Assembly (NCBI GenBank): GCA_947630605.1
Contig: CANRIO010000003.1
Location: 1 to 60,147 of the forward strand
Direction: 5' to 3'
Length of the DNA stretch: 60,147 nucleotides
From: an uncultured Clostridia bacterium
GTDB taxonomy: Bacteria; Bacillota; Clostridia; Christensenellales; Borkfalkiaceae
Under the pieces are notes generated by a model. It saw nothing but the letters and a program-made list of their open reading frames with translations. It had not been told where the DNA came from and ran no database searches. Numbering within the stretch: the first letter of the stretch is position 1; each line of letters begins with the position of its first letter. Of the stretch, positions 1 to 60,147 are shown one piece after another. Both the position numbers and the translations under genes were made by a program.

Positions 1-471
1 CGACAAGCTACTTCGGGGCTTTGCCCCTCGTGCCGCCCTTCGACGACGATCAGAACGTGCGGGCGGGGCAGCATGACGCGGGGGCCCCTCATCTTGAACG
101 AAGTGAGGAGATCCCCTCTCAATGTGGCAAGGCGGGTTTGTAGGGGCCTCCTCCGCGCCTTCGGCGCGTCGAGATGAGGAGAAAGCGCGCGGCGTCGAGA
201 TGAGGGAAAAGAGGCGTGACGCTAGGCGCCATTGGAAGCAAAGGGGATTTGCGTCATTCTGCCCCGCGCGAAGCTTCTATTTGTAGACTAAGCGCGGCAC
301 GAGCGCCTTGGCGCGAAGTAGCCGACGGGGTTTATAAGGCTTTCCATGGGGTAACTCTCCGAAGAATCCCCTAAATGAAAACGCGGACTTACGTTTTAGG
401 GGATGCTTCGACAAGCTCAGCATGACGCGGTTTCACGACGAAGTATTTCGACGCCTATACGCGATTCGCTC
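1..471. repeat. Mosaic intergenic repeat block (copy 1)
   Basis: Contains 'gatgcttcgacaagctcagcatgacgcgg' (~402-430), 'atcccctctcaatgtggcaaggcgggtttgtaggggcctcctccgcgcc...gcgtcgagatgaggagaaa' (~111-193) and 'ctccgaagaatccc' modules that recur at 6.2-6.6, 8.0-8.4 and 19.7-20.2 kb. Confidence 0.75.
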
Positions 472-474
472 GTT

Positions 475-3400
475 TTAAGCAAGCGTAATTCGGTCGGAGA
501 CGGAGCGGACGAACACCCCCTTCTCCTCCCCATAAGAGATGCAGTCGCGGAGGAACACGAGGGCGCGTTCGGTCGGACGGATCTCGCGGAAGACGCCCGA
601 GACGACGGCGGCGACCTCGTCCATATAGAGGGCGACCCGATCCTCGAGCGCGCCCTTCACGAGGGAGACGACCTCATAGACGGTGAAGTCCTCCTCGTTC
701 TTTCTCACGGAAGGAGCCTCCCCTTCCACGCGGAATCTTCCCAGCTGGATGGCGCGGGGAGTGCGGTAGAAGTAGTCCACGCCCATCGCACGGTCGCGGT
801 TGAAGCCGCAGGAATCGATGAGTGCGTCGAGGCGGGCCTCCACCTTGGAACCGCTCCGCTCGATGCCGAAGCTCTGCAGACAGCGTTTGCGCAAAAAGGC
901 GCGGGAGATGGGCTCTTCGCTCGCGACGATCTCCTTGAGACGGGCGACGATGGCGGGGTCATGTTCTCCGCCCGTGACGAAGGCGGACGTTTCGCTCGCC
1001 GTCGCCTTGACGGTCTTATAGGGCCGCTTATACTTGGAGAGCCACGCGTCCCCCCGCTTTTCATCCCCCGTGAGGCGGTCTAAAACGTCCTTGATGCGCT
1101 TGAGCTCGCGCTTGGGGTTGTTGTAGTAATTGACGGTGTTGAGGCGGAGGATGTTCCAATTCCCCCGCTTGAGCGTCTGCACCTGCAGGATGTTTCTGTC
1201 CTTGACGGAGAAATGATTGGGCCCGTCGCAGAGGATTCCGAGGATGAAGCGGCGCTTGTTCCTCGGGTCGATGACGGCGACGTCCACCTTGAAGTCGGAG
1301 GCGCCCACATCCGAGCGGCAGTCATAGCCGTAGCCCGCGAGCTCGGCGGCGATGAACTTGCCGATGCCCGTCCCCGTGCGCACCGTGTCCGACTTGACCG
1401 CGAGCATGGTGCGGCCCTTTTCCGCAAATTCCAAAAATGCCTTGAGCCCCGCGACCCCCTTTGAAGAGGTCCTGTTGAGGTCGATCATGGCGGAGGTCAT
1501 CGTGGAGAAGACGAGCATCTCCTCCCTTGCACGCGAGACGGCGACGTTGAGCCGCCGCCATCCGCCCGCCTGGTTGAGGGGGCCGAAGTTGAGGGAGACG
1601 CGGCCGAGACGGTCGGGGCCGTAGCAGACGGAAAAGAGGATGATGTCGCGCTCGTCCCCCTGCACATTCTCGAGGTTCTTGACAAAGAGCGGTTCCTCCC
1701 GTTCATAGGCGGCGCTCTCGAGGCCGAGGCGGACGATCTCCTTGGAGAGCGTCTTTTCGATGTCCTCCTGCTGTGCGCTCGAGAAGGTGACGATGCCCAT
1801 GCTCGAGCGGGAGAGGACGGGGTCGGCAAGCCTTCTTGTGACCTCTGCGACGAGGGCCTCCGTCTCGGCGCGGTTGCGCTTTGTGAAGCCGCGGTCGTAT
1901 GTCCCGTTCACATGGATGAACTTCACCTTGCTCTCCAGCCCGTCGGGGGAAGGGAAGGTGCAGAGGCGGTTGTCATAATACATGCCGTTGGAGAAGGCGA
2001 TGAGGCTCTCGTGCTTGCTCCTGTAGTGCCAGAGGAGATGCCGCTCGGGCATGCCGAGGGCGAGGCAGTCGTCGAGCACGCTCTCGAGGTCTTCATTCTC
2101 GAGGTCGTCCTCATCGGTATATGCCGCATGGAAGAAGGAGGTCGGCGGGAGCTGTTTGGGGTCGCCCACGACGATAGCGGCCTTGGCCCTTGCGATCGCG
2201 CCCACCGCTTCCGCCGTCAGCATCTGGGAGGCCTCGTCGAAGATGACGAGGTCGAAGGCGTCCGCGGTCGGCTGGAGATACTGTGCGACCGTGATGGGGC
2301 TCATGAGAAGGCAGGGACAGAGCACCGCGGAGAGTGCGGGCAGTTCGGCGAGCATCGTGCGGATGCCCGAGCCGCGCAGATTGCTGCGTGCAAAGCGGTT
2401 GAAGGCGGCCAGCTCCAAAGAGAGGCTCCCCTCCTCGTCCTCAGCGGGAAGGCGGGATAGAAGCGTCTCGCGGATGAGCGTGCGCGTCAGCTTTCCGTAC
2501 TCCTCCCATGCGAGGCGGAATTTCTCCACCGTGTCCTCCAAAGTCCCCACCGTCATGCGGGAGAGGGCGGCATCCTGCGGGATGGTGATCTCGAGGAAGT
2601 TCTTATAGACGTTCTTCTCGAAGCCCGCGAGGACGTTCTCCACCTTGAGGCGGCCGCTCTCGAGGGAATCGGAGATAAAATTGAGCCCGAGAGAGGCGAG
2701 CTTTTTCGCCGTCGCACGGTACATGCACCAATTGGGGAGCATGTCGACGTTGTCGATGAGGGCGGAGGCCTTCGTGTAGAAGTAGTCCAGAGCGTCCTCC
2801 CCCTTCACCTTCTCGCGGCTGCCGTGCGTGATCTTCATGAAGCTGTCCTCCGCCGCGAAGTAGGCGTCCGAGGCCTTCAGAAAGCCCTCAAGCACGGGCA
2901 TGGTATAGCCGTTTGCCGCGCGGATACACATTCCGTTGAATGCGTCCGCATTGAAGTCGAGGAAGGCTTCATTGGCGAGGGCGTGCAGTTTGTAGAGTTT
3001 CTCGAGGAACTCCCCGCGCTTTTTGAAGATGATGTGCCCCGTGCGGTCGCAGAAGGCGGAGGAGAGCTTCGTATTCGTGCGGATGCGCCCCACGGCGCCG
3101 TCGATGTCGACGAGCGTCTGCAAAAATTTGGGGACATCCTCATCGTTGAGTTCGTGGATGGCGACCTTTGCGAGCTTCTTTGCCGCCGCCCGCGCCGCCT
3201 TCGAAAGCTTCCAATCGCCGCCGCCCTCGAGCAGTTTCGCGACCTCCGCCGCGTCGTCGAGGTCGACGAGGGAGCGGAAGTTCTTGAAGTAGTAGGCAAG
3301 GCAGGTGTCCAGCCTGCGGTTGGCGTTGTAGAAGAGGTAGAAGGCCCCCTCCTCCTGCCCCGCAAAATACTTTTTGCACTCGCCCGAAGAGAGGATCTTC

Positions 3401-6069
3401 GCGATCTCCGCAAGGGAGAGAAGTTTCTTCCGCGTGAGGGTGGAGACGCGCTGGCGGTAGAATTCGAGGAAGAGGGCAAGATAGGAGCGCAGATGCTTGA
3501 TCTCGGTGAGGACGACCTCCGAAGCGCAGAGGATGCGGTCGCGCACTTCCTGCGAATATTCGGTGAGATTGACGTTCTCGAAGGGGGAATTGAAGACCCC
3601 GCCGCACTCCTTTGCCGCCGCCGCCGCAGAGAGGATCATGCTCTTGCAGCGGGAGAGTTTTTCCTCGGTGAGGGTGTCGTAGAAGGCGGTCTCGATGTCG
3701 AGGATGTCGGGCGCGGTCTTGTTTTCGAGATAGCCGAGCACCGCCCCGTAGACGGAGATGCCGAGACGGCGTTTTTTGTGCAACGCCTCCATCGGCTCCT
3801 TGAGCTCCTCGCGGAGGGCGACGAGCTCTCTCGTCTTCTCGCCGAAGCCCGCCTCCCGCGCCTTCCCGCCGAGGCCGAGCGTCGCCTCCATGCGGCGGAG
3901 GACATCCCCTTTGTCCGTCTTGTTGGAGTGCAGCTCGAGGCAGAATTCGCCGATGCCGATCGCGTCCAAACGCTTTTTGACGACGTCGAGCGCGGCCTTC
4001 TTTTCGGCGACGAAGATGACGCGTTTGCCCCGCATGAGGGCGTTTGCGATGATATTGGTGATGGTCTGGCTCTTGCCCGTCCCGGGAGGGCCGTGGAGCA
4101 CAAAGGAGGCACCCGTGTTCGCGAGGGAGATCGCAGAGAACTGCGAACTGTCGGCGGGGAGCGGGAGAAGCACTTCCTCGGGATCCGCCGCATCCTCCTC
4201 CGCCGCGGCGGGCGTCTTGCGCCGCTCCGCCCTTCCCGCGAGAAGGTTCGCCACGTTCTCATTCTTCTTGAGGGCGCCGATGTGGGTGCGGATGTCGTTC
4301 CAAAGGAGGAATCTCTGGAAGGAGAAGGCCGCGACGAAGGCGTCCTCCACGACCTCCCAGCCCTTCATGCTCGCCGTCTCGGCACGCACCATGGCCACGA
4401 TCTCGGAGATCTTGAGGGCGGAGACGTCCCCGCCGAGGCCGCGGATGTCGATGTTGAATTCCCGCTTCAGAAATTCGAGCAGGGTGGCGTTGACCAAAAA
4501 GCCCTCCTCCCCCGCCGTGAGGGAGAAGTCCTCGTTGCCCTTCGCACGGGTGATCCCGACGGGGACGAGAACGAGGGGGGCGAACTTGGGCAGGCCGTCC
4601 TCGCGGCTCACATATTTGAGGAAGCCGAGGGCGAGATAGAGGATCTTCGCGCCCGACTCCTCCCCCGCCTCACGGTTCTTGCGGATGAGCTTTAGGGCGG
4701 TCTCCGACGCCGATTTGACGGGTTCGAGGACGCGCAGCACCCCCTTTCGCTGTTCGAGGGCGATGAGCGCCTTCTTCTGCGGGGAGATCTCCGCCCCGAT
4801 CTTTGCCTCCTCGCCGCCCGCTTTGAGCTTCATGCTCCCCTCCTCCATGAGGCGGGAATAGAGCATGTCGCACCCCGCGGAGGAGAGGTGCAGGGCGTTC
4901 TTGCCCGTAAAGACGAGCAAAGCGTTCTTGCCCGTGAGGTCCAAAAGCCTTCGCTCCCACTGCTTGTTCTTGGGCTGTTTGCCGTCGAGCCTGAGCCCCT
5001 TGAAGACGGGAAGAGGCGTGGGAGAGCCGTCCTCCTGTTCGTTTTCGTAAACTTCATAGCCGTCGAGGCCCTTCCCGCGGGTCGGGCAGACGGGGATCCC
5101 GCCCATGCGGCAGCGCTTCACATCCACGAAGATGTCGAAGTGCTCCTCCTTGAGCTTGGCGCGGAAGTGGTGTTCGGAGGGCGTGAAGAGCGCATTGCTG
5201 TCCACAAAGAGATCGGCGGCGTCGAAGAAGCAGAGATTGTTGATGCCGTCTGCGACGTATTTGGAGACGATGTCGCCGTCGTCGGTGACGGGGTCCAAAA
5301 AGCAGGTATCATACAGCCATGCGCCCACGCCGACGCTCTTTTTGCCGAGGGCGATGACGGGGTGCAGGCCCGCCCCCTCGATACAGCCCGCCGCGAGCAG
5401 GGCGATCTGGAAGAGGGAGGCGCTCCTCCCCTTTAAGACGGAGCCCTCCTTGGCGGCAGAGATCGGCTGCGTCAGATCGCATGCCTCCTCCGAGATACCG
5501 TGCGCCTTGACGGAGGCATAGACGGCGGCGACGATCTGCCGCACGGTGTTCTTATCCGTCCCCGTGTAGCCGTAAAATTCGGCGTCCGCCCTCCACCGCT
5601 TGAGCCTTCTCCCCGCATCCGTTAAAATGACGGAACAGTCGGGAAGGCGGGGCCGCACGAAGCAGGCGACGCGCTCGGCATTGCCCGTTATCCCCTCCCA
5701 TACGTCGAAGGGAAGCACGGTGAGCTGCGTCTCGGCGGAGGCGACGACTTTATTTTCGTGGCGGGCGGCAACGTTTACCGTGACAGAGCGAAATTCGCTG
5801 TTTTCGGCGAGATACAGCGGAGAAAAGATGCCGCTCTGCTCGATGCGGACGGTGCTTTCGAAGGGAACCTCCACGCTCTTTTCGAAGGGTAGAAGAAGGC
5901 CCCCCTCCGAGGTCGCCGAAACGGTGAGGGGAAGCGCCTCCTCGAAGGTGCTCCTGATACGGATGGACGCGGGCGTCGCGAGGAGATAGTCGAGATACCC
6001 GACATACTTCGGAAAGCGAAGGTCGAGCGTCACTTTTTCATCGATACGGATCTTCTTTTTTACTGCCAT
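475..6069 (-). CDS. Giant SF1-type DNA/RNA helicase (DUF4011/AAA_11-AAA_12 core, MTES_1575-like restriction-endonuclease-fold segment, DUF3320-like C-terminus)
   Basis: 1864-aa ORF; Walker A GPPGTGKSQTITNII, Walker B LVIFDEASQ, motif GDPKQLPPTSFF, C-terminal FKVDVAVIDPRNKRRFILGILCDG. Confidence 0.85.
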   Translation of the reverse strand: MAVKKKIRIDEKVTLDLRFPKYVGYLDYLLATPASIRIRSTFEEALPLTVSATSEGGLLLPFEKSVEVPFESTVRIEQSGIFSPLYLAENSEFRSVTVNVAARHENKVVASAETQLTVLPFDVWEGITGNAERVACFVRPRLPDCSVILTDAGRRLKRWRADAEFYGYTGTDKNTVRQIVAAVYASVKAHGISEEACDLTQPISAAKEGSVLKGRSASLFQIALLAAGCIEGAGLHPVIALGKKSVGVGAWLYDTCFLDPVTDDGDIVSKYVADGINNLCFFDAADLFVDSNALFTPSEHHFRAKLKEEHFDIFVDVKRCRMGGIPVCPTRGKGLDGYEVYENEQEDGSPTPLPVFKGLRLDGKQPKNKQWERRLLDLTGKNALLVFTGKNALHLSSAGCDMLYSRLMEEGSMKLKAGGEEAKIGAEISPQKKALIALEQRKGVLRVLEPVKSASETALKLIRKNREAGEESGAKILYLALGFLKYVSREDGLPKFAPLVLVPVGITRAKGNEDFSLTAGEEGFLVNATLLEFLKREFNIDIRGLGGDVSALKISEIVAMVRAETASMKGWEVVEDAFVAAFSFQRFLLWNDIRTHIGALKKNENVANLLAGRAERRKTPAAAEEDAADPEEVLLPLPADSSQFSAISLANTGASFVLHGPPGTGKSQTITNIIANALMRGKRVIFVAEKKAALDVVKKRLDAIGIGEFCLELHSNKTDKGDVLRRMEATLGLGGKAREAGFGEKTRELVALREELKEPMEALHKKRRLGISVYGAVLGYLENKTAPDILDIETAFYDTLTEEKLSRCKSMILSAAAAAKECGGVFNSPFENVNLTEYSQEVRDRILCASEVVLTEIKHLRSYLALFLEFYRQRVSTLTRKKLLSLAEIAKILSSGECKKYFAGQEEGAFYLFYNANRRLDTCLAYYFKNFRSLVDLDDAAEVAKLLEGGGDWKLSKAARAAAKKLAKVAIHELNDEDVPKFLQTLVDIDGAVGRIRTNTKLSSAFCDRTGHIIFKKRGEFLEKLYKLHALANEAFLDFNADAFNGMCIRAANGYTMPVLEGFLKASDAYFAAEDSFMKITHGSREKVKGEDALDYFYTKASALIDNVDMLPNWCMYRATAKKLASLGLNFISDSLESGRLKVENVLAGFEKNVYKNFLEITIPQDAALSRMTVGTLEDTVEKFRLAWEEYGKLTRTLIRETLLSRLPAEDEEGSLSLELAAFNRFARSNLRGSGIRTMLAELPALSAVLCPCLLMSPITVAQYLQPTADAFDLVIFDEASQMLTAEAVGAIARAKAAIVVGDPKQLPPTSFFHAAYTDEDDLENEDLESVLDDCLALGMPERHLLWHYRSKHESLIAFSNGMYYDNRLCTFPSPDGLESKVKFIHVNGTYDRGFTKRNRAETEALVAEVTRRLADPVLSRSSMGIVTFSSAQQEDIEKTLSKEIVRLGLESAAYEREEPLFVKNLENVQGDERDIILFSVCYGPDRLGRVSLNFGPLNQAGGWRRLNVAVSRAREEMLVFSTMTSAMIDLNRTSSKGVAGLKAFLEFAEKGRTMLAVKSDTVRTGTGIGKFIAAELAGYGYDCRSDVGASDFKVDVAVIDPRNKRRFILGILCDGPNHFSVKDRNILQVQTLKRGNWNILRLNTVNYYNNPKRELKRIKDVLDRLTGDEKRGDAWLSKYKRPYKTVKATASETSAFVTGGEHDPAIVARLKEIVASEEPISRAFLRKRCLQSFGIERSGSKVEARLDALIDSCGFNRDRAMGVDYFYRTPRAIQLGRFRVEGEAPSVRKNEEDFTVYEVVSLVKGALEDRVALYMDEVAAVVSGVFREIRPTERALVFLRDCISYGEEKGVFVRSVSDRITLA

Positions 6070-6184
6070 AAATTTCCCTCCCGCTTATGTCGCGGGTCAA
6101 TTATGCGATATGTTTACGATTATTATACCATTTCCGCGCGCGAAATGCAACCCTCCCGCCCCGCCCGAAAAAAATTTTTCTTGC

Positions 6185-6600
6185 GCCCCACCTCAGTCGC
6201 GCGGAGCGTGACAGCTCCTCCCCGAGGAGAAGCTTTGGGGGAGAAAAAATAAAATGAAATACGTAAAACGGCTTCCCCGTCGAAGGGCGGCACGAGGGGC
6301 ATCGCCCCGAAGTAGCCGATACGGCTATACGGCTGTCCGACCAAGCCCCTCTCCGAAGAATCCCGAGGTACGAAGTCCGAAAAATAAGGTGATGCTTCGA
6401 CAGGCTACTTCGTGCCGACCTTCGATAAATAATAGAAGCCGCGGTCGGGGCAGCATGACGATATTGGGAACGGTGTGCTGTTTATCAAAGTCACCGTTTT
6501 CATCCTCGGGATGCTTCGGGAATTTCTCGCGTGGACTTCGTAATTACATGGTCGGCTCAGCATGACGCGGGTGTTCTCGCCCGCGCATGAAAAGTGCGCC
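6185..6600. repeat. Mosaic intergenic repeat block (copy 2)
   Basis: 'ctgtttatcaaagtcaccgttttcatcctcgggatgcttcgggaatttctcgcgtggacttcgtaattacatggtcggctcagcatgacgcgg' is near-identical to 19.90-20.02 kb. Confidence 0.75.
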
Positions 6601-6690
6601 TCAGGACGCGGTTCACCCCAAAGAACGGCGCCAGAGCAAACAAAATGGCGTAGTTCTTGGAATAAAATAATGTCGAAAAGGGGGAAGTTT

Positions 6691-7131
6691 ATGGAGAATA
6701 TGTCGATTTTTTCGGAGAGGCTCAAGGAGTTGATGGCGGAGCGGGAGATACGTTCGGAGACACTCGCACGGGAGACGCACATTGCGGGCTCCTCCATCCG
6801 TTCGTGGCTGCGCGGGGATTCCTTCCCCACCTTTTCAAGCGCGGTAAAACTTGCCGACTTTTTCTCTTGTTCCCTCGACTATCTCGCGGGGCTTTCCGAC
6901 AAGTTCGAGAGCGTTTCGCCGCGGCCGCTCCCGCCCTTCTATCCCCGCCTTCGCCATATCATGGAGGAGCAGGGCGTGACGCGGTTTTGGGTCACCGAAC
7001 ACACGCACATCAAGGACGCGTTTTTCACAAATTGGTCGCACGGGCAACTGCCCATCCTGCCCACCCTCTCGGCGCTTGCAAGCTGTCTGAATGTCTCGCT
7101 GGACTACCTCGTCGGAAGAACGGATTATTGA
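6691..7131 (+). CDS. XRE-family regulator with two HTH-like units
   Basis: MENMSIFSERLKELMAEREIRSETLARETHIAGSSIRSWLRGDSFPTFSSAVKLADFFSCSLDYLAGLS followed by a second HTH-like unit ending LNVSLDYLVGRTDY; start chosen inside the 6562 ORF. Confidence 0.7.
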   Translation: MENMSIFSERLKELMAEREIRSETLARETHIAGSSIRSWLRGDSFPTFSSAVKLADFFSCSLDYLAGLSDKFESVSPRPLPPFYPRLRHIMEEQGVTRFWVTEHTHIKDAFFTNWSHGQLPILPTLSALASCLNVSLDYLVGRTDY

Positions 7132-7327
7132 TATACAGCGAGAAGCTCAACCCTCATGACGCGGGGATGAAAAAACAGTGCTCTCACAGGGGTAGAGGGC
7201 GTGCAAGCGATCGTGTCGCCTTAAAGTCTTTCGTACCGCTTGACAGGGAAAAAAGTTTTCTCTATGATAAAATCGCTCTGCGCGGATATGTCCATACATA
7301 TATCACCCTGCGAGCGGAGGAGAAAAC

Positions 7328-7987
7328 ATGGAATTTTCCGAAAAACTCAAACTTATGCGGAAGGAAGCCAACCTCACGCAGGAGGGACTCGCCCAAAAGC
7401 TGCACGTCACGCGGCAGGCGGTCTCCAACTATGAACAGGGGCGTGGATACCCTTCCATCGAGATCCTCGTGTCGATCACGGAGCTGTTCAAAGTTTCCCT
7501 CGACGAACTTCTGTCCGCAAATGCCGTGCGAAGGCAAGCGCGGCTCGTGTTTGCCCTTCTCGCCGAAGCATGCATCTGCATCTTTGTCGCGGTACTCGCG
7601 ATATATTTTCGCGCCCAACGGGAGGAGGTGGATATTCTCTTTCTCATGGCGATCGCGTTCGCCTTCTTCTTCCCCGTGCTCGCCGCACTGATCGGCGCTA
7701 TGATGCAGATCTTCCCGCCCAAGCGGAACAAACTCATCGGCTACCGCACGCGGCGGTCGATGCAGAGCGACACGGCCTGGGGCTTTGCGCAAGCGGCGAC
7801 GGCGGAGATGTTCTGCAAGGTCGCGATAATGATGTTCGCCGTGACCGCCGTATATGCGATCATAGCAATTTTCTTGCATGGCATCGCGGACATGGTAGTC
7901 CTTGTTTCGCTCTCGGCGATATTCATCGCAGCCCTCATCGCCGTGGTCTGTATCGTCGAATGCAAGCTCAAAAAACTGTTCGGCTGA
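7328..7987 (+). CDS. XRE-family HTH protein with membrane-spanning C-terminal half
   Basis: MEFSEKLKLMRKEANLTQEGLAQKLHVTRQAVSNYEQGRGYPSIEILVSITELFKVSLDELL then hydrophobic helices; RBS gagcggagg upstream. Confidence 0.85.
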   Translation: MEFSEKLKLMRKEANLTQEGLAQKLHVTRQAVSNYEQGRGYPSIEILVSITELFKVSLDELLSANAVRRQARLVFALLAEACICIFVAVLAIYFRAQREEVDILFLMAIAFAFFFPVLAALIGAMMQIFPPKRNKLIGYRTRRSMQSDTAWGFAQAATAEMFCKVAIMMFAVTAVYAIIAIFLHGIADMVVLVSLSAIFIAALIAVVCIVECKLKKLFG

Positions 7988-8014
7988 ATTTTGGGATCAA
8001 ACAGTGTTCTAAAA

Positions 8015-8365
8015 TTCGTCACCCTGAGCGCAGTCGAAGGGTCACATCATTTTTGTGCTAAGGCGATGCTTCGACAGGCTCAGCATGACGCGTGGGCCCT
8101 GCCCTCATTCCGAGGCGAAGCCGAGGGAATCCCCTCTCAATGTGCCGACGTGGGCCTGTAGGGGTCTCCTCCGCGCCTTTTTGGCGCGTCGAGATGAGGA
8201 GAAATATTACGGCGTCGAGATGAGGAGAAAACATGGAGTCCGTCTTTGGGTTACCGTTAAAACGCGGAGAAGCAAGCGGACTTACGTTAAGGGGATCCTT
8301 CGAGGAATTTCTTGCGAGGACTACGTATAATCTTGGTCGGCTCAGGATGACGCACATCTTCGACA
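8015..8365. repeat. Mosaic intergenic repeat block (copy 3)
   Basis: 'gatgcttcgacaggctcagcatgacgcg', 'atcccctctcaatgtgccgacgtgggcctgtaggggtctcctccgcgcc', repeated 'ggcgtcgagatgaggagaaa'. Confidence 0.75.
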
Positions 8366-8403
8366 AAGTATTGCGCAGCTTATCTGCGTTTCGTCATATG
8401 AAA

Positions 8404-8430
8404 ATGCCGCCTGGGAAAGGCGGCGTTTCA
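8404..8430 (-). terminator. Hairpin downstream of the yraN operon
   Basis: GCCGCC tttccca GGCGGC ATTTTC on the minus strand. Confidence 0.6.
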
Positions 8431-8434
8431 CTAT

Positions 8435-8797
8435 TCAGATAAAAGCGTTCTCGAAGTACTCGATCTCGCCGTCCAGAATGGAGGCGACGTCGAAGCGGAC
8501 GGGCATTTCGCGGCGGAGGGTGTTGCAAAAGAAGTTCGCGATCATGCGGTACCGCCGCTGTTTGTCGCGGGTGACGGCCTCGGCGGGGAGCCCGAATGCG
8601 TCCGATTCCCGCGTCTTGACCTCCACGAAGCAGATGTAGCCGTCGGGGCTTCGGGCGACGATGTCCGCCTCCCCGAAGGGGGTGGTATAGTTGCGCTTTA
8701 AGAGCTTATATCCGTGCTTTTTGAGATATTTACAGGCTAAGGTCTCTCCTTGCCGTCCCAGAAGTTTTTTACGAAAGTCCTTCTGTGAATTTTGCAT
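8435..8797 (-). CDS. yraN: YraN/UPF0102 family nuclease-fold protein
   Basis: GRQGETLACKYLKKHGYKLLKRNYTTPFGEADIVARSPDGYICFVEVKTR. Confidence 0.9.
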   Translation of the reverse strand: MQNSQKDFRKKLLGRQGETLACKYLKKHGYKLLKRNYTTPFGEADIVARSPDGYICFVEVKTRESDAFGLPAEAVTRDKQRRYRMIANFFCNTLRREMPVRFDVASILDGEIEYFENAFI

Positions 8798-9357
8798 ATC
8801 CCCACCTTCTTTATGGCTGCGATGTGTTCGGCCGTCCCGTAGCCCGCGTTCCTTTCAAAACCATACTCTGGGTACTCGGCGGCACGCTCTTCCATGAGTT
8901 TGTCGCGATAGACTTTGGCGAGGATGCTCGCCGCGCCGATGCTGTAGACGAGGGCGTCCCCCTTTATGATGCTCCTCTGCGGGGCCTTAATATCGAGGGT
9001 CATGTTGCCGTCGGTGAGTACCATGTCCGCGGGAAGGGGGAGAGATTCGACGGCGCGCTTCATGCCGAGGCGGGTCGCCTGCAGGATATTCACGGCGTCG
9101 ATGGTCTCTTCGTCCACCTCCTGGATGCAATAGGCGAGGGCGGCCTTTTTGATCTCTTCGGCAAGTTTTTCCCGCTTGCGTTTGGATAGCTTTTTGCTGT
9201 CGTCCACGCCCAAAACGCGCTTCTCGTCCTCGAGGGGCATGATGACGGCGGCGCAGACGACGGGACCGGCAAGCGGTCCGCGGCCCACTTCATCCACCCC
9301 CGCGACGGCGGAAAAGCCCTTCGCGGCGTATTCCCTTTCAAAGGTCGGTATGTCCAT
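8737..9357 (-). CDS. rnhB: Ribonuclease HII
   Basis: VAGVDEVGRGPLAGPVVCAAVIMP; SIGAASILAKVYRDKLMEE. Confidence 0.95.
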   Translation of the reverse strand: MDIPTFEREYAAKGFSAVAGVDEVGRGPLAGPVVCAAVIMPLEDEKRVLGVDDSKKLSKRKREKLAEEIKKAALAYCIQEVDEETIDAVNILQATRLGMKRAVESLPLPADMVLTDGNMTLDIKAPQRSIIKGDALVYSIGAASILAKVYRDKLMEERAAEYPEYGFERNAGYGTAEHIAAIKKVGICKIHRRTFVKNFWDGKERP

Positions 9358-9366
9358 CTTTCCCCC

Positions 9367-10230
9367 CTATAAAAGCCCTGCGGCGCGGAGATCTTCCTCG
9401 CCGTCGAAGGTGACGCGGCCGAGCTTCCCCTTCCGGAGATCGTCGATGAGCGCCCGCTCGCCGCGGTCGTAGTCGAACTCTCCCCCGCGCACGATAAATC
9501 CCCTCTTTTTGCACACCATATCGAGCATTTCGAGGGGAGAAAGTTCCCCCTCGATCGCATACCGCTCAAAGAGTGCGGCGGGATATTTTGCGGAGAGCTC
9601 CTCGAGAAGGCAGAGGGCGATCTCGTCCATGGCGAGGATGTCGTCGTTGATGCTCCCCACAAAGGCGAGCCGACGCGCTAAGGTTTGATTTTCGCAGGAG
9701 GGGGGCATCGTTCCAGGGGTGTCCATGAGTTCGAACGCCCCGCACTTTACCCATTGTTTTCCCCGCGTGACGCCCGCCTTGTCCCCCGTCTGCGCCTTCT
9801 TCCCGCCCGCGAGCAGGTTGATGAGGGTACTCTTCCCCGTATTGGGAATGCCCGCAACGAGGAAGCGGAGAGGGCGTGCGCTCCCCCTTTCCTTGAGCCT
9901 TGCCGCCTTCCCGGAGCAGACCTCCTCCATCGCCTCCCGCAGGATGCGGCCCGAAGAGGACGCGCCCGCGTTTAGCTTGATGACCTTTTTGCCCGCACTT
10001 TTGAGAAGGGAGAGCGTGCGCTCGGTGGCGGAAGGGTCGGCAAGGTCCGCCTTATTGAGAATATAGAGGACGGGCCGTGCGCCCGCATAGCCAAGGAGCC
10101 GCGCATTGAAGCTCGCGGCGGGACAGCGCGCGTCCAAAACGAGGGCGACGGCGTCGCATAGTTTGATGTTTTCCTCCATCATCCGCATGGCCTTCGCCAT
10201 GTGGCCGGGGAACCACGAAATGGTCTTCAC
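9367..10230 (-). CDS. ylqF: Ribosome biogenesis GTPase YlqF/RbgA (GTG start)
   Basis: VKTISWFPGHMAKAMRMMEE; NKADL; GIPNTGKSTLINLL; ELMDTPGTMPP; circularly permuted GTPase order. Confidence 0.92.
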   Translation of the reverse strand: MKTISWFPGHMAKAMRMMEENIKLCDAVALVLDARCPAASFNARLLGYAGARPVLYILNKADLADPSATERTLSLLKSAGKKVIKLNAGASSSGRILREAMEEVCSGKAARLKERGSARPLRFLVAGIPNTGKSTLINLLAGGKKAQTGDKAGVTRGKQWVKCGAFELMDTPGTMPPSCENQTLARRLAFVGSINDDILAMDEIALCLLEELSAKYPAALFERYAIEGELSPLEMLDMVCKKRGFIVRGGEFDYDRGERALIDDLRKGKLGRVTFDGEEDLRAAGLL

Positions 10231-10301
10231 GCATTGCCTTCCTTGGGAGGTTTTCGTATCTTTCGAACAAAAATGAGGCACCCATGTCCGAGGCATGGGG
10301 T

Positions 10302-10967
10302 TTATTTTAAGAGGTCGGGACGATTTTTCTCTGTGATTTTGAGTGCCTGTTCGTGCCGCCATTTGTCGATCTCGGCGTGGTTGCCGCCGCGCAGCACTTC
10401 GGGCACAAAGAGCCCCCTGTATTCGACGGGGCGGGTGTATTGCGGATACTCGAGAAGGCCGTCCGAGAAGCTCTCGTCCACGAGCGAAGAGGGAGAAATT
10501 ACCCCGTCGATATACCGCGAAACGCAGTCTACGAGCACCATTGCGGGCAGTTCTCCCCCCGTCAGCACATAGTCGCCGATGGAAATTTCCTCATCGATAA
10601 AAAGGTCGATCGCCCTTTGGTCCACGCCCTCGTAATGGCCGCAGAGAAGCACGAGGTGCTCCTCCTCCGCAAGACGGAAGATGTGCTCCTGTCTGAGCGT
10701 CCTTCCCTTGGGGGAGAGATAAATTCTGCGGGCACCATGTCCGGGGTCAACGGCCTCGATCGCGCTTCCGATGGGCTGTGCCATCATCACCATGCCCGCG
10801 CCGCCGCCGAAGGGATAGTCGTCACACTTCTTGTGTTTGTCCTCGGTGTAGTCGCGGATATCCACGACTTCGAGTTCGAGTTTTCCCTCCTTCTGTGCGC
10901 GGCCGAGGATGCTCGCTCCGAGGGCGGAAAACATCTCGGGAAAGAGGGTCAGGATGGTGATCTTCAT
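10302..10967 (-). CDS. trmD: tRNA (guanine37-N1)-methyltransferase
   Basis: MKITILTLFPEMFSA; YPFGGGAGMVMMAQP; LLCGHYEGVDQRAID; ISIGDYVLTGGELPAMVLVD. Confidence 0.95.
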   Translation of the reverse strand: MKITILTLFPEMFSALGASILGRAQKEGKLELEVVDIRDYTEDKHKKCDDYPFGGGAGMVMMAQPIGSAIEAVDPGHGARRIYLSPKGRTLRQEHIFRLAEEEHLVLLCGHYEGVDQRAIDLFIDEEISIGDYVLTGGELPAMVLVDCVSRYIDGVISPSSLVDESFSDGLLEYPQYTRPVEYRGLFVPEVLRGGNHAEIDKWRHEQALKITEKNRPDLLK

Positions 10968-11464
10968 AGCACGGCGACCTCGGAAAATCTCTTCTTGGAG
11001 AGGGTGAGCCGTTTGTTTTCGGTGTCCACGGCGAGCACGACGCCCTTTGCCGCGGGGAAGAGGATCTCCCTCCCCTCCGGTGTCAAAAGGGTGTAGATGT
11101 CCGTCGCCGCCTGCGTCACCGCCTTGAGGGTGCCGAGCGGTTCCCCCTCCTCGGTCACGAGGTCGCTCCCCAGGATGTCATCGATGTAATAGCTCCCCTC
11201 GGGGAGGACGGGGGCCTCGTCGCGGGGGATGACGACGTCCTTCCCGCGCAGAAGTTCGGCCGCATTGCGGTCTGCAACGCCGCGAAGGCCCAAATAGACA
11301 AAGCCGTCCCCCGTGCGGACGGAGAGGATCTTATATTCCGTTCCCGAAAGGAAGATGCGCCCGATCTCGCGGAAGGCCTCCGCGCTGTCGGTATAGGGCT
11401 TGATCTTCACTTCTCCGCGGATGCCCTGCGGCTTCAACACGGTCCCGATAACGAGTTCTCTCAT
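10964..11464 (-). CDS. rimM: 16S rRNA processing protein RimM
   Basis: MRELVIGTVLKPQGIRGEVKIKPYTD...SYYIDDILGSDLVTEEGEPLGTLKAV; 4-bp overlaps with trmD and tmk. Confidence 0.92.
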   Translation of the reverse strand: MRELVIGTVLKPQGIRGEVKIKPYTDSAEAFREIGRIFLSGTEYKILSVRTGDGFVYLGLRGVADRNAAELLRGKDVVIPRDEAPVLPEGSYYIDDILGSDLVTEEGEPLGTLKAVTQAATDIYTLLTPEGREILFPAAKGVVLAVDTENKRLTLSKKRFSEVAVL

Positions 11465-12081
11465 ACGCTCCCTCCAAACAGCCCGTCTGTGAGCTTGCGG
11501 ATGGCCGCCTGCGTCGCCTCTTTGCTGCATTCGCTCTTCACGATCGCGATGTTCTCCCCCTCCTTGAAGCGGTCGAACACCTCGAAGTAGTTCTTGCGGG
11601 TGATGAGCTGCCGCTCCACGTTCTCATAGCGTTCCCGTGCGGTGCGGCGGAGGACGCGGTTCATCGTCTCCTCCACGTTCACATCCAGAAAGATCGTGAG
11701 GTCGGCGCGGAGAAGTTCCATGGCGGGGCGGTTGAGTTCGACCACCCAATCGAGGGGGACGAGGCCGCCGTTATAGGCGAAGGAGGAAAAGTAGTACCTG
11801 TCGCAAAGGACGGCGTAGCCTTCCTCTATCTTCTGCCTGATGCAGCCGATATGGTCGATCCTGTCCGCCGCAAAGAGGAGGGCGATCGCCCGCTCGTCGG
11901 TATCGATGCGCCCGCTCATACAGGCGCGGACCACCTCCCCGATGGGCGAAGCGGTGGGCTCATGCGTCTCGAATACGGGGATGCCCTTCCCTTGAAGATA
12001 TTGGGAAAGAAGACGGATCTGCGTGGATTTCCCGCTGCCGTCCGTCCCTTCGAAAACGATAAATTTTCCCTTGGTTTCCAT
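11461..12081 (-). CDS. tmk: Thymidylate kinase
   Basis: GKFIVFEGTDGSGKSTQIRLLSQYL; DRYYFSSFAYNG. Confidence 0.95.
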   Translation of the reverse strand: METKGKFIVFEGTDGSGKSTQIRLLSQYLQGKGIPVFETHEPTASPIGEVVRACMSGRIDTDERAIALLFAADRIDHIGCIRQKIEEGYAVLCDRYYFSSFAYNGGLVPLDWVVELNRPAMELLRADLTIFLDVNVEETMNRVLRRTARERYENVERQLITRKNYFEVFDRFKEGENIAIVKSECSKEATQAAIRKLTDGLFGGSV

Positions 12082-12091
12082 AGCTTTTCTA

Positions 12092-12120
12092 TTATAACAG
12101 ACCCCCGCCGCCTTGTCAAC
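12092..12120 (-). promoter_or_regulatory. Sigma-A-type promoter for the tmk operon
   Basis: Minus strand TTGACA-17-TATAAT. Confidence 0.85.
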
Positions 12121-12225
12121 ACGCTCTCGGCGGGATTTTTGTTCGGGATAAACACAGAGCTTCCCCCTTGCCGAGGGGGAAGCCTTGCAATAAGATGATG
12201 CTTCAAATCAAATCGGAATCTGTTT

Positions 12226-13491
12226 TCACACGATCCGCCAATCGGAGAAGAGCTTGAAGAAATACATCACGACGATGGCAAGAATGATCAGGAAATATAT
12301 GCCCGAATAGACCGTACAGTCCCTCTTCCTGACGGGCCTTTGTGCGTCGAAGAAGAAGAGGAAGGGAATGCAGAAGAGGGCGAAATACGACTTGCCGAGC
12401 CCCCACTTTGCACCGAAGGAGGTGAAGGAGAAGAGGAAGTCCGCCGCACACAAGAGCGCGAGCCCGACGGACAAAAAGGTCGCCATCGAGAGCGCTCTCC
12501 TGCGTCCGTCGGCGCGTGATTCGAGCGTCGCGAGGTTGCCGTACACCTTGCTCTTTGCGCCCGAGACGACGTTCATCCCCTCTTCGACGTGCATGGGCGG
12601 ACGATCGGTCATGCGATGGTATGCAATGAGGAGAGCGAGGAAGAAATAATACAAGATGGGGCGCATCGGCAGCGCCATCCGCACTTCGACGCCGAGATTC
12701 AGAAGCCGCATATGGATGAGGCCGTTGAGCACAAAGGATGCCGCAACATACCCGATGGGAAGGATCGCGAACATACGGAAGAGAAGCAGCCGTTTTCGCG
12801 TATTCGCCCACTTCGGACGAAGGCAGAGGAAGAAGCACATCGCAAGGCAGAGGAACATGTCGAGAAAGACATTGAAGGAGGGAAATTTTTCAAAGACGTA
12901 GTTGATCGCAAGCACCTGAAGGAAGCTCTCGACCGAACCGACGTCGGAAAAACTTACGCCGCGAATGCGCACATCGATGGCGCTGAGCAGGCCGTTGAGC
13001 TGTTCAACGAGCTCAAAGACGGTGGGATAGTGCGAGGCGAGCAGGGTATAGAGAAGGGACACGATGAGCGAGACGAGGATGACCGCGAAGATGAGGACGA
13101 AAATTTCAAGGATGAAGAATATCACGGCAAGAATGGCGTTGCGCACCGTGAGTCCCCCGACGGCGTTGCGGTTCAGATTGAGCACAAAGGAGATGATCGC
13201 CACAAAATAGAGCGGGACGACCAGGGTGCCGCAGGCGTGCATCACGGTGAGCGCGATCCCCCACGAGCCCCCGATCTTCAAGAGGGAAAAATCGTAATAG
13301 AGGGTGAAAAACAGGGTCGCGATATCCCCGGGTGCGACCACATCGGTAAGGATGCGCTCGGCGACATCGAGATAGCGGGAGACGATGATAAATGTCGTGA
13401 TCTGCGAGATGAAGAAAAAGACGCTGGCGATATAGCGCAGCGTCACATAGCCGTACCTTCTGCCGAATTTATAGGCAACAAATCCGCTCAT
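12226..13491 (-). CDS. Polytopic membrane protein, unknown function
   Basis: 421-aa ORF with many hydrophobic segments. Confidence 0.75.
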   Translation of the reverse strand: MSGFVAYKFGRRYGYVTLRYIASVFFFISQITTFIIVSRYLDVAERILTDVVAPGDIATLFFTLYYDFSLLKIGGSWGIALTVMHACGTLVVPLYFVAIISFVLNLNRNAVGGLTVRNAILAVIFFILEIFVLIFAVILVSLIVSLLYTLLASHYPTVFELVEQLNGLLSAIDVRIRGVSFSDVGSVESFLQVLAINYVFEKFPSFNVFLDMFLCLAMCFFLCLRPKWANTRKRLLLFRMFAILPIGYVAASFVLNGLIHMRLLNLGVEVRMALPMRPILYYFFLALLIAYHRMTDRPPMHVEEGMNVVSGAKSKVYGNLATLESRADGRRRALSMATFLSVGLALLCAADFLFSFTSFGAKWGLGKSYFALFCIPFLFFFDAQRPVRKRDCTVYSGIYFLIILAIVVMYFFKLFSDWRIV

Positions 13492-13540
13492 CGCGTCTCT
13501 CCTTTCGTGTATTATACGATTTCATCTTTTGTGTAGGATA

Positions 13541-14530
13541 CTATTTCAGCCATCCCATGAAGGCCTTGAAGGCGGAGGGAACGGCAAAGTGTTCGCAAAT
13601 CTCCCGGACGGTCGCCCAGACATATTGCGGGTCCTCCTCCGTCTCGATGAGGTACCCCGTCATCTGCCATTCGACATGGGTAAAAATGTGCTTTGCACAT
13701 CTTTTTTCGAGGACCTTTCCGCGGGGAAGTTCTCCCCCGGCGGGGGCATTGGGGAACTCCCAAAGTCCCTCGAGAAGACCCGCGCCGCGTTTGCGCAGTG
13801 CAAAGCGATCCCCCGCGCGAAGGACAAAGACGTCGAGCGTCTCTCTTCTTCTCGGTTTCTTCTTTTCGCGGACGGGGAACTCCCCTTCCTTCCCCACAAG
13901 ATGCGCTCTGCAACAGCTCTCCCACGGACATGCCCCGCACATCGGCGGTCCGTTGGGCACGCAGACGATCGCGCCGAGCTCCATGAGCGCCTCCGTAAAA
14001 TCCGCCGTCTCGGGGGGATAGGCCTTCCGAAGCAGGTCGGAAAAATACTTTTTTGCGGAACTGTCATCGATATTTCTCCCGTCTGCGAAAAGGCGGGTCA
14101 GAATGCGGAGGACATTTCCGTCCACGGCGGGCTCTTTGAGCCCCAAGGCGATGGAGGAGATCGCGCCCGCGGTGTAGTCGCCCACCCCCGGCAACGCTCT
14201 TACCCCCACCCATGTCCGGGGTTCACCCCTCTCGGCGATGATCTTTGCGGCCTTATGTAAGTTGCGGGCACGGCTGTAATAGCCCAGCCCCTCCCAAAAT
14301 TTCAACACTTCGTCCTCGGAAGCGGCGGCAAGCATCTCCACCGACGGGAACCTCTCCAGAAAGCGCGTATACCGCTCCTTCACGGCCTCCACGCGCGTCT
14401 GCTGGAGCATGAGTTCGGAGAGGAGCACGCTGTAAAATGTGCGCTCTTTGCGCCACGGGAGGTCGCGCCTACATTTCCGATACCATGCAAGAAGGGGCCC
14501 GACCGCCCCCGAAAGGAGCTCCTCTTCCAT
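13541..14530 (-). CDS. mutY: A/G-specific adenine glycosylase
   Basis: RDLPWRKERTFYSVLLSELMLQQTRVEAV; ALPGVGDYTAGAISSIA; Cys cluster CVPNGPPMCGACPWESCC. Confidence 0.93.
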   Translation of the reverse strand: MEEELLSGAVGPLLAWYRKCRRDLPWRKERTFYSVLLSELMLQQTRVEAVKERYTRFLERFPSVEMLAAASEDEVLKFWEGLGYYSRARNLHKAAKIIAERGEPRTWVGVRALPGVGDYTAGAISSIALGLKEPAVDGNVLRILTRLFADGRNIDDSSAKKYFSDLLRKAYPPETADFTEALMELGAIVCVPNGPPMCGACPWESCCRAHLVGKEGEFPVREKKKPRRRETLDVFVLRAGDRFALRKRGAGLLEGLWEFPNAPAGGELPRGKVLEKRCAKHIFTHVEWQMTGYLIETEEDPQYVWATVREICEHFAVPSAFKAFMGWLK

Positions 14531-16194
14531 CAGAACAGCCCCACGATGTTGCCATCTTCGTCGAGGTCGATGCGCTCCGCGGCGGGCTCTTTGGGGAGCC
14601 CCGGCATCGTCATGATGTTGCCCGTCAGGGCGACGACGAAGCCTGCCCCCGCCGAAATTTTACAGCTCCTCACCGTGACGAAGAAATCCTCGGGCGCACC
14701 CAACATTTGCGGATCGTCCGAGAAAGAATACTGCGTCTTGGCGATGCAGACGGGGGTATTTCCGAAGCCGAGCTTCTCCAGCGCGGCGATCTCCTCCTCC
14801 GCCCCTGGGGTAAAGAGCGTCCCCTTGCCGCCGTAAACTTTTTTGACGACGGCGTCTATCTTCTCCTTGATGGGAAGCTCCGCGTCGTAGGCGAAGCGGA
14901 AATCCCCCTTCTCCTCCGTGAGGCGGATGACCTCCTTTGCGAGCGCCTCGCCCCCCTTGCCGCCCTCCGCCCAGACGGTGGAGAGCACGGCATTCACGCC
15001 GAGCGTCTTGCACTTTTCGATGACGAGGGCGATCTCCGCGTCCGTGTCCGTGGGGAAGCGGTTGACCGCGACGACGGCGGGAAGCCCATAGACGTCTTTG
15101 ATATTCGAAACATGCCGCAGAAGGTTGCAGAGCCCCCTCTCGAGTGCGGGAAGGTCCTCTTTGGCGAGTTCGCTCTTTGTCTTTCCGCCGTGCATCTTGA
15201 GGGCGCGCACGGTGGCAACGACGACGGCCGCGGAGGGAACGAGCCCCGCCATGCGGCACTTGATGTCGAAGAATTTCTCCGCGCCGAGGTCCGCGCCGAA
15301 GCCCGCTTCGGTGACCACATAGTCGCCGAGCTTCAGCGCCGCCACCGTCGCCGCGACGGAATTGCACCCGTGGGCGATGTTGGCAAAGGGTCCGCCGTGC
15401 ACGAGGGCGGGCGTGCCCTCCAAGGTCTGCACGAGGTTGGGCTTTATGGCGTCCTTCAGAAGGACGGCCATCGCCCCCGCCGCCTTGAGGTCCCCCGCCG
15501 TGACGGGCTTCCCCTCCCTGTTGTAGGCGACGACGATGCGGGAGAGGCGATTTTTCAGATCTTCGAGGGAGGTCGCAAGGCACAGAATGGCCATGACTTC
15601 GGAGGCGACGGTGATATCGAAGCCGTCCCTTCTCGGCACCCCCGACTTAAGCCCGCCGAGGCCGTCCTCCACATAGCGAAGCTGGCGGTCGTTCATGTCC
15701 ACGCACCGCTTCCAGACGATCCTCCCGAGGTCGATATCCAGTTCGTTCCCCTGAAAGATGTGGTTGTCGAGCATGGCGGCGAGGAGGTTGTTAGCCGCAC
15801 CCACAGCGTGGATATCCCCCGTAAAGTGCAAATTGATGTCCTCCATGGGGATGATCTGCGCATAGCCGCCCCCCGCCGCGCCCCCCTTGATGCCGAACAC
15901 GGGGCCGAGGGAGGGTTCGCGGAGCGCGACGACCGTTTTATTCCCGAGGCGGGAAAGGGCGTCCGCAAGGCCGACCGTCGTCGTCGTCTTTCCCTCTCCC
16001 GCGGGGGTGGGGGTGATGGCGGTGACGAGGATGAGCTTGCCCTTCGCCTTTTTCCCTTCGAGGGCGGCAGGGTGGATCTTTGCCTTATATTTGCCGTAAA
16101 ACTCGATGTCCTCTTCCCGGAGGCCGAGCTTTTGGGCGATATTTTCGATGGGGCGGATATTCGCCTCACGGGCGATCTCGATATCAGTCTTCAT
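14530..16194 (-). CDS. fhs: Formate--tetrahydrofolate ligase
   Basis: [54 protein letters not shown]. Confidence 0.96.
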
Positions 16195-16261
16195 GCGAAA
16201 AATTATAACAAAAAATCCCCCCTTCCGTCAAGGGAATGAGGGGAGAAAATGTTGAAAGAGA

Positions 16262-19200
16262 TCAGCTTCGGAAATATTTGACCGCGCTTTCGAAGAGTTT
16301 CATGTTGAAAGCCGCCCCGATGTTGCGATACAGCCCGCCGAAGGAGACGGAGGAGCGGCCGAGACGGCCGAAGACCCTTCCGTCCGGAGAGAGGAGGCCC
16401 TCGACGGCGAGCGGGTTGGCAAAACTTCCCTCAAAGCCTCGGGCGGCGTTGCCCTCCCGATCGACGAACTGCGTCATGATCTGCCCGCTTTCCGCAAGTT
16501 TTTTTGCAACATTTGAGGGGCAGACGAGCCCGCCCGCGCCGCAGACGGGGATGCGGAACACATCGCCCGCATTCACCCCCGCAAGCCACGGGGAATCGGC
16601 GGAGGAAACGCGCACGCGCGCGATGCGATAGGCACTTTCCCCCGAGACGAACTTGGGCGCATCCTCTTCGGGAGGAGCAGGAGTGCCGTTCGGCAAGAGA
16701 CCGAGGCGCAGAAGGACGCCCATCCCGACGCCCTCGCCGCCGACAAGGCCCTCGCCGCTTCCGAGAAGCTCCGAAATGGCCGCAAACACCTCCTCATCCT
16801 GCATGAATTTTGCGATAAATTTGCTCAGACCGCAGACATGGTCCCCCTCGATGCCGTCCGCAAAGTATAAAATTCGGCTCTCGCGGATGCGTGCGGCAAG
16901 AAGGGACCGCTGCGCTTTCACCTCCTCGACGCCCCCTTCCGTGAGGGGGAAGCGTTCCACTTCGGCGCCCGTCCTCTCAAATGCCCGCGCGCTGTCCTCC
17001 GCGCCGTTCATCCCGCAAGCGACGGGCAGAAGAACGCGCGGCCTTTGGGTAGGAACGGCAACACTATAGTTGTTCTTTTTGAAATTTGTGACGTTTTCCG
17101 TCTCGCCTTCGGCGGCCCTGCGATCGGCCTCGGAAGGCGAACTTGTCCCGTCGGCGAGCCCTTTTAGCACGACGAGCGGCACGAGGTCGAGCCCGCGCGC
17201 GACCGTCTCCGAAAGGGTGGTGCGGCCGATCTCCTCCCCCACCTCCGTCTCGTCGTTGAGCTCGAGGATGAAGGCACCGTATTTAGGGGTAAAGACGCTC
17301 TCCGTGCGTACCATGTCCGAGAAGCGGAAGCCGATTTCATTGCCGAGACAGCAATTCAGCACCCCTTCCGCGATACCGCCGCTGCCGAGCGCATAGGCCG
17401 CGAGAACCTTGTCTACCCGCATGAGCGCGGTGACGATCTTGCAATTTTTGATGAGGGAATGGGGAATCGGCAGGCCGTCCTCGTCGCAGACGGGCGCAAG
17501 CAGGACGACCCTGTGCGACGCTCCCTTGAATTCGGGCGAGGAGACATCCCTCTCCGCCCCCTCCGCGGCCGCAACGGAGAGAAACGCCCCTTCCTCCCCC
17601 TCCGAAAAGAGAGCCTGCACGCAGCCTTTCGCGGGAATGCCGAGGTCGATCGCCGCCTTGCACGCGCCGAGCTCGGCCGCATACATCCCCTTAAATAGCC
17701 CGTTGTCGCGGGGAAGACAGGCCCTCGCATGAAGGCGGATATCTTCAAAGTCCGCCCCCGCCGCGATGAGCTTCGTAACGCTCTCGACCGCGGCAAAATA
17801 GGCCGCATGGAAGGGACTTCCCGCATGGAACTCTCCGCTCCGGGCGAGGTAGAGCGCTTCGCCCTCCCCCGTGCGGAATGCGGCAGCCTGCGGCGGCGTT
17901 GCGCTCATTTTTCCGCCGAAGGGAGCGAGCAGGGCATGCCCGCCGACGGCGAAGTCATACTTGGAAGAAAGGGTGCGCTGCAAGCGGAACCGCTTCTCTC
18001 CCGCGAGTGCGCGCATCCCCGCCGCGAAGTCGGTGGGAAGAACGCGTTCGGGAAGGCTCGGCTCCCCCGAAGGGATGGAAATGCTTCTTTCGGCACCGCC
18101 GCTCTTGAGGAAGGCGTGCGAGACGCTCGCGGCGATCTTCCCCGAAATACGCATTACAAGACGGGGGATCTCGGTGACCGTGGCGACAACGGCGGCCCTT
18201 AGCCCCGCCTCCTCGGCACGGGCAAGAAGGCCTTCCGCCTCCCGCGAACTTGTAAGAACTGCCGCCCCCCGCTGCTGGGCAAAGAGAGATGCGGCGGCAT
18301 CTTTTTGATAGAATGTAAGGACGGCGTCCACGTCCAAATCGACGCCGTCGGCAAGATCGGAGGCGGTGACGGCGACCCCTTTCCAAAGACGGGATGCCTC
18401 CTTCAGGGTGCCCGCGCTCCTCTCTTCGCGCAGAAGACGGCGGAGCGTTTCCCCAAATTCATCCTCATCGACAAGGAGGATCTTGTCGCCCGGGACGGCC
18501 GCGGCCGCGCCCTCCTCTTGCTCCCTCGCAAGATAGAGGTCGAAACTTCTGTCATGCTTGCCGCCGCCAAGGACGGTGACGCCGCCCATCGCGATCCCGG
18601 CCTCGAAGAGGCGTTTCCCCTCCCGCTCGGCAGAAAGTTCGCGCGCCTTGTTTTTTGCGGGGTCATCCCCCGTCTCCCCCGCGGCCAGCATCTTCATCGC
18701 CCCGAAGGGAGTGGAGAAGAGCGGATCCGTATAGGAAAGGGCAAACCCGTCGCTCTTCTTTTCGCCCTCTTCCCCCTTTTCGGCGCGACCTTCCGCCAGC
18801 CGTTCGGGAAGATCGGAAAGGGAAAGCAGGGTCATGGGGCCCTCTTCGCCGAGCTCCTCCCGGGCAAGCGCGCACGCTTCTTCGGCGCGGCCGAGAAGGC
18901 CCTCTTTGGCCCCCTCGATCGGGGAGGAGAGCGCAAAGGGCGTGTGGCGGTAGAATTCGTCGAAAAAGCGCAGTTCCGTCTCCGTCGGGTCGCGGTATTC
19001 CGACTTGAAATACTCCTGCACGCAGACAAGCTCGGGGGCACCCATGTCGAAGGCAAATTGCTCTTTGAGCGCTTCGAGGCCACCCATGTCCAAATCACGG
19101 AAGCCTGCAAGAGGCTCGGAGCCCAATGCGGACATGGGTACCTCCTTTGTTTGAGGAGCAAGGAGGGAGAGGCTTGCCTCGCGCATGTTTTGCCCCGAAA

Positions 19201-19582
19201 GGACGAAGCGCTTGATGGCGGAAAGCTCCTCCTCCGAGATCTCCCCGTAGAGCGCGTAGAGCTTGGCAAAACGCACCTTTTCCCCGCTTCCGCCAAAATA
19301 TGACTGCTTAAAGCGAAGGAGTGCGGCTCCCTCGTCCGTGAAAAGCGGCTCCGCGGCGAACACCCTCGCTCCGGCAAGATCGGCATGCACCTTAAAAGTC
19401 GCCGTACTGTCCGAGAAAAGCTCTGCGGCCTGAAAGACTTCCTCGCTCTCGATGTCGTAGCGATAGAGGATGCGGACGCTCTTCACCGAGGCGATCTTGA
19501 GCACGGAGAGAATGTCTCTATGGAGCGACTCCGCTTCGCGGTCGCACAGTTGTTTTTTCTCTGCATAAAATCGGCGTATCAT
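16262..19582 (-). CDS. Divergent phosphoribosylformylglycinamidine-synthase-like protein, probable pseudoenzyme
   Basis: FGAMS-like N-terminus (MIRRFYAEKK...VRILYRYDIESEE) and C-terminus (VEGLLSPDGRVFGRLGR...KLFESAVKYF), but recognisable catalytic motifs are missing or altered. Confidence 0.8.
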   Translation of the reverse strand: MIRRFYAEKKQLCDREAESLHRDILSVLKIASVKSVRILYRYDIESEEVFQAAELFSDSTATFKVHADLAGARVFAAEPLFTDEGAALLRFKQSYFGGSGEKVRFAKLYALYGEISEEELSAIKRFVLSGQNMREASLSLLAPQTKEVPMSALGSEPLAGFRDLDMGGLEALKEQFAFDMGAPELVCVQEYFKSEYRDPTETELRFFDEFYRHTPFALSSPIEGAKEGLLGRAEEACALAREELGEEGPMTLLSLSDLPERLAEGRAEKGEEGEKKSDGFALSYTDPLFSTPFGAMKMLAAGETGDDPAKNKARELSAEREGKRLFEAGIAMGGVTVLGGGKHDRSFDLYLAREQEEGAAAAVPGDKILLVDEDEFGETLRRLLREERSAGTLKEASRLWKGVAVTASDLADGVDLDVDAVLTFYQKDAAASLFAQQRGAAVLTSSREAEGLLARAEEAGLRAAVVATVTEIPRLVMRISGKIAASVSHAFLKSGGAERSISIPSGEPSLPERVLPTDFAAGMRALAGEKRFRLQRTLSSKYDFAVGGHALLAPFGGKMSATPPQAAAFRTGEGEALYLARSGEFHAGSPFHAAYFAAVESVTKLIAAGADFEDIRLHARACLPRDNGLFKGMYAAELGACKAAIDLGIPAKGCVQALFSEGEEGAFLSVAAAEGAERDVSSPEFKGASHRVVLLAPVCDEDGLPIPHSLIKNCKIVTALMRVDKVLAAYALGSGGIAEGVLNCCLGNEIGFRFSDMVRTESVFTPKYGAFILELNDETEVGEEIGRTTLSETVARGLDLVPLVVLKGLADGTSSPSEADRRAAEGETENVTNFKKNNYSVAVPTQRPRVLLPVACGMNGAEDSARAFERTGAEVERFPLTEGGVEEVKAQRSLLAARIRESRILYFADGIEGDHVCGLSKFIAKFMQDEEVFAAISELLGSGEGLVGGEGVGMGVLLRLGLLPNGTPAPPEEDAPKFVSGESAYRIARVRVSSADSPWLAGVNAGDVFRIPVCGAGGLVCPSNVAKKLAESGQIMTQFVDREGNAARGFEGSFANPLAVEGLLSPDGRVFGRLGRSSVSFGGLYRNIGAAFNMKLFESAVKYFRS

Positions 19583-19649
19583 GAGTTCCTCCCCGGGTGC
19601 AAGCGTCCCAAATCCGACAAATGAATTTCAACCATATTATAATATAAAA

Positions 19650-19674
19650 GCAGGTTGACCGTCAAGCAACCTGC
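19650..19674. promoter_or_regulatory. Inverted repeat overlapping the -35 of the 16262-19582 gene
   Basis: GCAGGTTG-9-CAACCTGC; minus strand reads TTGACG...TATAAT through it. Confidence 0.5.
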
Positions 19675-19729
19675 AAATTTTTTATGATGAAGAATGAAAA
19701 AGGAATTAGGGGTTAGGGGGTTAGGGAAT

Positions 19730-20185
19730 TGGGGTTAGGGGTTCGCGTCATTCTGAGGCGATAACGCCAATAAGGCTTTCCGCAAAAGCCCCTCCCCGAA
19801 GAATCCCGAAGTACGAAGTCCGAGTGTTTCTAATTCGTCATGCTGAACGTAGTTGAAGCATCACCGCATTATAAAAAAAAGGTGATGTTTCGACAAGCTC
19901 AACATGACGATATTTAGAATGCGATACTGTTTATCAAGGTCCTTGTTTTCATCCTCGGGATGCTTCGAGGAATTTCTCACGTGGACTGCGTAATCACTTG
20001 GTCGACTCAGCATGACGCGGTTTACCCCGCCCTCATTCCGAGCGAAGCGAGGGAATCCCTACGTAAGCGATAAGGCTTCATGGGTTTGTAGGGGATCTCC
20101 TCCGCCGCGATAGATGCGTACTTCGCCTTCGGCTCGTGCGCCACTATCGTGTCGTCGAGATGAGGAAAAAGGGCATGGCGCATTC
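19730..20185. repeat. Mosaic intergenic repeat block (copy 4)
   Basis: Shares ~120-bp and ~140-bp modules with copies at 6.4 kb and 8.1 kb. Confidence 0.75.
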
Positions 20186-20188
20186 ACC

Positions 20189-21091
20189 TCATCTCTGGTT
20201 GAATTTTTTGCGGACGAACCAGTCGGTGACGCGCTCGGGGAGCATCTTATTCACATAGCGGAGGAAGTTGTACTTCCCGTTGACCGAGGAGACGGGGGGC
20301 GGGTTGCGCTTTGCGGAGAGCTTCAAAACGGCCTCCGCGACGAGCGAGGGGCTCATCCCCCCCTGTTCCATGTTGGCGAGTGCGGCCGAGGCCTTCTTCA
20401 CCGAGGGGGAATAGCCGAGGCTCTCCTCCTCGCCGTACACCCTCCTGTTATAGGTAAAGTCCGTTGCCGTGCCCGCGGGAAGGAGCGCGCTCACCCGCAC
20501 ACCGTAGGGGCGGAGCTCCATATCCGCCTCGCGTGCGAGCATCGAAAGGGCGGCCTTGGAGGAGGAATAGAAGCTATCGTAGGGAATGGGCATGTCGCCG
20601 CCAAGTGAGCCGACGAGGATCGCCCTTCCCCCTCTCCTCTTCAAAAAGGGCGCCGCCGCGCGGAGGGCCTCCACCGCGCCGAAGTAGTTGACCTCAAAGA
20701 GATACCGATAGTCCCCGCTCTTGGCGTACTCGATGGGTGCGGTCATGGAAAAGCCCGCCGAGTAGACAAAGAGGTCGATGGCCCCGGCCTCGTCGCCCGC
20801 GCTCTTCACGGCCTGCGCGATCTCCCCCTCGAGGGCGGCATCTGCGGAAAAGCTCTTGATACGGTCCCCCTTGAAGGGCGTGCGCGAAACGTTGTAGACG
20901 CGGTACCCCTTCGAGAGCAGCCGAAGGGCGGTCTCCCGCCCGATCCCCGAGGAGCCGCCGACGACAACTGCAGTGCGTCTTGCGGACATGGTATGCTCGT
21001 AATGCGTCGAGGCAGGTTTTTCTTCCTGTTTTTTCTCCGCCGTTTTTTTCTTCTCCTCTTCATCGAGAGGCAAATTCTTTTCCTGTTTCAT
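20189..21091 (-). CDS. SDR-family NAD(P)-dependent oxidoreductase
   Basis: TAVVVGGSSGIGRETALRLLSKGYRV (GxxxGxG); S...Y(D)SFYSSSKAAL; internal start at 20989 possible. Confidence 0.88.
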   Translation of the reverse strand: MKQEKNLPLDEEEKKKTAEKKQEEKPASTHYEHTMSARRTAVVVGGSSGIGRETALRLLSKGYRVYNVSRTPFKGDRIKSFSADAALEGEIAQAVKSAGDEAGAIDLFVYSAGFSMTAPIEYAKSGDYRYLFEVNYFGAVEALRAAAPFLKRRGGRAILVGSLGGDMPIPYDSFYSSSKAALSMLAREADMELRPYGVRVSALLPAGTATDFTYNRRVYGEEESLGYSPSVKKASAALANMEQGGMSPSLVAEAVLKLSAKRNPPPVSSVNGKYNFLRYVNKMLPERVTDWFVRKKFNQR

Positions 21092-21196
21092 GCCATGAGT
21101 ATGCCTCTTGCGCCCAATAAGTATGCGCGCGCCGCCCCATCAATTTTCGGGACGGCAAGACCTCATAATCGGCGAAATTCGGCGCAAACTTCTGAT

Positions 21197-21880
21197 ATGC
21201 AGAAACGAAACGGATATTTCATCCTGGCGGCGTTTGCCATTATCCTCATGCTGCTCGCGCACTTCAGCGGGCGGATGGCGGCCGCCGCTCCCGCCTTCAC
21301 CTTTGCGAGCGAGGCGCGGGAGGTCTATCTCACCTTCGACGACGGCCCCAGCACCGTCGTGACGGGGGAGATCCTCGACACCCTCAAAGAAGAGAACGTG
21401 AAGGCGACCTTCTTCCTCGTGGGCGAGAGGATCGACGGGCGGGAGGAGGTCGTAAGACGGATGGCAAGAGAAGGTCACACCATCGGCGTCCATTCCATGA
21501 CGCACCGCTACGATAAAATTTACTCCTCGGCGGAAGCCCTTGTGGAGGACGTGAAGAAATGTGCCGCGCGCATCGAGAAGGTCACAGGCGTTGCGCCGAA
21601 GGTATACCGCTTCCCCGGCGGAGGGAGGCATGCGCGGGAGGAGAAGCTCCTCGAAGAGATGGGGTACCGCATCATATGGTGGAATGCGGTCAACGGCGAT
21701 TCGGAGATCGCGCATGCGGATGCGGAGACGCTCGCAAAGACCGCCCTTTCGACGAGTGCGGGAAAGGGGCAGGTCGTCCTCCTCATGCACGACCGCGTCG
21801 ACTGCACCGAGACGGCGAAGGCCCTGCCCGCCATCATCGCTGCCTTTCGCGAAGAGGGGTGCGTCTTTCGTACCTTCTGA
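21197..21880 (+). CDS. Polysaccharide deacetylase (NodB fold), membrane-anchored
   Basis: N-terminal TM; YLTFDDGPSTVVTGEILDTLKEENVKATFFLVG; GVHSMTHRYD; FRFPGGG-like YRFPGGG. Confidence 0.92.
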   Translation: MQKRNGYFILAAFAIILMLLAHFSGRMAAAAPAFTFASEAREVYLTFDDGPSTVVTGEILDTLKEENVKATFFLVGERIDGREEVVRRMAREGHTIGVHSMTHRYDKIYSSAEALVEDVKKCAARIEKVTGVAPKVYRFPGGGRHAREEKLLEEMGYRIIWWNAVNGDSEIAHADAETLAKTALSTSAGKGQVVLLMHDRVDCTETAKALPAIIAAFREEGCVFRTF

Positions 21881-24443
21881 CCCCTTTCCCCCTCCCGTTT
21901 GCCCCCTCGAAGGTCCGATAGAGGACGCCGATGGGAAGGATGGCAAAGGAGAGCCCGAGCGAGACCACCCATTCCTTCAAAGAGAGTGCGGAGAGGTCGA
22001 AGAGCGAGCGGACGGGCGGGATGACGACGAGGAGGACGGAGAGAAGCATTCCGATCCCCACCGTGAGATAAAGCGTCTTGTTGGAGAAGAGTTTTTGGCG
22101 GGCGAGGCCGTCCTCCCTTCTCACATTGAAGGCGTGCAGGAGCTCCAGCCCCGAGAGGGTGACGAACGCCATCGTGCTCGCGACGCCGTTCCCCCACGCC
22201 CTGTTTGCGAAGATGAACATCGTGACGAGGATGCAAGTCTGCGCCACGCCGAAAAAGAGAATGCGGAAAAGCGACCTTCGGGAAAAGATCTCCCTGTCCG
22301 AGACGGGGGGACGCAGCATCGCGCCCTCCGTTTTTTCCACGCCCAAGGCGAGGACGGGCAGAGAGTCGGTGATGAGGTTCACCCATAAGAGCTGTGTGGA
22401 GGTGAGGAAATCGTATCTCCACAGAAAGAGGGAGACGATGAGGACGGATAAAACCTCCGCGAGGTTGGTCGCAAGGAAGAAGGAGATCGTCTTTTTGATG
22501 TTGAAGAAGACGCTCCGCCCCTCCTCGACCGCCTTCGTCATGGTGGCAAAATCGTCGTCCGCGATGACGACGTCGGCGGCATTTTTCGTGACGTCCGTGC
22601 CCGAACCCATTGCGACGCCGATGTCGGCCGCCCGAAGTGCGGGAGCGTCGTTCACCCCGTCCCCCGTCATGGCGACGACCTCCCCGTCCACCTTCAGGGC
22701 GCGGACGATGCGGGATTTGTGCCCCGGGGAGACGCGCGCATACACGCGCAAAGTCTTTGCCCGCCTTGCAAGCGTCTCCTCGTCCATCCCGTCGAGTTCT
22801 TCCCCCGTGGCGACCTCGGAAATATTTTCGGCAATGCCGAGGCGGGAGGCGATGGCAAACGCCGTCTCGGGGCTGTCCCCCGTGATCATCACCGTCTTGA
22901 CGCCCGCGCCCTTGCATGCGGCGACCGCCTCCTTTGCGCCCTCCTTGGGGGGATCGAGCATGGCGGCAAGGCCGATGAAGGTGAGCCCCTCCTCCTTTGT
23001 GCCTTCCCCATAGGCAAAGCCTAAAACGCGCATGGCATTTTTGGCATATTCGGCGGCCTTCTCTTTGATTTTTGCGCGGCAGACCTCGGACATGGGTACC
23101 TCGCCCGCCGCCGTGCAAAGGTTTTTGCACTTCTTCAGGAGCACATCCGCCCCGCCCTTTACATACAGCCTCTTCCTCCCCTCGCTCTCGGAGAGGACGC
23201 TCATCATCTTGCGCTCGGAGGAAAAGGGCGTGCCGCCGAGGGTGCGGAAAGAAAAGGAGAAATTCTTCCTGTCGGCATACTCGAGAAGGGCGACTTCGGT
23301 GGGATCGCCGAGGTAGCTCCCCGCGCTCCCCTTCACGGTGTGGCAGGCGCGGATACACCGCAAAAGCTCGCTTTTATCCCCCTTTTTCTCTGAGAAATCG
23401 CAGGAGACGCTCTCCACCGTCATGCGGTTTTTGGTGAGGGTGCCCGTCTTGTCCGAACAGATGACGCTACAGCTTCCCAGCGCCTCCACCGCGGAGAGCT
23501 TTCTTATGACGGCATTTCTCCCCGCCATCCGCCGCACACCCATTGCCAAAATGACGGTGACGACCGCCCCCATTCCCTCGGGGATCGCCGCGACCGCGAC
23601 CGCGATCGCCGCCATGAGATTTTGCAAAAGTGAGAGCCGTCTTGCGAACATGCCCCCCACGAAGAGGATGAGGGCGACGAAAAGGACGGAGATCGTGATG
23701 ATCTTGCCGAGCTTTGCGATCGTCTTATCGAGCGGGGAGGGAGAGGTGCGGTCCTCGTGAAGAAGGGCGGCGATCCGCCCCATTTCGGTGTCCATGCCGC
23801 ACCCGACGACGACAAGGCGGGCCCTTCCCATGACGCAGAAAGTGGACATGAAGGCGGTGTTTCTTCGCTCGGAAAGGGCGGCCTTTTGCACGATGCAATC
23901 CTGTTTTTTGACGGGGACGCTCTCGCCCGTGAGGGCGGATTCGTCGCAGCGGAAGTTGTCGCCCGAGAGGATGCGGCAGTCGGCGGGAACGCGGTCCCCC
24001 TCCTCGAGTTCGATGACGTCGCCGACGACGAGCTCCTCCGCGTCGATCTTGATGACTTTCCCGTCGCGGACCACCTTTGCCTCACACTTGGAGAGTTTTT
24101 TGAGCTGTGCAATGGCGGCGTCCGCCCGATATTCCTGCAAAAAGCCCACGACGGCATTGAGAAGGATGACGGCGAGCAGAATGGCGGTGTCGACGAGTTC
24201 CCCCCGGTCCCCCGTGAGAAAGGCGAGGACGCCCGAGAGGATGGCGGCCGCGATGAGGATGAGGGTCATGAGATCCTTGAACTGTTCAAAAAAGAGCATG
24301 AGTTTGCTCTTTTTTTTGCCCTCTTTCAGGACATTTCTGCCGTTTTTTGCGAGGCGGGAGGCGGCCTCGAAGCTGCTGAGCCCCCCCTCCCCGCTCCCGA
24401 CGCGGGAGAGCGTCTCCTCCTTGGATAACATATATTGTTCCAT
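21834..24443 (-). CDS. Cation-translocating P-type ATPase (Ca2+-type)
   Basis: ICSDKTGTLTKNRMTVE; TGES; MTGDGVNDAPALRAADIGVAMGSGTDV. Confidence 0.95.
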   Translation of the reverse strand: MEQYMLSKEETLSRVGSGEGGLSSFEAASRLAKNGRNVLKEGKKKSKLMLFFEQFKDLMTLILIAAAILSGVLAFLTGDRGELVDTAILLAVILLNAVVGFLQEYRADAAIAQLKKLSKCEAKVVRDGKVIKIDAEELVVGDVIELEEGDRVPADCRILSGDNFRCDESALTGESVPVKKQDCIVQKAALSERRNTAFMSTFCVMGRARLVVVGCGMDTEMGRIAALLHEDRTSPSPLDKTIAKLGKIITISVLFVALILFVGGMFARRLSLLQNLMAAIAVAVAAIPEGMGAVVTVILAMGVRRMAGRNAVIRKLSAVEALGSCSVICSDKTGTLTKNRMTVESVSCDFSEKKGDKSELLRCIRACHTVKGSAGSYLGDPTEVALLEYADRKNFSFSFRTLGGTPFSSERKMMSVLSESEGRKRLYVKGGADVLLKKCKNLCTAAGEVPMSEVCRAKIKEKAAEYAKNAMRVLGFAYGEGTKEEGLTFIGLAAMLDPPKEGAKEAVAACKGAGVKTVMITGDSPETAFAIASRLGIAENISEVATGEELDGMDEETLARRAKTLRVYARVSPGHKSRIVRALKVDGEVVAMTGDGVNDAPALRAADIGVAMGSGTDVTKNAADVVIADDDFATMTKAVEEGRSVFFNIKKTISFFLATNLAEVLSVLIVSLFLWRYDFLTSTQLLWVNLITDSLPVLALGVEKTEGAMLRPPVSDREIFSRRSLFRILFFGVAQTCILVTMFIFANRAWGNGVASTMAFVTLSGLELLHAFNVRREDGLARQKLFSNKTLYLTVGIGMLLSVLLVVIPPVRSLFDLSALSLKEWVVSLGLSFAILPIGVLYRTFEGANGRGKGVRRYERRTPLRERQR

Positions 24444-24482
24444 ACTAAGTAGCGTATGAAGGGCGGGCCTTATTTATGATAG

Positions 24483-24523
24483 ATGTGGGCGGGCGGGGAC
24501 CCTCGGTCCCCGCCCGCCCACAT
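24483..24523. other. Perfect 19-bp GC-rich inverted repeat (hairpin) between two same-strand genes
   Basis: ATGTGGGCGGGCGGGGACC-CTC-GGTCCCCGCCCGCCCACAT. Confidence 0.9.
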
Positions 24524-24525
24524 GA

Positions 24526-25224
24526 CTATAATTCCATGATCTCGGTGAGTGCAAATTTTGTCTTGTCGCAGGAGGTGAGGAAGTAACCGATCCCCGCCTT
24601 CTCGCACTTCAAGGGGAAGAACCCCGCCCCGTGGAGGTGCCCGAATACCACCATGTCCGCGTTGTGGGCCTCAAAAAGCTCGGTAAAGAGGGTGTCCTCC
24701 TTCTTCACGTTGAAGGGCGGGAAATGCACGAGGACGATGAGTTTGTCCCCCTCGCCCCTCACCTTCTCCGCCTCCTTGAAGGCGAGTTTGAACCGCTCGG
24801 CCTCCCGAAGATAGAGCTTCATGTCGCGGTCTGTAAAGTCCGTACTCCCGGGGACTGTCCAGCCGCGGGAGCCTGCGATGACAAGCCCCCCAAGCTTCAC
24901 GCAGTCGTTTTGCAGAAAATGAAAGCGGGGCGGTGCGGCCGCACGGATGCGCGAGATGCCGTTCCACCAATAGTCGTGATTGCCGCGGACGAATACCTTC
25001 TCCCCGGGAAGTTCTGCAAGGGATAATACGTCGAACATGCCCTCCTCGAACTTCATGCCCCACGAGGTGTCGCCGCCGAGAAGGACGATGTCGGTATCCT
25101 TTACCTTCTCCCGCCAATCGGCCTTGATCTTGTCAAAGTGCCCCTCCCACTCGGGGCCGAAGACGTTCATCGGCTTATCCGACTTTCCCGAGAGGTGCAG
25201 ATCGCTGATCGCAAACACTTTCAT
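24526..25224 (-). CDS. Metallophosphoesterase
   Basis: MKVFAISDLHLS; VLLGGDTSWG; FVRGNHDYWW; VVFGHLHG; start chosen inside the 25467 ORF. Confidence 0.92.
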   Translation of the reverse strand: MKVFAISDLHLSGKSDKPMNVFGPEWEGHFDKIKADWREKVKDTDIVLLGGDTSWGMKFEEGMFDVLSLAELPGEKVFVRGNHDYWWNGISRIRAAAPPRFHFLQNDCVKLGGLVIAGSRGWTVPGSTDFTDRDMKLYLREAERFKLAFKEAEKVRGEGDKLIVLVHFPPFNVKKEDTLFTELFEAHNADMVVFGHLHGAGFFPLKCEKAGIGYFLTSCDKTKFALTEIMEL

Positions 25225-25352
25225 ACCGTATTTGATTATACCACGCCCCGCCGCAAATTGCAAGCGAATATAAATCACGTCATGATGAGCCGCGCGGTAC
25301 GCGCGTGTCGAAGCATCACCGCATTTTGATCCGCACCATTCTCCCCGATACG

Positions 25353-25377
25353 AAAAAGGACCGCCTGAGCGGTCCTT
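25353..25377 (-). terminator. Intrinsic terminator
   Basis: Minus strand AAGGACCGC-TCAG-GCGGTCCTTTTTCG. Confidence 0.85.
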
Positions 25378-25400
25378 GCTTCCAACATCATACTTTTTCT

Positions 25401-27248
25401 TCACCCGCGCTTCCAGGTATAATTGGAAAGGAACTTGAGAGGATCGGAGTTGTGTTCCGCTGCCCAATTTTCGATGATCTCATGGGTGGTCGGATAATCC
25501 TCCTGGAACTTGGCATAGAAGAACATGAGCGCGTTCTTCTCCGCGTTCGAGACATCCACCGCCTCGCTCTCCTCGCTGAAAGGCAAGTTGCTGACCGTCC
25601 ACCCCGCCGTCACTTCGAAGGTGACTTTGTCGAGCTGCTTCGTGCGGAAGGCAAACGCGCCGATCTCCACAAGATTCTTCTCCACCGTAAACTCGGTGAT
25701 GGTGGTGTTTTCAAAGGCGCTCATGCCGAGCTTTGTAAGGCTTTCGGGGAACTTGATATCCTTGAGCGCGGAGCAGTTTTCAAATGCCGCCATGCCGATC
25801 TCCTTCACCCCATTGCCGAGGGTCACGCTCTCGAGGAATGCGCAGTTGCAGAAGGAGTAGATATCGACGCAGGTGATACTGTCGGGCAGGACGATCTTCT
25901 TGATCTTCTCGCACCCCATGAACGCCTTGTTCGTGATCTTGGTGATCTTCTTGCTGTTATAGGTCTCGGGAATGCGGACCTCCGCCTCGATCTTGTCGTT
26001 GTCGTAGCCCGTGACGAAGTAGGAATCGCTCGCCTTGTCGTATTCGAGCTTTATCGCGCCCGAGACGGCGACATCATACCCGCAGATACTGCAGGGTTCG
26101 CCGCTGTGTTCCTCCTCGGTGCTTGCGATCTTGCGGCCGCAGAGGGTGCATATCTTCCAATGGAAAGTGCCGTTCATGACCCATTCCTTGCTCTCGATAT
26201 GATCGTGGATCTTTTCATATCCGCAGACGGAGCAGACATAGCTACCGTTTTCGAAACTGTGGGCGGCATTGTCCTTCTTTAGGCCCGTGTGTTCGCAGGT
26301 GGAGGGATGCCAATGGTTGTTTGCATCCGTCTCCCATGCCGTAGAATAGCTGTGCTCGTGGGGCTTGGGTTTACTGCCCTCGCCGTAGAGCATCTCCGCC
26401 TCGACAGAGGAGTTCCCGCTGCCCGCATGCAGGGTGATGACATAGTATCCCTCGCCGCCGATGACCCTGATGTTGCCGCCGCCATTGCCGTCGAAGAGCT
26501 TCCTTGCGGAATCGCTCAAATGGCCGGCATTGATCTCGCCGTCCCAATAGCTACCACCGCCGTCCTTGACGATCTTGAATTCCTCGCCGCCTTTGAAGGA
26601 GATCTCAAAGATGTATTGCGTTCTCCCATCCGCGTCCTTTTCGGGCGTGCGGTGGAATTTCCATGTGTCGCTATGCGTTTCTCCCCAGCCGTTGCCGTCC
26701 GTAAAGGTGCCGACGATCCAATAGTTCGTGGAGGAGAGCCCGCCCTCCGCGGGGGCGTCGTAGGCATAGCCGCATTCGCAACGGTAGTTTGCATTTTGGA
26801 CGTGCGGGGCCTTTTCCGTCTTCTCCCCGCAGGAGCATTCCTTCCAATGCTGTGTGCCGTCGCGCATCCATACGAAGGAGTGGGAAGTGTGCTCGCCGCC
26901 ATCATCGCCCACGACCGCAACGGGGGCGCCGCACACGTCGCATTTGCCGTCCCCCTCTTCGTCCCAATGCAGGCCGCGACTGCCCGTTTTTTCGCTCCCG
27001 TCCGCCTTGTTGACCTGCCAATGGTAGTCCCCTTCGTACTTCCATTCCCATTCGGGGGAGGTGTATTCGCCCTCGATGATATCGCCGCACTCGTCGCAGC
27101 GTCCGTCCGCGTTCCGGTCGACGTGGGTATGGCCGTCCGTACCGCCTTCGCCATTGGGGGTCCCTTCAATGCCGCAGGCCGCAAGGCCGAGGGTCGCCGC
27201 CATCAGAAGGGCGGCCGCTACCGTAAAGAAGGATTTTCCGATCTTCAT
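25401..27248 (-). CDS. Secreted lipoprotein with CxxC/HW repeat modules, CBM-like segment and BspA-type leucine-rich repeats
   Basis: Signal peptide/lipobox LGLAAC; CDECG, CDVCG, CEC, CSVCGY, CTLCG, CSICGY; ITNKAFMGCEKIKKIVLPDSITCVDIYSF LRRs. Confidence 0.8.
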   Translation of the reverse strand: MKIGKSFFTVAAALLMAATLGLAACGIEGTPNGEGGTDGHTHVDRNADGRCDECGDIIEGEYTSPEWEWKYEGDYHWQVNKADGSEKTGSRGLHWDEEGDGKCDVCGAPVAVVGDDGGEHTSHSFVWMRDGTQHWKECSCGEKTEKAPHVQNANYRCECGYAYDAPAEGGLSSTNYWIVGTFTDGNGWGETHSDTWKFHRTPEKDADGRTQYIFEISFKGGEEFKIVKDGGGSYWDGEINAGHLSDSARKLFDGNGGGNIRVIGGEGYYVITLHAGSGNSSVEAEMLYGEGSKPKPHEHSYSTAWETDANNHWHPSTCEHTGLKKDNAAHSFENGSYVCSVCGYEKIHDHIESKEWVMNGTFHWKICTLCGRKIASTEEEHSGEPCSICGYDVAVSGAIKLEYDKASDSYFVTGYDNDKIEAEVRIPETYNSKKITKITNKAFMGCEKIKKIVLPDSITCVDIYSFCNCAFLESVTLGNGVKEIGMAAFENCSALKDIKFPESLTKLGMSAFENTTITEFTVEKNLVEIGAFAFRTKQLDKVTFEVTAGWTVSNLPFSEESEAVDVSNAEKNALMFFYAKFQEDYPTTHEIIENWAAEHNSDPLKFLSNYTWKRG

Positions 27249-27359
27249 AAATGCTTCTCCGATTTTCTTTACTTCCATTTTACACAAGCCGCCCCTTCCC
27301 GTCAACAAAATTTCACTATAATAAATAATGTTAACAAATTTTGTGACTTTCGATCATCA

Positions 27360-27388
27360 TTGACAAAGCGTATGCGGAAACTTATAAT
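27360..27388 (+). promoter_or_regulatory. Promoter for the ECF sigma operon
   Basis: TTGACA-17-TATAAT. Confidence 0.85.
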
Positions 27389-27439
27389 GTTGGTGAGTAA
27401 ACGGGGGCGCTCATCCGTCTTATCATTGAGAGGTGCAAC

Positions 27440-27973
27440 TTGGAGGAAGGCACGCTTTTATACCGCCGCTATCTGCAGGGCGACGGTGCCGCACTCGAGG
27501 AGCTCGTCGCAAAATACAGCGATGCGCTCGTGCGGTTCGCCTACTGTCTCATGCGGGACACGTCCGCCGCGGAAGATGCCGCGGAGGATGCCTTCGTTGC
27601 GCTCATTATCAAGAAACGCACCTTCTCGGACGATGCCAACCTGAAGGCATATCTCTATAGATCGGTCCGAAACAACTGCATCGACCGTATCCGGAAAAAC
27701 AGGCGCACGGCACCCCCTTTGGAGAGCGTCTTCGACCCCGAGCACCTCTTTGAACGCAGGGCGGAGAGCGAACTGCTCTACGCGGGCATGCAGGAACTTC
27801 CCCCGCAGTACCGCGACGCACTGTATCTCGTCTACATCGAGGGCTTTCGCCCCGAAGAGGCGGCGACGATATTGAAGCGGACGAGAAAGCAAGTCTACAA
27901 CCTTCTCGCCCGCGCAAAGGCCGCCCTCAAAGAAATCTTATCAAAGAAAGGAGTTGCCCATGAAGAGCTATAG
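27440..27973 (+). CDS. RNA polymerase sigma-70 family factor (ECF type), TTG start
   Basis: AEDAAEDAFVALIIKK...LKAYLYRSVRNNCIDRIRKNRR; LPPQYRDALYLVYIEGFRPEEAATILKRTRKQVYNLLARAKAALKEIL. Confidence 0.9.
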   Translation: MEEGTLLYRRYLQGDGAALEELVAKYSDALVRFAYCLMRDTSAAEDAAEDAFVALIIKKRTFSDDANLKAYLYRSVRNNCIDRIRKNRRTAPPLESVFDPEHLFERRAESELLYAGMQELPPQYRDALYLVYIEGFRPEEAATILKRTRKQVYNLLARAKAALKEILSKKGVAHEEL

Positions 27974-29801
27974 GGAACGCACCGAGGACATCCTCGAAAA
28001 GGCGAATACCGCAAAAAAAGCGCGTACTGCCCGCAATAAAAAGCTCGTAGCCGGCATCTCATGCTCGCTCGCGGCCGTGCTCATATTGAATCTCGCCCTC
28101 TTCCTTCCCCGCGGCGGGAATATTGCCGCTTTGCCCGAGGGAGCCGTGGTCGTCGAGCCCGGCCCCGTCGGCGGTGTGCTGACGGGAGAGACGGGCCATA
28201 GGGCAAAGAGCTACTCGGATGTCATGCGTGCGCTCGGCGGGCTCTATCCGTCGGGCGGAAGCGAATGGGAGGGAGATGTGCAGGGCCCCGCCACCGATTC
28301 CGACCACCCGGGAGGCAGCGGAAGCGATGCCCCGGGCGGATCGGATAAACCCTCGGAATACACCGATTGGGAGCGGGAGGGCGTGATCGAAGGGGACCTT
28401 CTCGCCCGCAACGAAGGGAGGGCCTTCTACCTCGCAAAGAGCAGCGTCGGGGCGATCTACGCGCCCTACTACCGCCTGCAGGCATACTCGCTCGAAGAGA
28501 CTCCCGAGCTTCTCGGGACGCTTGTCATCGAGCCGGAGGAGGGCTTCCGCTTCAACAGCCGTGCACGCGAAATATATCTGAGCGAAGACGGGGCCACCGT
28601 CACCGTCATCACGGACATGTTCAGCGGGGATCCGGGCGCCCCCTCTTACGTCGCCATATACACGGTCGACGCCGAAGATCCCCATACCATGTCCGTGACG
28701 AGGACGCAATTTCTCTCGGGAGGCCTCCTCACCTCCCGCATGATCGACGGCGACCTTTTCATCCTTTCGAAGTATTTTCCGGGTGAACCCGGCGACGAAA
28801 AAGATTATATTCCGCAGTTCGGGCAGTGGGGTGCGATGACCTGCATCCCCGCCGAGGATATCTTCCTGCCCGCATGCGTCTCCTCGCCCGCCTACACCGT
28901 TTTTTCCGTCCTCTCCGAGAAGGGCGAATATCTCGACGGCTTTGCCGCCCTCACTCTCGCCGATTGCATCTGCTTCACCCGCGAGGCGTGCTACATGACG
29001 GGTTCGCATGCGAAATTTTTCCAGATGAACTGCGGCCCCGTGTCCGCCGAAGGGGTACAGACGGACCTTCTGCGCATTCCCATCGCCGCGGGGGGCAAGT
29101 TCGGCTCCCCCGCGATGGCGACCTTTGCGGGGACGGTCAAGGACCGCTACTCCATGGACTGCTTCCGCGGAACGCTCCGCATCGCCGCTTCCGTAGACGG
29201 CAAGTATGCGAGCCTCTACATCCTCGACGCGAAGACGCTCACGGCCGTCGCCGCGGCGGAAAACTTTGCCCCCGAGGGGGAGACCGTCTTCGCCGTCACC
29301 TTCGAGCAAGACCGCGTCTACATCTGCACGAGCGACCGAAAGAGCGATCCCGTCTTCTGCTTCGACCTCTCCGGGCTCCCGCGCATCACGTACAGACAGG
29401 GCGAGGAGCACAAGGGCTACTCCACGGAACTCATCGCCTTTACAGGCGATCTTTTCCTCGGCGTGGGCTATGACGTCGGCTACGAAGGCGCGACCCGCCG
29501 CGTCAAGATCGAACTCTATGATAGGGACGCCCGGCTCGTCGCTTCCTATCTCGACCCCGGCAACGAACTGTATGCCGGGGAGCGCAAGTCCTTTTTGGTC
29601 GACGGAGAGCGCGGCCTCTTCGGGCTGTGCACGCTCATGCCCTATCAGCCGAGTTTCAGCCTTCTTTCCTGGGACGGAAGTGTGCTCAAACGCATTCTGC
29701 GCGTCGACATCTCAGAGGGAGGCGGCGAATCGCGTGCCCTTCTTTTGGGCGACACCCTTCTCCTCTTCGACGGCACTCTCATCGTCCGCTCCCTCGGGTG
29801 A
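27960..29801 (+). CDS. Membrane-anchored beta-propeller-domain protein, candidate anti-sigma/sensor partner
   Basis: Short cytoplasmic N-terminus, one TM, then Beta_propel-like sequence; start overlaps the sigma stop. Confidence 0.75.
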   Translation: MKSYRERTEDILEKANTAKKARTARNKKLVAGISCSLAAVLILNLALFLPRGGNIAALPEGAVVVEPGPVGGVLTGETGHRAKSYSDVMRALGGLYPSGGSEWEGDVQGPATDSDHPGGSGSDAPGGSDKPSEYTDWEREGVIEGDLLARNEGRAFYLAKSSVGAIYAPYYRLQAYSLEETPELLGTLVIEPEEGFRFNSRAREIYLSEDGATVTVITDMFSGDPGAPSYVAIYTVDAEDPHTMSVTRTQFLSGGLLTSRMIDGDLFILSKYFPGEPGDEKDYIPQFGQWGAMTCIPAEDIFLPACVSSPAYTVFSVLSEKGEYLDGFAALTLADCICFTREACYMTGSHAKFFQMNCGPVSAEGVQTDLLRIPIAAGGKFGSPAMATFAGTVKDRYSMDCFRGTLRIAASVDGKYASLYILDAKTLTAVAAAENFAPEGETVFAVTFEQDRVYICTSDRKSDPVFCFDLSGLPRITYRQGEEHKGYSTELIAFTGDLFLGVGYDVGYEGATRRVKIELYDRDARLVASYLDPGNELYAGERKSFLVDGERGLFGLCTLMPYQPSFSLLSWDGSVLKRILRVDISEGGGESRALLLGDTLLLFDGTLIVRSLG

Positions 29802-29897
29802 GGATCTTTTGATAGATAACAGAAGCCGTGTTCGGGGCGAAACAACGTTTTCTGAAATCTTACGTTGTTTATCAAAGTTGTGAAACATGAACATGTG

Positions 29898-29958
29898 AAA
29901 AAAGTGCCAAAATGGCACTTTTTTTGTAGAGAAAAGGTGCCAAAATGGCACCTTTTGT
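29898..29958. terminator. Two tandem terminator hairpins between convergent genes
   Basis: AAAAAAGTGCC-AAAAT-GGCACTTTTTTT and AAAAGGTGCC-AAAAT-GGCACCTTTT. Confidence 0.85.
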
Positions 29959-29969
29959 CGGGGTCAACT

Positions 29970-31628
29970 TCAACCTAAGATGAGAAGGGAGAGGCCGCAG
30001 AAGATGAGAAGGGAGACGGCGTCAACGATCGTCGTGATGAAGGGCGAGGCGACGGCGGCGGGGTCGAGTTTGCACTTCTTCACGAGCATCGGGAGCATAC
30101 AGCCGACGAACTTCGCCATGACGACGGTGCACATGAGGGCCAGCGAAGTGATGAGACAGGTCACGATGTCGTAGCCGGCGAAGCCGAATAGGAGCTTATC
30201 GATGAGCAAGAGCTTTGCGAAGCAGGCGACGCCGAGCGTGGCGGCAAGGAGCAGGGAGGCGCGGAATTCCTTCCATAGCACCTTTCCGGCATCCTTCGTC
30301 GTCAGTTCGCCGAGGGCGAGGGAGCGGATGACTGTGACCGAGGCCTGTGAGCCCGAATTCCCGCCCGTATCCATGAGCATGGGCACGCAGGCGAGCATGG
30401 CCGTCGTGAGCATATTCTCGAACTTGTTCAGAATGAGCCCCGTGAATGTCGCGGAAACGAGGAGGATCAGAAGCCAGGGCACCCTCTTTCTCCAGATGGA
30501 GAAGACGCTCGTCTTGAGATACGGCCTGTTGTCGTGCAAGACACCGGCCATGGCCTCGATGTCCTCGGTGGTCTCCTCTTCGATGACGTCGATGGCGTCG
30601 TCGACGGTGACGATGCCCACGAGCCTTCTCTCGTCATCCACGACGGGAATGGCGAGGAAGCCGTAGTCCGAGATCTTTCGCGCGACCTCCTCCCTGTCGT
30701 CCTTGGTGTTCACATAGATGACGTTCTCCTCCATGATGTCCGAGATGAGCGCGCCCTTCTTTGCGAGCATCAGATCTTTTGCCGTGACGAGCCCGATGAG
30801 CTTATTTTCGGGGTCGGTGACGTAACAGGTGTAGATGGTCTCCTTGTCGATCGCCGTCTCGCGGATGATGTCGAAGGCCTTCTCCACGGACATGGTGGGC
30901 AGAAAGCGCACGAACTCGATGGTCATGATGGAGCCCGCGCTGTCCTTCGGATACTTCAGAAGCTCGTTGATGTAGGCGCGCGTCTCGCTGTCGGAGAGGG
31001 CGAGGAGCCTTCTCACGACGCTGGAGGGCATCTCCTCGACAAGGTCGACGGTATCGTCGAGGAAGAGTTCGTCCATGACCTCTTTGAGCTCTCTGTCGCT
31101 CAGCTTTTTGATGAGCTTTTGCTGGGTGTCCGTGTCGATCTCGACGAACATCTGCGCCGCGAGGTCCTTGGGCAAGATGCGGAAGAGGACGGGCAGGTCC
31201 TCCTCCTTCGCGCTCTCGAATACCTCGGCGAGGTCGATCTCGTTCATGCCCGCAAGAAGGGGCTTTAAGACGGCGAAATTGCGCTCCTCGAGGAGGGCTA
31301 AGATCTCGTCCTCTTCGGCGATGAGGCGGGCGACCGCGGGGAGCTCTTCGATGATGTCCACCGTGTCGTCGACGGAGACGTCCTCCATGACTTCCTGGAG
31401 TTCATCGTCGCGAAGGCCTTCAATGATCTTCTCCTTGAGCCCGGCGTCCAAAAGGACGAGGACGTCGGCGAGCTGTTCGGGCTCGAGGGCGCGGGCGAGC
31501 GGGACGAGGTCCCCCTCTTCCACCTCCGAAAAAAGATGCGCCACCGTTTCGGGAGAACACTTTCTCACCGACTCGGCAGCGTCATCGTAGTTTTTTTTTG
31601 ATAAAAATTGTCTGATCTCTTCTTCCAT
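29970..31628 (-). CDS. mgtE: Magnesium transporter MgtE
   Basis: MgtE_N and CBS pattern; MDTGGNSGSQASVTVIRSLALGEL. Confidence 0.95.
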   Translation of the reverse strand: MEEEIRQFLSKKNYDDAAESVRKCSPETVAHLFSEVEEGDLVPLARALEPEQLADVLVLLDAGLKEKIIEGLRDDELQEVMEDVSVDDTVDIIEELPAVARLIAEEDEILALLEERNFAVLKPLLAGMNEIDLAEVFESAKEEDLPVLFRILPKDLAAQMFVEIDTDTQQKLIKKLSDRELKEVMDELFLDDTVDLVEEMPSSVVRRLLALSDSETRAYINELLKYPKDSAGSIMTIEFVRFLPTMSVEKAFDIIRETAIDKETIYTCYVTDPENKLIGLVTAKDLMLAKKGALISDIMEENVIYVNTKDDREEVARKISDYGFLAIPVVDDERRLVGIVTVDDAIDVIEEETTEDIEAMAGVLHDNRPYLKTSVFSIWRKRVPWLLILLVSATFTGLILNKFENMLTTAMLACVPMLMDTGGNSGSQASVTVIRSLALGELTTKDAGKVLWKEFRASLLLAATLGVACFAKLLLIDKLLFGFAGYDIVTCLITSLALMCTVVMAKFVGCMLPMLVKKCKLDPAAVASPFITTIVDAVSLLIFCGLSLLILG

Positions 31629-31659
31629 ATCTTCACCTCGCAGAAATTCTTAAAAAGCG

Positions 31660-31781
31660 ATGTGCGCAGAGGAAAGAAGCCGTTGGAAATTTACGCGGGA
31701 TGACGGACCGCGAACCACGGCTTTTGCATTCGGTCTGCGACTTTGGTACTTCGCCCTTTCACGGCCTGCCTCCTTGTGCTT
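31660..31781 (-). ncRNA. Possible structured 5' leader RNA of mgtE
   Basis: ~150-nt leader after TTGACT-17-TATAAT; gccGTGAAAgggc stem-loop, ...ACCAAAGTCGCAGACCGAA...GTGGTTCGCGGTCC pairing; class not identified. Confidence 0.3.
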
Positions 31782-31850
31782 TTTCTTCTATTATATCCGC
31801 CGCCCGCAAAAAAGTCAACTCGCGAAAGCGTGTATTCTCCCCTTTTTTGC

Positions 31851-31883
31851 AAAAAATACGGGCCCGCCGAATTGGCGGACCCG
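31851..31883 (-). terminator. Intrinsic terminator
   Basis: Minus strand CGGGTCCGCC-AATTC-GGCGGGCCCG TATTTTTT. Confidence 0.8.
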
Positions 31884-31897
31884 CAAACGATCGTGTT

Positions 31898-34800
31898 TTA
31901 TTCTTCGAAGAGCGGAACGCCCGTAACGCCCTTGTATTTGATGCCGCGCTGTTCGTCGCTCCTCTGCTTGAGATAGTTGTTCTCGCTGTCCTTGCCGTAC
32001 ATATAGAAGTTGAAGTCGTGCGTGCCCGCCGCCCGCGGCAGAAGCTCGCCCTGCTGCGTCATGTTGCCGCCGGCATCGGCGAGGACGGAGATGTTGATGT
32101 TCACATGCGTGAAGTCGCTGAATAGCCCGTTCAGCCCCGTCGTGTCGAAACAGGAATAATTCCTGCCGCCGCCGTAGAAGGCGATGCCGCCGTGGACGAA
32201 CTTCTTTTCGTCCGAAGTGGGCTCGATGAGGGTGTTGTATGTCGGATCCACCTTCGTGACATATTCGATCATGCTCGCGATGTCCAACTTGAGCCAACCC
32301 GAGAGCACGCCCGTCGGGGACTCAATGAGGGTGGAGGAGTTGATGAGGGTGATGTCCTTCCAATCGTAGAGGCGCACATCCCCCTGAAGACGGAGGACGG
32401 AGGCGAAGGAAGTGCCGCCCGAGCGCTCCCACTCTCTGGTGAAGTTGCGCCACTGGTGATCGCTCGCGCCCTCATACAGGAATTCGCCCGCAAAGTTGCT
32501 CTCCACGCCGACGGTGAAGAGGCCGCTCGTCTCGAGGACGGAATTTTTGAGGATGACGTCCGTCATCACATATTGCTTGTAGAACCATTCGTCCTCGTAG
32601 AGCTTGCCGCCGCCATAGACATTGTTTCTGTTCGTATCGTTGTAGACATTGCCCTGTGCGTCTTTGAAGGCGGGCTCCTGCCCGTTTGCCCTGTTCGCAC
32701 GCAGTGCCTTGTTCGCGCCGATCTTGAGGATGAATTCCCTCCCCTGTGCGAGGATACAGCCGTCGATCGTGACATGGATGCGCTCGCTGTCCACGCCCGC
32801 GGCATTCTCGGAGAGATTGTCGATGAAATACTTGTTCCCGTTCCGGTTGCCGCCGTAGGCGCGGATGACGTTCCTCCCGTTGCGGATACGGCAGTTGACG
32901 ATCTCGGCGGAGGCATTCACCTCGAGCGTAGTGCCCGTGTGGTTGAGCTGGGTGAGGTCGTACGTGCCGTTTTCGTCGGCGAGCAGATCGTCGCTGCACC
33001 CGAGCAGGTTGACGCCGTAGAGCTTCACGCCGTCCGTGCGGATGAGGAAGGCGCAGTTGTCCTGCCCCGCCACGCTCGCCATCTGCTTATAGTTGACGAA
33101 ATACAGCGGATCCCTGTAGATGGAGAACAGCGGCTGGCCCGCGTCGTCGACGGCATGGGTGTAGTTGCCCGCATCGATGTGTTTCCCGTTGCCATAGACG
33201 CTCGCCTTGAACTCCAATACATAGGAGACATAGGCGCCGTCCTCACCGGCATCCTTGGAGTTTTTGTACCATTCGATGTTGTAGGTGGACTTCATGCGGT
33301 GAGACTTCAGAACATTCTCCCGCTCCGCAGCGGATAAGACCTCTCCCGCCGCATTCGTGCCCAGCTTGATGTCCTTTGTGAGGACGACGGGAAGGGCGGC
33401 GTCCGTCGCCGCGACGAGTTCGGGGGCGCTCTGCACCGCGACCGCCTCCTTGACGACGTTGAGCTTTATGGTGCCCTGCACCTTCCTCCCGAAGGCTTCA
33501 TTCCCCTTCCATGCGGCAGTCACCGTGATCGCCCCCGTCCCCTTGGGGATGAGGACGGGCGAGCCGCCGCGGATCTCTACGGAGGCGACGCGCTCATCCG
33601 AGACGGTATAGGCGATGTCATCGCCCGCAGACCCGACGCCCGATGTGCTGTAGGTAAAGACGAGGAGCGGATAGACGTTCTCCTCCGTCCTGAGGGCGGA
33701 CGTGTATCTGAGGCCTGCGACCGTATAGCGTTCGGCGAGGTCGCACTTGACGTCGTTGTTGATCTGGACGACGCTCACATTGTTGATGATGGAGATGTGG
33801 AGAAGTTCCTCTTCCGTCCGGTCGCGGTAGACCGCCCGTACGGAGAGCGTATAGTCCCCGCTCTTCTTGGCCTTGAGGGTGGCAGTCCCGCCCTCCACCG
33901 CGAAGTCCTCTGCGGGGCCCGAATACACCCATGTGTATTCCACCCCCTTCGCACCGCCCGAAGCGACGGCATAGAAGGAGACGGAGGTGCCCGTCAGGAT
34001 GGTCGCCTGCCGCGAACCGTCCTCTAAATCGGTAAGGGTGTTGTCCGAGAAGACGGAGAAGGCAAATTCCGTGAAAGAGATGAGGAAGGGATACGTCTTC
34101 CCGCTCACGACGAGCGTCGCTTCAATGTCGTCTTCGGTTTCGCCGTCGACGCCCTCATTGAAGGTGATGTCGACGGTGTATCTCCCGTCTCTTCCCGAAA
34201 TGTTCGCACGCGCCTTATCGGAGCGGAAGATGGGACGGCTCGAGCTCTCCACATAGAGCGTCGTCTCCGTCGTCCCCTTGGTCACGCTGACGCCGCCGAA
34301 TGCGTCGTCGCCCTCCGCCGCCTGTCCGTTGATGATGACGCCGTCGGGATCGGACTTTTCGACGGTGAGGCTGACCTTCTTTTCCATCATTCCCGCTACT
34401 CCCTCCTGGACGAAGACGTTGAATTCCGCCTTGCCCGAGAAGGGCAGGAAGATGGACCGCGTGCCGCGCTCGATCTGCGCAAAGACGCCGTTCACCTCGC
34501 CGATGGCGTAGGCATTGTTGAACTCCGCGGGATGGACGGCCACGTCATAGGTATAGCTCCCCGTGGGGACGGTGCCCCTGTAGCCCTCCTCCGTCTCGAT
34601 GAGCGGGACGGCGTTGCCCCCGGCGTCCTTGAGGCTGAATCCCAAGGCGTACGGCTTCGAAGAGACGACCACGACGGGAAGACTGTCGGTAAAGCCCTTG
34701 TCGTTGCTCGTGGCGACGATCTCCGCCGTGCCCTCCCCCTTGGGGACGATGAGCCCGTCCTTCGTGACGTCGGCGACATCTGTATCCGACGAAGAGAGGG

Positions 34801-35032
34801 TGTAGCCCCTCTCCGCCGCATTGATCGGCTGGACTTCGGCTGTGACTGTCGCGTGCGGGTCGTTTGCCATGTCGATGAAAATAGAGCCGTCTTCGCCCGC
34901 ATTCTCCGACCTGAGCTCGATGCCGCTCACGGGGGGCGGCATTTGGAGGCTTATGCCCGTCGTCGAAACAAAGAGGACGATAACGAAGACCATCGGGATG
35001 ACGAATATGAGTGCAAGTAATGTCTTTCTCAT
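31898..35032 (-). CDS. Large N-terminally anchored extracellular protein with Big_2-like Ig domains and probable right-handed beta-helix C-terminus
   Basis: TM at N-terminus; GYTLSSSDTDVADVTKDGLIVPKGEGTAEIVA; beta-helix-like C-terminal half. Confidence 0.7.
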   Translation of the reverse strand: MRKTLLALIFVIPMVFVIVLFVSTTGISLQMPPPVSGIELRSENAGEDGSIFIDMANDPHATVTAEVQPINAAERGYTLSSSDTDVADVTKDGLIVPKGEGTAEIVATSNDKGFTDSLPVVVVSSKPYALGFSLKDAGGNAVPLIETEEGYRGTVPTGSYTYDVAVHPAEFNNAYAIGEVNGVFAQIERGTRSIFLPFSGKAEFNVFVQEGVAGMMEKKVSLTVEKSDPDGVIINGQAAEGDDAFGGVSVTKGTTETTLYVESSSRPIFRSDKARANISGRDGRYTVDITFNEGVDGETEDDIEATLVVSGKTYPFLISFTEFAFSVFSDNTLTDLEDGSRQATILTGTSVSFYAVASGGAKGVEYTWVYSGPAEDFAVEGGTATLKAKKSGDYTLSVRAVYRDRTEEELLHISIINNVSVVQINNDVKCDLAERYTVAGLRYTSALRTEENVYPLLVFTYSTSGVGSAGDDIAYTVSDERVASVEIRGGSPVLIPKGTGAITVTAAWKGNEAFGRKVQGTIKLNVVKEAVAVQSAPELVAATDAALPVVLTKDIKLGTNAAGEVLSAAERENVLKSHRMKSTYNIEWYKNSKDAGEDGAYVSYVLEFKASVYGNGKHIDAGNYTHAVDDAGQPLFSIYRDPLYFVNYKQMASVAGQDNCAFLIRTDGVKLYGVNLLGCSDDLLADENGTYDLTQLNHTGTTLEVNASAEIVNCRIRNGRNVIRAYGGNRNGNKYFIDNLSENAAGVDSERIHVTIDGCILAQGREFILKIGANKALRANRANGQEPAFKDAQGNVYNDTNRNNVYGGGKLYEDEWFYKQYVMTDVILKNSVLETSGLFTVGVESNFAGEFLYEGASDHQWRNFTREWERSGGTSFASVLRLQGDVRLYDWKDITLINSSTLIESPTGVLSGWLKLDIASMIEYVTKVDPTYNTLIEPTSDEKKFVHGGIAFYGGGRNYSCFDTTGLNGLFSDFTHVNINISVLADAGGNMTQQGELLPRAAGTHDFNFYMYGKDSENNYLKQRSDEQRGIKYKGVTGVPLFEE

Positions 35033-36768
35033 CAGATGCCTCCACCCGAGAATTCATAGTATTTTCTCTTCAGACGGAAGAAGAGGTAGACGGTCGAAAG
35101 TACCGCGGCCAAAAGCGAGATCCCGCCCGCGAGCACATAAGTAAGATAGCCGATCTCGAAGGAACGGAGCTGGCTGAGCAGTTTGAGCACGAACACGAGC
35201 CCGCCGACGACGAAGGAGAAGACGAGGCCGACCACGATGATGATGGAGACCGTCCCCGAGGATTCCTTGATCTCGCCGTCGTCCTCCGTCGAGAACTTGG
35301 CGTGGTTGAAGTCGTACCGCGTCGCGACCGCGATATTCGCAAAGCCGAAGAGCAGCCCGACGGCGCAGATGAACGCGGCGTCCGCAGGTCCCACCATGCC
35401 CGCGGCAAACAGGGTGACCGCGGAAGCGAGCTGCGAGATGACCGTGACGATGAGGCAGAGGAAGATCTTCGAGAGGAAGACCGTCCTGAAGCTTATGGGC
35501 ATGGCCTTGACCACATAGAACATTTCGCCGTCGCGGCTGATATTCGTCGCGCAGAAGATGTTCGTCAGCGCCCCGAAGAGGACGGTGAGGAAGATCGCAA
35601 GTTCGAGCTGGCAGTCAAGCCCCACGAGGTTGACGACGAGGGAGGAGCCCACGTCCATGCAGAAGTACACCATGAGCGGCATGATGAGCGCGACGGAGAA
35701 ATAGGAGAACATGTAGGAGGGCGTCCTGAAGATGTGCAAAAATTCCTTCTTGAGGAGGGCGGAGAACTTCGAGGTCTGCCCCCTCACGACGCTGTTGTGG
35801 AAAACGGCCGCGGACGAGCCCTGGTTGCGGGCCTGCAACGACCGCGTCAGAATGCTCCTGATGATGATCATGGAGAGCGTGATGCCGACGACGGCGACGC
35901 CGATGAGCCCAAGCCAGCTCTCAAGCGGGCTTTGGCCCGTCATGATGTTTGCAAGGAAGCGGGCGGGATAGAGGAAGGAACAGACGTTGCCGATCGTCCT
36001 CATCACCTTTTCGCTGAAGAAATACTTCAGGCTGTCGCCGAGGAGGAGCTGCTTCACGCCGCTCAAGATGATGGAATACAGCCAGATGCCCACCCCGAGG
36101 AGGACGGTGACCACGATGAACATGAGAAAGTACCGCTCTTTGAGGAACCTCTTGATGACCTGAAAGAGGGGCACGATGACGGCCGCGATCCCGATCGTGA
36201 TGAGGGGGATGAGGAAACAGCTGCCGATGGAGAGCAGCCAGAAGGTGACCGTCGTCCCCACCCGCCATGCAAAGGTCGCATTCACCGTCGTGAAGGCGAC
36301 GAGCGCGATGACGAGCTGCCCGCGGTAGATCGAGATGAGGCGCGCGACAAAGAGGGTGCGCGCATTGATGGGCATCGCCGAGTAGATCTTCATGTCGTCG
36401 GCGGTAAAGAGTTCCCTTCCGAGCTGTCCCACGCCGCCGACCACCATGCCGAGGAACACAGCCGAATAGAGGATGGTGAAAAGCTCGTTGGAGCGCGCTA
36501 CGAGGTTGGTCTTCCCGCCCGTCTTGATGGCGACATACACGTCGACAAAGCGGCCGAAGAAGATCACGAAGAGGGCAACGATGGCCCCCGCGAGAAGGAC
36601 GCGGAGCAAAAATCCGAGGAGATCGAATTGACCCGCTTTGAACATCGAACGCCGCTCTTCCTTCCCCTTTCTGAGAAGGGCGCCTACGGTGCGGAAATTG
36701 ATCCCGCCCTTCTTGCGCTCGCGACGTTTTCTGCGGCGTTCTGCCGCCTCAATCTTCCTGTTCTTCAT
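35032..36768 (-). CDS. ABC transporter permease (ABC-2-like)
   Basis: Polytopic ~580-aa protein overlapping the ATPase gene; start taken as MKNRKIEAAE. Confidence 0.8.
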   Translation of the reverse strand: MKNRKIEAAERRRKRRERKKGGINFRTVGALLRKGKEERRSMFKAGQFDLLGFLLRVLLAGAIVALFVIFFGRFVDVYVAIKTGGKTNLVARSNELFTILYSAVFLGMVVGGVGQLGRELFTADDMKIYSAMPINARTLFVARLISIYRGQLVIALVAFTTVNATFAWRVGTTVTFWLLSIGSCFLIPLITIGIAAVIVPLFQVIKRFLKERYFLMFIVVTVLLGVGIWLYSIILSGVKQLLLGDSLKYFFSEKVMRTIGNVCSFLYPARFLANIMTGQSPLESWLGLIGVAVVGITLSMIIIRSILTRSLQARNQGSSAAVFHNSVVRGQTSKFSALLKKEFLHIFRTPSYMFSYFSVALIMPLMVYFCMDVGSSLVVNLVGLDCQLELAIFLTVLFGALTNIFCATNISRDGEMFYVVKAMPISFRTVFLSKIFLCLIVTVISQLASAVTLFAAGMVGPADAAFICAVGLLFGFANIAVATRYDFNHAKFSTEDDGEIKESSGTVSIIIVVGLVFSFVVGGLVFVLKLLSQLRSFEIGYLTYVLAGGISLLAAVLSTVYLFFRLKRKYYEFSGGGI

Positions 36769-37621
36769 TGCGTAAGAAATACTCCTCGAAATCAAAATTG
36801 GGGTTCTGTGCGTAGATGCCCGACATGTCGAGCTCATCTACCTGCTTGCCCTTACGGATGAGGACGACGCGGTCGCACAGCTTCGCAACGGTGTTGAGTG
36901 CATGCGACGAGAAGAGGATGGTGTTCCCCTCTGCGGCATAGGCATGCATGAATTCCTGCACCGCGTGCATGGTGCGGGGATCGAGACCCGTCATAGGCTC
37001 GTCGAGGATCCAGAGCTTGGGATGATGGATGAGCGACCCCATCATACAGATCTTCTGCCGCATGCCGTGCGAGTAGGAGGAGATGAGGTTCTCGATGGGC
37101 TTGCCGAGCTGGAATACGGAATCCAGCTCCTTGAGACGCTGAAGGCGCACCTTGGTGGGAACTTCATAGACGTCTGCAATGAAGTTGAGATATTGCAGGC
37201 CCGTCATCTTGACGAAGGTCGCATGGTTGTCGGTGACAAATCCCATCTTGGACTTGGCCTTCTCCGCCTGCTTGCGGATGTCGTACCCGGCGATCTTGAT
37301 CTCCCCCTTCTCAAAGGGAAGCATGCCCTCAAGACATTTGAGCGTCGTCGATTTCCCCGCGCCGTTGTGGCCGAGGATGCCCACGATCTCCCCCTCACGG
37401 CAGGTGAAGGAGACGTCCGTCACCGCCCACGGGGCCTTGCGGGAATAGCGTTTGCACAGCCCCTTGACGGAGACCACCTCGCGCGCATTCGGGATACGCC
37501 TGTGGGTGGGATGCTGGGCGGGTTGCACGGCCATCGGCTGAGGCCGCGGCTGGGGTTTGGGTTGCGGGAATTGCACCACCGCCACAACGGGCGGCTGCGT
37601 AAGGCGTGGATCGTTTGTCAT
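36749..37621 (-). CDS. ABC transporter ATP-binding protein
   Basis: GILGHNGAGKSTTLKCLEGM; SYSHGMRQKICMMGSLIHHPKLWILDEPMTGLDP. Confidence 0.94.
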   Translation of the reverse strand: MTNDPRLTQPPVVAVVQFPQPKPQPRPQPMAVQPAQHPTHRRIPNAREVVSVKGLCKRYSRKAPWAVTDVSFTCREGEIVGILGHNGAGKSTTLKCLEGMLPFEKGEIKIAGYDIRKQAEKAKSKMGFVTDNHATFVKMTGLQYLNFIADVYEVPTKVRLQRLKELDSVFQLGKPIENLISSYSHGMRQKICMMGSLIHHPKLWILDEPMTGLDPRTMHAVQEFMHAYAAEGNTILFSSHALNTVAKLCDRVVLIRKGKQVDELDMSGIYAQNPNFDFEEYFLRNEEQED

Positions 37622-37750
37622 ATTGCACTCCTATTTTGCAACATTTCGTCGATTTCTACCCGCGCGCGATACGCGCGAGGTCAATCAAATTTTATCATAG
37701 TACCCATAAAAAAGCAATTTCCTTCTTTTTCCCCCACCGTTTGCCAGCAC

Positions 37751-37790
37751 TTTTGAACATAGCTTTCACTTTTTGAACATAGCTATCACA
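37751..37790. repeat. 20-bp tandem direct repeat
   Basis: TTTTGAACATAGCTTTCACT / TTTTGAACATAGCTATCACA. Confidence 0.85.
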
Positions 37791-37934
37791 TTTTTCACCG
37801 TTTTTCACAAATTTTCCATTTTTTTCTCGTTTTTTGCCCCGCATGAAGACCTTGTATGCTATCTCACGGAATATTCTCAAGATCAGCCGAAAAATGCCTT
37901 CGTAGCTTTCATGGATAAAAGCATATGGAAATTC

Positions 37935-37963
37935 TTGACCATGGATCATGATTATGGTATAAT
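37935..37963 (+). promoter_or_regulatory. Promoter upstream of the sigma factor at 38093
   Basis: TTGACC-17-TATAAT. Confidence 0.75.
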
Positions 37964-38092
37964 TATTTCACTATTTTTTTGTTTGGCGCGTGAGATGGAG
38001 CCGTTGCCCGGGACGAAAAATACACCGATTCGGGGCCGAAGCTCAGCCGTGAACAGGAACTTGCGCGGCAAAACGGTTGTCCCCAAAGAACG

Positions 38093-38593
38093 ATGGAATC
38101 ACAGAAGTTTAACAAATTGCTCTGTAAAATCAGCTCCGACAAGCACGCACTCGTTCCGATCTATCAAGAATTCTACGCTAAAATTATTTTACATCTTCAC
38201 ATTCGTTTCGGAAAAGCCATTTGCCCTGAGGACGTCGCACAGGAAGTTTTCGCAATACTTCTGAATATGGAGTACAGGGAATATATCAATTCGCCGCAAC
38301 AATGGCTCTTCTCCGTGGCAGACAACAAGGCCATCGACCTTATAAGGAAACAGCACATAGAGCTCTCCCTGCCCGACGATCTGAAAGCGCCGCCCCAATT
38401 TGAGATCTCCACACCAAACATCGCGATCCAGCTCGCCTTCGAGCACATCGATCCCATCTCCCGACAGATCCTTCACATGCACTTCTGGGAAGGGTATAGT
38501 CACAAAGAGATCGCCGCCCAATTGAATATGAGCTGCGGGAACGTTCGCCAGAAGGCCAGCCGCGCATATAAGATCCTCGAAAAGTTTTTGTAA
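38093..38593 (+). CDS. Sigma-70 family RNA polymerase sigma factor
   Basis: AICPEDVAQEVFAILL...LFSVADNKAIDLIRKQ; DPISRQILHMHFWEGYSHKEIAAQLNMSCGNVRQKASRAYKILEKFL. Confidence 0.88.
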   Translation: MESQKFNKLLCKISSDKHALVPIYQEFYAKIILHLHIRFGKAICPEDVAQEVFAILLNMEYREYINSPQQWLFSVADNKAIDLIRKQHIELSLPDDLKAPPQFEISTPNIAIQLAFEHIDPISRQILHMHFWEGYSHKEIAAQLNMSCGNVRQKASRAYKILEKFL

Positions 38594-38658
38594 CATTTCT
38601 ATCTCCTGCTTCGACCTATTTATGTAGGTATGGAAAATACCGCATAGGAGGAAAGAAA

Positions 38659-39489
38659 ATGTTACATCTCACAACGATCGGCCTGAGCATTCTGATGCTC
38701 GGCACACTCGGGGCGGCGCCCTGCGCCTCCCTCAAAAATGGCGATAGCGAGTTGCATTACTGCGAAACGGTCTTCTACAACGGGATCGACAGCACGCAAG
38801 AGCAATCAACGGAAATCGTGAGGAGAGACTTTATCTCCCGAGAGAAAAATAAATACGACCTCGCGATCTTCATCCCGTCTTATACCCACTCCCCCGCCGT
38901 CTCCTCTTGCGCCGCAGTCGCGGGTAGCAACCTCATAGGATTTTACGACCGCTATGACGAGGACCTCATCCCCAACCACAAATCGGGTTCCTTGATCGGG
39001 GGAGTGGCGTATTCCTATTCGGTACAAGACGATGAGACCTTTGCGGTGGCAAAAACGCTCTATGACTACATGGGGACGGACGAGACGGGCACGACGGAAG
39101 CGCAGTTCGTGGACGGCATAAAAAAATTCTGCAAGGAGAAGGGCAAGTCCGTCACCACAACCTCCTGCATGTCCTCCGGCTCCTTCAGCTTCTCCAAGGC
39201 AAAGACATACATAGAGGCCAACCAGCCCATCGTCTTCTTTGTGAGCGGATATAACGTCGGACACCTATCCGAAAGGGACACGTATGACTCCATCGGCTAT
39301 GTGCTCTCGACTGCCAACCACGTCATGGTCGGCTTCGGGTACAGTGTTTATTCCTATGTCACAGCGGCGGGCAATGTGACCGACTACTACTTCAACGTGG
39401 CTTCCGGAGTCGCCATCAAGCCCTCAGGGTTCTATAACATCAATTACAAGACAAGGATCATCGACGCCTTGGCCGTCGACATCTATTGA
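38659..39489 (+). CDS. Secreted C39-like (papain-fold) peptidase
   Basis: Signal peptide; candidate catalytic Cys SCAAVAGSNLIGFYDRY and His TANHVMVGFGYSVY; RBS aggagg. Confidence 0.7.
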   Translation: MLHLTTIGLSILMLGTLGAAPCASLKNGDSELHYCETVFYNGIDSTQEQSTEIVRRDFISREKNKYDLAIFIPSYTHSPAVSSCAAVAGSNLIGFYDRYDEDLIPNHKSGSLIGGVAYSYSVQDDETFAVAKTLYDYMGTDETGTTEAQFVDGIKKFCKEKGKSVTTTSCMSSGSFSFSKAKTYIEANQPIVFFVSGYNVGHLSERDTYDSIGYVLSTANHVMVGFGYSVYSYVTAAGNVTDYYFNVASGVAIKPSGFYNINYKTRIIDALAVDIY

Positions 39490-39491
39490 GC

Positions 39492-40169
39492 ATGAATGTA
39501 AAAAGGTATCTGAAAAACCAGGCAAAACAGGATCGGCAGGCGATCATGGAGGAGGACAACGGGGAAACGCTCCGCGCCCTCGGGATCGAGTACCCCGCAA
39601 AGAAGAAGTCCTACCGCCGCGCATGGATCGCGGGGGCGGCGAGCCTCGCCGCCTCCCTCGCCGTCGTTCTCACGTGCGTCTTTACGCTCTACCCCTTCGG
39701 TGAACAGACGGAGAAGTATTTAGAGGAGAACTTTGTCACAGAAGATAGCACAGTCGAAAGGATGAACTCGGAATTGCATGATTTTTCACTTACCTTGGAT
39801 GAAGACGTCTGCGAAATCTATAGAACCTATGACGGCGTCAGCGGGAAAGCATTATACTATCAATTATCCGTCAATCGCTATGATAATTCGCTTCACGGTG
39901 AATTCTTTATTACCTGCAATGCAAATTATCAATATACAAACTTCACATTTTCATTGTCGCCCATTTTTGAGACCCTGCCGCAGTATTCGATCACCTATCA
40001 ATTGGACTCAACGGTCGACCCGCAATACGGCTTTGAAACAATCTCGTGCATGGCGGAGATCAAGGGAGAGACGGATATCATCTATATTACGCAGTACGAC
40101 GAGCTTATCCTCGATGGCCATACATTCCTCGACAGCGTGCAATCGTTCATCCATGCGAGAGGAAACTGA
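39492..40169 (+). CDS. Single-pass membrane protein with cytoplasmic N-terminus, anti-sigma-like
   Basis: YRRAWIAGAASLAASLAVVLTCVFTLY TM segment; begins 3 bp after the peptidase stop. Confidence 0.7.
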   Translation: MNVKRYLKNQAKQDRQAIMEEDNGETLRALGIEYPAKKKSYRRAWIAGAASLAASLAVVLTCVFTLYPFGEQTEKYLEENFVTEDSTVERMNSELHDFSLTLDEDVCEIYRTYDGVSGKALYYQLSVNRYDNSLHGEFFITCNANYQYTNFTFSLSPIFETLPQYSITYQLDSTVDPQYGFETISCMAEIKGETDIIYITQYDELILDGHTFLDSVQSFIHARGN

Positions 40170-40193
40170 ACACATAGCATGATTTCCCCCCTA

Positions 40194-40219
40194 CCGCGCC
40201 ATCACCGGCGCGGTTTTTT
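40194..40219 (+). terminator. Intrinsic terminator
   Basis: CCGCGCC-atcacc-GGCGCGG-TTTTTTG. Confidence 0.85.
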
Positions 40220-40243
40220 GTGGAAAGATCCGCCGCTATATCG

Positions 40244-40300
40244 CAAATCCTTTCGGAAAAATACCACAAATCCTTTCGATAAAATTGCACAAATCCTTTC
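40244..40300. repeat. 23-bp-period tandem repeat, three copies
   Basis: CAAATCCTTTC at 40244, 40267 and 40290. Confidence 0.85.
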
Positions 40301-40433
40301 AATTCGCTTGACATTCCCTTTCGTATGCGCGACCTCAAGATCTATTCTTCCGCCTTCGACGGGGAGATCTCCTATTATCATGACCGATATGATCTTGGGC
40401 CGACATTTTCTATAGCCGTCGCACAGCTTATAT

Positions 40434-40474
40434 AAAAAATGACCGAAGCTGTTCAAGCTCCGATCATTTTTTTT
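40434..40474. terminator. Bidirectional terminator
   Basis: AAAAAATGACCGAAGCT-gttc-AAGCTCCGATCATTTTTTTT. Confidence 0.8.
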
Positions 40475-40505
40475 ATGCAAGATCTGTTTCGCCCCAAGGC
40501 CTTGC

Positions 40506-41855
40506 CTATATCTTTCTCTCCTCCCATACCGTATTGATACCTTTATAGTTGAAGATCCCGGAGGGATATTCATAAATATCTCCTCTGATTTTGAACCCTC
40601 TTCCGCAATTGGGACAACGATCTTCACAGGTGACATGGTGCACCGATTCAAGCCCCATGCCCCTTTCGGCCATCACACCTATCTCTTCCCGGTGGTCAAT
40701 AAGGTTAATGGTGATATAATGCCCGCATTTGCAGGCCAAATGCTCATAGAATCTGCTCGCGTCGGCCGCCTTCAGGGCGCAACGGTCCACAAGAGACTTC
40801 TCATCGAGAACAAGCCGCCGCGGCAATAACGGCTTGATGGATCTTCTCTTGATCTGCCGATCCTTTATCTCGCAGACCATTTCTGTCAAAAATGAAATTT
40901 CATGGTGCTCTATGCTGTACCCCCTGTAGGGCTCGTCTTCCTTTTCGAGCTCCGAAATGGGGCCATCGTCGCCAAAGTCCGGGCACTCGACCTCTATCTC
41001 GGCTCTCACGCCCAACGATGCAACGAATTCTTTTTCGCTGCGTTGCTCTATGCTGCGGACAGCCGAATGAACGACCATATTCAAGATCTCGAAATCATCG
41101 GATTCCTCCCCCTCGCCGGTCAGCCCCTCAACGGTCACGGGCTTCGTCCAGAGGACATCTTCGATATCGCTGTTGAGTTCCGCCTGCATATCCTTAAAAT
41201 ATTTCATCACTTGCATGGGGCCGCCGCTCAAAGGGGCGAGCTTATCGAATAGCTCTTTGAGTGAATGAAAGATTTTGGTCTTATAATGCCCGAAGGCGCC
41301 CGATCGGTCCTCATCGCCACTCACGATGAAGATCTCATCGTATCCGTTTGACGATCGATCTGTTTTTGCAGATGCTTTTGCAGCGGAAAGTTCACTCTTT
41401 TTGCGGTCATCCTCACCGCTTTTTGATTTTTTCCCTACAAAATCGGCGGCATTGAAATGATGCGCGAAAGTCTCTTCGAGCGTTGCCCCATCCATGTCAA
41501 CTATTTCAGCGTGCACGTCGGTCAGGTATTGCTCAAAGTTCTTCAGCATACCTTCCTCTATTTTCCCCCTGTCGATCATCGACGGCACATCGGAGAGTTT
41601 TCCTATCCCCTCCGCCAACCGCCACGGATGTGTGTCAAATAGTTTTCTGAAATTCTCAGCCAACAGATCGGCACTTTCTTTCAGATGCTGTTTGCATGCT
41701 TTCACTACCGCATCGCCGACGATCAATTTGCCGATCACGCCATTGTCGACATGCTGTTTTAACGCACCCAAATCCCCGCTTTGATATGAATAATCAGCCC
41801 CGTCGAACACATTCGCAACGAGAACGACCACAAGCGGCCTAAATTTTTCCAACAT
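40506..41855 (-). CDS. PIN_4/DUF4935-like N-terminal domain with C-terminal zinc-ribbon, unknown function
   Basis: VVVLVANVFDGADYSYQSGDLGALKQHVDNGVIGKLIVGDAVVKACKQHL; CKCGHYIT...CPNCGRGF. Confidence 0.5.
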   Translation of the reverse strand: MLEKFRPLVVVLVANVFDGADYSYQSGDLGALKQHVDNGVIGKLIVGDAVVKACKQHLKESADLLAENFRKLFDTHPWRLAEGIGKLSDVPSMIDRGKIEEGMLKNFEQYLTDVHAEIVDMDGATLEETFAHHFNAADFVGKKSKSGEDDRKKSELSAAKASAKTDRSSNGYDEIFIVSGDEDRSGAFGHYKTKIFHSLKELFDKLAPLSGGPMQVMKYFKDMQAELNSDIEDVLWTKPVTVEGLTGEGEESDDFEILNMVVHSAVRSIEQRSEKEFVASLGVRAEIEVECPDFGDDGPISELEKEDEPYRGYSIEHHEISFLTEMVCEIKDRQIKRRSIKPLLPRRLVLDEKSLVDRCALKAADASRFYEHLACKCGHYITINLIDHREEIGVMAERGMGLESVHHVTCEDRCPNCGRGFKIRGDIYEYPSGIFNYKGINTVWEERKI

Positions 41856-42222
41856 TTCTACATCCTCCTTTGCTGTGACTTTCCTTTATTGGACAGGACG
41901 AGCTGAACGTAAAAAAATGTTACAAATTATTTTTTCAAAAACAAAAAGTCCGCATGTTTTTGCACTCCGGACTTCTTTGCGCTGACCCAAATCGGATGTA
42001 AAATGAATGGGATCTTTCTCCTCGCAGAAAGAGTTTTCATTGAAATATTGCAGTAGGCACACGTAATAATAATCCACCCGCAGAGCGGGTGGTATTTCAT
42101 TTTCGGGCATAGCCCTAATCGTTATAGGCGGCGCACAAATGCGCAAAGTTTTGACCTGCCTCATGCATTTGTTAAAGGGAAGAAGCTCTCCCCTCTTATA
42201 CCAAAACACACCTTTTGAAAGT

Positions 42223-42903
42223 CTATTTGCCGACATAAAAACTCCTGCAATCCTCCACGCAAAAACAGCCCAGAATGCCACTGAAATAGGTGCCTGTGTC
42301 GAGGTGAATTTTGTGGTAGTCGCAGACATGGTACCCCCGTTTTCCCTCTCGGAGGTAGCTTTTGATCTTAGGTTCAAACCCCAAATTGATCGTGGGCGTG
42401 TGGCCGAAAAAGACGCATTTTTCGCTCTTGGGGAGAATATCGGGTTCCTTGAAATTGCGGTCGTAGACAAGCTGTTCTGGGGAAGCACCTTTCAGCGGAA
42501 GAATGTGCCCTTCGCTGTCAAGCGGAACGCCCGCGTGCACGCAGATAAACTCTTCGGTCTCATAAAAATACGGAAGGGCTTCGAAGCGGTCGACCGCCTC
42601 CCAATCGAGCAGATCTCCGTCATGGGGGAAATACGCACGAAGCTTTCGGAGGACCTCGTCATAATCCTCCGTCTTTTGCATGAGCGACCAATAGTATTTG
42701 AGAAAGTTATACTCATGGTTTCCGGCGAGCAGCACGGCGTTTTTCATGGAAAAGAGAAGGCGGGCAAGGCGGACGGAGTGTTTGCCCTTCTCGATCATAT
42801 CCCCGCAGGATATGAGGGTATCTTCGTCCGAAAAGCCCACCTTCTCCAAAAGCCTGCAAAACAGCTCGCATTCGCCATGAATATCGGAAAGGATGTAGGT
42901 CAT
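42223..42903 (-). CDS. PPP-type metallophosphoesterase
   Basis: MTYILSDIHGECELF; LISCGDMIEKG; LLAGNHEYNF; VFFGHTPTI. Confidence 0.92.
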   Translation of the reverse strand: MTYILSDIHGECELFCRLLEKVGFSDEDTLISCGDMIEKGKHSVRLARLLFSMKNAVLLAGNHEYNFLKYYWSLMQKTEDYDEVLRKLRAYFPHDGDLLDWEAVDRFEALPYFYETEEFICVHAGVPLDSEGHILPLKGASPEQLVYDRNFKEPDILPKSEKCVFFGHTPTINLGFEPKIKSYLREGKRGYHVCDYHKIHLDTGTYFSGILGCFCVEDCRSFYVGK

Positions 42904-42904
42904 G

Positions 42905-43834
42905 CTAATTGGTTTCTTTCGGCGGAATTTGCAAAATCAAGTAGCCAAACCCGGGCTTGAGCTTATTGTACCGCTCTCCCTTCTCTTTTCTGAATTTGCA
43001 ATAACTCTTCTCGCAATAGTAATTCTCCCACACACACTTATAACTTCCCTTTAAGGTTATCGGAGACAAAATCTTCTTTTCGCTCTCGTTTTTTTTGCGA
43101 TTTTCTTTTTTCAATCGGCTCTCCAATTCCTCTATAAATTTTTCGTCAACTTTCTGGTCCTTACCCTTTGATTTGTCTTTCCCATCAAGGATTATATATT
43201 TATCTTTTTCAGACACCTTAACATGTTGATACATCGTGCCTTCAATTGTTTTACCGCAAAAAGTGGAAAATTCTTCCATCAGGTTTTCCTCTTTTTGCCC
43301 TTCCTCTTTTTGCTTTTCATTCTTCTGCGGAAGCCAGTAAGCATCGTCATTTGAAATAATAATCGCATAACCTCGTACTACCTTTCCACCGAAGCCTGCA
43401 TCGAATCCCTTGCCATCGACCAATTTTTCAAGACGTTCAACGTCTTTCAAAAAAAGATAGCGACCGATATTGTTCGCCCCTTGATGGAATACAACTGTTT
43501 TCCTACCATTGGTCGCATATTCATAAAATTTTGTCTTGGAATTGCCTATTGTTTTATATTTCAATTCGATTGCAATGGACTCATCATCGCTTATATCCAC
43601 CACAATATCCGTGTACATTTTATCACGTCCTTCCTTCGACAATTCCGCAATTTTTTCCAATGGTTCAGAGCAAGACAAAACTTCGAGGCGAACATTGTAA
43701 CCTTTTTCTTTTAATTTCCAGGCAAGTTCAAATTGAAACTGCTCTTCGTTGGAAAAAATCTTTCCGTCTTCTCCGAACTTTTTGATGGTTTCCCTCAGAT
43801 CGGTATCAAATTGCTGCAAAAAATCTTCTGTCAT
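42905..43834 (-). CDS. PD-(D/E)XK nuclease-fold protein, putative
   Basis: TDIVVDISDDESIAIELKYK (D...ExK); stop coupled to the downstream phosphoesterase (TAGCATG). Confidence 0.6.
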   Translation of the reverse strand: MTEDFLQQFDTDLRETIKKFGEDGKIFSNEEQFQFELAWKLKEKGYNVRLEVLSCSEPLEKIAELSKEGRDKMYTDIVVDISDDESIAIELKYKTIGNSKTKFYEYATNGRKTVVFHQGANNIGRYLFLKDVERLEKLVDGKGFDAGFGGKVVRGYAIIISNDDAYWLPQKNEKQKEEGQKEENLMEEFSTFCGKTIEGTMYQHVKVSEKDKYIILDGKDKSKGKDQKVDEKFIEELESRLKKENRKKNESEKKILSPITLKGSYKCVWENYYCEKSYCKFRKEKGERYNKLKPGFGYLILQIPPKETN

Positions 43835-43965
43835 CTGTGTCTCCTCCGTGGGTTTGCCCCGCTGTTGTAGTTATCAAAATTATAGCATATCGGAATGCGA
43901 AATTCAATACGGTAGCCCCAATTCAAGGAAGGGCTTTTTCGAATAAAGTTGGATAAGGTCGACGT

Positions 43966-44448
43966 TCATTTTCCTTCCCCCGTTAAAATTTGTATGGCTC
44001 TTTCGGCAAGTTCGGGGGTGAGGCCGAATTTCTCATTTGTCTTGACGAAGTAATTTGTAAGGCCGCAACTGTCGTAATCGAATTGCAGATCGTCCAAGAT
44101 GACAAAGCTCTCCCATTCCCTCGCATTGAGATATTCGGCGATCCCCTCCCCGCGGGAGAGATAGCGCCCGTCCGCAAAGTCGGGCGTCTTGTCGATGGCA
44201 ACAAGCCCCGCCGCCTTCAGTTTTCTGTCGAGATAGTTTGCAAGCCCGTCCTGAAGGTGTTTCCGGCTCTTGTCCCTTTCCCAAAATTCCTTCCACGTGG
44301 AGTGCAAGACGATCGCCGCGCCCGTCTCCTCAATGATATGCGCGAGGAGGAGAACTTTCTCCGCGTCGATGCCGATATAGAACCCGCAGCGGGATTTGGA
44401 ATAAGGGGTATTCAGCACGCCGTCGACATCCAAAAAGAGATATTTCAT
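43966..44448 (-). CDS. HAD-superfamily protein of the 'Swiss Army Knife RNA repair' HAD type
   Basis: MKYLFLDVDGVLNTPYS; VLHSTWKEFW; FVILDDLQFD. Confidence 0.85.
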   Translation of the reverse strand: MKYLFLDVDGVLNTPYSKSRCGFYIGIDAEKVLLLAHIIEETGAAIVLHSTWKEFWERDKSRKHLQDGLANYLDRKLKAAGLVAIDKTPDFADGRYLSRGEGIAEYLNAREWESFVILDDLQFDYDSCGLTNYFVKTNEKFGLTPELAERAIQILTGEGK

Positions 44449-45239
44449 GACTTTCTCCCACAGAAAACGGGCAAGCCGCGCACGCGCAGAAATTCCTCCG
44501 CAAAGCTGTTTTTCAGGGCTTCGATGCGGGCATGGGTGGCACGGATGAAGTGAGGCCTGCTCCCTTCCGCCCCCGAAGCGGTATAGAAAAAGTTCTGAAG
44601 TCCGATCTCCTCAACGGACGCGGGGATGACGATCTTTCGGAAGCGATGGTCGAGAAAGGCGAGCCGTCCGATGCGCCTCACGCCGTCGGGGATAAAGACC
44701 GCGTTGCCGCAAGCATAGAGCAGCGTTTTGCTCGCCTCATCGATCAGACACCCGTTTTCCATGCGAAAATACGGGTTGCCCCCGTCAACTTTGATCTCTT
44801 CAAGATCGAGCGTGTGGCGGAAGGCCCCTTCGTGAATAAATTTCAGGGAGGCGGGAAGAAGAACCTTCTTGATCTTCCCCCGAAAGATATCGAGCCCGAG
44901 CGCCTCCACCCCCTCGGGAATGCGCACACTTTCCCGCTTTTCATAGCAGGGAAAGGAGAAGTTGCAGATGCGTTTTATGCCCATACCATCGGATATGGTG
45001 GCCCCCTTTTGCGCGAGAAGCAAGTTTCCGCCCCCATCGAGGAGGCAGCCGCCGTGCAGCGTGAAATGCGGATTCCCCTCCTCAACTTCGATATGCTCGA
45101 AGCCCGCGGCGATAAGGCAGTTCACGCAGTCCGTGTCAAAAATCGCACGCTCCGCCTCCTTGGGGAGAAAGAGCGTCTTTCCGTCTTGTGCGGGGTCAAA
45201 ATGCGCGATGCCGTTTTCAACTATCATGTTGTACCTCAA
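44445..45239 (-). CDS. BspA-type leucine-rich-repeat protein
   Basis: VRIPEGVEALGLDIFRGKIKKVLLPASLKFIHEGAF; 4-bp overlap with the HAD gene. Confidence 0.85.
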   Translation of the reverse strand: MRYNMIVENGIAHFDPAQDGKTLFLPKEAERAIFDTDCVNCLIAAGFEHIEVEEGNPHFTLHGGCLLDGGGNLLLAQKGATISDGMGIKRICNFSFPCYEKRESVRIPEGVEALGLDIFRGKIKKVLLPASLKFIHEGAFRHTLDLEEIKVDGGNPYFRMENGCLIDEASKTLLYACGNAVFIPDGVRRIGRLAFLDHRFRKIVIPASVEEIGLQNFFYTASGAEGSRPHFIRATHARIEALKNSFAEEFLRVRGLPVFCGRKS

Positions 45240-45296
45240 AAACAGGTCGGAAAGAGCGGGCGGCAGAACGCCGCCCGCTCTTTGACTGCGTTTTGT

Positions 45297-46034
45297 TTAC
45301 TTCTTATAAGCGTAGGGAAGTTTTTGCTCTTTGAGATAGCTCTCGGCGTAGGAGTTCTCGGGGACGAGAAATTCGGGCGAGCCGATCATGGCGAAGTTCA
45401 CTTTGTCGATCTCGGTAAGAGAAGCGGGGAAGACGATCTTCTTGAATGCATAGAAGCAGACCGTACCCGCGCCGAGCCTTTTGACGCCCTCGGGAATGAC
45501 GATTTCATCCCCATACACGGCGACGACGGACATGGTATCCCGCTCGATGAGGCAGCCGCCTTCGGTATAGTAGCAGGGATTGTTTTCATCGACGACGATC
45601 TCGGGATGCGTATCGAGTTTTTGCAGGAAGAAGCCTTCGTAGATCGTCTTTACGGAAGCGGGGATATAGAGTTTTTCGATATCCGTTCCGCCGAATGCGC
45701 GGGCGCCGATCTCTTCTACGCCTTCGGGAATGCGGACTTCGCCCTTCACGCTTTCAAGCATATTGAATGCAAAATTGAAAATGCGCTTTACGGAGCCGTC
45801 GGAGGGGATCTTTGCGCCCTTTGCGGCGACAATCAGGGTGCCCTTCTTATTGCTGATAAGGCAGTTATCTTTCACATGGAACAGGGAATTCCCCTCTTCG
45901 ACTTCGACAGATTCGAGTTCGCCGAAAAAGCCGACATATCCATCGACAGCGAAGCCTTCTGCTTCTTTGGGGATAAAGAGGTGCTTCTCATCTTCTTTGT
46001 CAAATTCTACGATCACATGGTTTTCAATCTTCAT
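45297..46034 (-). CDS. BspA-type leucine-rich-repeat protein (paralogue)
   Basis: VRIPEGVEEIGARAFGGTDIEKLYIPASVKTIYEGFF. Confidence 0.85.
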   Translation of the reverse strand: MKIENHVIVEFDKEDEKHLFIPKEAEGFAVDGYVGFFGELESVEVEEGNSLFHVKDNCLISNKKGTLIVAAKGAKIPSDGSVKRIFNFAFNMLESVKGEVRIPEGVEEIGARAFGGTDIEKLYIPASVKTIYEGFFLQKLDTHPEIVVDENNPCYYTEGGCLIERDTMSVVAVYGDEIVIPEGVKRLGAGTVCFYAFKKIVFPASLTEIDKVNFAMIGSPEFLVPENSYAESYLKEQKLPYAYKK

Positions 46035-46132
46035 ACATTCACCTCATAATGATTTTATGGACGGAGTATACCACAACCCGTTTGCAAAAATCAACTATAA
46101 TACGTCCCAAAATTGTCTCTTTTGAAATTTTT

Positions 46133-46867
46133 TCAGTCGAGCTCGTTCCCTTCGCCGTCCCTTGTCTGAATGGAGTCGAGGAACCGCGTCAGCTGCTTCC
46201 TGCTCTTGATGCCGACAAAATCTTCGATCGTGACGTACTCGTCGGTCGGCTCACCGTTCACCTGCCGGAATGCACCGTAGCCCTCAAGCTGCTCTTCGTC
46301 GGTGATGATGCGGATCACCCTGATCTTCGCTTTTACAAAATCCATGTAGTCAAGGGCCATGGAGTCCCCCTCGAGCACCCACGGATGATAGAGCGGGAAA
46401 TCGGGATCCCTCAGCTCGGGCCTTAAAAATATGGGGGATTCCCGGGGAGGGAATATTGAAGAAATTATCATGGAAAAGGTGAATTGATTGTCGACAATAC
46501 ACCCTCTCGCCAAACAATTTTTCAGATATTCGAGTTTGTAGTTCTGGATCTTTTCATTCGTCCCGAGCCCATACTTATAAGGTATTCCGTCGTCGCACAA
46601 CTCCAGGAACGCAGTAGATACCACGGTGGAAAATCCCGGCTTATCCCTCAAGCCGAAGCCGCCCTCTTCGACGGGATCTCCAAAGAGCTTTTCGCAATAG
46701 TTTCTTGCGAGCTGATAACGCCGATCGGATTCGTATTCGAGCCAATCGTTATCCCGCATTTCCTGCAAGATCTCGTCGAGTGACTTCTGTTCGTACATCT
46801 CTTTGTAGATCTCGCTTGCGCTCGGCTTTTTGGAGAACAATTTCTTTAACTTGGCAAAAAGTCCCAT
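46133..46867 (-). CDS. Hypothetical protein
   Basis: 244-aa ORF, accessory region, no recognised motif. Confidence 0.6.
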   Translation of the reverse strand: MGLFAKLKKLFSKKPSASEIYKEMYEQKSLDEILQEMRDNDWLEYESDRRYQLARNYCEKLFGDPVEEGGFGLRDKPGFSTVVSTAFLELCDDGIPYKYGLGTNEKIQNYKLEYLKNCLARGCIVDNQFTFSMIISSIFPPRESPIFLRPELRDPDFPLYHPWVLEGDSMALDYMDFVKAKIRVIRIITDEEQLEGYGAFRQVNGEPTDEYVTIEDFVGIKSRKQLTRFLDSIQTRDGEGNELD

Positions 46868-46876
46868 AGCGCCCCC

Positions 46877-47074
46877 TTACATGTTGAAGAGCATGGCTGT
46901 GGCGTCGCCGCGCGCGATGATCTTGCCCGTGAAGTTCGTCGTGGCGTTGATGCTCTTCTTGTAGTAGCCGAGGATCTTGCCGCTGAACGCCTTCACCGTC
47001 TTGTTGCCCGCGGCATCCGTCTCGATCGTGCCGATGATCTTGCCGCTGAAGTCTTTGATCGTCTGTTTTTCCAT
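46877..47074 (-). CDS. Small protein built of F(S/T)GKI(I/L) repeats
   Basis: DFSGKIIGTIETDAAGNKTVK / AFSGKILGYYKKSINATT / NFTGKIIARGDATAML; SD aggagaaa upstream. Confidence 0.7.
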   Translation of the reverse strand: MEKQTIKDFSGKIIGTIETDAAGNKTVKAFSGKILGYYKKSINATTNFTGKIIARGDATAMLFNM

Positions 47075-47121
47075 CTCTATTTTCTCCTTTTTTGCCCTCG
47101 CGGGGCGAATTTTCGTAAGAA

Positions 47122-47163
47122 ATATCCCAAATCGGGATATCAAGAGTATACCATTACGGTATA
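47122..47163. promoter_or_regulatory. Two operator-like palindromes in a divergent promoter
   Basis: ATATCCC-5-GGGATAT and TATACC-5-GGTATA, the latter overlapping TATAAT (47160-47165). Confidence 0.65.
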
Positions 47164-47181
47164 ATAATGTCAAGGGTTTTT

Positions 47182-47391
47182 ATGAAAAGACTGCGTGAGC
47201 TAAGGGAAACGCGGGGCATTTCGCAGCTTCGGCTGGCGATGGACCTCTCCCTCAACCAAAACACCATCTCGCGGTATGAGACGGGAGAGCGGGAAGCGGA
47301 CTATAAGACGCTCATCGCTCTCGCCGACTATTTCCACGTATCCGTCGATTACCTTTTGGAGCGCACCGACGACCCGAAATTCCGCGAATGA
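47182..47391 (+). CDS. XRE-family HTH regulator
   Basis: MKRLRELRETRGISQLRLAMDLSLNQNTISRYETGEREADYKTLIALADYFHVSVDYLLERTD. Confidence 0.9.
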   Translation: MKRLRELRETRGISQLRLAMDLSLNQNTISRYETGEREADYKTLIALADYFHVSVDYLLERTDDPKFRE

Positions 47392-47400
47392 CCTTCCCGC

Positions 47401-48672
47401 TCATGCCGCCTCTTCCGAGGCGGCTTTTATATTGCGGACTTCTGTCCCGAGGAGCACTTTCTTCTCGAAAAGCTCGCGGGCGAGGGCGTCGAGGAAGGCC
47501 CTGTTTTCCGTCAGGATCTTCTTGGCGCGAAGGTAGCAGCGTTCCAGCTCGACGGACACGGCGGCGTCTCTCGAATCCGTGATGCGATCCCCGCTGCCGT
47601 TTGTCAGGTATTGCGAAAACCCTCTGCCCGCATAGTCGTCCACGAGCCGTAAGACGATCTCGGAGGCCCGGTGCAGATCGCTTCCCGCACCCGTATCGAC
47701 CTCGCCGAAGACGAGCTCGGTCGCCGCCTTTCCCCCGAGCAGGGAGATGACGCGGTCTTCCATGCATGTGGCAGAGGTGAAGTAGTCGGGCGATCTCGAG
47801 ACGGAGGCGATCCCGCCCGTCCTGCTGTTGTGCGTGCACACGGTGACAAGATTGGTGCTGCCCGGTTCGAGTACTTCGGCGATGACGGCATGCCCCGCCT
47901 CGTGATAGGCGATGCGCTTTTGTGCGGAGAGCGAAAAACTTTCGCCCTCATCCTCGGGGGCCTCGAAGATCACGCGCATGCAGGCACGGACGATGGCGTC
48001 CATGTCGATCTGTTCTTTGTTTGCAAACCCCGCGTAGATCCCCGCCTCGTTGACGACTCTCTCGAGGTCGGCGCAGGACTTCCCGTTGAGAATGCGCGCG
48101 ATCGCCTCGGTGTCGACGTCGGCAACGAACTTCTTTTTGGAGAGATAATGCGCGATGATCTCTTCGGCATCCTTCCCGTCGGGCGCGTCGATGTAGAGGA
48201 CGGCGTCGAACCTCCCCGAACGGAGGAGCGACTGCGGGAAATTGCGGATGTTGTTTGCCGTCGCGAGCACGAAGACGCGCATTCCCCGCGCGCCGTCGAT
48301 ACAGGACTGCACGGTGACGAATTCCTCGGAATTGGTGTGCTCTTCATCGTCGTTGGCAAACTTGTCGAGATCGTCCAAAAAGACAACGGCGGGAGCCTGT
48401 GCTTTGGCTTCTTCGAACGTCCTTTTGATCTCATCGACGAAAGCCCCGTCCGACTTCGCCTTCCGGCAGAGACAGACCTTCCAGCCGAGCGCTTCGATAA
48501 AACAATTGGCCATCGTCGTCTTGCCCACGCCGGGGTCGCCGTGGAGCATGAGGCCGCGCGGCATCTCCACCCCGAGGCGGGCGTATTTGTCGCCGTTTTT
48601 CAGAACGTCGCAAAGACGCTCTAACTCTTTTTTCACACTCTCGTACCCGATCACCTTGTCAAATGCTTTCAT
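47401..48672 (-). CDS. Soluble FtsH-like AAA+ ATPase/M41-type zinc metalloprotease
   Basis: Walker A HGDPGVGKTTMANC; VVFLDDLDKFA; SRH-like LLRSGRFD; HEAGHAV; no TM helices at the N-terminus. Confidence 0.9.
   Translation of the reverse strand: MKAFDKVIGYESVKKELERLCDVLKNGDKYARLGVEMPRGLMLHGDPGVGKTTMANCFIEALGWKVCLCRKAKSDGAFVDEIKRTFEEAKAQAPAVVFLDDLDKFANDDEEHTNSEEFVTVQSCIDGARGMRVFVLATANNIRNFPQSLLRSGRFDAVLYIDAPDGKDAEEIIAHYLSKKKFVADVDTEAIARILNGKSCADLERVVNEAGIYAGFANKEQIDMDAIVRACMRVIFEAPEDEGESFSLSAQKRIAYHEAGHAVIAEVLEPGSTNLVTVCTHNSRTGGIASVSRSPDYFTSATCMEDRVISLLGGKAATELVFGEVDTGAGSDLHRASEIVLRLVDDYAGRGFSQYLTNGSGDRITDSRDAAVSVELERCYLRAKKILTENRAFLDALARELFEKKVLLGTEVRNIKAASEEAA
47405..47430 (+). terminator. 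Terminator of the XRE gene, located inside the 3' end of the convergent FtsH-like CDS
   Basis: GCCGCCTC-ttcc-GAGGCGGC-TTTTAT. Confidence 0.8.
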
Positions 48673-49028
48673 GTATATGTATATTCCTCACTATAATTTT
48701 TTTCATAGGGAAATTTGGCGCGCAAAGGGCGGATGGCGGAAGAAGGGTGGGCCGCGCTCTTGCGTTGTAACGGCATTATAGCACATCGATATGCCCAAAC
48801 CAGACTAAAATACGTCCCAAAATTGTCACATGAGGCATTTTTCTAAAATTTTTTTGAGTTAAATTTCTCCACGCGCCACAACTGAATTTACGATTGAGAG
48901 AAAACATATGGCAACAGGCCGGAACGCCTCACCCTGCCAAGGCGGTTTGAAAGCGCCATCCCCCCCCTCGGCGTCGATACAAACAAAACCAAAGTCATCT
49001 ACACGGAAAATTAAAATACCAACGCAAA

Positions 49029-49062
49029 AGAAGCCGGGAGTGTGCTCCCGACTTCTTGTTTT
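49029..49062. terminator. Terminator hairpin downstream of 49064-49336
   Basis: AGAAGcCGGGAG-tgtg-CTCCCGaCTTCTTgtttt. Confidence 0.75.
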
Positions 49063-49063
49063 G

Positions 49064-49336
49064 TTATGAGCGGGGAAGCATCCCCGAAAACAAGAATGCC
49101 TTCGCCTCGATGGGGCGGATCCCCTTCGAAGCGGCCGCCGCCATGCAAGTCGTGTTTGTGCCGAAAAATCTCTTCGCCCCCCTCTCGACGACGACTACGG
49201 GGAACGAATACGTCTCCGCCGTCAGCCCCTGCACATTCCGGTATCCGTTCCGGGTGAGCAGGTCAAAGAGCCTCTGCGCCTCGTCCTTCCCGCTGTAACG
49301 GACAAGGACCTGTCCTTCCATTGTCTTGGTTTCCAT
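49064..49336 (-). CDS. Uncharacterised ~90-aa protein under riboswitch control
   Basis: METKTMEGQVLVRYSGKDEAQRLFDLLTRNGYRNVQGLTAETYSFPVVVV...; RBS aggaggg upstream; alternate start at 49342. Confidence 0.75.
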   Translation of the reverse strand: METKTMEGQVLVRYSGKDEAQRLFDLLTRNGYRNVQGLTAETYSFPVVVVERGAKRFFGTNTTCMAAAASKGIRPIEAKAFLFSGMLPRS

Positions 49337-49370
49337 TTTCATTCCCTCCTATACTCACCGCAAGAGGCAC

Positions 49371-49397
49371 GAAAAAAGCCCATCGTCACGATGAGCT
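49371..49397 (-). terminator. Riboswitch-controlled intrinsic terminator
   Basis: AGCTCATCG-TGA-CGATGGGCTTTTTTCG on the minus strand. Confidence 0.85.
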
Positions 49398-49399
49398 TG

Positions 49400-49510
49400 A
49401 ATTTCCCTTCTTTCCCATCGTTCAGCCATTAGCACCTTGCCTTCCCGGGCAGGTTGCTGTGCGGTCTTTGGGGCTGTCCCTCGCGCAACTCTCTATGGTG
49501 GTGATTTGAT
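49400..49510 (-). ncRNA. S-box-like (SAM clan) riboswitch aptamer
   Basis: Minus strand CCATAGAGAGTTGCGCGAGGGACAGCCCCAAAGACCGCACAGCAACCTGCCCGGGAAGGCAAGGTGCTAATGGCTGAACGATGGGAAAGAAG; GAGGGA...GCAACC...GGC/GCC stem...AAGGTGCTAA core. Confidence 0.75.
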
Positions 49511-49519
49511 TGTAGGTGT

Positions 49520-49548
49520 ATCTTATCCCCTTTTTTGCTCTTTGTCAA
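49520..49548 (-). promoter_or_regulatory. Promoter of the riboswitch transcript
   Basis: TTGACA-17-TAAGAT. Confidence 0.85.
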
Positions 49549-49573
49549 GTATTTTCGGGGGAATTTCGCCCTC

Positions 49574-50365
49574 TTATTTGCAATATTTCCCGGTAAACTC
49601 GTCAATGACGGAAAGAAGCTGCTCATCGAGATAGCGGCGGGCAAGCGCCCCGGAAAATCCATCTATGCCGAAGAAGGCCTCGGCGACGCCGCCGACCATT
49701 GCCGCGATCGTGTCCGAGTCCCCGCCCATGGAGACGGCGAGGCGCACGGCGTCTTCGAAACTGTCCGCTTCGAAAAAACACTCCATCGCAATGGGCACGG
49801 TGCCCCGGCATGTCTCGTTGAAGGGCATCCGCCGCTCCCGCCATTCGTCGCAAGAAATATCAAAGGTATAATACTTCTCGAGATACTTCTTGATCTCCTC
49901 CTTCGTCTTTCCTTGCCTCGCAAGAAAACCCGCCCCCGCCACGGCGACGGCGCCCTTTATGCCTTCGGGGTGGTTGTGCGTGACTTCCGCCGAAAGTTTT
50001 GCGAAATGCTCCGCCTCCTCAAGGCTCTCCGCAAACCATATGACGGGCGAGACGCGCATCGCGGAGCCGTTGCCGAAACTGTTGTACGGCCCCATGCTCT
50101 CATCCGCCGCCCATCTTCCGAACATTCCGCCGTAACCGCCGTAAGGATAGCGGTTCACATACTCTCTTAAAAGGCGGACAAGCTCGCTCTTGAAGGGTTC
50201 ATCCCCCTTCCTTCCGCACCGAAGAAGGGCCTCGGCCACCGCCACGGTGCAGACGGTGTCGTCCGTAAAGCGGCAGTTGTTGCTGAAAAAGGCAAAATCC
50301 TTCCGGTAGATGTTGGCAAACTCAAAGCGGCTGCCAACGATGTCGCCGATGATCGCACCCCACAT
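49574..50365 (-). CDS. ADP-ribosylglycohydrolase family protein
   Basis: GAIIGDIVGSRFEF; FTDDTVCTVAVAEALL; GNGSAMRVSP; SMGGDSDTIAAMVGGVAEAFFGI. Confidence 0.93.
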   Translation of the reverse strand: MWGAIIGDIVGSRFEFANIYRKDFAFFSNNCRFTDDTVCTVAVAEALLRCGRKGDEPFKSELVRLLREYVNRYPYGGYGGMFGRWAADESMGPYNSFGNGSAMRVSPVIWFAESLEEAEHFAKLSAEVTHNHPEGIKGAVAVAGAGFLARQGKTKEEIKKYLEKYYTFDISCDEWRERRMPFNETCRGTVPIAMECFFEADSFEDAVRLAVSMGGDSDTIAAMVGGVAEAFFGIDGFSGALARRYLDEQLLSVIDEFTGKYCK

Positions 50366-50366
50366 G

Positions 50367-50924
50367 TTATTTCTCCCCCTCTTTCACAAGTAAGCCGACC
50401 GCCGTAAATGCGGCGGAGATGACGTTTCCTTCCTCCGCGAAGGGAAGCACGCCGTCGTCGAAAAAGGTATCGAATTCGAGCCCCTCCATCTTCAATACGA
50501 TGTGCAAGACCTCCTCTTCCCCGAAATTTACCTTCTCCACGCTCTTGATCTTCGCCTGCAAGATGACGGAAGCGTTCTCCCGGAAGTTCGGATCGGCACT
50601 CGGGGAAAAGGTCCCGCTCGGAATGATGGACTCCGCCGCCATCGACTTCATCGTCCGCTCGCGGTAGTAATCTTCTTCGTCGTGAAAGATCTCACTCGGT
50701 CCATTCAGATGTTCGGCACCGGGCATCAAGAGAAGTTTCAAAGAAAACCTCTTCCCCTCCTCAAAGCTCTCTCCCTCCGCATGCCAAAGGTCGATATTGA
50801 TGGGGCAGACGCCGAGATCGAAGCGGGCGAGCTGCCAGCCGTCCCCCCAATCGCAGATAAATTCTTCGCATTCGAGCGTCCGCGGCTCGATAAGCGCAAA
50901 CGCCTGCTTTTCAAAATTCGTCAT
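50367..50924 (-). CDS. Hypothetical protein
   Basis: 185-aa ORF in the same operon. Confidence 0.65.
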   Translation of the reverse strand: MTNFEKQAFALIEPRTLECEEFICDWGDGWQLARFDLGVCPINIDLWHAEGESFEEGKRFSLKLLLMPGAEHLNGPSEIFHDEEDYYRERTMKSMAAESIIPSGTFSPSADPNFRENASVILQAKIKSVEKVNFGEEEVLHIVLKMEGLEFDTFFDDGVLPFAEEGNVISAAFTAVGLLVKEGEK

Positions 50925-50939
50925 ACATTCCCCCTGCTA

Positions 50940-51317
50940 TCAATTCTTTTGCCCTTTCGGCGTTGCGGGAGGGCGGAAATATTTGTTGGAAAGTCCGCAG
51001 AGCTTTGTTACAAGCGTTTGGGCTCTGTCCTCCGGAATATCGCTCGAGAGCACGGCATCGATGAGAAGGCGCAGCTCATCGTCGTCAAATACACGCGTAA
51101 CGAGATAACATCCGCATTTGGGAATGACGTCGATATCAAACCCCGCCGCCGCCAATAAAGACACGTCGCGCCCGATGGCCTTGCGTTCAAGCTCGATCCC
51201 ATAGTCGCGCAAAAGATACCGTTGGATCTCCTCTTGCCACAGCGGATGATCGAAGTCGCTATACTTATATAAAATTTGCAAAATGCGCAACGGCGCCAAT
51301 TTTTTGGGTTCAGTCAT
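50940..51317 (-). CDS. HTH protein resembling the N-terminus of WYL-type regulators, truncated
   Basis: LRILQILYKYSDFDHPLWQEEIQRYLLRDYGIELERKAIGRDVSLLAAAGFDI. Confidence 0.6.
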   Translation of the reverse strand: MTEPKKLAPLRILQILYKYSDFDHPLWQEEIQRYLLRDYGIELERKAIGRDVSLLAAAGFDIDVIPKCGCYLVTRVFDDDELRLLIDAVLSSDIPEDRAQTLVTKLCGLSNKYFRPPATPKGQKN

Positions 51318-51994
51318 GAAAGTTTTATACCCAACTTCTCAAGTCTTTCTCTTACTTTCCCGGGACTATCTTTTACCCAAAGAGCAAGATCCAAATCAAG
51401 CAAATTCGTTCCCTCGGGAAGCTTTTCTCTGAGCAATGCTTCATATCCAAGATATTGGTCATAACTGTCCAGCTTGCTCCATTTGGTATTCCATAAACAT
51501 TTCACCTTCAGATGTTTCTCGGCGTTTTCGATCACATACTTATCAATCGGAATATGACAATCCCGAAAGGCGCTCGCCTTGATTTCGGAGTGACCGAGCA
51601 AATCGGAAAAATCAGTGATTGCATATAAGCATTTGAAAGTCATGTTGATCCATTTTTGCGCACAACCATAGGTGAACGCAGAAAGGCCCTTATATTCGGT
51701 GAACACAGAAAAGTCCTTGTATTTCTCGCGTAAAGAAGATGCAAGGTCTTCATGCCATTCGTCAAAATCCTGCGGCGGTTTTTTGAAGTAATCTTCTATT
51801 TCCTCAAGAAGCTTTTCTCTCGCTTCTTGCTTTGGGGTCTCCCCTTTGCAATTTCCCTTTTCCCATTTCGTATAACCGTCTAAAACACGACAAAAGGTCA
51901 AATATGCCCTATCTACCGCCCATTGGTATGGGTCGGTATCCATAAGCATTAGAAACTCGATTCTTTGTTTTTTAAGTTCCTCTTCTTTCGTCAT
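51314..51994 (-). CDS. Hypothetical protein, first gene of the ADP-ribosylglycohydrolase operon
   Basis: 226-aa ORF with promoter TTGATT-18-TACAAT region upstream; 4-bp overlap with the HTH gene. Confidence 0.65.
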   Translation of the reverse strand: MTKEEELKKQRIEFLMLMDTDPYQWAVDRAYLTFCRVLDGYTKWEKGNCKGETPKQEAREKLLEEIEDYFKKPPQDFDEWHEDLASSLREKYKDFSVFTEYKGLSAFTYGCAQKWINMTFKCLYAITDFSDLLGHSEIKASAFRDCHIPIDKYVIENAEKHLKVKCLWNTKWSKLDSYDQYLGYEALLREKLPEGTNLLDLDLALWVKDSPGKVRERLEKLGIKLS

Positions 51995-52299
51995 ATCATT
52001 TATTTTCTCTATTGTATCATAAAGCTTTTTCGAAAATCAACTATAACGCGAGACAAAATCGGGACATATCACATTCCGCATAACGCTTTGCGTTTTCTCC
52101 TCTTATGCGGCGTCGAACACGAAGGACGAAATAGCGGAATATCACTTATTTTACATTATAAAAAATGAGCCAAACTTAACTGTTCGACTCATTCCTACTT
52201 GGCTGACCGAATTGGACGTAAAATGAATTATGTTTGAGACAAAAATGCTAAACGCTTTTTCGTGCAATGCTTTTCAAGCGTGAAAGCTCATCTGCATTT

Positions 52300-54033
52300 C
52301 TACTTAATGAACTCCCAACAACAGCTATCGAAACTGAAAATCGAGCGGATTGCGCAATTTTTCAATTCGTCCGCGTTTCGACCTAATTTACCATAAACTC
52401 CGCCGGTTTTATCAAAACTCACTTGTGGATCTTCTTCAATTAAAACATACCAACCGCTGTAAATGTTATGCACGATAATGCTGTTGTTTGTTCTTTCGTT
52501 CCACAACTGAAAAATTGTCTTTCCCGGAAGCTGTACTTCTTTATCGAACTTATTCGTTACTATTTTACCATTTTTATTGTATGTAATGCCGACTATTGTC
52601 TCATCTTCTTTTTCTACGTTAACGACGGACGAGAGATCTTCGTAAGTTTGGATCTTCGATTTTCCAAAACAAGACGCGCAGTAGCATAATTCTCCGTCAA
52701 TATCTGCTTCGCTTTCGATTCGATAGTCACAATACCAGCATTCAATATCTTCAATGCTATCTGAATAGAGCGGACACGCAACATACGAATGAAGTACGCC
52801 TTGTCCGGCCCCATCAATAGGCTCGCATACCTTCAATAACATTTCTTTTACTTTAGGTATTTGCTCGTGACATATCCATTTCTTTTTCATGCAATCTATT
52901 TGCAAAATGTATTCCATTTCCGATTCGGTCACACCGTCTTTTGCCCAAGACAAATCAATTTCGGCTATATTATACCCTTCTCTTTTTAACCTATTGCTCT
53001 CCTTTTCATCCGTGCTTGACTTGATGCGAACAAGAAGCGCGATACAACTACCGTCTGTGCAATGCAAAATGATGGATTTCGGAATGCGCGATTTCCCTTC
53101 ATAGCAATACTCACATTCTTGAAATTCCTCAGTCCAAGATTCTCTGATAACGATTCCTCTGCCCGCTGTCGGTAAGATTATAGTGGGCAACTTTATTTTT
53201 TTCACCGTCTCAAATTGTGATTTTATCAGCCCAAATAATTCCCCGCCTGTCCTATATAATTTTACCTCAATAGTTGGATCGGAACCATCGGCTCTCGGGA
53301 AGTTGAATGGATTACTCTTTGAGGCAGGAATAGATTTTTGTGCCTGTTGCCGTGTCGCATCTGGTTCTTGCAAAGCGATTTTTTCTGCCCCATTCGGAAA
53401 CGCTATTGGGGCGTTTGAAGCCTCTGCGCTATATGTCGGCGAACCTCTTCTGTATATCCATTCGCCCAATGTGCCGCCCGATGATGTCTTGTCGCTTTTC
53501 GCCCAACTGAGCATTCGTTCCAAGCTTAAAGCCGCTTCTTCCTTGCTGACTGCGCGCATCCACTCAAAATCTCGACAGATTTCACTTTGCTTCAAAATAG
53601 AAGGATCTCTTAAAAAATCTTCAATACTGCCACACAAAAGTATAATTTTCTTCGCAGTGATAGGATTCAATAATATATTCTCAAGTTTTGTGACCCATCT
53701 AAGATTTTCAGGACGATTGTTTCTTCGGTTTGTATCTACATGATCGACAACATGCTGAGGCGAAGGCGCCGGCCCATGAAATGCCGTCGCAACTATTCTA
53801 TGTACAGCTTCACCTGCAATTTTAGCATAGCCTGTTTGGGCGTCATATTTCCCAAAAGTCCAAAAATTATCTGTCGGACGAGGTTTTTTCCCAATAGGAG
53901 TGTAACGCAAAACAGCTCCGTTATCACGGACAGAATAAGTTTCCCCTTTATATGTACACTCGATCTCGTTTTCAAAATCGTCTATCATTTGGATATCATT
54001 CCTGTTTGGGCTAAGGGTTGTATGCTGCACCAT
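52300..54033 (-). CDS. NUMOD4/HNH endonuclease fused to a CoiA-like, zinc-binding C-terminal region
   Basis: GEAVHRIVATAFHG...VVDHVDTNRRNNRPENLRWVT; CEYCYEGKSRIPKSIILHC; YNIAEIDLSWAKD; CWYCDY...CYCASC. Confidence 0.7.
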   Translation of the reverse strand: MVQHTTLSPNRNDIQMIDDFENEIECTYKGETYSVRDNGAVLRYTPIGKKPRPTDNFWTFGKYDAQTGYAKIAGEAVHRIVATAFHGPAPSPQHVVDHVDTNRRNNRPENLRWVTKLENILLNPITAKKIILLCGSIEDFLRDPSILKQSEICRDFEWMRAVSKEEAALSLERMLSWAKSDKTSSGGTLGEWIYRRGSPTYSAEASNAPIAFPNGAEKIALQEPDATRQQAQKSIPASKSNPFNFPRADGSDPTIEVKLYRTGGELFGLIKSQFETVKKIKLPTIILPTAGRGIVIRESWTEEFQECEYCYEGKSRIPKSIILHCTDGSCIALLVRIKSSTDEKESNRLKREGYNIAEIDLSWAKDGVTESEMEYILQIDCMKKKWICHEQIPKVKEMLLKVCEPIDGAGQGVLHSYVACPLYSDSIEDIECWYCDYRIESEADIDGELCYCASCFGKSKIQTYEDLSSVVNVEKEDETIVGITYNKNGKIVTNKFDKEVQLPGKTIFQLWNERTNNSIIVHNIYSGWYVLIEEDPQVSFDKTGGVYGKLGRNADELKNCAIRSIFSFDSCCWEFIK

Positions 54034-54065
54034 TGGACTCCTTTTTGTAACATTACATTTTCAAA

Positions 54066-55406
54066 TTAAGACGCTAAATGAGATTTCGCGCAACCGATCA
54101 AGCGTGAAAGCTCATCCGCCATAAACAGCGGGACATTCAGAACGTTGCCGTCTAAAGAAAGATTTTTGAGGGACAAACGAACGGCGAGGGGCGTTTCGCG
54201 CTCGTACTTCTTTCTGTAATTTTTTAGACTAACCGACGAAATGTTTTCTCCCGCCTTCACCTCGACGGGGATTACATCGTTCTCCTTCTGAATTACAAAA
54301 TCCACCTCATAAGGCGCTTCCGCCCAATAGTGCGGGGCGCTATCGAACTGCCGCAGCAGACTTTGCAACACAAAATTCTCGGTGAGGGCGCCCTTGAACT
54401 CGGTGAACAGGCGATTCCCCTCCGCAAACGCCGTGTGGCTCAGCCGTGCTTGCCTTCGCAACAGTCCCACGTCACCGTGATAGATCTTAAACGAATCCAA
54501 GTCCTCATATGCCGAAATGGGCAGTGCGGGTTTTGCGATCTTGAATACCTTCTTCGCGAGGTCCGCATTCACGAGCCATTGCAGAGAATCCTCGTACTCT
54601 CTCGCACGCGCCCCACCCTTCACGACGGAATACAAAAATTTTTTGTTCTCCCGTGCGAGCTGTGACGGAAGAGAGTCCCAGATCAGAGTGATCTTCTGCA
54701 CATCGTGCCGCTGCCATTCATCCGCATCGTCATGATGCTTGCCGAAGTCCCGCTCATACGAGCCGAGGAGGTCGTCGAGCGCCCGATCCACAAGCGCAAC
54801 GTCCCGCTCCTGCGTCCATCGAAGCACCGGCTCGGGCATTCCGCCCGTCACAAAGTACATTTTCAGCTTTTCGCACAACGGATTGAAGAAGGCGTCGGGG
54901 ATGGCTTCGATCGCATGGATGCTTTGCTGGTACTCATACAGCCCCTCGTCCCCGTTAGCGATGAGAAATTCCGAGAAGGTCATCGGACCCATGTCGAGGA
55001 AGTCCACCTTCCCGACGGGGAATCCCTTGGAGAGCGTCAAGCCGAGCAGCGACCCCGCACAGACCACGAAATACTCGCTTGCGTTCTCGCAAAAGTACTT
55101 CAGAGCATTCAGCGCGCTGTTGCAGCTTTGGATCTCGTCGAAGATGATGAGTGTCTCCTTCGTGATGCGTTGCCCGCTCGCAAAGGATAAGTTTTGCAGA
55201 ATGCGCTCAACGTCCTTCGTCGTCTCGAAGAATTGCTTATACTCCTCCGACTCATCGAAGTTGAAATAGGCAACGCTTTCAAACTCCTTGCCAAATTCTT
55301 TCAATGCCCATGTCTTGCCGACCTGCCTTGCCCCGCGTAAAATAAGCGGCTTGCGGTATTTCGATCGCTTCCACTTCCTCAATTCATCCAAAATAAAGCG
55401 TTTCAT
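54066..55406 (-). CDS. AAA_14/DUF4143 family ATPase
   Basis: KPLILRGARQVGKTWALKEFGKEF; LIIFDEIQSC; VVCAGSLLGL; IPVEVKAGEN. Confidence 0.93.
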   Translation of the reverse strand: MKRFILDELRKWKRSKYRKPLILRGARQVGKTWALKEFGKEFESVAYFNFDESEEYKQFFETTKDVERILQNLSFASGQRITKETLIIFDEIQSCNSALNALKYFCENASEYFVVCAGSLLGLTLSKGFPVGKVDFLDMGPMTFSEFLIANGDEGLYEYQQSIHAIEAIPDAFFNPLCEKLKMYFVTGGMPEPVLRWTQERDVALVDRALDDLLGSYERDFGKHHDDADEWQRHDVQKITLIWDSLPSQLARENKKFLYSVVKGGARAREYEDSLQWLVNADLAKKVFKIAKPALPISAYEDLDSFKIYHGDVGLLRRQARLSHTAFAEGNRLFTEFKGALTENFVLQSLLRQFDSAPHYWAEAPYEVDFVIQKENDVIPVEVKAGENISSVSLKNYRKKYERETPLAVRLSLKNLSLDGNVLNVPLFMADELSRLIGCAKSHLAS

Positions 55407-55550
55407 CGGCGATCCCTCCTTCACGTCTAGTTGCTTTTATTATACTCCGATTTTACTTTTCGTCAATCCGATTGCGCCGATTTTTTCAAAATTATGTGAT
55501 TTTTCTCACGGAATTATATAAAATTATGTGATTGTAGCTTCTATATCCTT

Positions 55551-56309
55551 TTATTTGGTATAAAATATTTCCTCCATCCAATGCGAAAAATGATAAACAT
55601 TTGCTTGTGTAAGACAATGATCGGAATACAAATTTATAATTACATCATCATCGTCGAAAAGATCAAACACCCAATCTTTCCAACCATCTTTAGCTTTTAG
55701 TTGTGGATCACTTTCAATCAAAAATTCCGATTCGTCTGCAATTAAGAGGTAGATAATCTCTTCCATGGGGCTATGCGCCCTCATATCCGCCCCCCCTCTG
55801 GCAATGGCCCGCAAATGAATCAGCCTATCTCTCATCGAATATAAAAACTCATAATTGTATTCCATAAGGAATTGGGGCGGAAGTATGGAGGCCAACCACG
55901 AAGCGTCCAGCTCTCCGATGTGTGTGCCTTTCGGGTTTGACGAAAGCGCTTCCAAATCTTCTTTGATGTAGTCCAGCAAAATATCGCTTCCTACCGCAAA
56001 GGAAATCGCGGCGATCTTTCCGAAATTCTTTTCCAGATAACTCGACCATGCTTCATGTGTCCGATAATCTTCCAGTTTGAAAGAATCGTTTTCTTCGTCT
56101 TCGACCGGTAATAATTTCCAATTCAAGGCCCTGCAAACGCCCTTACCCTTATCTTGACGGATGGATTCCCCCGCCTCGTAACGGCACCACGTCTTGATAC
56201 CGACCCCCGCTTTTCGCGCCGCCTCTTCGATCGTCAATCCCAACTCGTTTCGCCTTGCCTTGATTTTACTCGCCAATTCCATGCTGCCGCCAATTGATTT
56301 CTGTGCCAT
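55551..56309 (-). CDS. XRE-family regulator with unknown C-terminal domain
   Basis: LASKIKARRNELGLTIEEAARKAGVGIKTWCRYEAGESIRQDKG. Confidence 0.85.
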   Translation of the reverse strand: MAQKSIGGSMELASKIKARRNELGLTIEEAARKAGVGIKTWCRYEAGESIRQDKGKGVCRALNWKLLPVEDEENDSFKLEDYRTHEAWSSYLEKNFGKIAAISFAVGSDILLDYIKEDLEALSSNPKGTHIGELDASWLASILPPQFLMEYNYEFLYSMRDRLIHLRAIARGGADMRAHSPMEEIIYLLIADESEFLIESDPQLKAKDGWKDWVFDLFDDDDVIINLYSDHCLTQANVYHFSHWMEEIFYTK

Positions 56310-56548
56310 AAATTCTCCTCCTTATATTGACATGTCATTATATTGTCATTTTATCATATATTTAGGAACATGTCAAGCATTTCAGAGAGAATTTACAGAA
56401 AAACTTTTTCTTCACAAGTTTTGGTCCGCATGACTCGTGGTAATTTTATGATAAAAGGGGTGAGTCGACTGGACTCCCCCCTTCTCATTTACAAAACATA
56501 TCAAATTGTCAACCACCATTTGGTTCATTCTTAGATTCACGCAATGGC

Positions 56549-58552
56549 TTAGAATCCCAATTTGTCGAATAAAACCTTATTTCTTTTCTTCGAATCGCTA
56601 ACCATCTTGTCATAAGACAATATTTCAATATGAGCATTATATCTCTGATTATAGCCAAAATAACCCATTCTATCAGGTGTCGGATGAAAAATGCCGTAAT
56701 GATCAAGTATGCCAATTAGTTTATCGTTTATGTCGCAAAGCGCATACAAGTAAAATTGCGTTGCCTCTGAAACGCGAATCGGACGCCCATCTTTATCCAT
56801 AGCTTTCCCAGACTTGATTTTATCGGCATACCTGTATAACTGTGAGATGGGATTATCTCCATCCGAATAATCGTTTCTCATCGGCTTTTTCAGTTCAAAT
56901 ATAAAAATCGAATTAAAGATAGATCCATCATTTGAATTTTCCGACATTGCAACAGGGCTATCCAAAATCAATATATCCGGGCGCTCTTCCTCTTTATCAC
57001 TATTAAATGGAATATCTGAACTGATATATGTAGCGTAGGCAAGTTTTTCATCGAGCAACCACAAATTGTGATTTTCGTATAATTGGTCATCGGAGGTCGA
57101 ACGCATCGGATATATTAAATCATGAATATATTTTTCGTTTTGATAATTGTTCGACGACCTTTTCTTACGAATAGCGTTTTCCAATAGATCCAATATCAAT
57201 TTTCTATGCGACACATATTCTGCAAGAACCGCCGCATTTGAATCACTGATTTTTTGAACCTGTTTTTGAAAACTGTCTCTGTATTCACGATCTGTGAGAT
57301 GTCCATCATTTAGCTTGTTCAACAAAGTAGCACTTTCCTTAGCGAGTTCCCTATCAAAATTATATTTTATCTGATACAATTCATCTGCCAACCTATCCTC
57401 GGATAAGTTAGGCTTGATTTTTCTGATGGCATCTTGCTTGTATTTTAATAAATGACGGAACTGCGGCGCAACATCCGTAACAAAACGCCGAATCATAGTT
57501 TCTTTTTCTTTGGCGATAGGCTCCAAAAATTCCATAAGGTATTTTTCAACCAATTCAGATGCTTTTTCTATAATTTCATCCATGGAAAGTAACGGCAATT
57601 CTTTTGCGACTCCCCCTTCTGGAATGCTGAAAGATAAGCGATTCATGTCAACATTTTCATTAAAGTATCTCCCGCTTAAAATACCAATATACCAAAAACC
57701 ATTTTTCTCATAGATTGATTTGTCAAGATTTGTTACATACTTGTCTAAATTACGTGTTTCGACCAAGCGGTCGTTCGCGCAGAGGAATAATTTGTTTCCG
57801 CTAAGACTAATCTCCTCCGCCTTAACGTGTAAGAGTTCAAATTCGCTGCCTTGGATCGTAAATTGTTTAATATTAGAATCTGTAAAAATTTTTTCTCTGC
57901 ATAGCTGGTTGAGATCGATGCACTCTTGTCCGTCAATTAACTCCACCTGGGGGCAATCTTTTGCAATGAAATATATCAAACAGTGTAGCAATATTCTATT
58001 GGCTATCGTAATTGCATTTTTGGGCAAAGATTTATCAAACGGCGCTTTTACATTTCGCAATTCAATGGAAGTAAAACGATCTTGTGCATCTGTATCAAAT
58101 GCACGATCTTCTATTTCTTCATGATTAACGGAAAATGTAAATTTTCTCTTAAAAAATTGTCCGCGCTGATAAAAAACGCTTTCCACATGGGCCGATTGAA
58201 AGGCAACCAGCCAAGAAAATCGCCCGACGCCTTTACCACCGTATTCTTCCTTATATGAGGAATCTGCCTCCATAAATGAATTCATATTATCATCGTTAAA
58301 CCCTATCCCATTGTCTTTGATTCGAAAAGAAACAATATCAGGTAACACGCCCGATGTGTCTAATACCATTTGACCATTACGAATTAGTTCTATTTGAATT
58401 TGAGGATTTTTATAAGTAGACTCCAACTTACGGCGTTCTTCAATCGCATTAAAAGAATTGACGATTGCCTCAAACACAGGGACCAGCGGCTGATTCTTGG
58501 GCAAGGGAAAGTTTTTAACTCGGCCTTTTACGCTAACTCCGAATTTTCTCAT
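56549..58552 (-). CDS. GHKL-type ATPase with PD-(D/E)XK-nuclease-like C-terminus
   Basis: VFEAIVNSFNAIEE; IVSFRIKDNGIGFNDDN; YGGKGVGRFSWL; C-terminal RPDILILDSP...FIFELKKP. Confidence 0.75.
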   Translation of the reverse strand: MRKFGVSVKGRVKNFPLPKNQPLVPVFEAIVNSFNAIEERRKLESTYKNPQIQIELIRNGQMVLDTSGVLPDIVSFRIKDNGIGFNDDNMNSFMEADSSYKEEYGGKGVGRFSWLVAFQSAHVESVFYQRGQFFKRKFTFSVNHEEIEDRAFDTDAQDRFTSIELRNVKAPFDKSLPKNAITIANRILLHCLIYFIAKDCPQVELIDGQECIDLNQLCREKIFTDSNIKQFTIQGSEFELLHVKAEEISLSGNKLFLCANDRLVETRNLDKYVTNLDKSIYEKNGFWYIGILSGRYFNENVDMNRLSFSIPEGGVAKELPLLSMDEIIEKASELVEKYLMEFLEPIAKEKETMIRRFVTDVAPQFRHLLKYKQDAIRKIKPNLSEDRLADELYQIKYNFDRELAKESATLLNKLNDGHLTDREYRDSFQKQVQKISDSNAAVLAEYVSHRKLILDLLENAIRKKRSSNNYQNEKYIHDLIYPMRSTSDDQLYENHNLWLLDEKLAYATYISSDIPFNSDKEEERPDILILDSPVAMSENSNDGSIFNSIFIFELKKPMRNDYSDGDNPISQLYRYADKIKSGKAMDKDGRPIRVSEATQFYLYALCDINDKLIGILDHYGIFHPTPDRMGYFGYNQRYNAHIEILSYDKMVSDSKKRNKVLFDKLGF

Positions 58553-58579
58553 TACAATTCTCCTAAAAAAGACGACCCT

Positions 58580-58608
58580 ATTGTATCATAATTTATAAAA
58601 ACTGTCAA
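58580..58608 (-). promoter_or_regulatory. Promoter for the GHKL gene
   Basis: TTGACA-17-TACAAT. Confidence 0.8.
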
Positions 58609-58741
58609 CTGTGTCCAAACCGCTCCATAAACTATATTCTTTGAACCTATATAATAGGCTCAACTTATTTTCCTTCATAATCACGCAAAGCAGAAAAATT
58701 CCCCGCGCTTTATCTCTCCAAGTGTTATAATATCCTTCGAG

Positions 58742-59914
58742 GTGATAACGGTGAGTAAAAGAGCAACGAAGGAAGAGAAAGAGGCGATTGTACATCGTTT
58801 TAATGAAGGTGAAACTGTCACGAAGCTTGTAAAAACAACGAGATTTTCGCGCAGTTCCATCTACTCATGGCTCAAAGAAAGTAAATTGAACCTGCCCGAA
58901 CATGTAAAACTCAAGGATTTTTCCCGTTTGAAGATGCAATATCGGAGGTTGCAAACCGTTATAGAGATCCTTCAAACGGCACCGTGTCCCGCGACTGCAC
59001 CGCTTCGGGATCGGTTGGAAGCAATCGAGCAAATGTCGCAAGAATACAACGTCAACGTTCTCTGCTTTGCCTTGAAAGTGGCGCACGGCACCTATTACAA
59101 TCATATCCTTCGCAATAAGCGCGAAAAATCGGTCTATGCAAAGAGGAAGGCCGTGCTCAAACCGATCATTGAAGAAATCTATCATAAGAGCCGCGAAACG
59201 TAAGGTCCGAGCAAGATTACGGTGATCTTGAAAGACCGTGGTTATAAGGTATCGGAAAAAACCGTAGCGGACATCATGCACGCAAATGATTGGTTCAGTA
59301 TTCGCGAAAGCGCAAAGACGCTCTATCTGCAACAGCAAAAATGCAGAGAAAATCTCTTGAAGCAAAATTTTAAGTCGGATCGCCCCAACGAAGTTTGGGT
59401 GAGCGACGTCACCCACTTTCGATTCCATGATAAAACATACTACATTTGCGTAATTTTGGACTTGTATTCCAGAATGGCGATTGCGTGTCAAGTCTCTTTG
59501 AAAAACAGCACAACTCTCACCAAAAGAACGTTCTTGCTTGCCTATAAAAGTCGTAATCCGCCGCAGGGACTGCTTTTCCACTCCGATAACGGCAACAATT
59601 ACATTTCCCGCAGCTTTACCGCTGCCCTTAAAAATTGCGGCGTGGTTCAATCCTATTCCCGCAAGAAAACTCCCTACGATAACTCTGTATGTGAATCTTT
59701 TTTTCACAACATGAAGGCAGAGGAACTTTATCGGACAAATTACCACTCGGAAAGAGAATTGCGAACGGGAATCGCAAACTATATCCATTTTTATAATACG
59801 GAACGCCCGCACAAGACTTTGCGCTATATGACTCCGCAGAAATTTGAAGAAGAATATGTGAGGTATCACCCGAAAAAAATCGGACAAGACAGTTCGGATT
59901 TTGACGCATTTTGA
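58742..59914 (+). pseudogene. IS3-family transposase interrupted by a single in-frame TAA
   Basis: HTH segment 58742-59203 and rve/DDE segment 59222-59914 in the same frame; TAA at 59201-59203 where RET[Y]GPSKI would be expected; WVSDVTHF, LFHSDNGNNYIS, DNSVCESFFHNMK. Confidence 0.85.
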
Positions 59915-60029
59915 TTTTCGACAACAAATCTTCTGTTTTTCGGAAATTGTGTCCAAAACCTCGCTGCCGCACAAAAGCCAATTTTATACGAGATTGCAAC
60001 TATAAAATCGTACAAACAACAAAAAAAGA

Positions 60030-60064
60030 ACTCCTATTTGGACATGAACAGTTCAAATAGAAGC
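60030..60064 (-). terminator. Terminator downstream of tRNA-Asn
   Basis: Minus strand GAGCTTCTATTTG-aactgttcatgtc-CAAATAGGAGTTCTTTTTTTG. Confidence 0.7.
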
Positions 60065-60075
60065 TCTCGTACACT

Positions 60076-60147
60076 TGGCTGCTCCTGTCAGACTCGAACT
60101 GACGACACCGCGGTTAACAGCCGCGTGCTCTACCGACTGAGCTAAGG
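60076..60147 (-). tRNA. tRNA-Asn (anticodon GTT), 5' end truncated by window edge
   Basis: Minus strand CCTTAGCTCAGTCGGTAGAGCACGCGGCTGTTAACCGCGGTGTCGTCAGTTCGAGTCTGACAGGAGCAGCCA. Confidence 0.93.

Follow-up and report, generated by a model that had tools for sequence, protein, structure and literature searches.

The window, which here means the whole 60,147-nucleotide stretch of DNA that was analyzed (contig CANRIO010000003.1 of an uncultured Clostridia bacterium, genome G000), carries on its minus strand a full-length, catalytically dead homologue of PurL, the FGAM synthase (16262..19582). The frame runs uninterrupted from an ATG at 19582 to a stop at 16262 and encodes 1106 amino acids; its assignment is based on the open frame, the TIGR01857 profile, the motif losses and the dN/dS against the sister species G258. 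Its codon-position G+C (0.67/0.47/0.73) matches that of the neighbor genes. Downstream on the same strand lie fhs (14530..16194) and mutY (13541..14530), both recognized by synteny as ancestral neighbors, and upstream an SDR-family gene (20189..21091, minus strand, PF00106). The dead purL is preceded by a promoter-like site, TTGACGGTCAACCTGCTTTTATATTATAAT (19636..19665, minus strand), which matches the consensus (TTGACG-TATAAT) and is identical in G258, and by a Shine-Dalgarno-like GGGGAGG (19588..19594, minus strand) that reads GAGGAGG in G258. The ~90 bases before the ATG, including both sites, are largely conserved between the two genomes, and the intergenic DNA further upstream aligns poorly. 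An inverted repeat, GCAGGTTG-N9-CAACCTGC, spans the -35 box (19650..19674, minus strand), is the same in G258 and is a possible operator; its arms resemble the arms of the pur leader hairpins of relatives. The fhs gene has its own promoter-like site (16231-16202, minus strand), also found in G258. A search for structured RNA before the dead purL gave no Rfam match except tRNAs; a tRNA match at 60079-60147 is cut by the window end.

The window PurL scores 435.8 bits against TIGR01857, the profile of the long clostridial PurL (FGAM synthase), far under the curated family cut-off of 1057 bits. The sole Pfam domain recognized in it is GATase_5 (PF13507, 95 bits), a glutaminase-like domain at residues 846-1106 (16265..17047, minus strand) whose catalytic Cys and His are gone. 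The protein is ~120 amino acids shorter than the long-form clostridial PurL and its identity to the canonical PurL of the same genus is mostly 36-40%. In the alignment with these canonical sequences, YWSDHCRHTTF has become FYR----HTPF, ETHNHPTEIEPFGGAATCIGG and GGRTGRDGCGGATGSSK are deleted, and the GRDG synthetase motif is deleted or replaced; HCRHT, ETHNHP...GGAATC, GRDGCGGATGSSK and GKDSMSG being deleted or unrecognizable, the FGAM-synthetase site is lost. On the glutaminase side, GGICNGF reads GGEGVGM, with Gly in place of the nucleophile Cys, SHGEG reads C-GAG, without the His, and MGHSER reads LGRSSV. The motif losses listed by the first-pass annotation are therefore confirmed, and the catalytic residues do not reappear when the protein is aligned with near relatives. 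The protein thus departs from active FGAM synthases in its score, its synthetase motifs and its glutaminase Cys and His. Judged from its sequence, the ORF is an intact descendant of the long clostridial PurL that has lost its catalytic residues. The annotation had also described an FGAMS-like framework from end to end, and the AlphaFold model (pLDDT 76, pTM 0.71) agrees, as the whole FGAR-AT fold is predicted to be present. In fold searches the model matched 1T3T (StPurL; Foldseek E 1.3e-41, TMq 0.68), human PFAS 9nb3 (E 3.9e-44) and gammaherpesvirus FGARAT-like tegument proteins. The modeled full-length fold would place the protein in the FGAR-AT fold family. A sequence search of PDB chains with the window PurL (P0001) gave no match, whereas the fold search did.

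G258, another MAG of an uncultured Clostridia whose isolate name (Lapin) suggests rabbit, encodes the same dead PurL, with 77% identity and no gaps across the 1106 codons. The dN/dS between the two genes is 0.288 by the NG86 method. Our purpose-written GY94 maximum likelihood fit gave 0.22 when 15 codons before the ATG were included (2dlnL = 249.5 versus omega 1) and 0.21 for exactly the 1106 codons (2dlnL = 260.9 versus omega 1), the tip branches having omegas of 0.16 and 0.27. Neutral divergence of 0.25 substitutions per site should have left ~16 stops in purL, and none is observed. Since the catalytic losses are common to both lineages, the constraint acted after catalysis was gone. Purifying selection following the loss of catalytic residues is as expected of a pseudoenzyme, and neither the broken frame nor the neutral evolution of a pseudogene is found here. 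The earlier argument that an open 1106-residue frame speaks against simple decay is strengthened by this selection, by the gapless alignment with G258 and by the conservation of the promoter and ribosome sites. The omega of dead copies (~0.15-0.27) is higher than that of canonical PurL (~0.05; 0.045-0.054 in four pairs), which indicates that constraint has been relaxed relative to the canonical enzyme; the GY94 values left out are the saturated G123-G237 pair and the domain values of G042-G268.

This constraint is unevenly distributed. In canonical pairs the strongest constraint falls on the A1 subdomain, which holds the active site (omega 0.005-0.027); in G000/G258 this subdomain is the least constrained one (omega 0.244). 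In the latter pair the tightest part is B2 (residues ~681-800, approximately 17183..17542, minus strand), with an identity of 0.92 and an omega of 0.075 (LRT 8.1 versus the whole protein, one test among seven domains). The order of constraint is thus reversed. B2 is also constrained in the pair formed by the dead copy of G185 and the intact one of G238 (omega 0.027, LRT 11.4), where the N-terminal estimate is lower still; the shift is absent from the domain omegas of G209 and G230. Near-invariant residues of canonical PurL are retained at 84-100% in B2 and 13-39% in A1 among the dead copies without G230, and G000 and G258 keep 84-88% of those in B2. In StPurL, domain 2 (A2 + B2) holds an auxiliary ADP site of unknown function (PMC3815217).

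The loss of catalysis is accompanied by the loss of the pathway. The window genome (MAG 74% complete) yielded no second PurL, and the genomes of G123 and G042 (both 99% complete) have one PurL copy each, which is dead. Queries with PurF, PurM, PurD and AICARFT, and then with PurC, PurN, PurO and PurE together with parts of PurF, PurD and PurM, detected none of these genes in G000, G258, G123, G237, G042 and G185. The matches in these genomes were confined to the N-terminal GlmS-like part of PurF (31-37% identity) and a weak PurN match in G042, which is read as another formyltransferase. Intact relatives were positive with the first query set (G105, G140, G027 and G145) and with the second (G075, G268 and G238). 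With the second query set, the only one applied to them, G209 gave no match and G230 retains a piece of purD (67% identity). G237 is 66% complete, but the completeness of G123 and G042 means that the absence of the pathway there is not an assembly gap. In the intact G027 the order is SDR-purE-purC-purF-purM-purN-purO-AICARFT-purD-purL-fhs-mutY (purE being assigned from its position and the annotation of its neighbors), and the window, G042 and G209 have SDR-dead purL-fhs-mutY. The SDR gene lies beyond the lost purE-purD segment. Its neighbor is purE in G027, dead purL in G258, G237, G042 and G209, and fhs in many genomes without purL. In many such relatives fhs and mutY come after SDR, and tblastn revealed no purL remnants in these species. 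The first-pass annotation had taken the adjacency of fhs (formyl-THF supply) as a functional clue. This proved misleading: purL-fhs-mutY is the ancestral pur operon order and purL-less species keep fhs in that place, so that a functional link with fhs was rejected as ancestral synteny.

Some variants of this region are worth recording. In G258, G123 and G237, but not in the window, the dead purL and fhs are separated by a small lipoprotein-like gene (L065:11752-12630, L066:7762-8568, L067:2961-3851; the G258 copy has no Pfam match). Between purL and fhs, G185 has one gene (L070:4325-6271) and G238 two (L078:2353-7720), which are related; the intervening protein of G185 has TPR, TIR and BspA-type leucine-rich repeat domains. 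G241 retains AICARFT and purO beside fhs (L189:9226-11122) with no match for purL, purF, purM or purD, and these two enzymes perhaps recycle AICAR from histidine synthesis. The pur operons of the genus share a leader before purE: a TTGAC-TATAAT promoter, an ATG a few bases past the -10 box, a hairpin of the type GGCAGGTTTTTTCGC-TAGAAAAAACCTGCC and a stretch rich in T. This leader occurs at L075:830-980, at L069:7590-7780 and before the purE of L219, L220, L221, L223, L224 and L225; it could be an attenuator, and the leaders in L075 and L069 have no Rfam match.

Dead copies make up eight of the 66 sequences in the PurL tree of the genus (G000, G258, G237, G123, G042, G185, G209 and G230), the first four of which form one clade, hereafter the window clade. 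This tree requires four changes, three of them forced by strongly supported branches, some placements being unsure because of long branches. The RpoB tree, without G258 and G237, also requires four changes and forces three. It places G185 beside G238, G042 beside G268, G209 with G230 and G000 with G123; some of its rows are long or partial (G084, G024, G247; G000, G230, G244), so only well-supported placements were used. By both phylogenies, purL became an orphan dead gene at least three times, and probably four times, in the genus. Dead copies outside the genus were also sought, and the 12 genomes of other genera that were rechecked (10 without a match over the cut-off) yielded mostly partial pieces, apparently fragments at contig edges; a dead copy could be demonstrated in none of these 12.

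The synthetase motifs are absent from all dead copies, which are at different stages. G230 looks early, with point changes and short deletions, and the window clade is the most advanced. The fraction of changed positions in synthetase motifs versus canonical-variable positions, which partly reflects deletions spanning several columns, is 0.89 versus 0.41 in G209, 0.79 versus 0.40 in G185 and 0.91 versus 0.63 in G042, and is about equal in G230 (0.42 versus 0.40). The glutaminase motifs are almost intact in G042 (0/12 positions changed), G185 (1/12) and G230 (1/12). The nucleophile Cys is retained in G042 and G185 and is Gly in the window clade, G209 and G230; the His and MGHSER are also lost in the window clade. 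Among the dead copies examined, a premature stop occurs in G123 alone, near the C-terminus, and removes the last part of the protein. TTGAC-TATAAT sites precede all dead copies except that of G230, where the upstream DNA lies beyond the contig end, and the dead purL of G042 retains a hairpin leader resembling the purE leader of intact operons. Together, these observations suggest that purL came to lie behind the operon promoter through the loss of purE-purD, which may also hold for the lineages other than G042.

We consider an exapted pseudoenzyme to be the likely best explanation of the window PurL. An ancestor would have lost de novo purine synthesis with the purE-to-purD segment, and purL, the last gene, would have remained immediately behind a promoter, probably that of the old operon. 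With neither substrate nor partner enzymes, the FGAM-synthetase site would have been dismantled, as would the glutaminase site in the window clade, and the full-length fold, above all B2, would have been kept by selection for a non-catalytic task. The dead PurL might then bind a ligand or a partner, for instance via the A2/B2 half of domain 2, as a regulator or scaffold. That the protein is non-catalytic and selected is very likely; that domain 2 makes it a ligand-binding regulator or scaffold is a more tentative proposal. Of the pseudoenzyme with a regulatory or binding role envisaged in the annotation, the first half is upheld by selection, frame, promoter and fold, and the role is one that we infer. 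Since many relatives lack purL, this function is dispensable in the genus.

The main competing view is that of a slowly decaying pseudogene, left over from the purine operon, that stays open by chance or has not yet been deleted. The missing pathway, the omega above that of canonical copies, the truncated G123, the early stage seen in G230 and the loss of the whole cluster in many relatives would all fit. Nevertheless, an omega of 0.21-0.22, with a 2dlnL of ~250-260 versus neutrality after the shared catalytic loss, the absence of gaps and stops in 1106 codons and the conserved promoter make it unlikely. Alternatively, the protein could still be an enzyme with altered chemistry, such as a glutaminase or amidotransferase with a new substrate, as might be suspected from the nucleophile Cys and the glutaminase motifs of G042 and G185 (12/12 and 11/12 positions kept). 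Yet this Cys is Gly in the other dead copies, the window clade also lacks the His and MGHSER, the motifs on the ATP/FGAR side are lost everywhere and no replacement motif was noticed, short of a systematic search, so that we regard this possibility as very unlikely.

The frame could also be kept just for its neighbors, through polarity or coupling to the fhs gene directly downstream, or for the harmless folding of an expressed but useless protein. Replacing active-site residues can stabilize a fold, and the speed at which the synthetase site was lost would be compatible with such stabilization. Nevertheless, the promoter-like site that fhs has of its own in the window and G258 weakens the polarity argument, many species have SDR-fhs without purL, and polarity puts no constraint on amino acids. 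If an expressed protein were useless, loss of the promoter or an early stop would silence it sooner, and here both promoter and frame are kept; this last explanation seems highly improbable. A broader hypothesis than the exapted pseudoenzyme, about which we have some doubts, is that the PurL of the genus has a second, catalysis-independent function predating pathway loss. In that case purL would have been repeatedly retained while its synthetase site was dismantled and constraint moved to B2 in some lineages, so that pseudo-FGARATs would have emerged recurrently in bacteria, in parallel with the gammaherpesvirus ones.

The order of the genes, the missing pathway, the conserved promoter and the selection seen in the codons agree that the enzyme outlived its reaction. 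They suggest that a gut bacterium without the purine pathway retains a dead PurL under selection for another job. Since the genus includes species in which purL is intact, recently inactivated, long inactivated or deleted, the birth of a pseudoenzyme is directly testable there, as is a hidden second role of PurL. A search of the open-licence literature, by title and abstract for PurL moonlighting, found no bacterial pseudo-FGARAT or pseudo-PurL.

The window PurL resembles the long-form clostridial PurL (TIGR01857; 1T3T fold) in descent, domain order, full-length modeled fold and adjacency to fhs-mutY. It differs in its missing synthetase and glutaminase residues, its shorter length and the lack of any other detected de novo purine gene. 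The same pathway genes are missing as in the ordinary pathway loss of purL-less species of the genus, but that process removes genes, whereas here one gene is kept open and under selection. The closest precedent in kind is that of the gammaherpesvirus ORF75/vGAT proteins, FGARAT pseudoenzymes without the catalytic triad that are kept for a non-metabolic role (PMC6213852) and are, like the window PurL, full-length FGARAT-like proteins without catalytic residues. The viral proteins recruit the active host PFAS, whereas the window PurL is a bacterial descendant in a genome where no active PurL was found (MAG 74% complete); a vGAT-like mode, in which an active FGARAT is recruited to a target protein, therefore looks unlikely. 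The window PurL is a bacterial instance, probably a recurrent one, of a pseudo-FGARAT kept after the loss of its pathway.

Follow-up and report, generated by a model that had tools for sequence, protein, structure and literature searches.

We identified, on the minus strand of the window, a 60,147-nucleotide stretch of DNA from an uncultured Clostridia bacterium, a leader RNA of the SAM riboswitch clan that lacks helix P4 and precedes a small gene of no recognised family. The explanation that we consider highly probable is a P4-less, SAM-I-type OFF switch, acting by transcription termination on a one-gene cassette whose product is made in times of SAM scarcity, although the ligand is untested. 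The cassette would be self-contained, with a promoter, a riboswitch, the small gene and a terminator. We propose that plentiful SAM would hold P1 together, which would free the 5′ arm CUCAUCG for formation of the terminator and stop transcription. When SAM is scarce, the 3′ strand of P1 (CGAUGGG) would instead pair with the CUCAUCG arm as an antiterminator, the mRNA would be completed and the small alpha/beta protein would be produced, whilst a weak hairpin over the Shine-Dalgarno sequence may further damp translation. The aptamer core, the loss of P4, the retained SAM contacts and the mutually exclusive hairpins are read or predicted from sequence; SAM as the ligand and the direction of the switch are inferred, in the absence of ligand data.

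The sequence-only reading of this locus had claimed a SAM-clan aptamer on the strength of the motifs GAGGGA and GCAACC. Both motifs are present on the minus strand, together with AAGGTGCTAA, and the assignment to the clan is upheld by an Rfam covariance scan, which placed a match to the SAM model RF00162 at 49501-49412 (minus strand; 44.3 bits, E 2.8e-9), and by R1, a covariance model built from the window aptamer's own relatives with the window copy included, which scored it at 93.3 bits (E about 1e-29). The Rfam clan filter retained RF00162 for the leader; RF01725 (SAM-I/IV) reached only 38.6 bits in the window, under its cut-off of 41.1. The window leader is the sole RF00162 match in the 1.34-Mb draft genome. 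With a curated cut-off of 44.4, the window copy is 0.1 bit short, and a scan of the whole window at the gathering threshold missed the riboswitch. Protein searches with the small gene recovered relatives in other Clostridia, and nine of those fetched carry an RF00162 match above the cut-off directly upstream of the gene (48.7-53.5 bits), so that the covariance-model check within the SAM clan is passed, with the window itself just below the line. The low score of the window copy is due to the complete deletion of P4: the P4 positions of the RF00162 model are deleted in the alignment, and only about 12 nt separate GGUGCUAA from the 3′ strand of P1, leaving no helix P4 between P3 and P1. The core of P1, P2, P2b and P3, with K-turn and pseudoknot, meets the membership test for RF00162. 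Strict SAM-I membership is ruled out by the missing P4 and, with a margin of 0.1 bit, by the cut-off; in its inferred action the RNA is like a SAM-I riboswitch. The folding energy of the window leader was uninformative against shuffled sequences (z -0.25). We have very little doubt that this is a SAM-type riboswitch with the expression platform listed in the table, ligand binding being inferred without binding data.

Table. Features of the riboswitch cassette in the window (positions counted from the first nucleotide of the window).
Feature	Position	Strand	Basis
Sigma-70-type promoter TTGACA-17-TAAGAT	49520-49548	-	1 found versus 0.3 expected by shuffling
P4-less SAM-I-like aptamer (P1, P2 with K-turn loop, P2b, pseudoknot, P3)	49414-49499	-	RF00162 44.3 bits; R1 93.3 bits
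P1: 49498-49495 (CCAU) with 49418-49415 (AUGG)	49415-49498	-	double changes at alignment columns 3/130
P2 and P2b, GA/GA K-turn positions conserved	49459-49489	-	alignment of relatives
P3, SAM-pocket nucleotides GCAACC / GGUGC	49431-49458	-	pocket positions identical in 91-94/94
Pseudoknot CAGC (49476-49473) with GCUG (49426-49423)	49423-49476	-	covariation, four pairs
Predicted antiterminator ACGAUGGG (49421-49414) with CUCAUCGU (49395-49388)	49388-49421	-	folding, pair probability
Intrinsic terminator AGCUCAUCG-UGA-CGAUGGGCU (49397-49377) and U-run (49376-49371)	49371-49397	-	sequence and terminator detection
Hairpin, CCUCUU with Shine-Dalgarno AGGAGG	49345-49367	-	weak in window (z -1.2); clear in relatives
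Shine-Dalgarno AGGAGG	49345-49350	-	read in sequence
Orphan gene of 90 aa (start 49342 would give 92 aa)	49064-49336	-	ORF, relatives, predicted fold pLDDT 86
Hairpin GAAGTCGGGAG-CACA-CTCCCGGCTTC then TTTT, probable transcription-unit end	49026-49055	-	read in sequence; plus-strand face detected by program

The absence of P4, and the membership of the window aptamer in a coherent and widespread P4-less group, had been overlooked by the sequence-only reading. At loci L002-L013 (12/12, L002 being the window's own), R1 scores exceed 90 bits each and P4 is missing in all; the exception is L014, a truncated gene remnant without a switch. Across 396 genomes of the order, R1 gave roughly 80 matches above 60 bits, and about 20 further matches lie outside the order in 388 genomes of the class. 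A pattern search found the aptamer in 16 viral contigs and a DNA search in Ruminococcus phage NatCom_28274; the leader sequence had no match in the plasmid collection. The aligned set holds 94 aptamers, of which 91 are distinct and underlie the covariation statistics. Standard pairs fill 91.8% of pair cells, 18 pairs change on both sides, pairs of P2, P3 and the pseudoknot covary, and covariation stands at 0.327, which shuffling lowers to 0.131 and sliding to 0.062 or less. The pseudoknot, left out of the R1 model, is 98% paired over the 91 sequences with double changes at 4/4 pairs, its variants including CUGC/GCAG, CAGC/GCUG, CAAG/CUUG and others.

At what we take to be the SAM-contacting positions of SAM-I crystal structures, assigned by the numbering of the Tte (Thermoanaerobacter) aptamer, the aligned set retains U7, G11, C44, U57 and G58 in 94/94, A45 and C47 in 93/94, U88 in 92/94 and A46 in 91/94, and these positions are equally kept (91-94/94) in metK and non-metK members, which meets the SAM-I contact test. 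With SAM-I (S-box, RF00162) the group shares P1, the K-turn internal loop of P2, P2b, the pseudoknot, the P3 pocket and the SAM contacts, as well as an inferred terminator-type OFF switch and metK among the targets; it differs in the lack of P4, in its many orphan small-protein targets and in its occurrence in phages. SAM-IV (RF00634) likewise has no P4 and keeps the core and PK-1; it substitutes P5 and PK-2 for P4 (PMC6890682), and neither element was apparent on visual inspection of the aligned leaders, for which there is no separate RF00634 score. SAM-I/IV (RF01725) has the core in common with the window RNA and is otherwise its reverse: it has no P2 internal loop (PMC2864571), no PK-1 and a P4 (PMC6890682), whereas the window RNA has the P2 loop and no P4, and the RF01725 feature test is therefore not met. 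Neither a P4-less SAM-I group nor a phage SAM riboswitch was found described in the open-licence literature searched.

Conservation of the pocket also bears on whether the SAM-I scaffold was kept for sensing another ligand, such as SAH, spermidine or some other SAM derivative. The loss of P4 and the predominance of non-sulfur genes downstream could be taken in this sense, and spermidine-sensing SAM-I variants do exist, one of which precedes a metK (PMC10853860), so that the metK link alone is no proof of SAM sensing. These variants, known from 13 examples in Gram-positive genera such as Bacillus and in metagenomes, resemble the P4-less group in their SAM-I scaffold, their transcription-terminating OFF switch and their non-sulfur targets, but they are altered in J1/2 and the P3 internal loop (Salvail 2023, PMC10853860). 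In the P4-less group, with its 94 aligned aptamers from Clostridia, both of these regions keep their pocket nucleotides in 91-94/94, in metK and non-metK members alike, and the pocket change of the spermidine variants is not seen. We therefore judge a different ligand unlikely and retain SAM as the inferred ligand.

Downstream and upstream of the aptamer, the architecture proposed by the sequence-only reading was borne out. Its promoter is found at 49548-49520 on the minus strand, and TTGAC..TATAAT boxes lie at comparable distance in the relatives. Its terminator is likewise present, as is the repeat CGATGGG, which occurs twice, in the 3′ strand of P1 (49420-49414) and in the 3′ arm of the terminator (49385-49379). 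In the nascent window RNA, before the 3′ arm of the terminator is made, the antiterminator is predicted with a mean pair probability of 0.97; with the arm present, P1 plus terminator is predicted at -32.3 versus -26.9 kcal/mol, energies that include no ligand term. These values support the claimed OFF-switch arrangement, repression by SAM being an inference. In non-metK leaders, the helix between the 3′ strand of P1 and the leader spans 8.4 bp versus 6.4 bp when shuffled, and the antiterminator arm re-pairs as a terminator-like stem in 59/75; in metK leaders, the overlap between P1 and terminator barely exceeds chance.

A second hairpin, missed by the earlier reading, covers the Shine-Dalgarno sequence. 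It lies 3′ of the terminator, often has a GGAA loop and precedes non-homologous genes. In non-metK leaders, the helix that pairs with the Shine-Dalgarno sequence measures 7.6 bp versus 4.6 bp when shuffled (35/55 at p<=0.05), with compensating changes, and the hairpin folds strongly in several relatives. Such evidence would suit a chiefly translational switch, in which control is exerted mainly at this hairpin and the terminator plays a secondary part. However, a hairpin past the terminator would not be transcribed at all once SAM has caused termination, and the window's version is weak, with no visible overlap with the aptamer; we accordingly hold translational control to be an improbable primary mechanism, and termination remains our preferred one. 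The GGAA-loop hairpin might bind a protein (CsrA-like GGA loop), or it might act as a second regulator.

The aptamers of the group precede several kinds of genes: about 30 of the 94 stand before metK, 16 before the window family, 10 before the VCG..VWF family and 5 before the VYVFIHSE family, and the further classes include FGase-like enzymes (PF05013) as well as a number of unnamed proteins. Relatives of the VYVFIHSE family (MRTIRQL..) stand behind viral copies of the aptamer. The downstream start sites were picked by a simple score of Shine-Dalgarno and length, and single assignments may be wrong. The orphan families are found almost only behind the P4-less aptamer. Profile searches of the 396 order-mates recovered 16 phage/VCG-family and 7 window-family genes, every one directly behind an aptamer (16/16 and 7/7); an eighth window-family match (20-bit, in a 640-aa frame) was taken as chance and excluded. 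This coupling carries the caveat that many of the 23 genes were first found via the aptamer, but about ten of the 16 phage/VCG genes were not in the profile. The small gene and metK follow the riboswitch in a row in two genomes (G333, G271), with an FGase-like gene between them in a third (G468, L215:808-3051), and in G306 the small gene is followed by an HPERxxGF protein. FGase-like genes are also found by themselves behind this type of riboswitch (L066, L087, L112, L152). At L041 (G100:C31), a short, divergent MetK of 268 aa lies under a P4-less riboswitch; it shares 68% identity with the phage MetK encoded on L178 and is possibly of prophage origin.

Phage copies add a second kind of neighbour. 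C5 and N-type DNA methyltransferases adjoin the cassette on phage contigs L173, L174, L178 and L180 and in phage L188, and a phage MetK lies near it in three cases (L178, L180 and prophage G415). Clusters of MetK with an N-type and a large C5 DNA methyltransferase by the cassette were observed in phages or prophage at L178:1336-5380, L180:4293-8885 and L220:8631-14682. Amongst the 36 host genomes checked, G415 alone (1 of 36) encodes a C5 methyltransferase at no more than about 10 kb from the switch, and on this count we reject, for chromosomal copies, a general rule that the cassettes adjoin methyltransferases. As far as comparison of sequences can establish, the protein families are tightly tied to the aptamer, some members being linked to metK or methyltransferases as well; the metK rows and the phage methyltransferase and MetK neighbours of related genes lend support to the earlier suggestion that the gene is linked to SAM metabolism.

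The ribosome-binding site and small ORF described earlier are confirmed, but the length of 92 aa probably is not: the better-placed start is the ATG at 49336, 8-9 nt from AGGAGG, and the nearest relative (L003) begins at the same METKTM. Searches of Pfam, NCBIfam, PHROG and PADLOC assigned the small protein to no family, and sequence and fold searches of the PDB with the window and phage/VCG proteins gave nothing credible and no solved relative. The AlphaFold models of the window and phage/VCG families (pLDDT 86 and 94) share the predicted order beta-alpha-(beta)-beta-beta-alpha-beta-alpha. Only this order joins the window family (A3) to the phage families, which sequence comparison did not do, and searches of viral contigs and phages turned up no member of the window family. 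Profile comparison shows the phage family to be homologous to the VCG family (hhalign 91%, E 1e-6); the phage-family protein had no match in the plasmid collection, and in a BFVD fold search it matched nothing but uncharacterised phage proteins, all of them weakly (best E 0.0097). An ordinary SAM-I riboswitch on a missed methionine or SAM biosynthesis gene, merely an unannotated small enzyme, would account for the RF00162 match and the metK-linked members. It does not sit well with the missing P4, with a protein that has neither a Pfam, NCBIfam or PHROG family nor a solved fold, with related families that are tiny, fast-diverging and partly phage-borne, or with the window genome's metK, which lies elsewhere (G000:C36) without a SAM-I match; we consider it rather unlikely. 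For the product of the P4-less switch, a small alpha/beta protein, whose role remains open, the guess with most support is that it acts in the methylation economy when SAM is scarce.

The window cassette sits in an accessory region with an ADP-ribosylglycohydrolase, an M41/AAA protein, an HNH endonuclease, a PDC-S01-like ATPase and an IS-type integrase core, and no recognised SAM or methyl gene lies near the window gene. The ADP-ribosylglycohydrolase is encoded just upstream of the switch (49574-50365), and in G768 (L151) such a gene stands directly behind the riboswitch. The M41 peptidase and AAA protein (423 aa, 47401-48672) resembles FtsH and the defence ATPase IetA. Positions 52300-58552 encode, in a row, an HNH protein of the homing type, a DUF4143 ATPase with a match to the candidate defence family PDC-S01 (E 2e-165), a helix-turn-helix protein and a GHKL-ATPase protein, and at 475-6069 a helicase-like protein of 1864 aa matches the candidate defence family PDC-S37 (E 2e-282). 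The locus could also be a decayed, non-functional cassette remnant, as the truncated, switchless copy in L014 and the apparent small-gene stubs between switch and metK in some f28 genomes would allow. Yet promoter, aptamer, terminator, Shine-Dalgarno sequence and ORF are all intact in the window, and its closest relative (G047, 74% protein identity) retains every element of the cassette, making decay very hard to credit.

The small protein may serve the SAM or methylation economy of the cell or phage, a possibility that we do not hold above even odds; it might, for example, modulate SAM-using or SAM-making enzymes or cover for under-methylated phage DNA. More tentatively still, the P4-less SAM riboswitch and the small alpha/beta superfamily may form an undescribed class of phage- or island-borne cassettes, sometimes in a row with metK, that act at SAM depletion and serve or counter DNA methylation and restriction in phage-host conflict. 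If this is true, P4 would be dispensable in a natural SAM-I-type aptamer, phages would bear SAM riboswitches beside methyltransferases and a SAM synthetase of their own, and several orphan protein families would be placed functionally through their sensor, the riboswitch being a direct handle on when these unknown genes are on.
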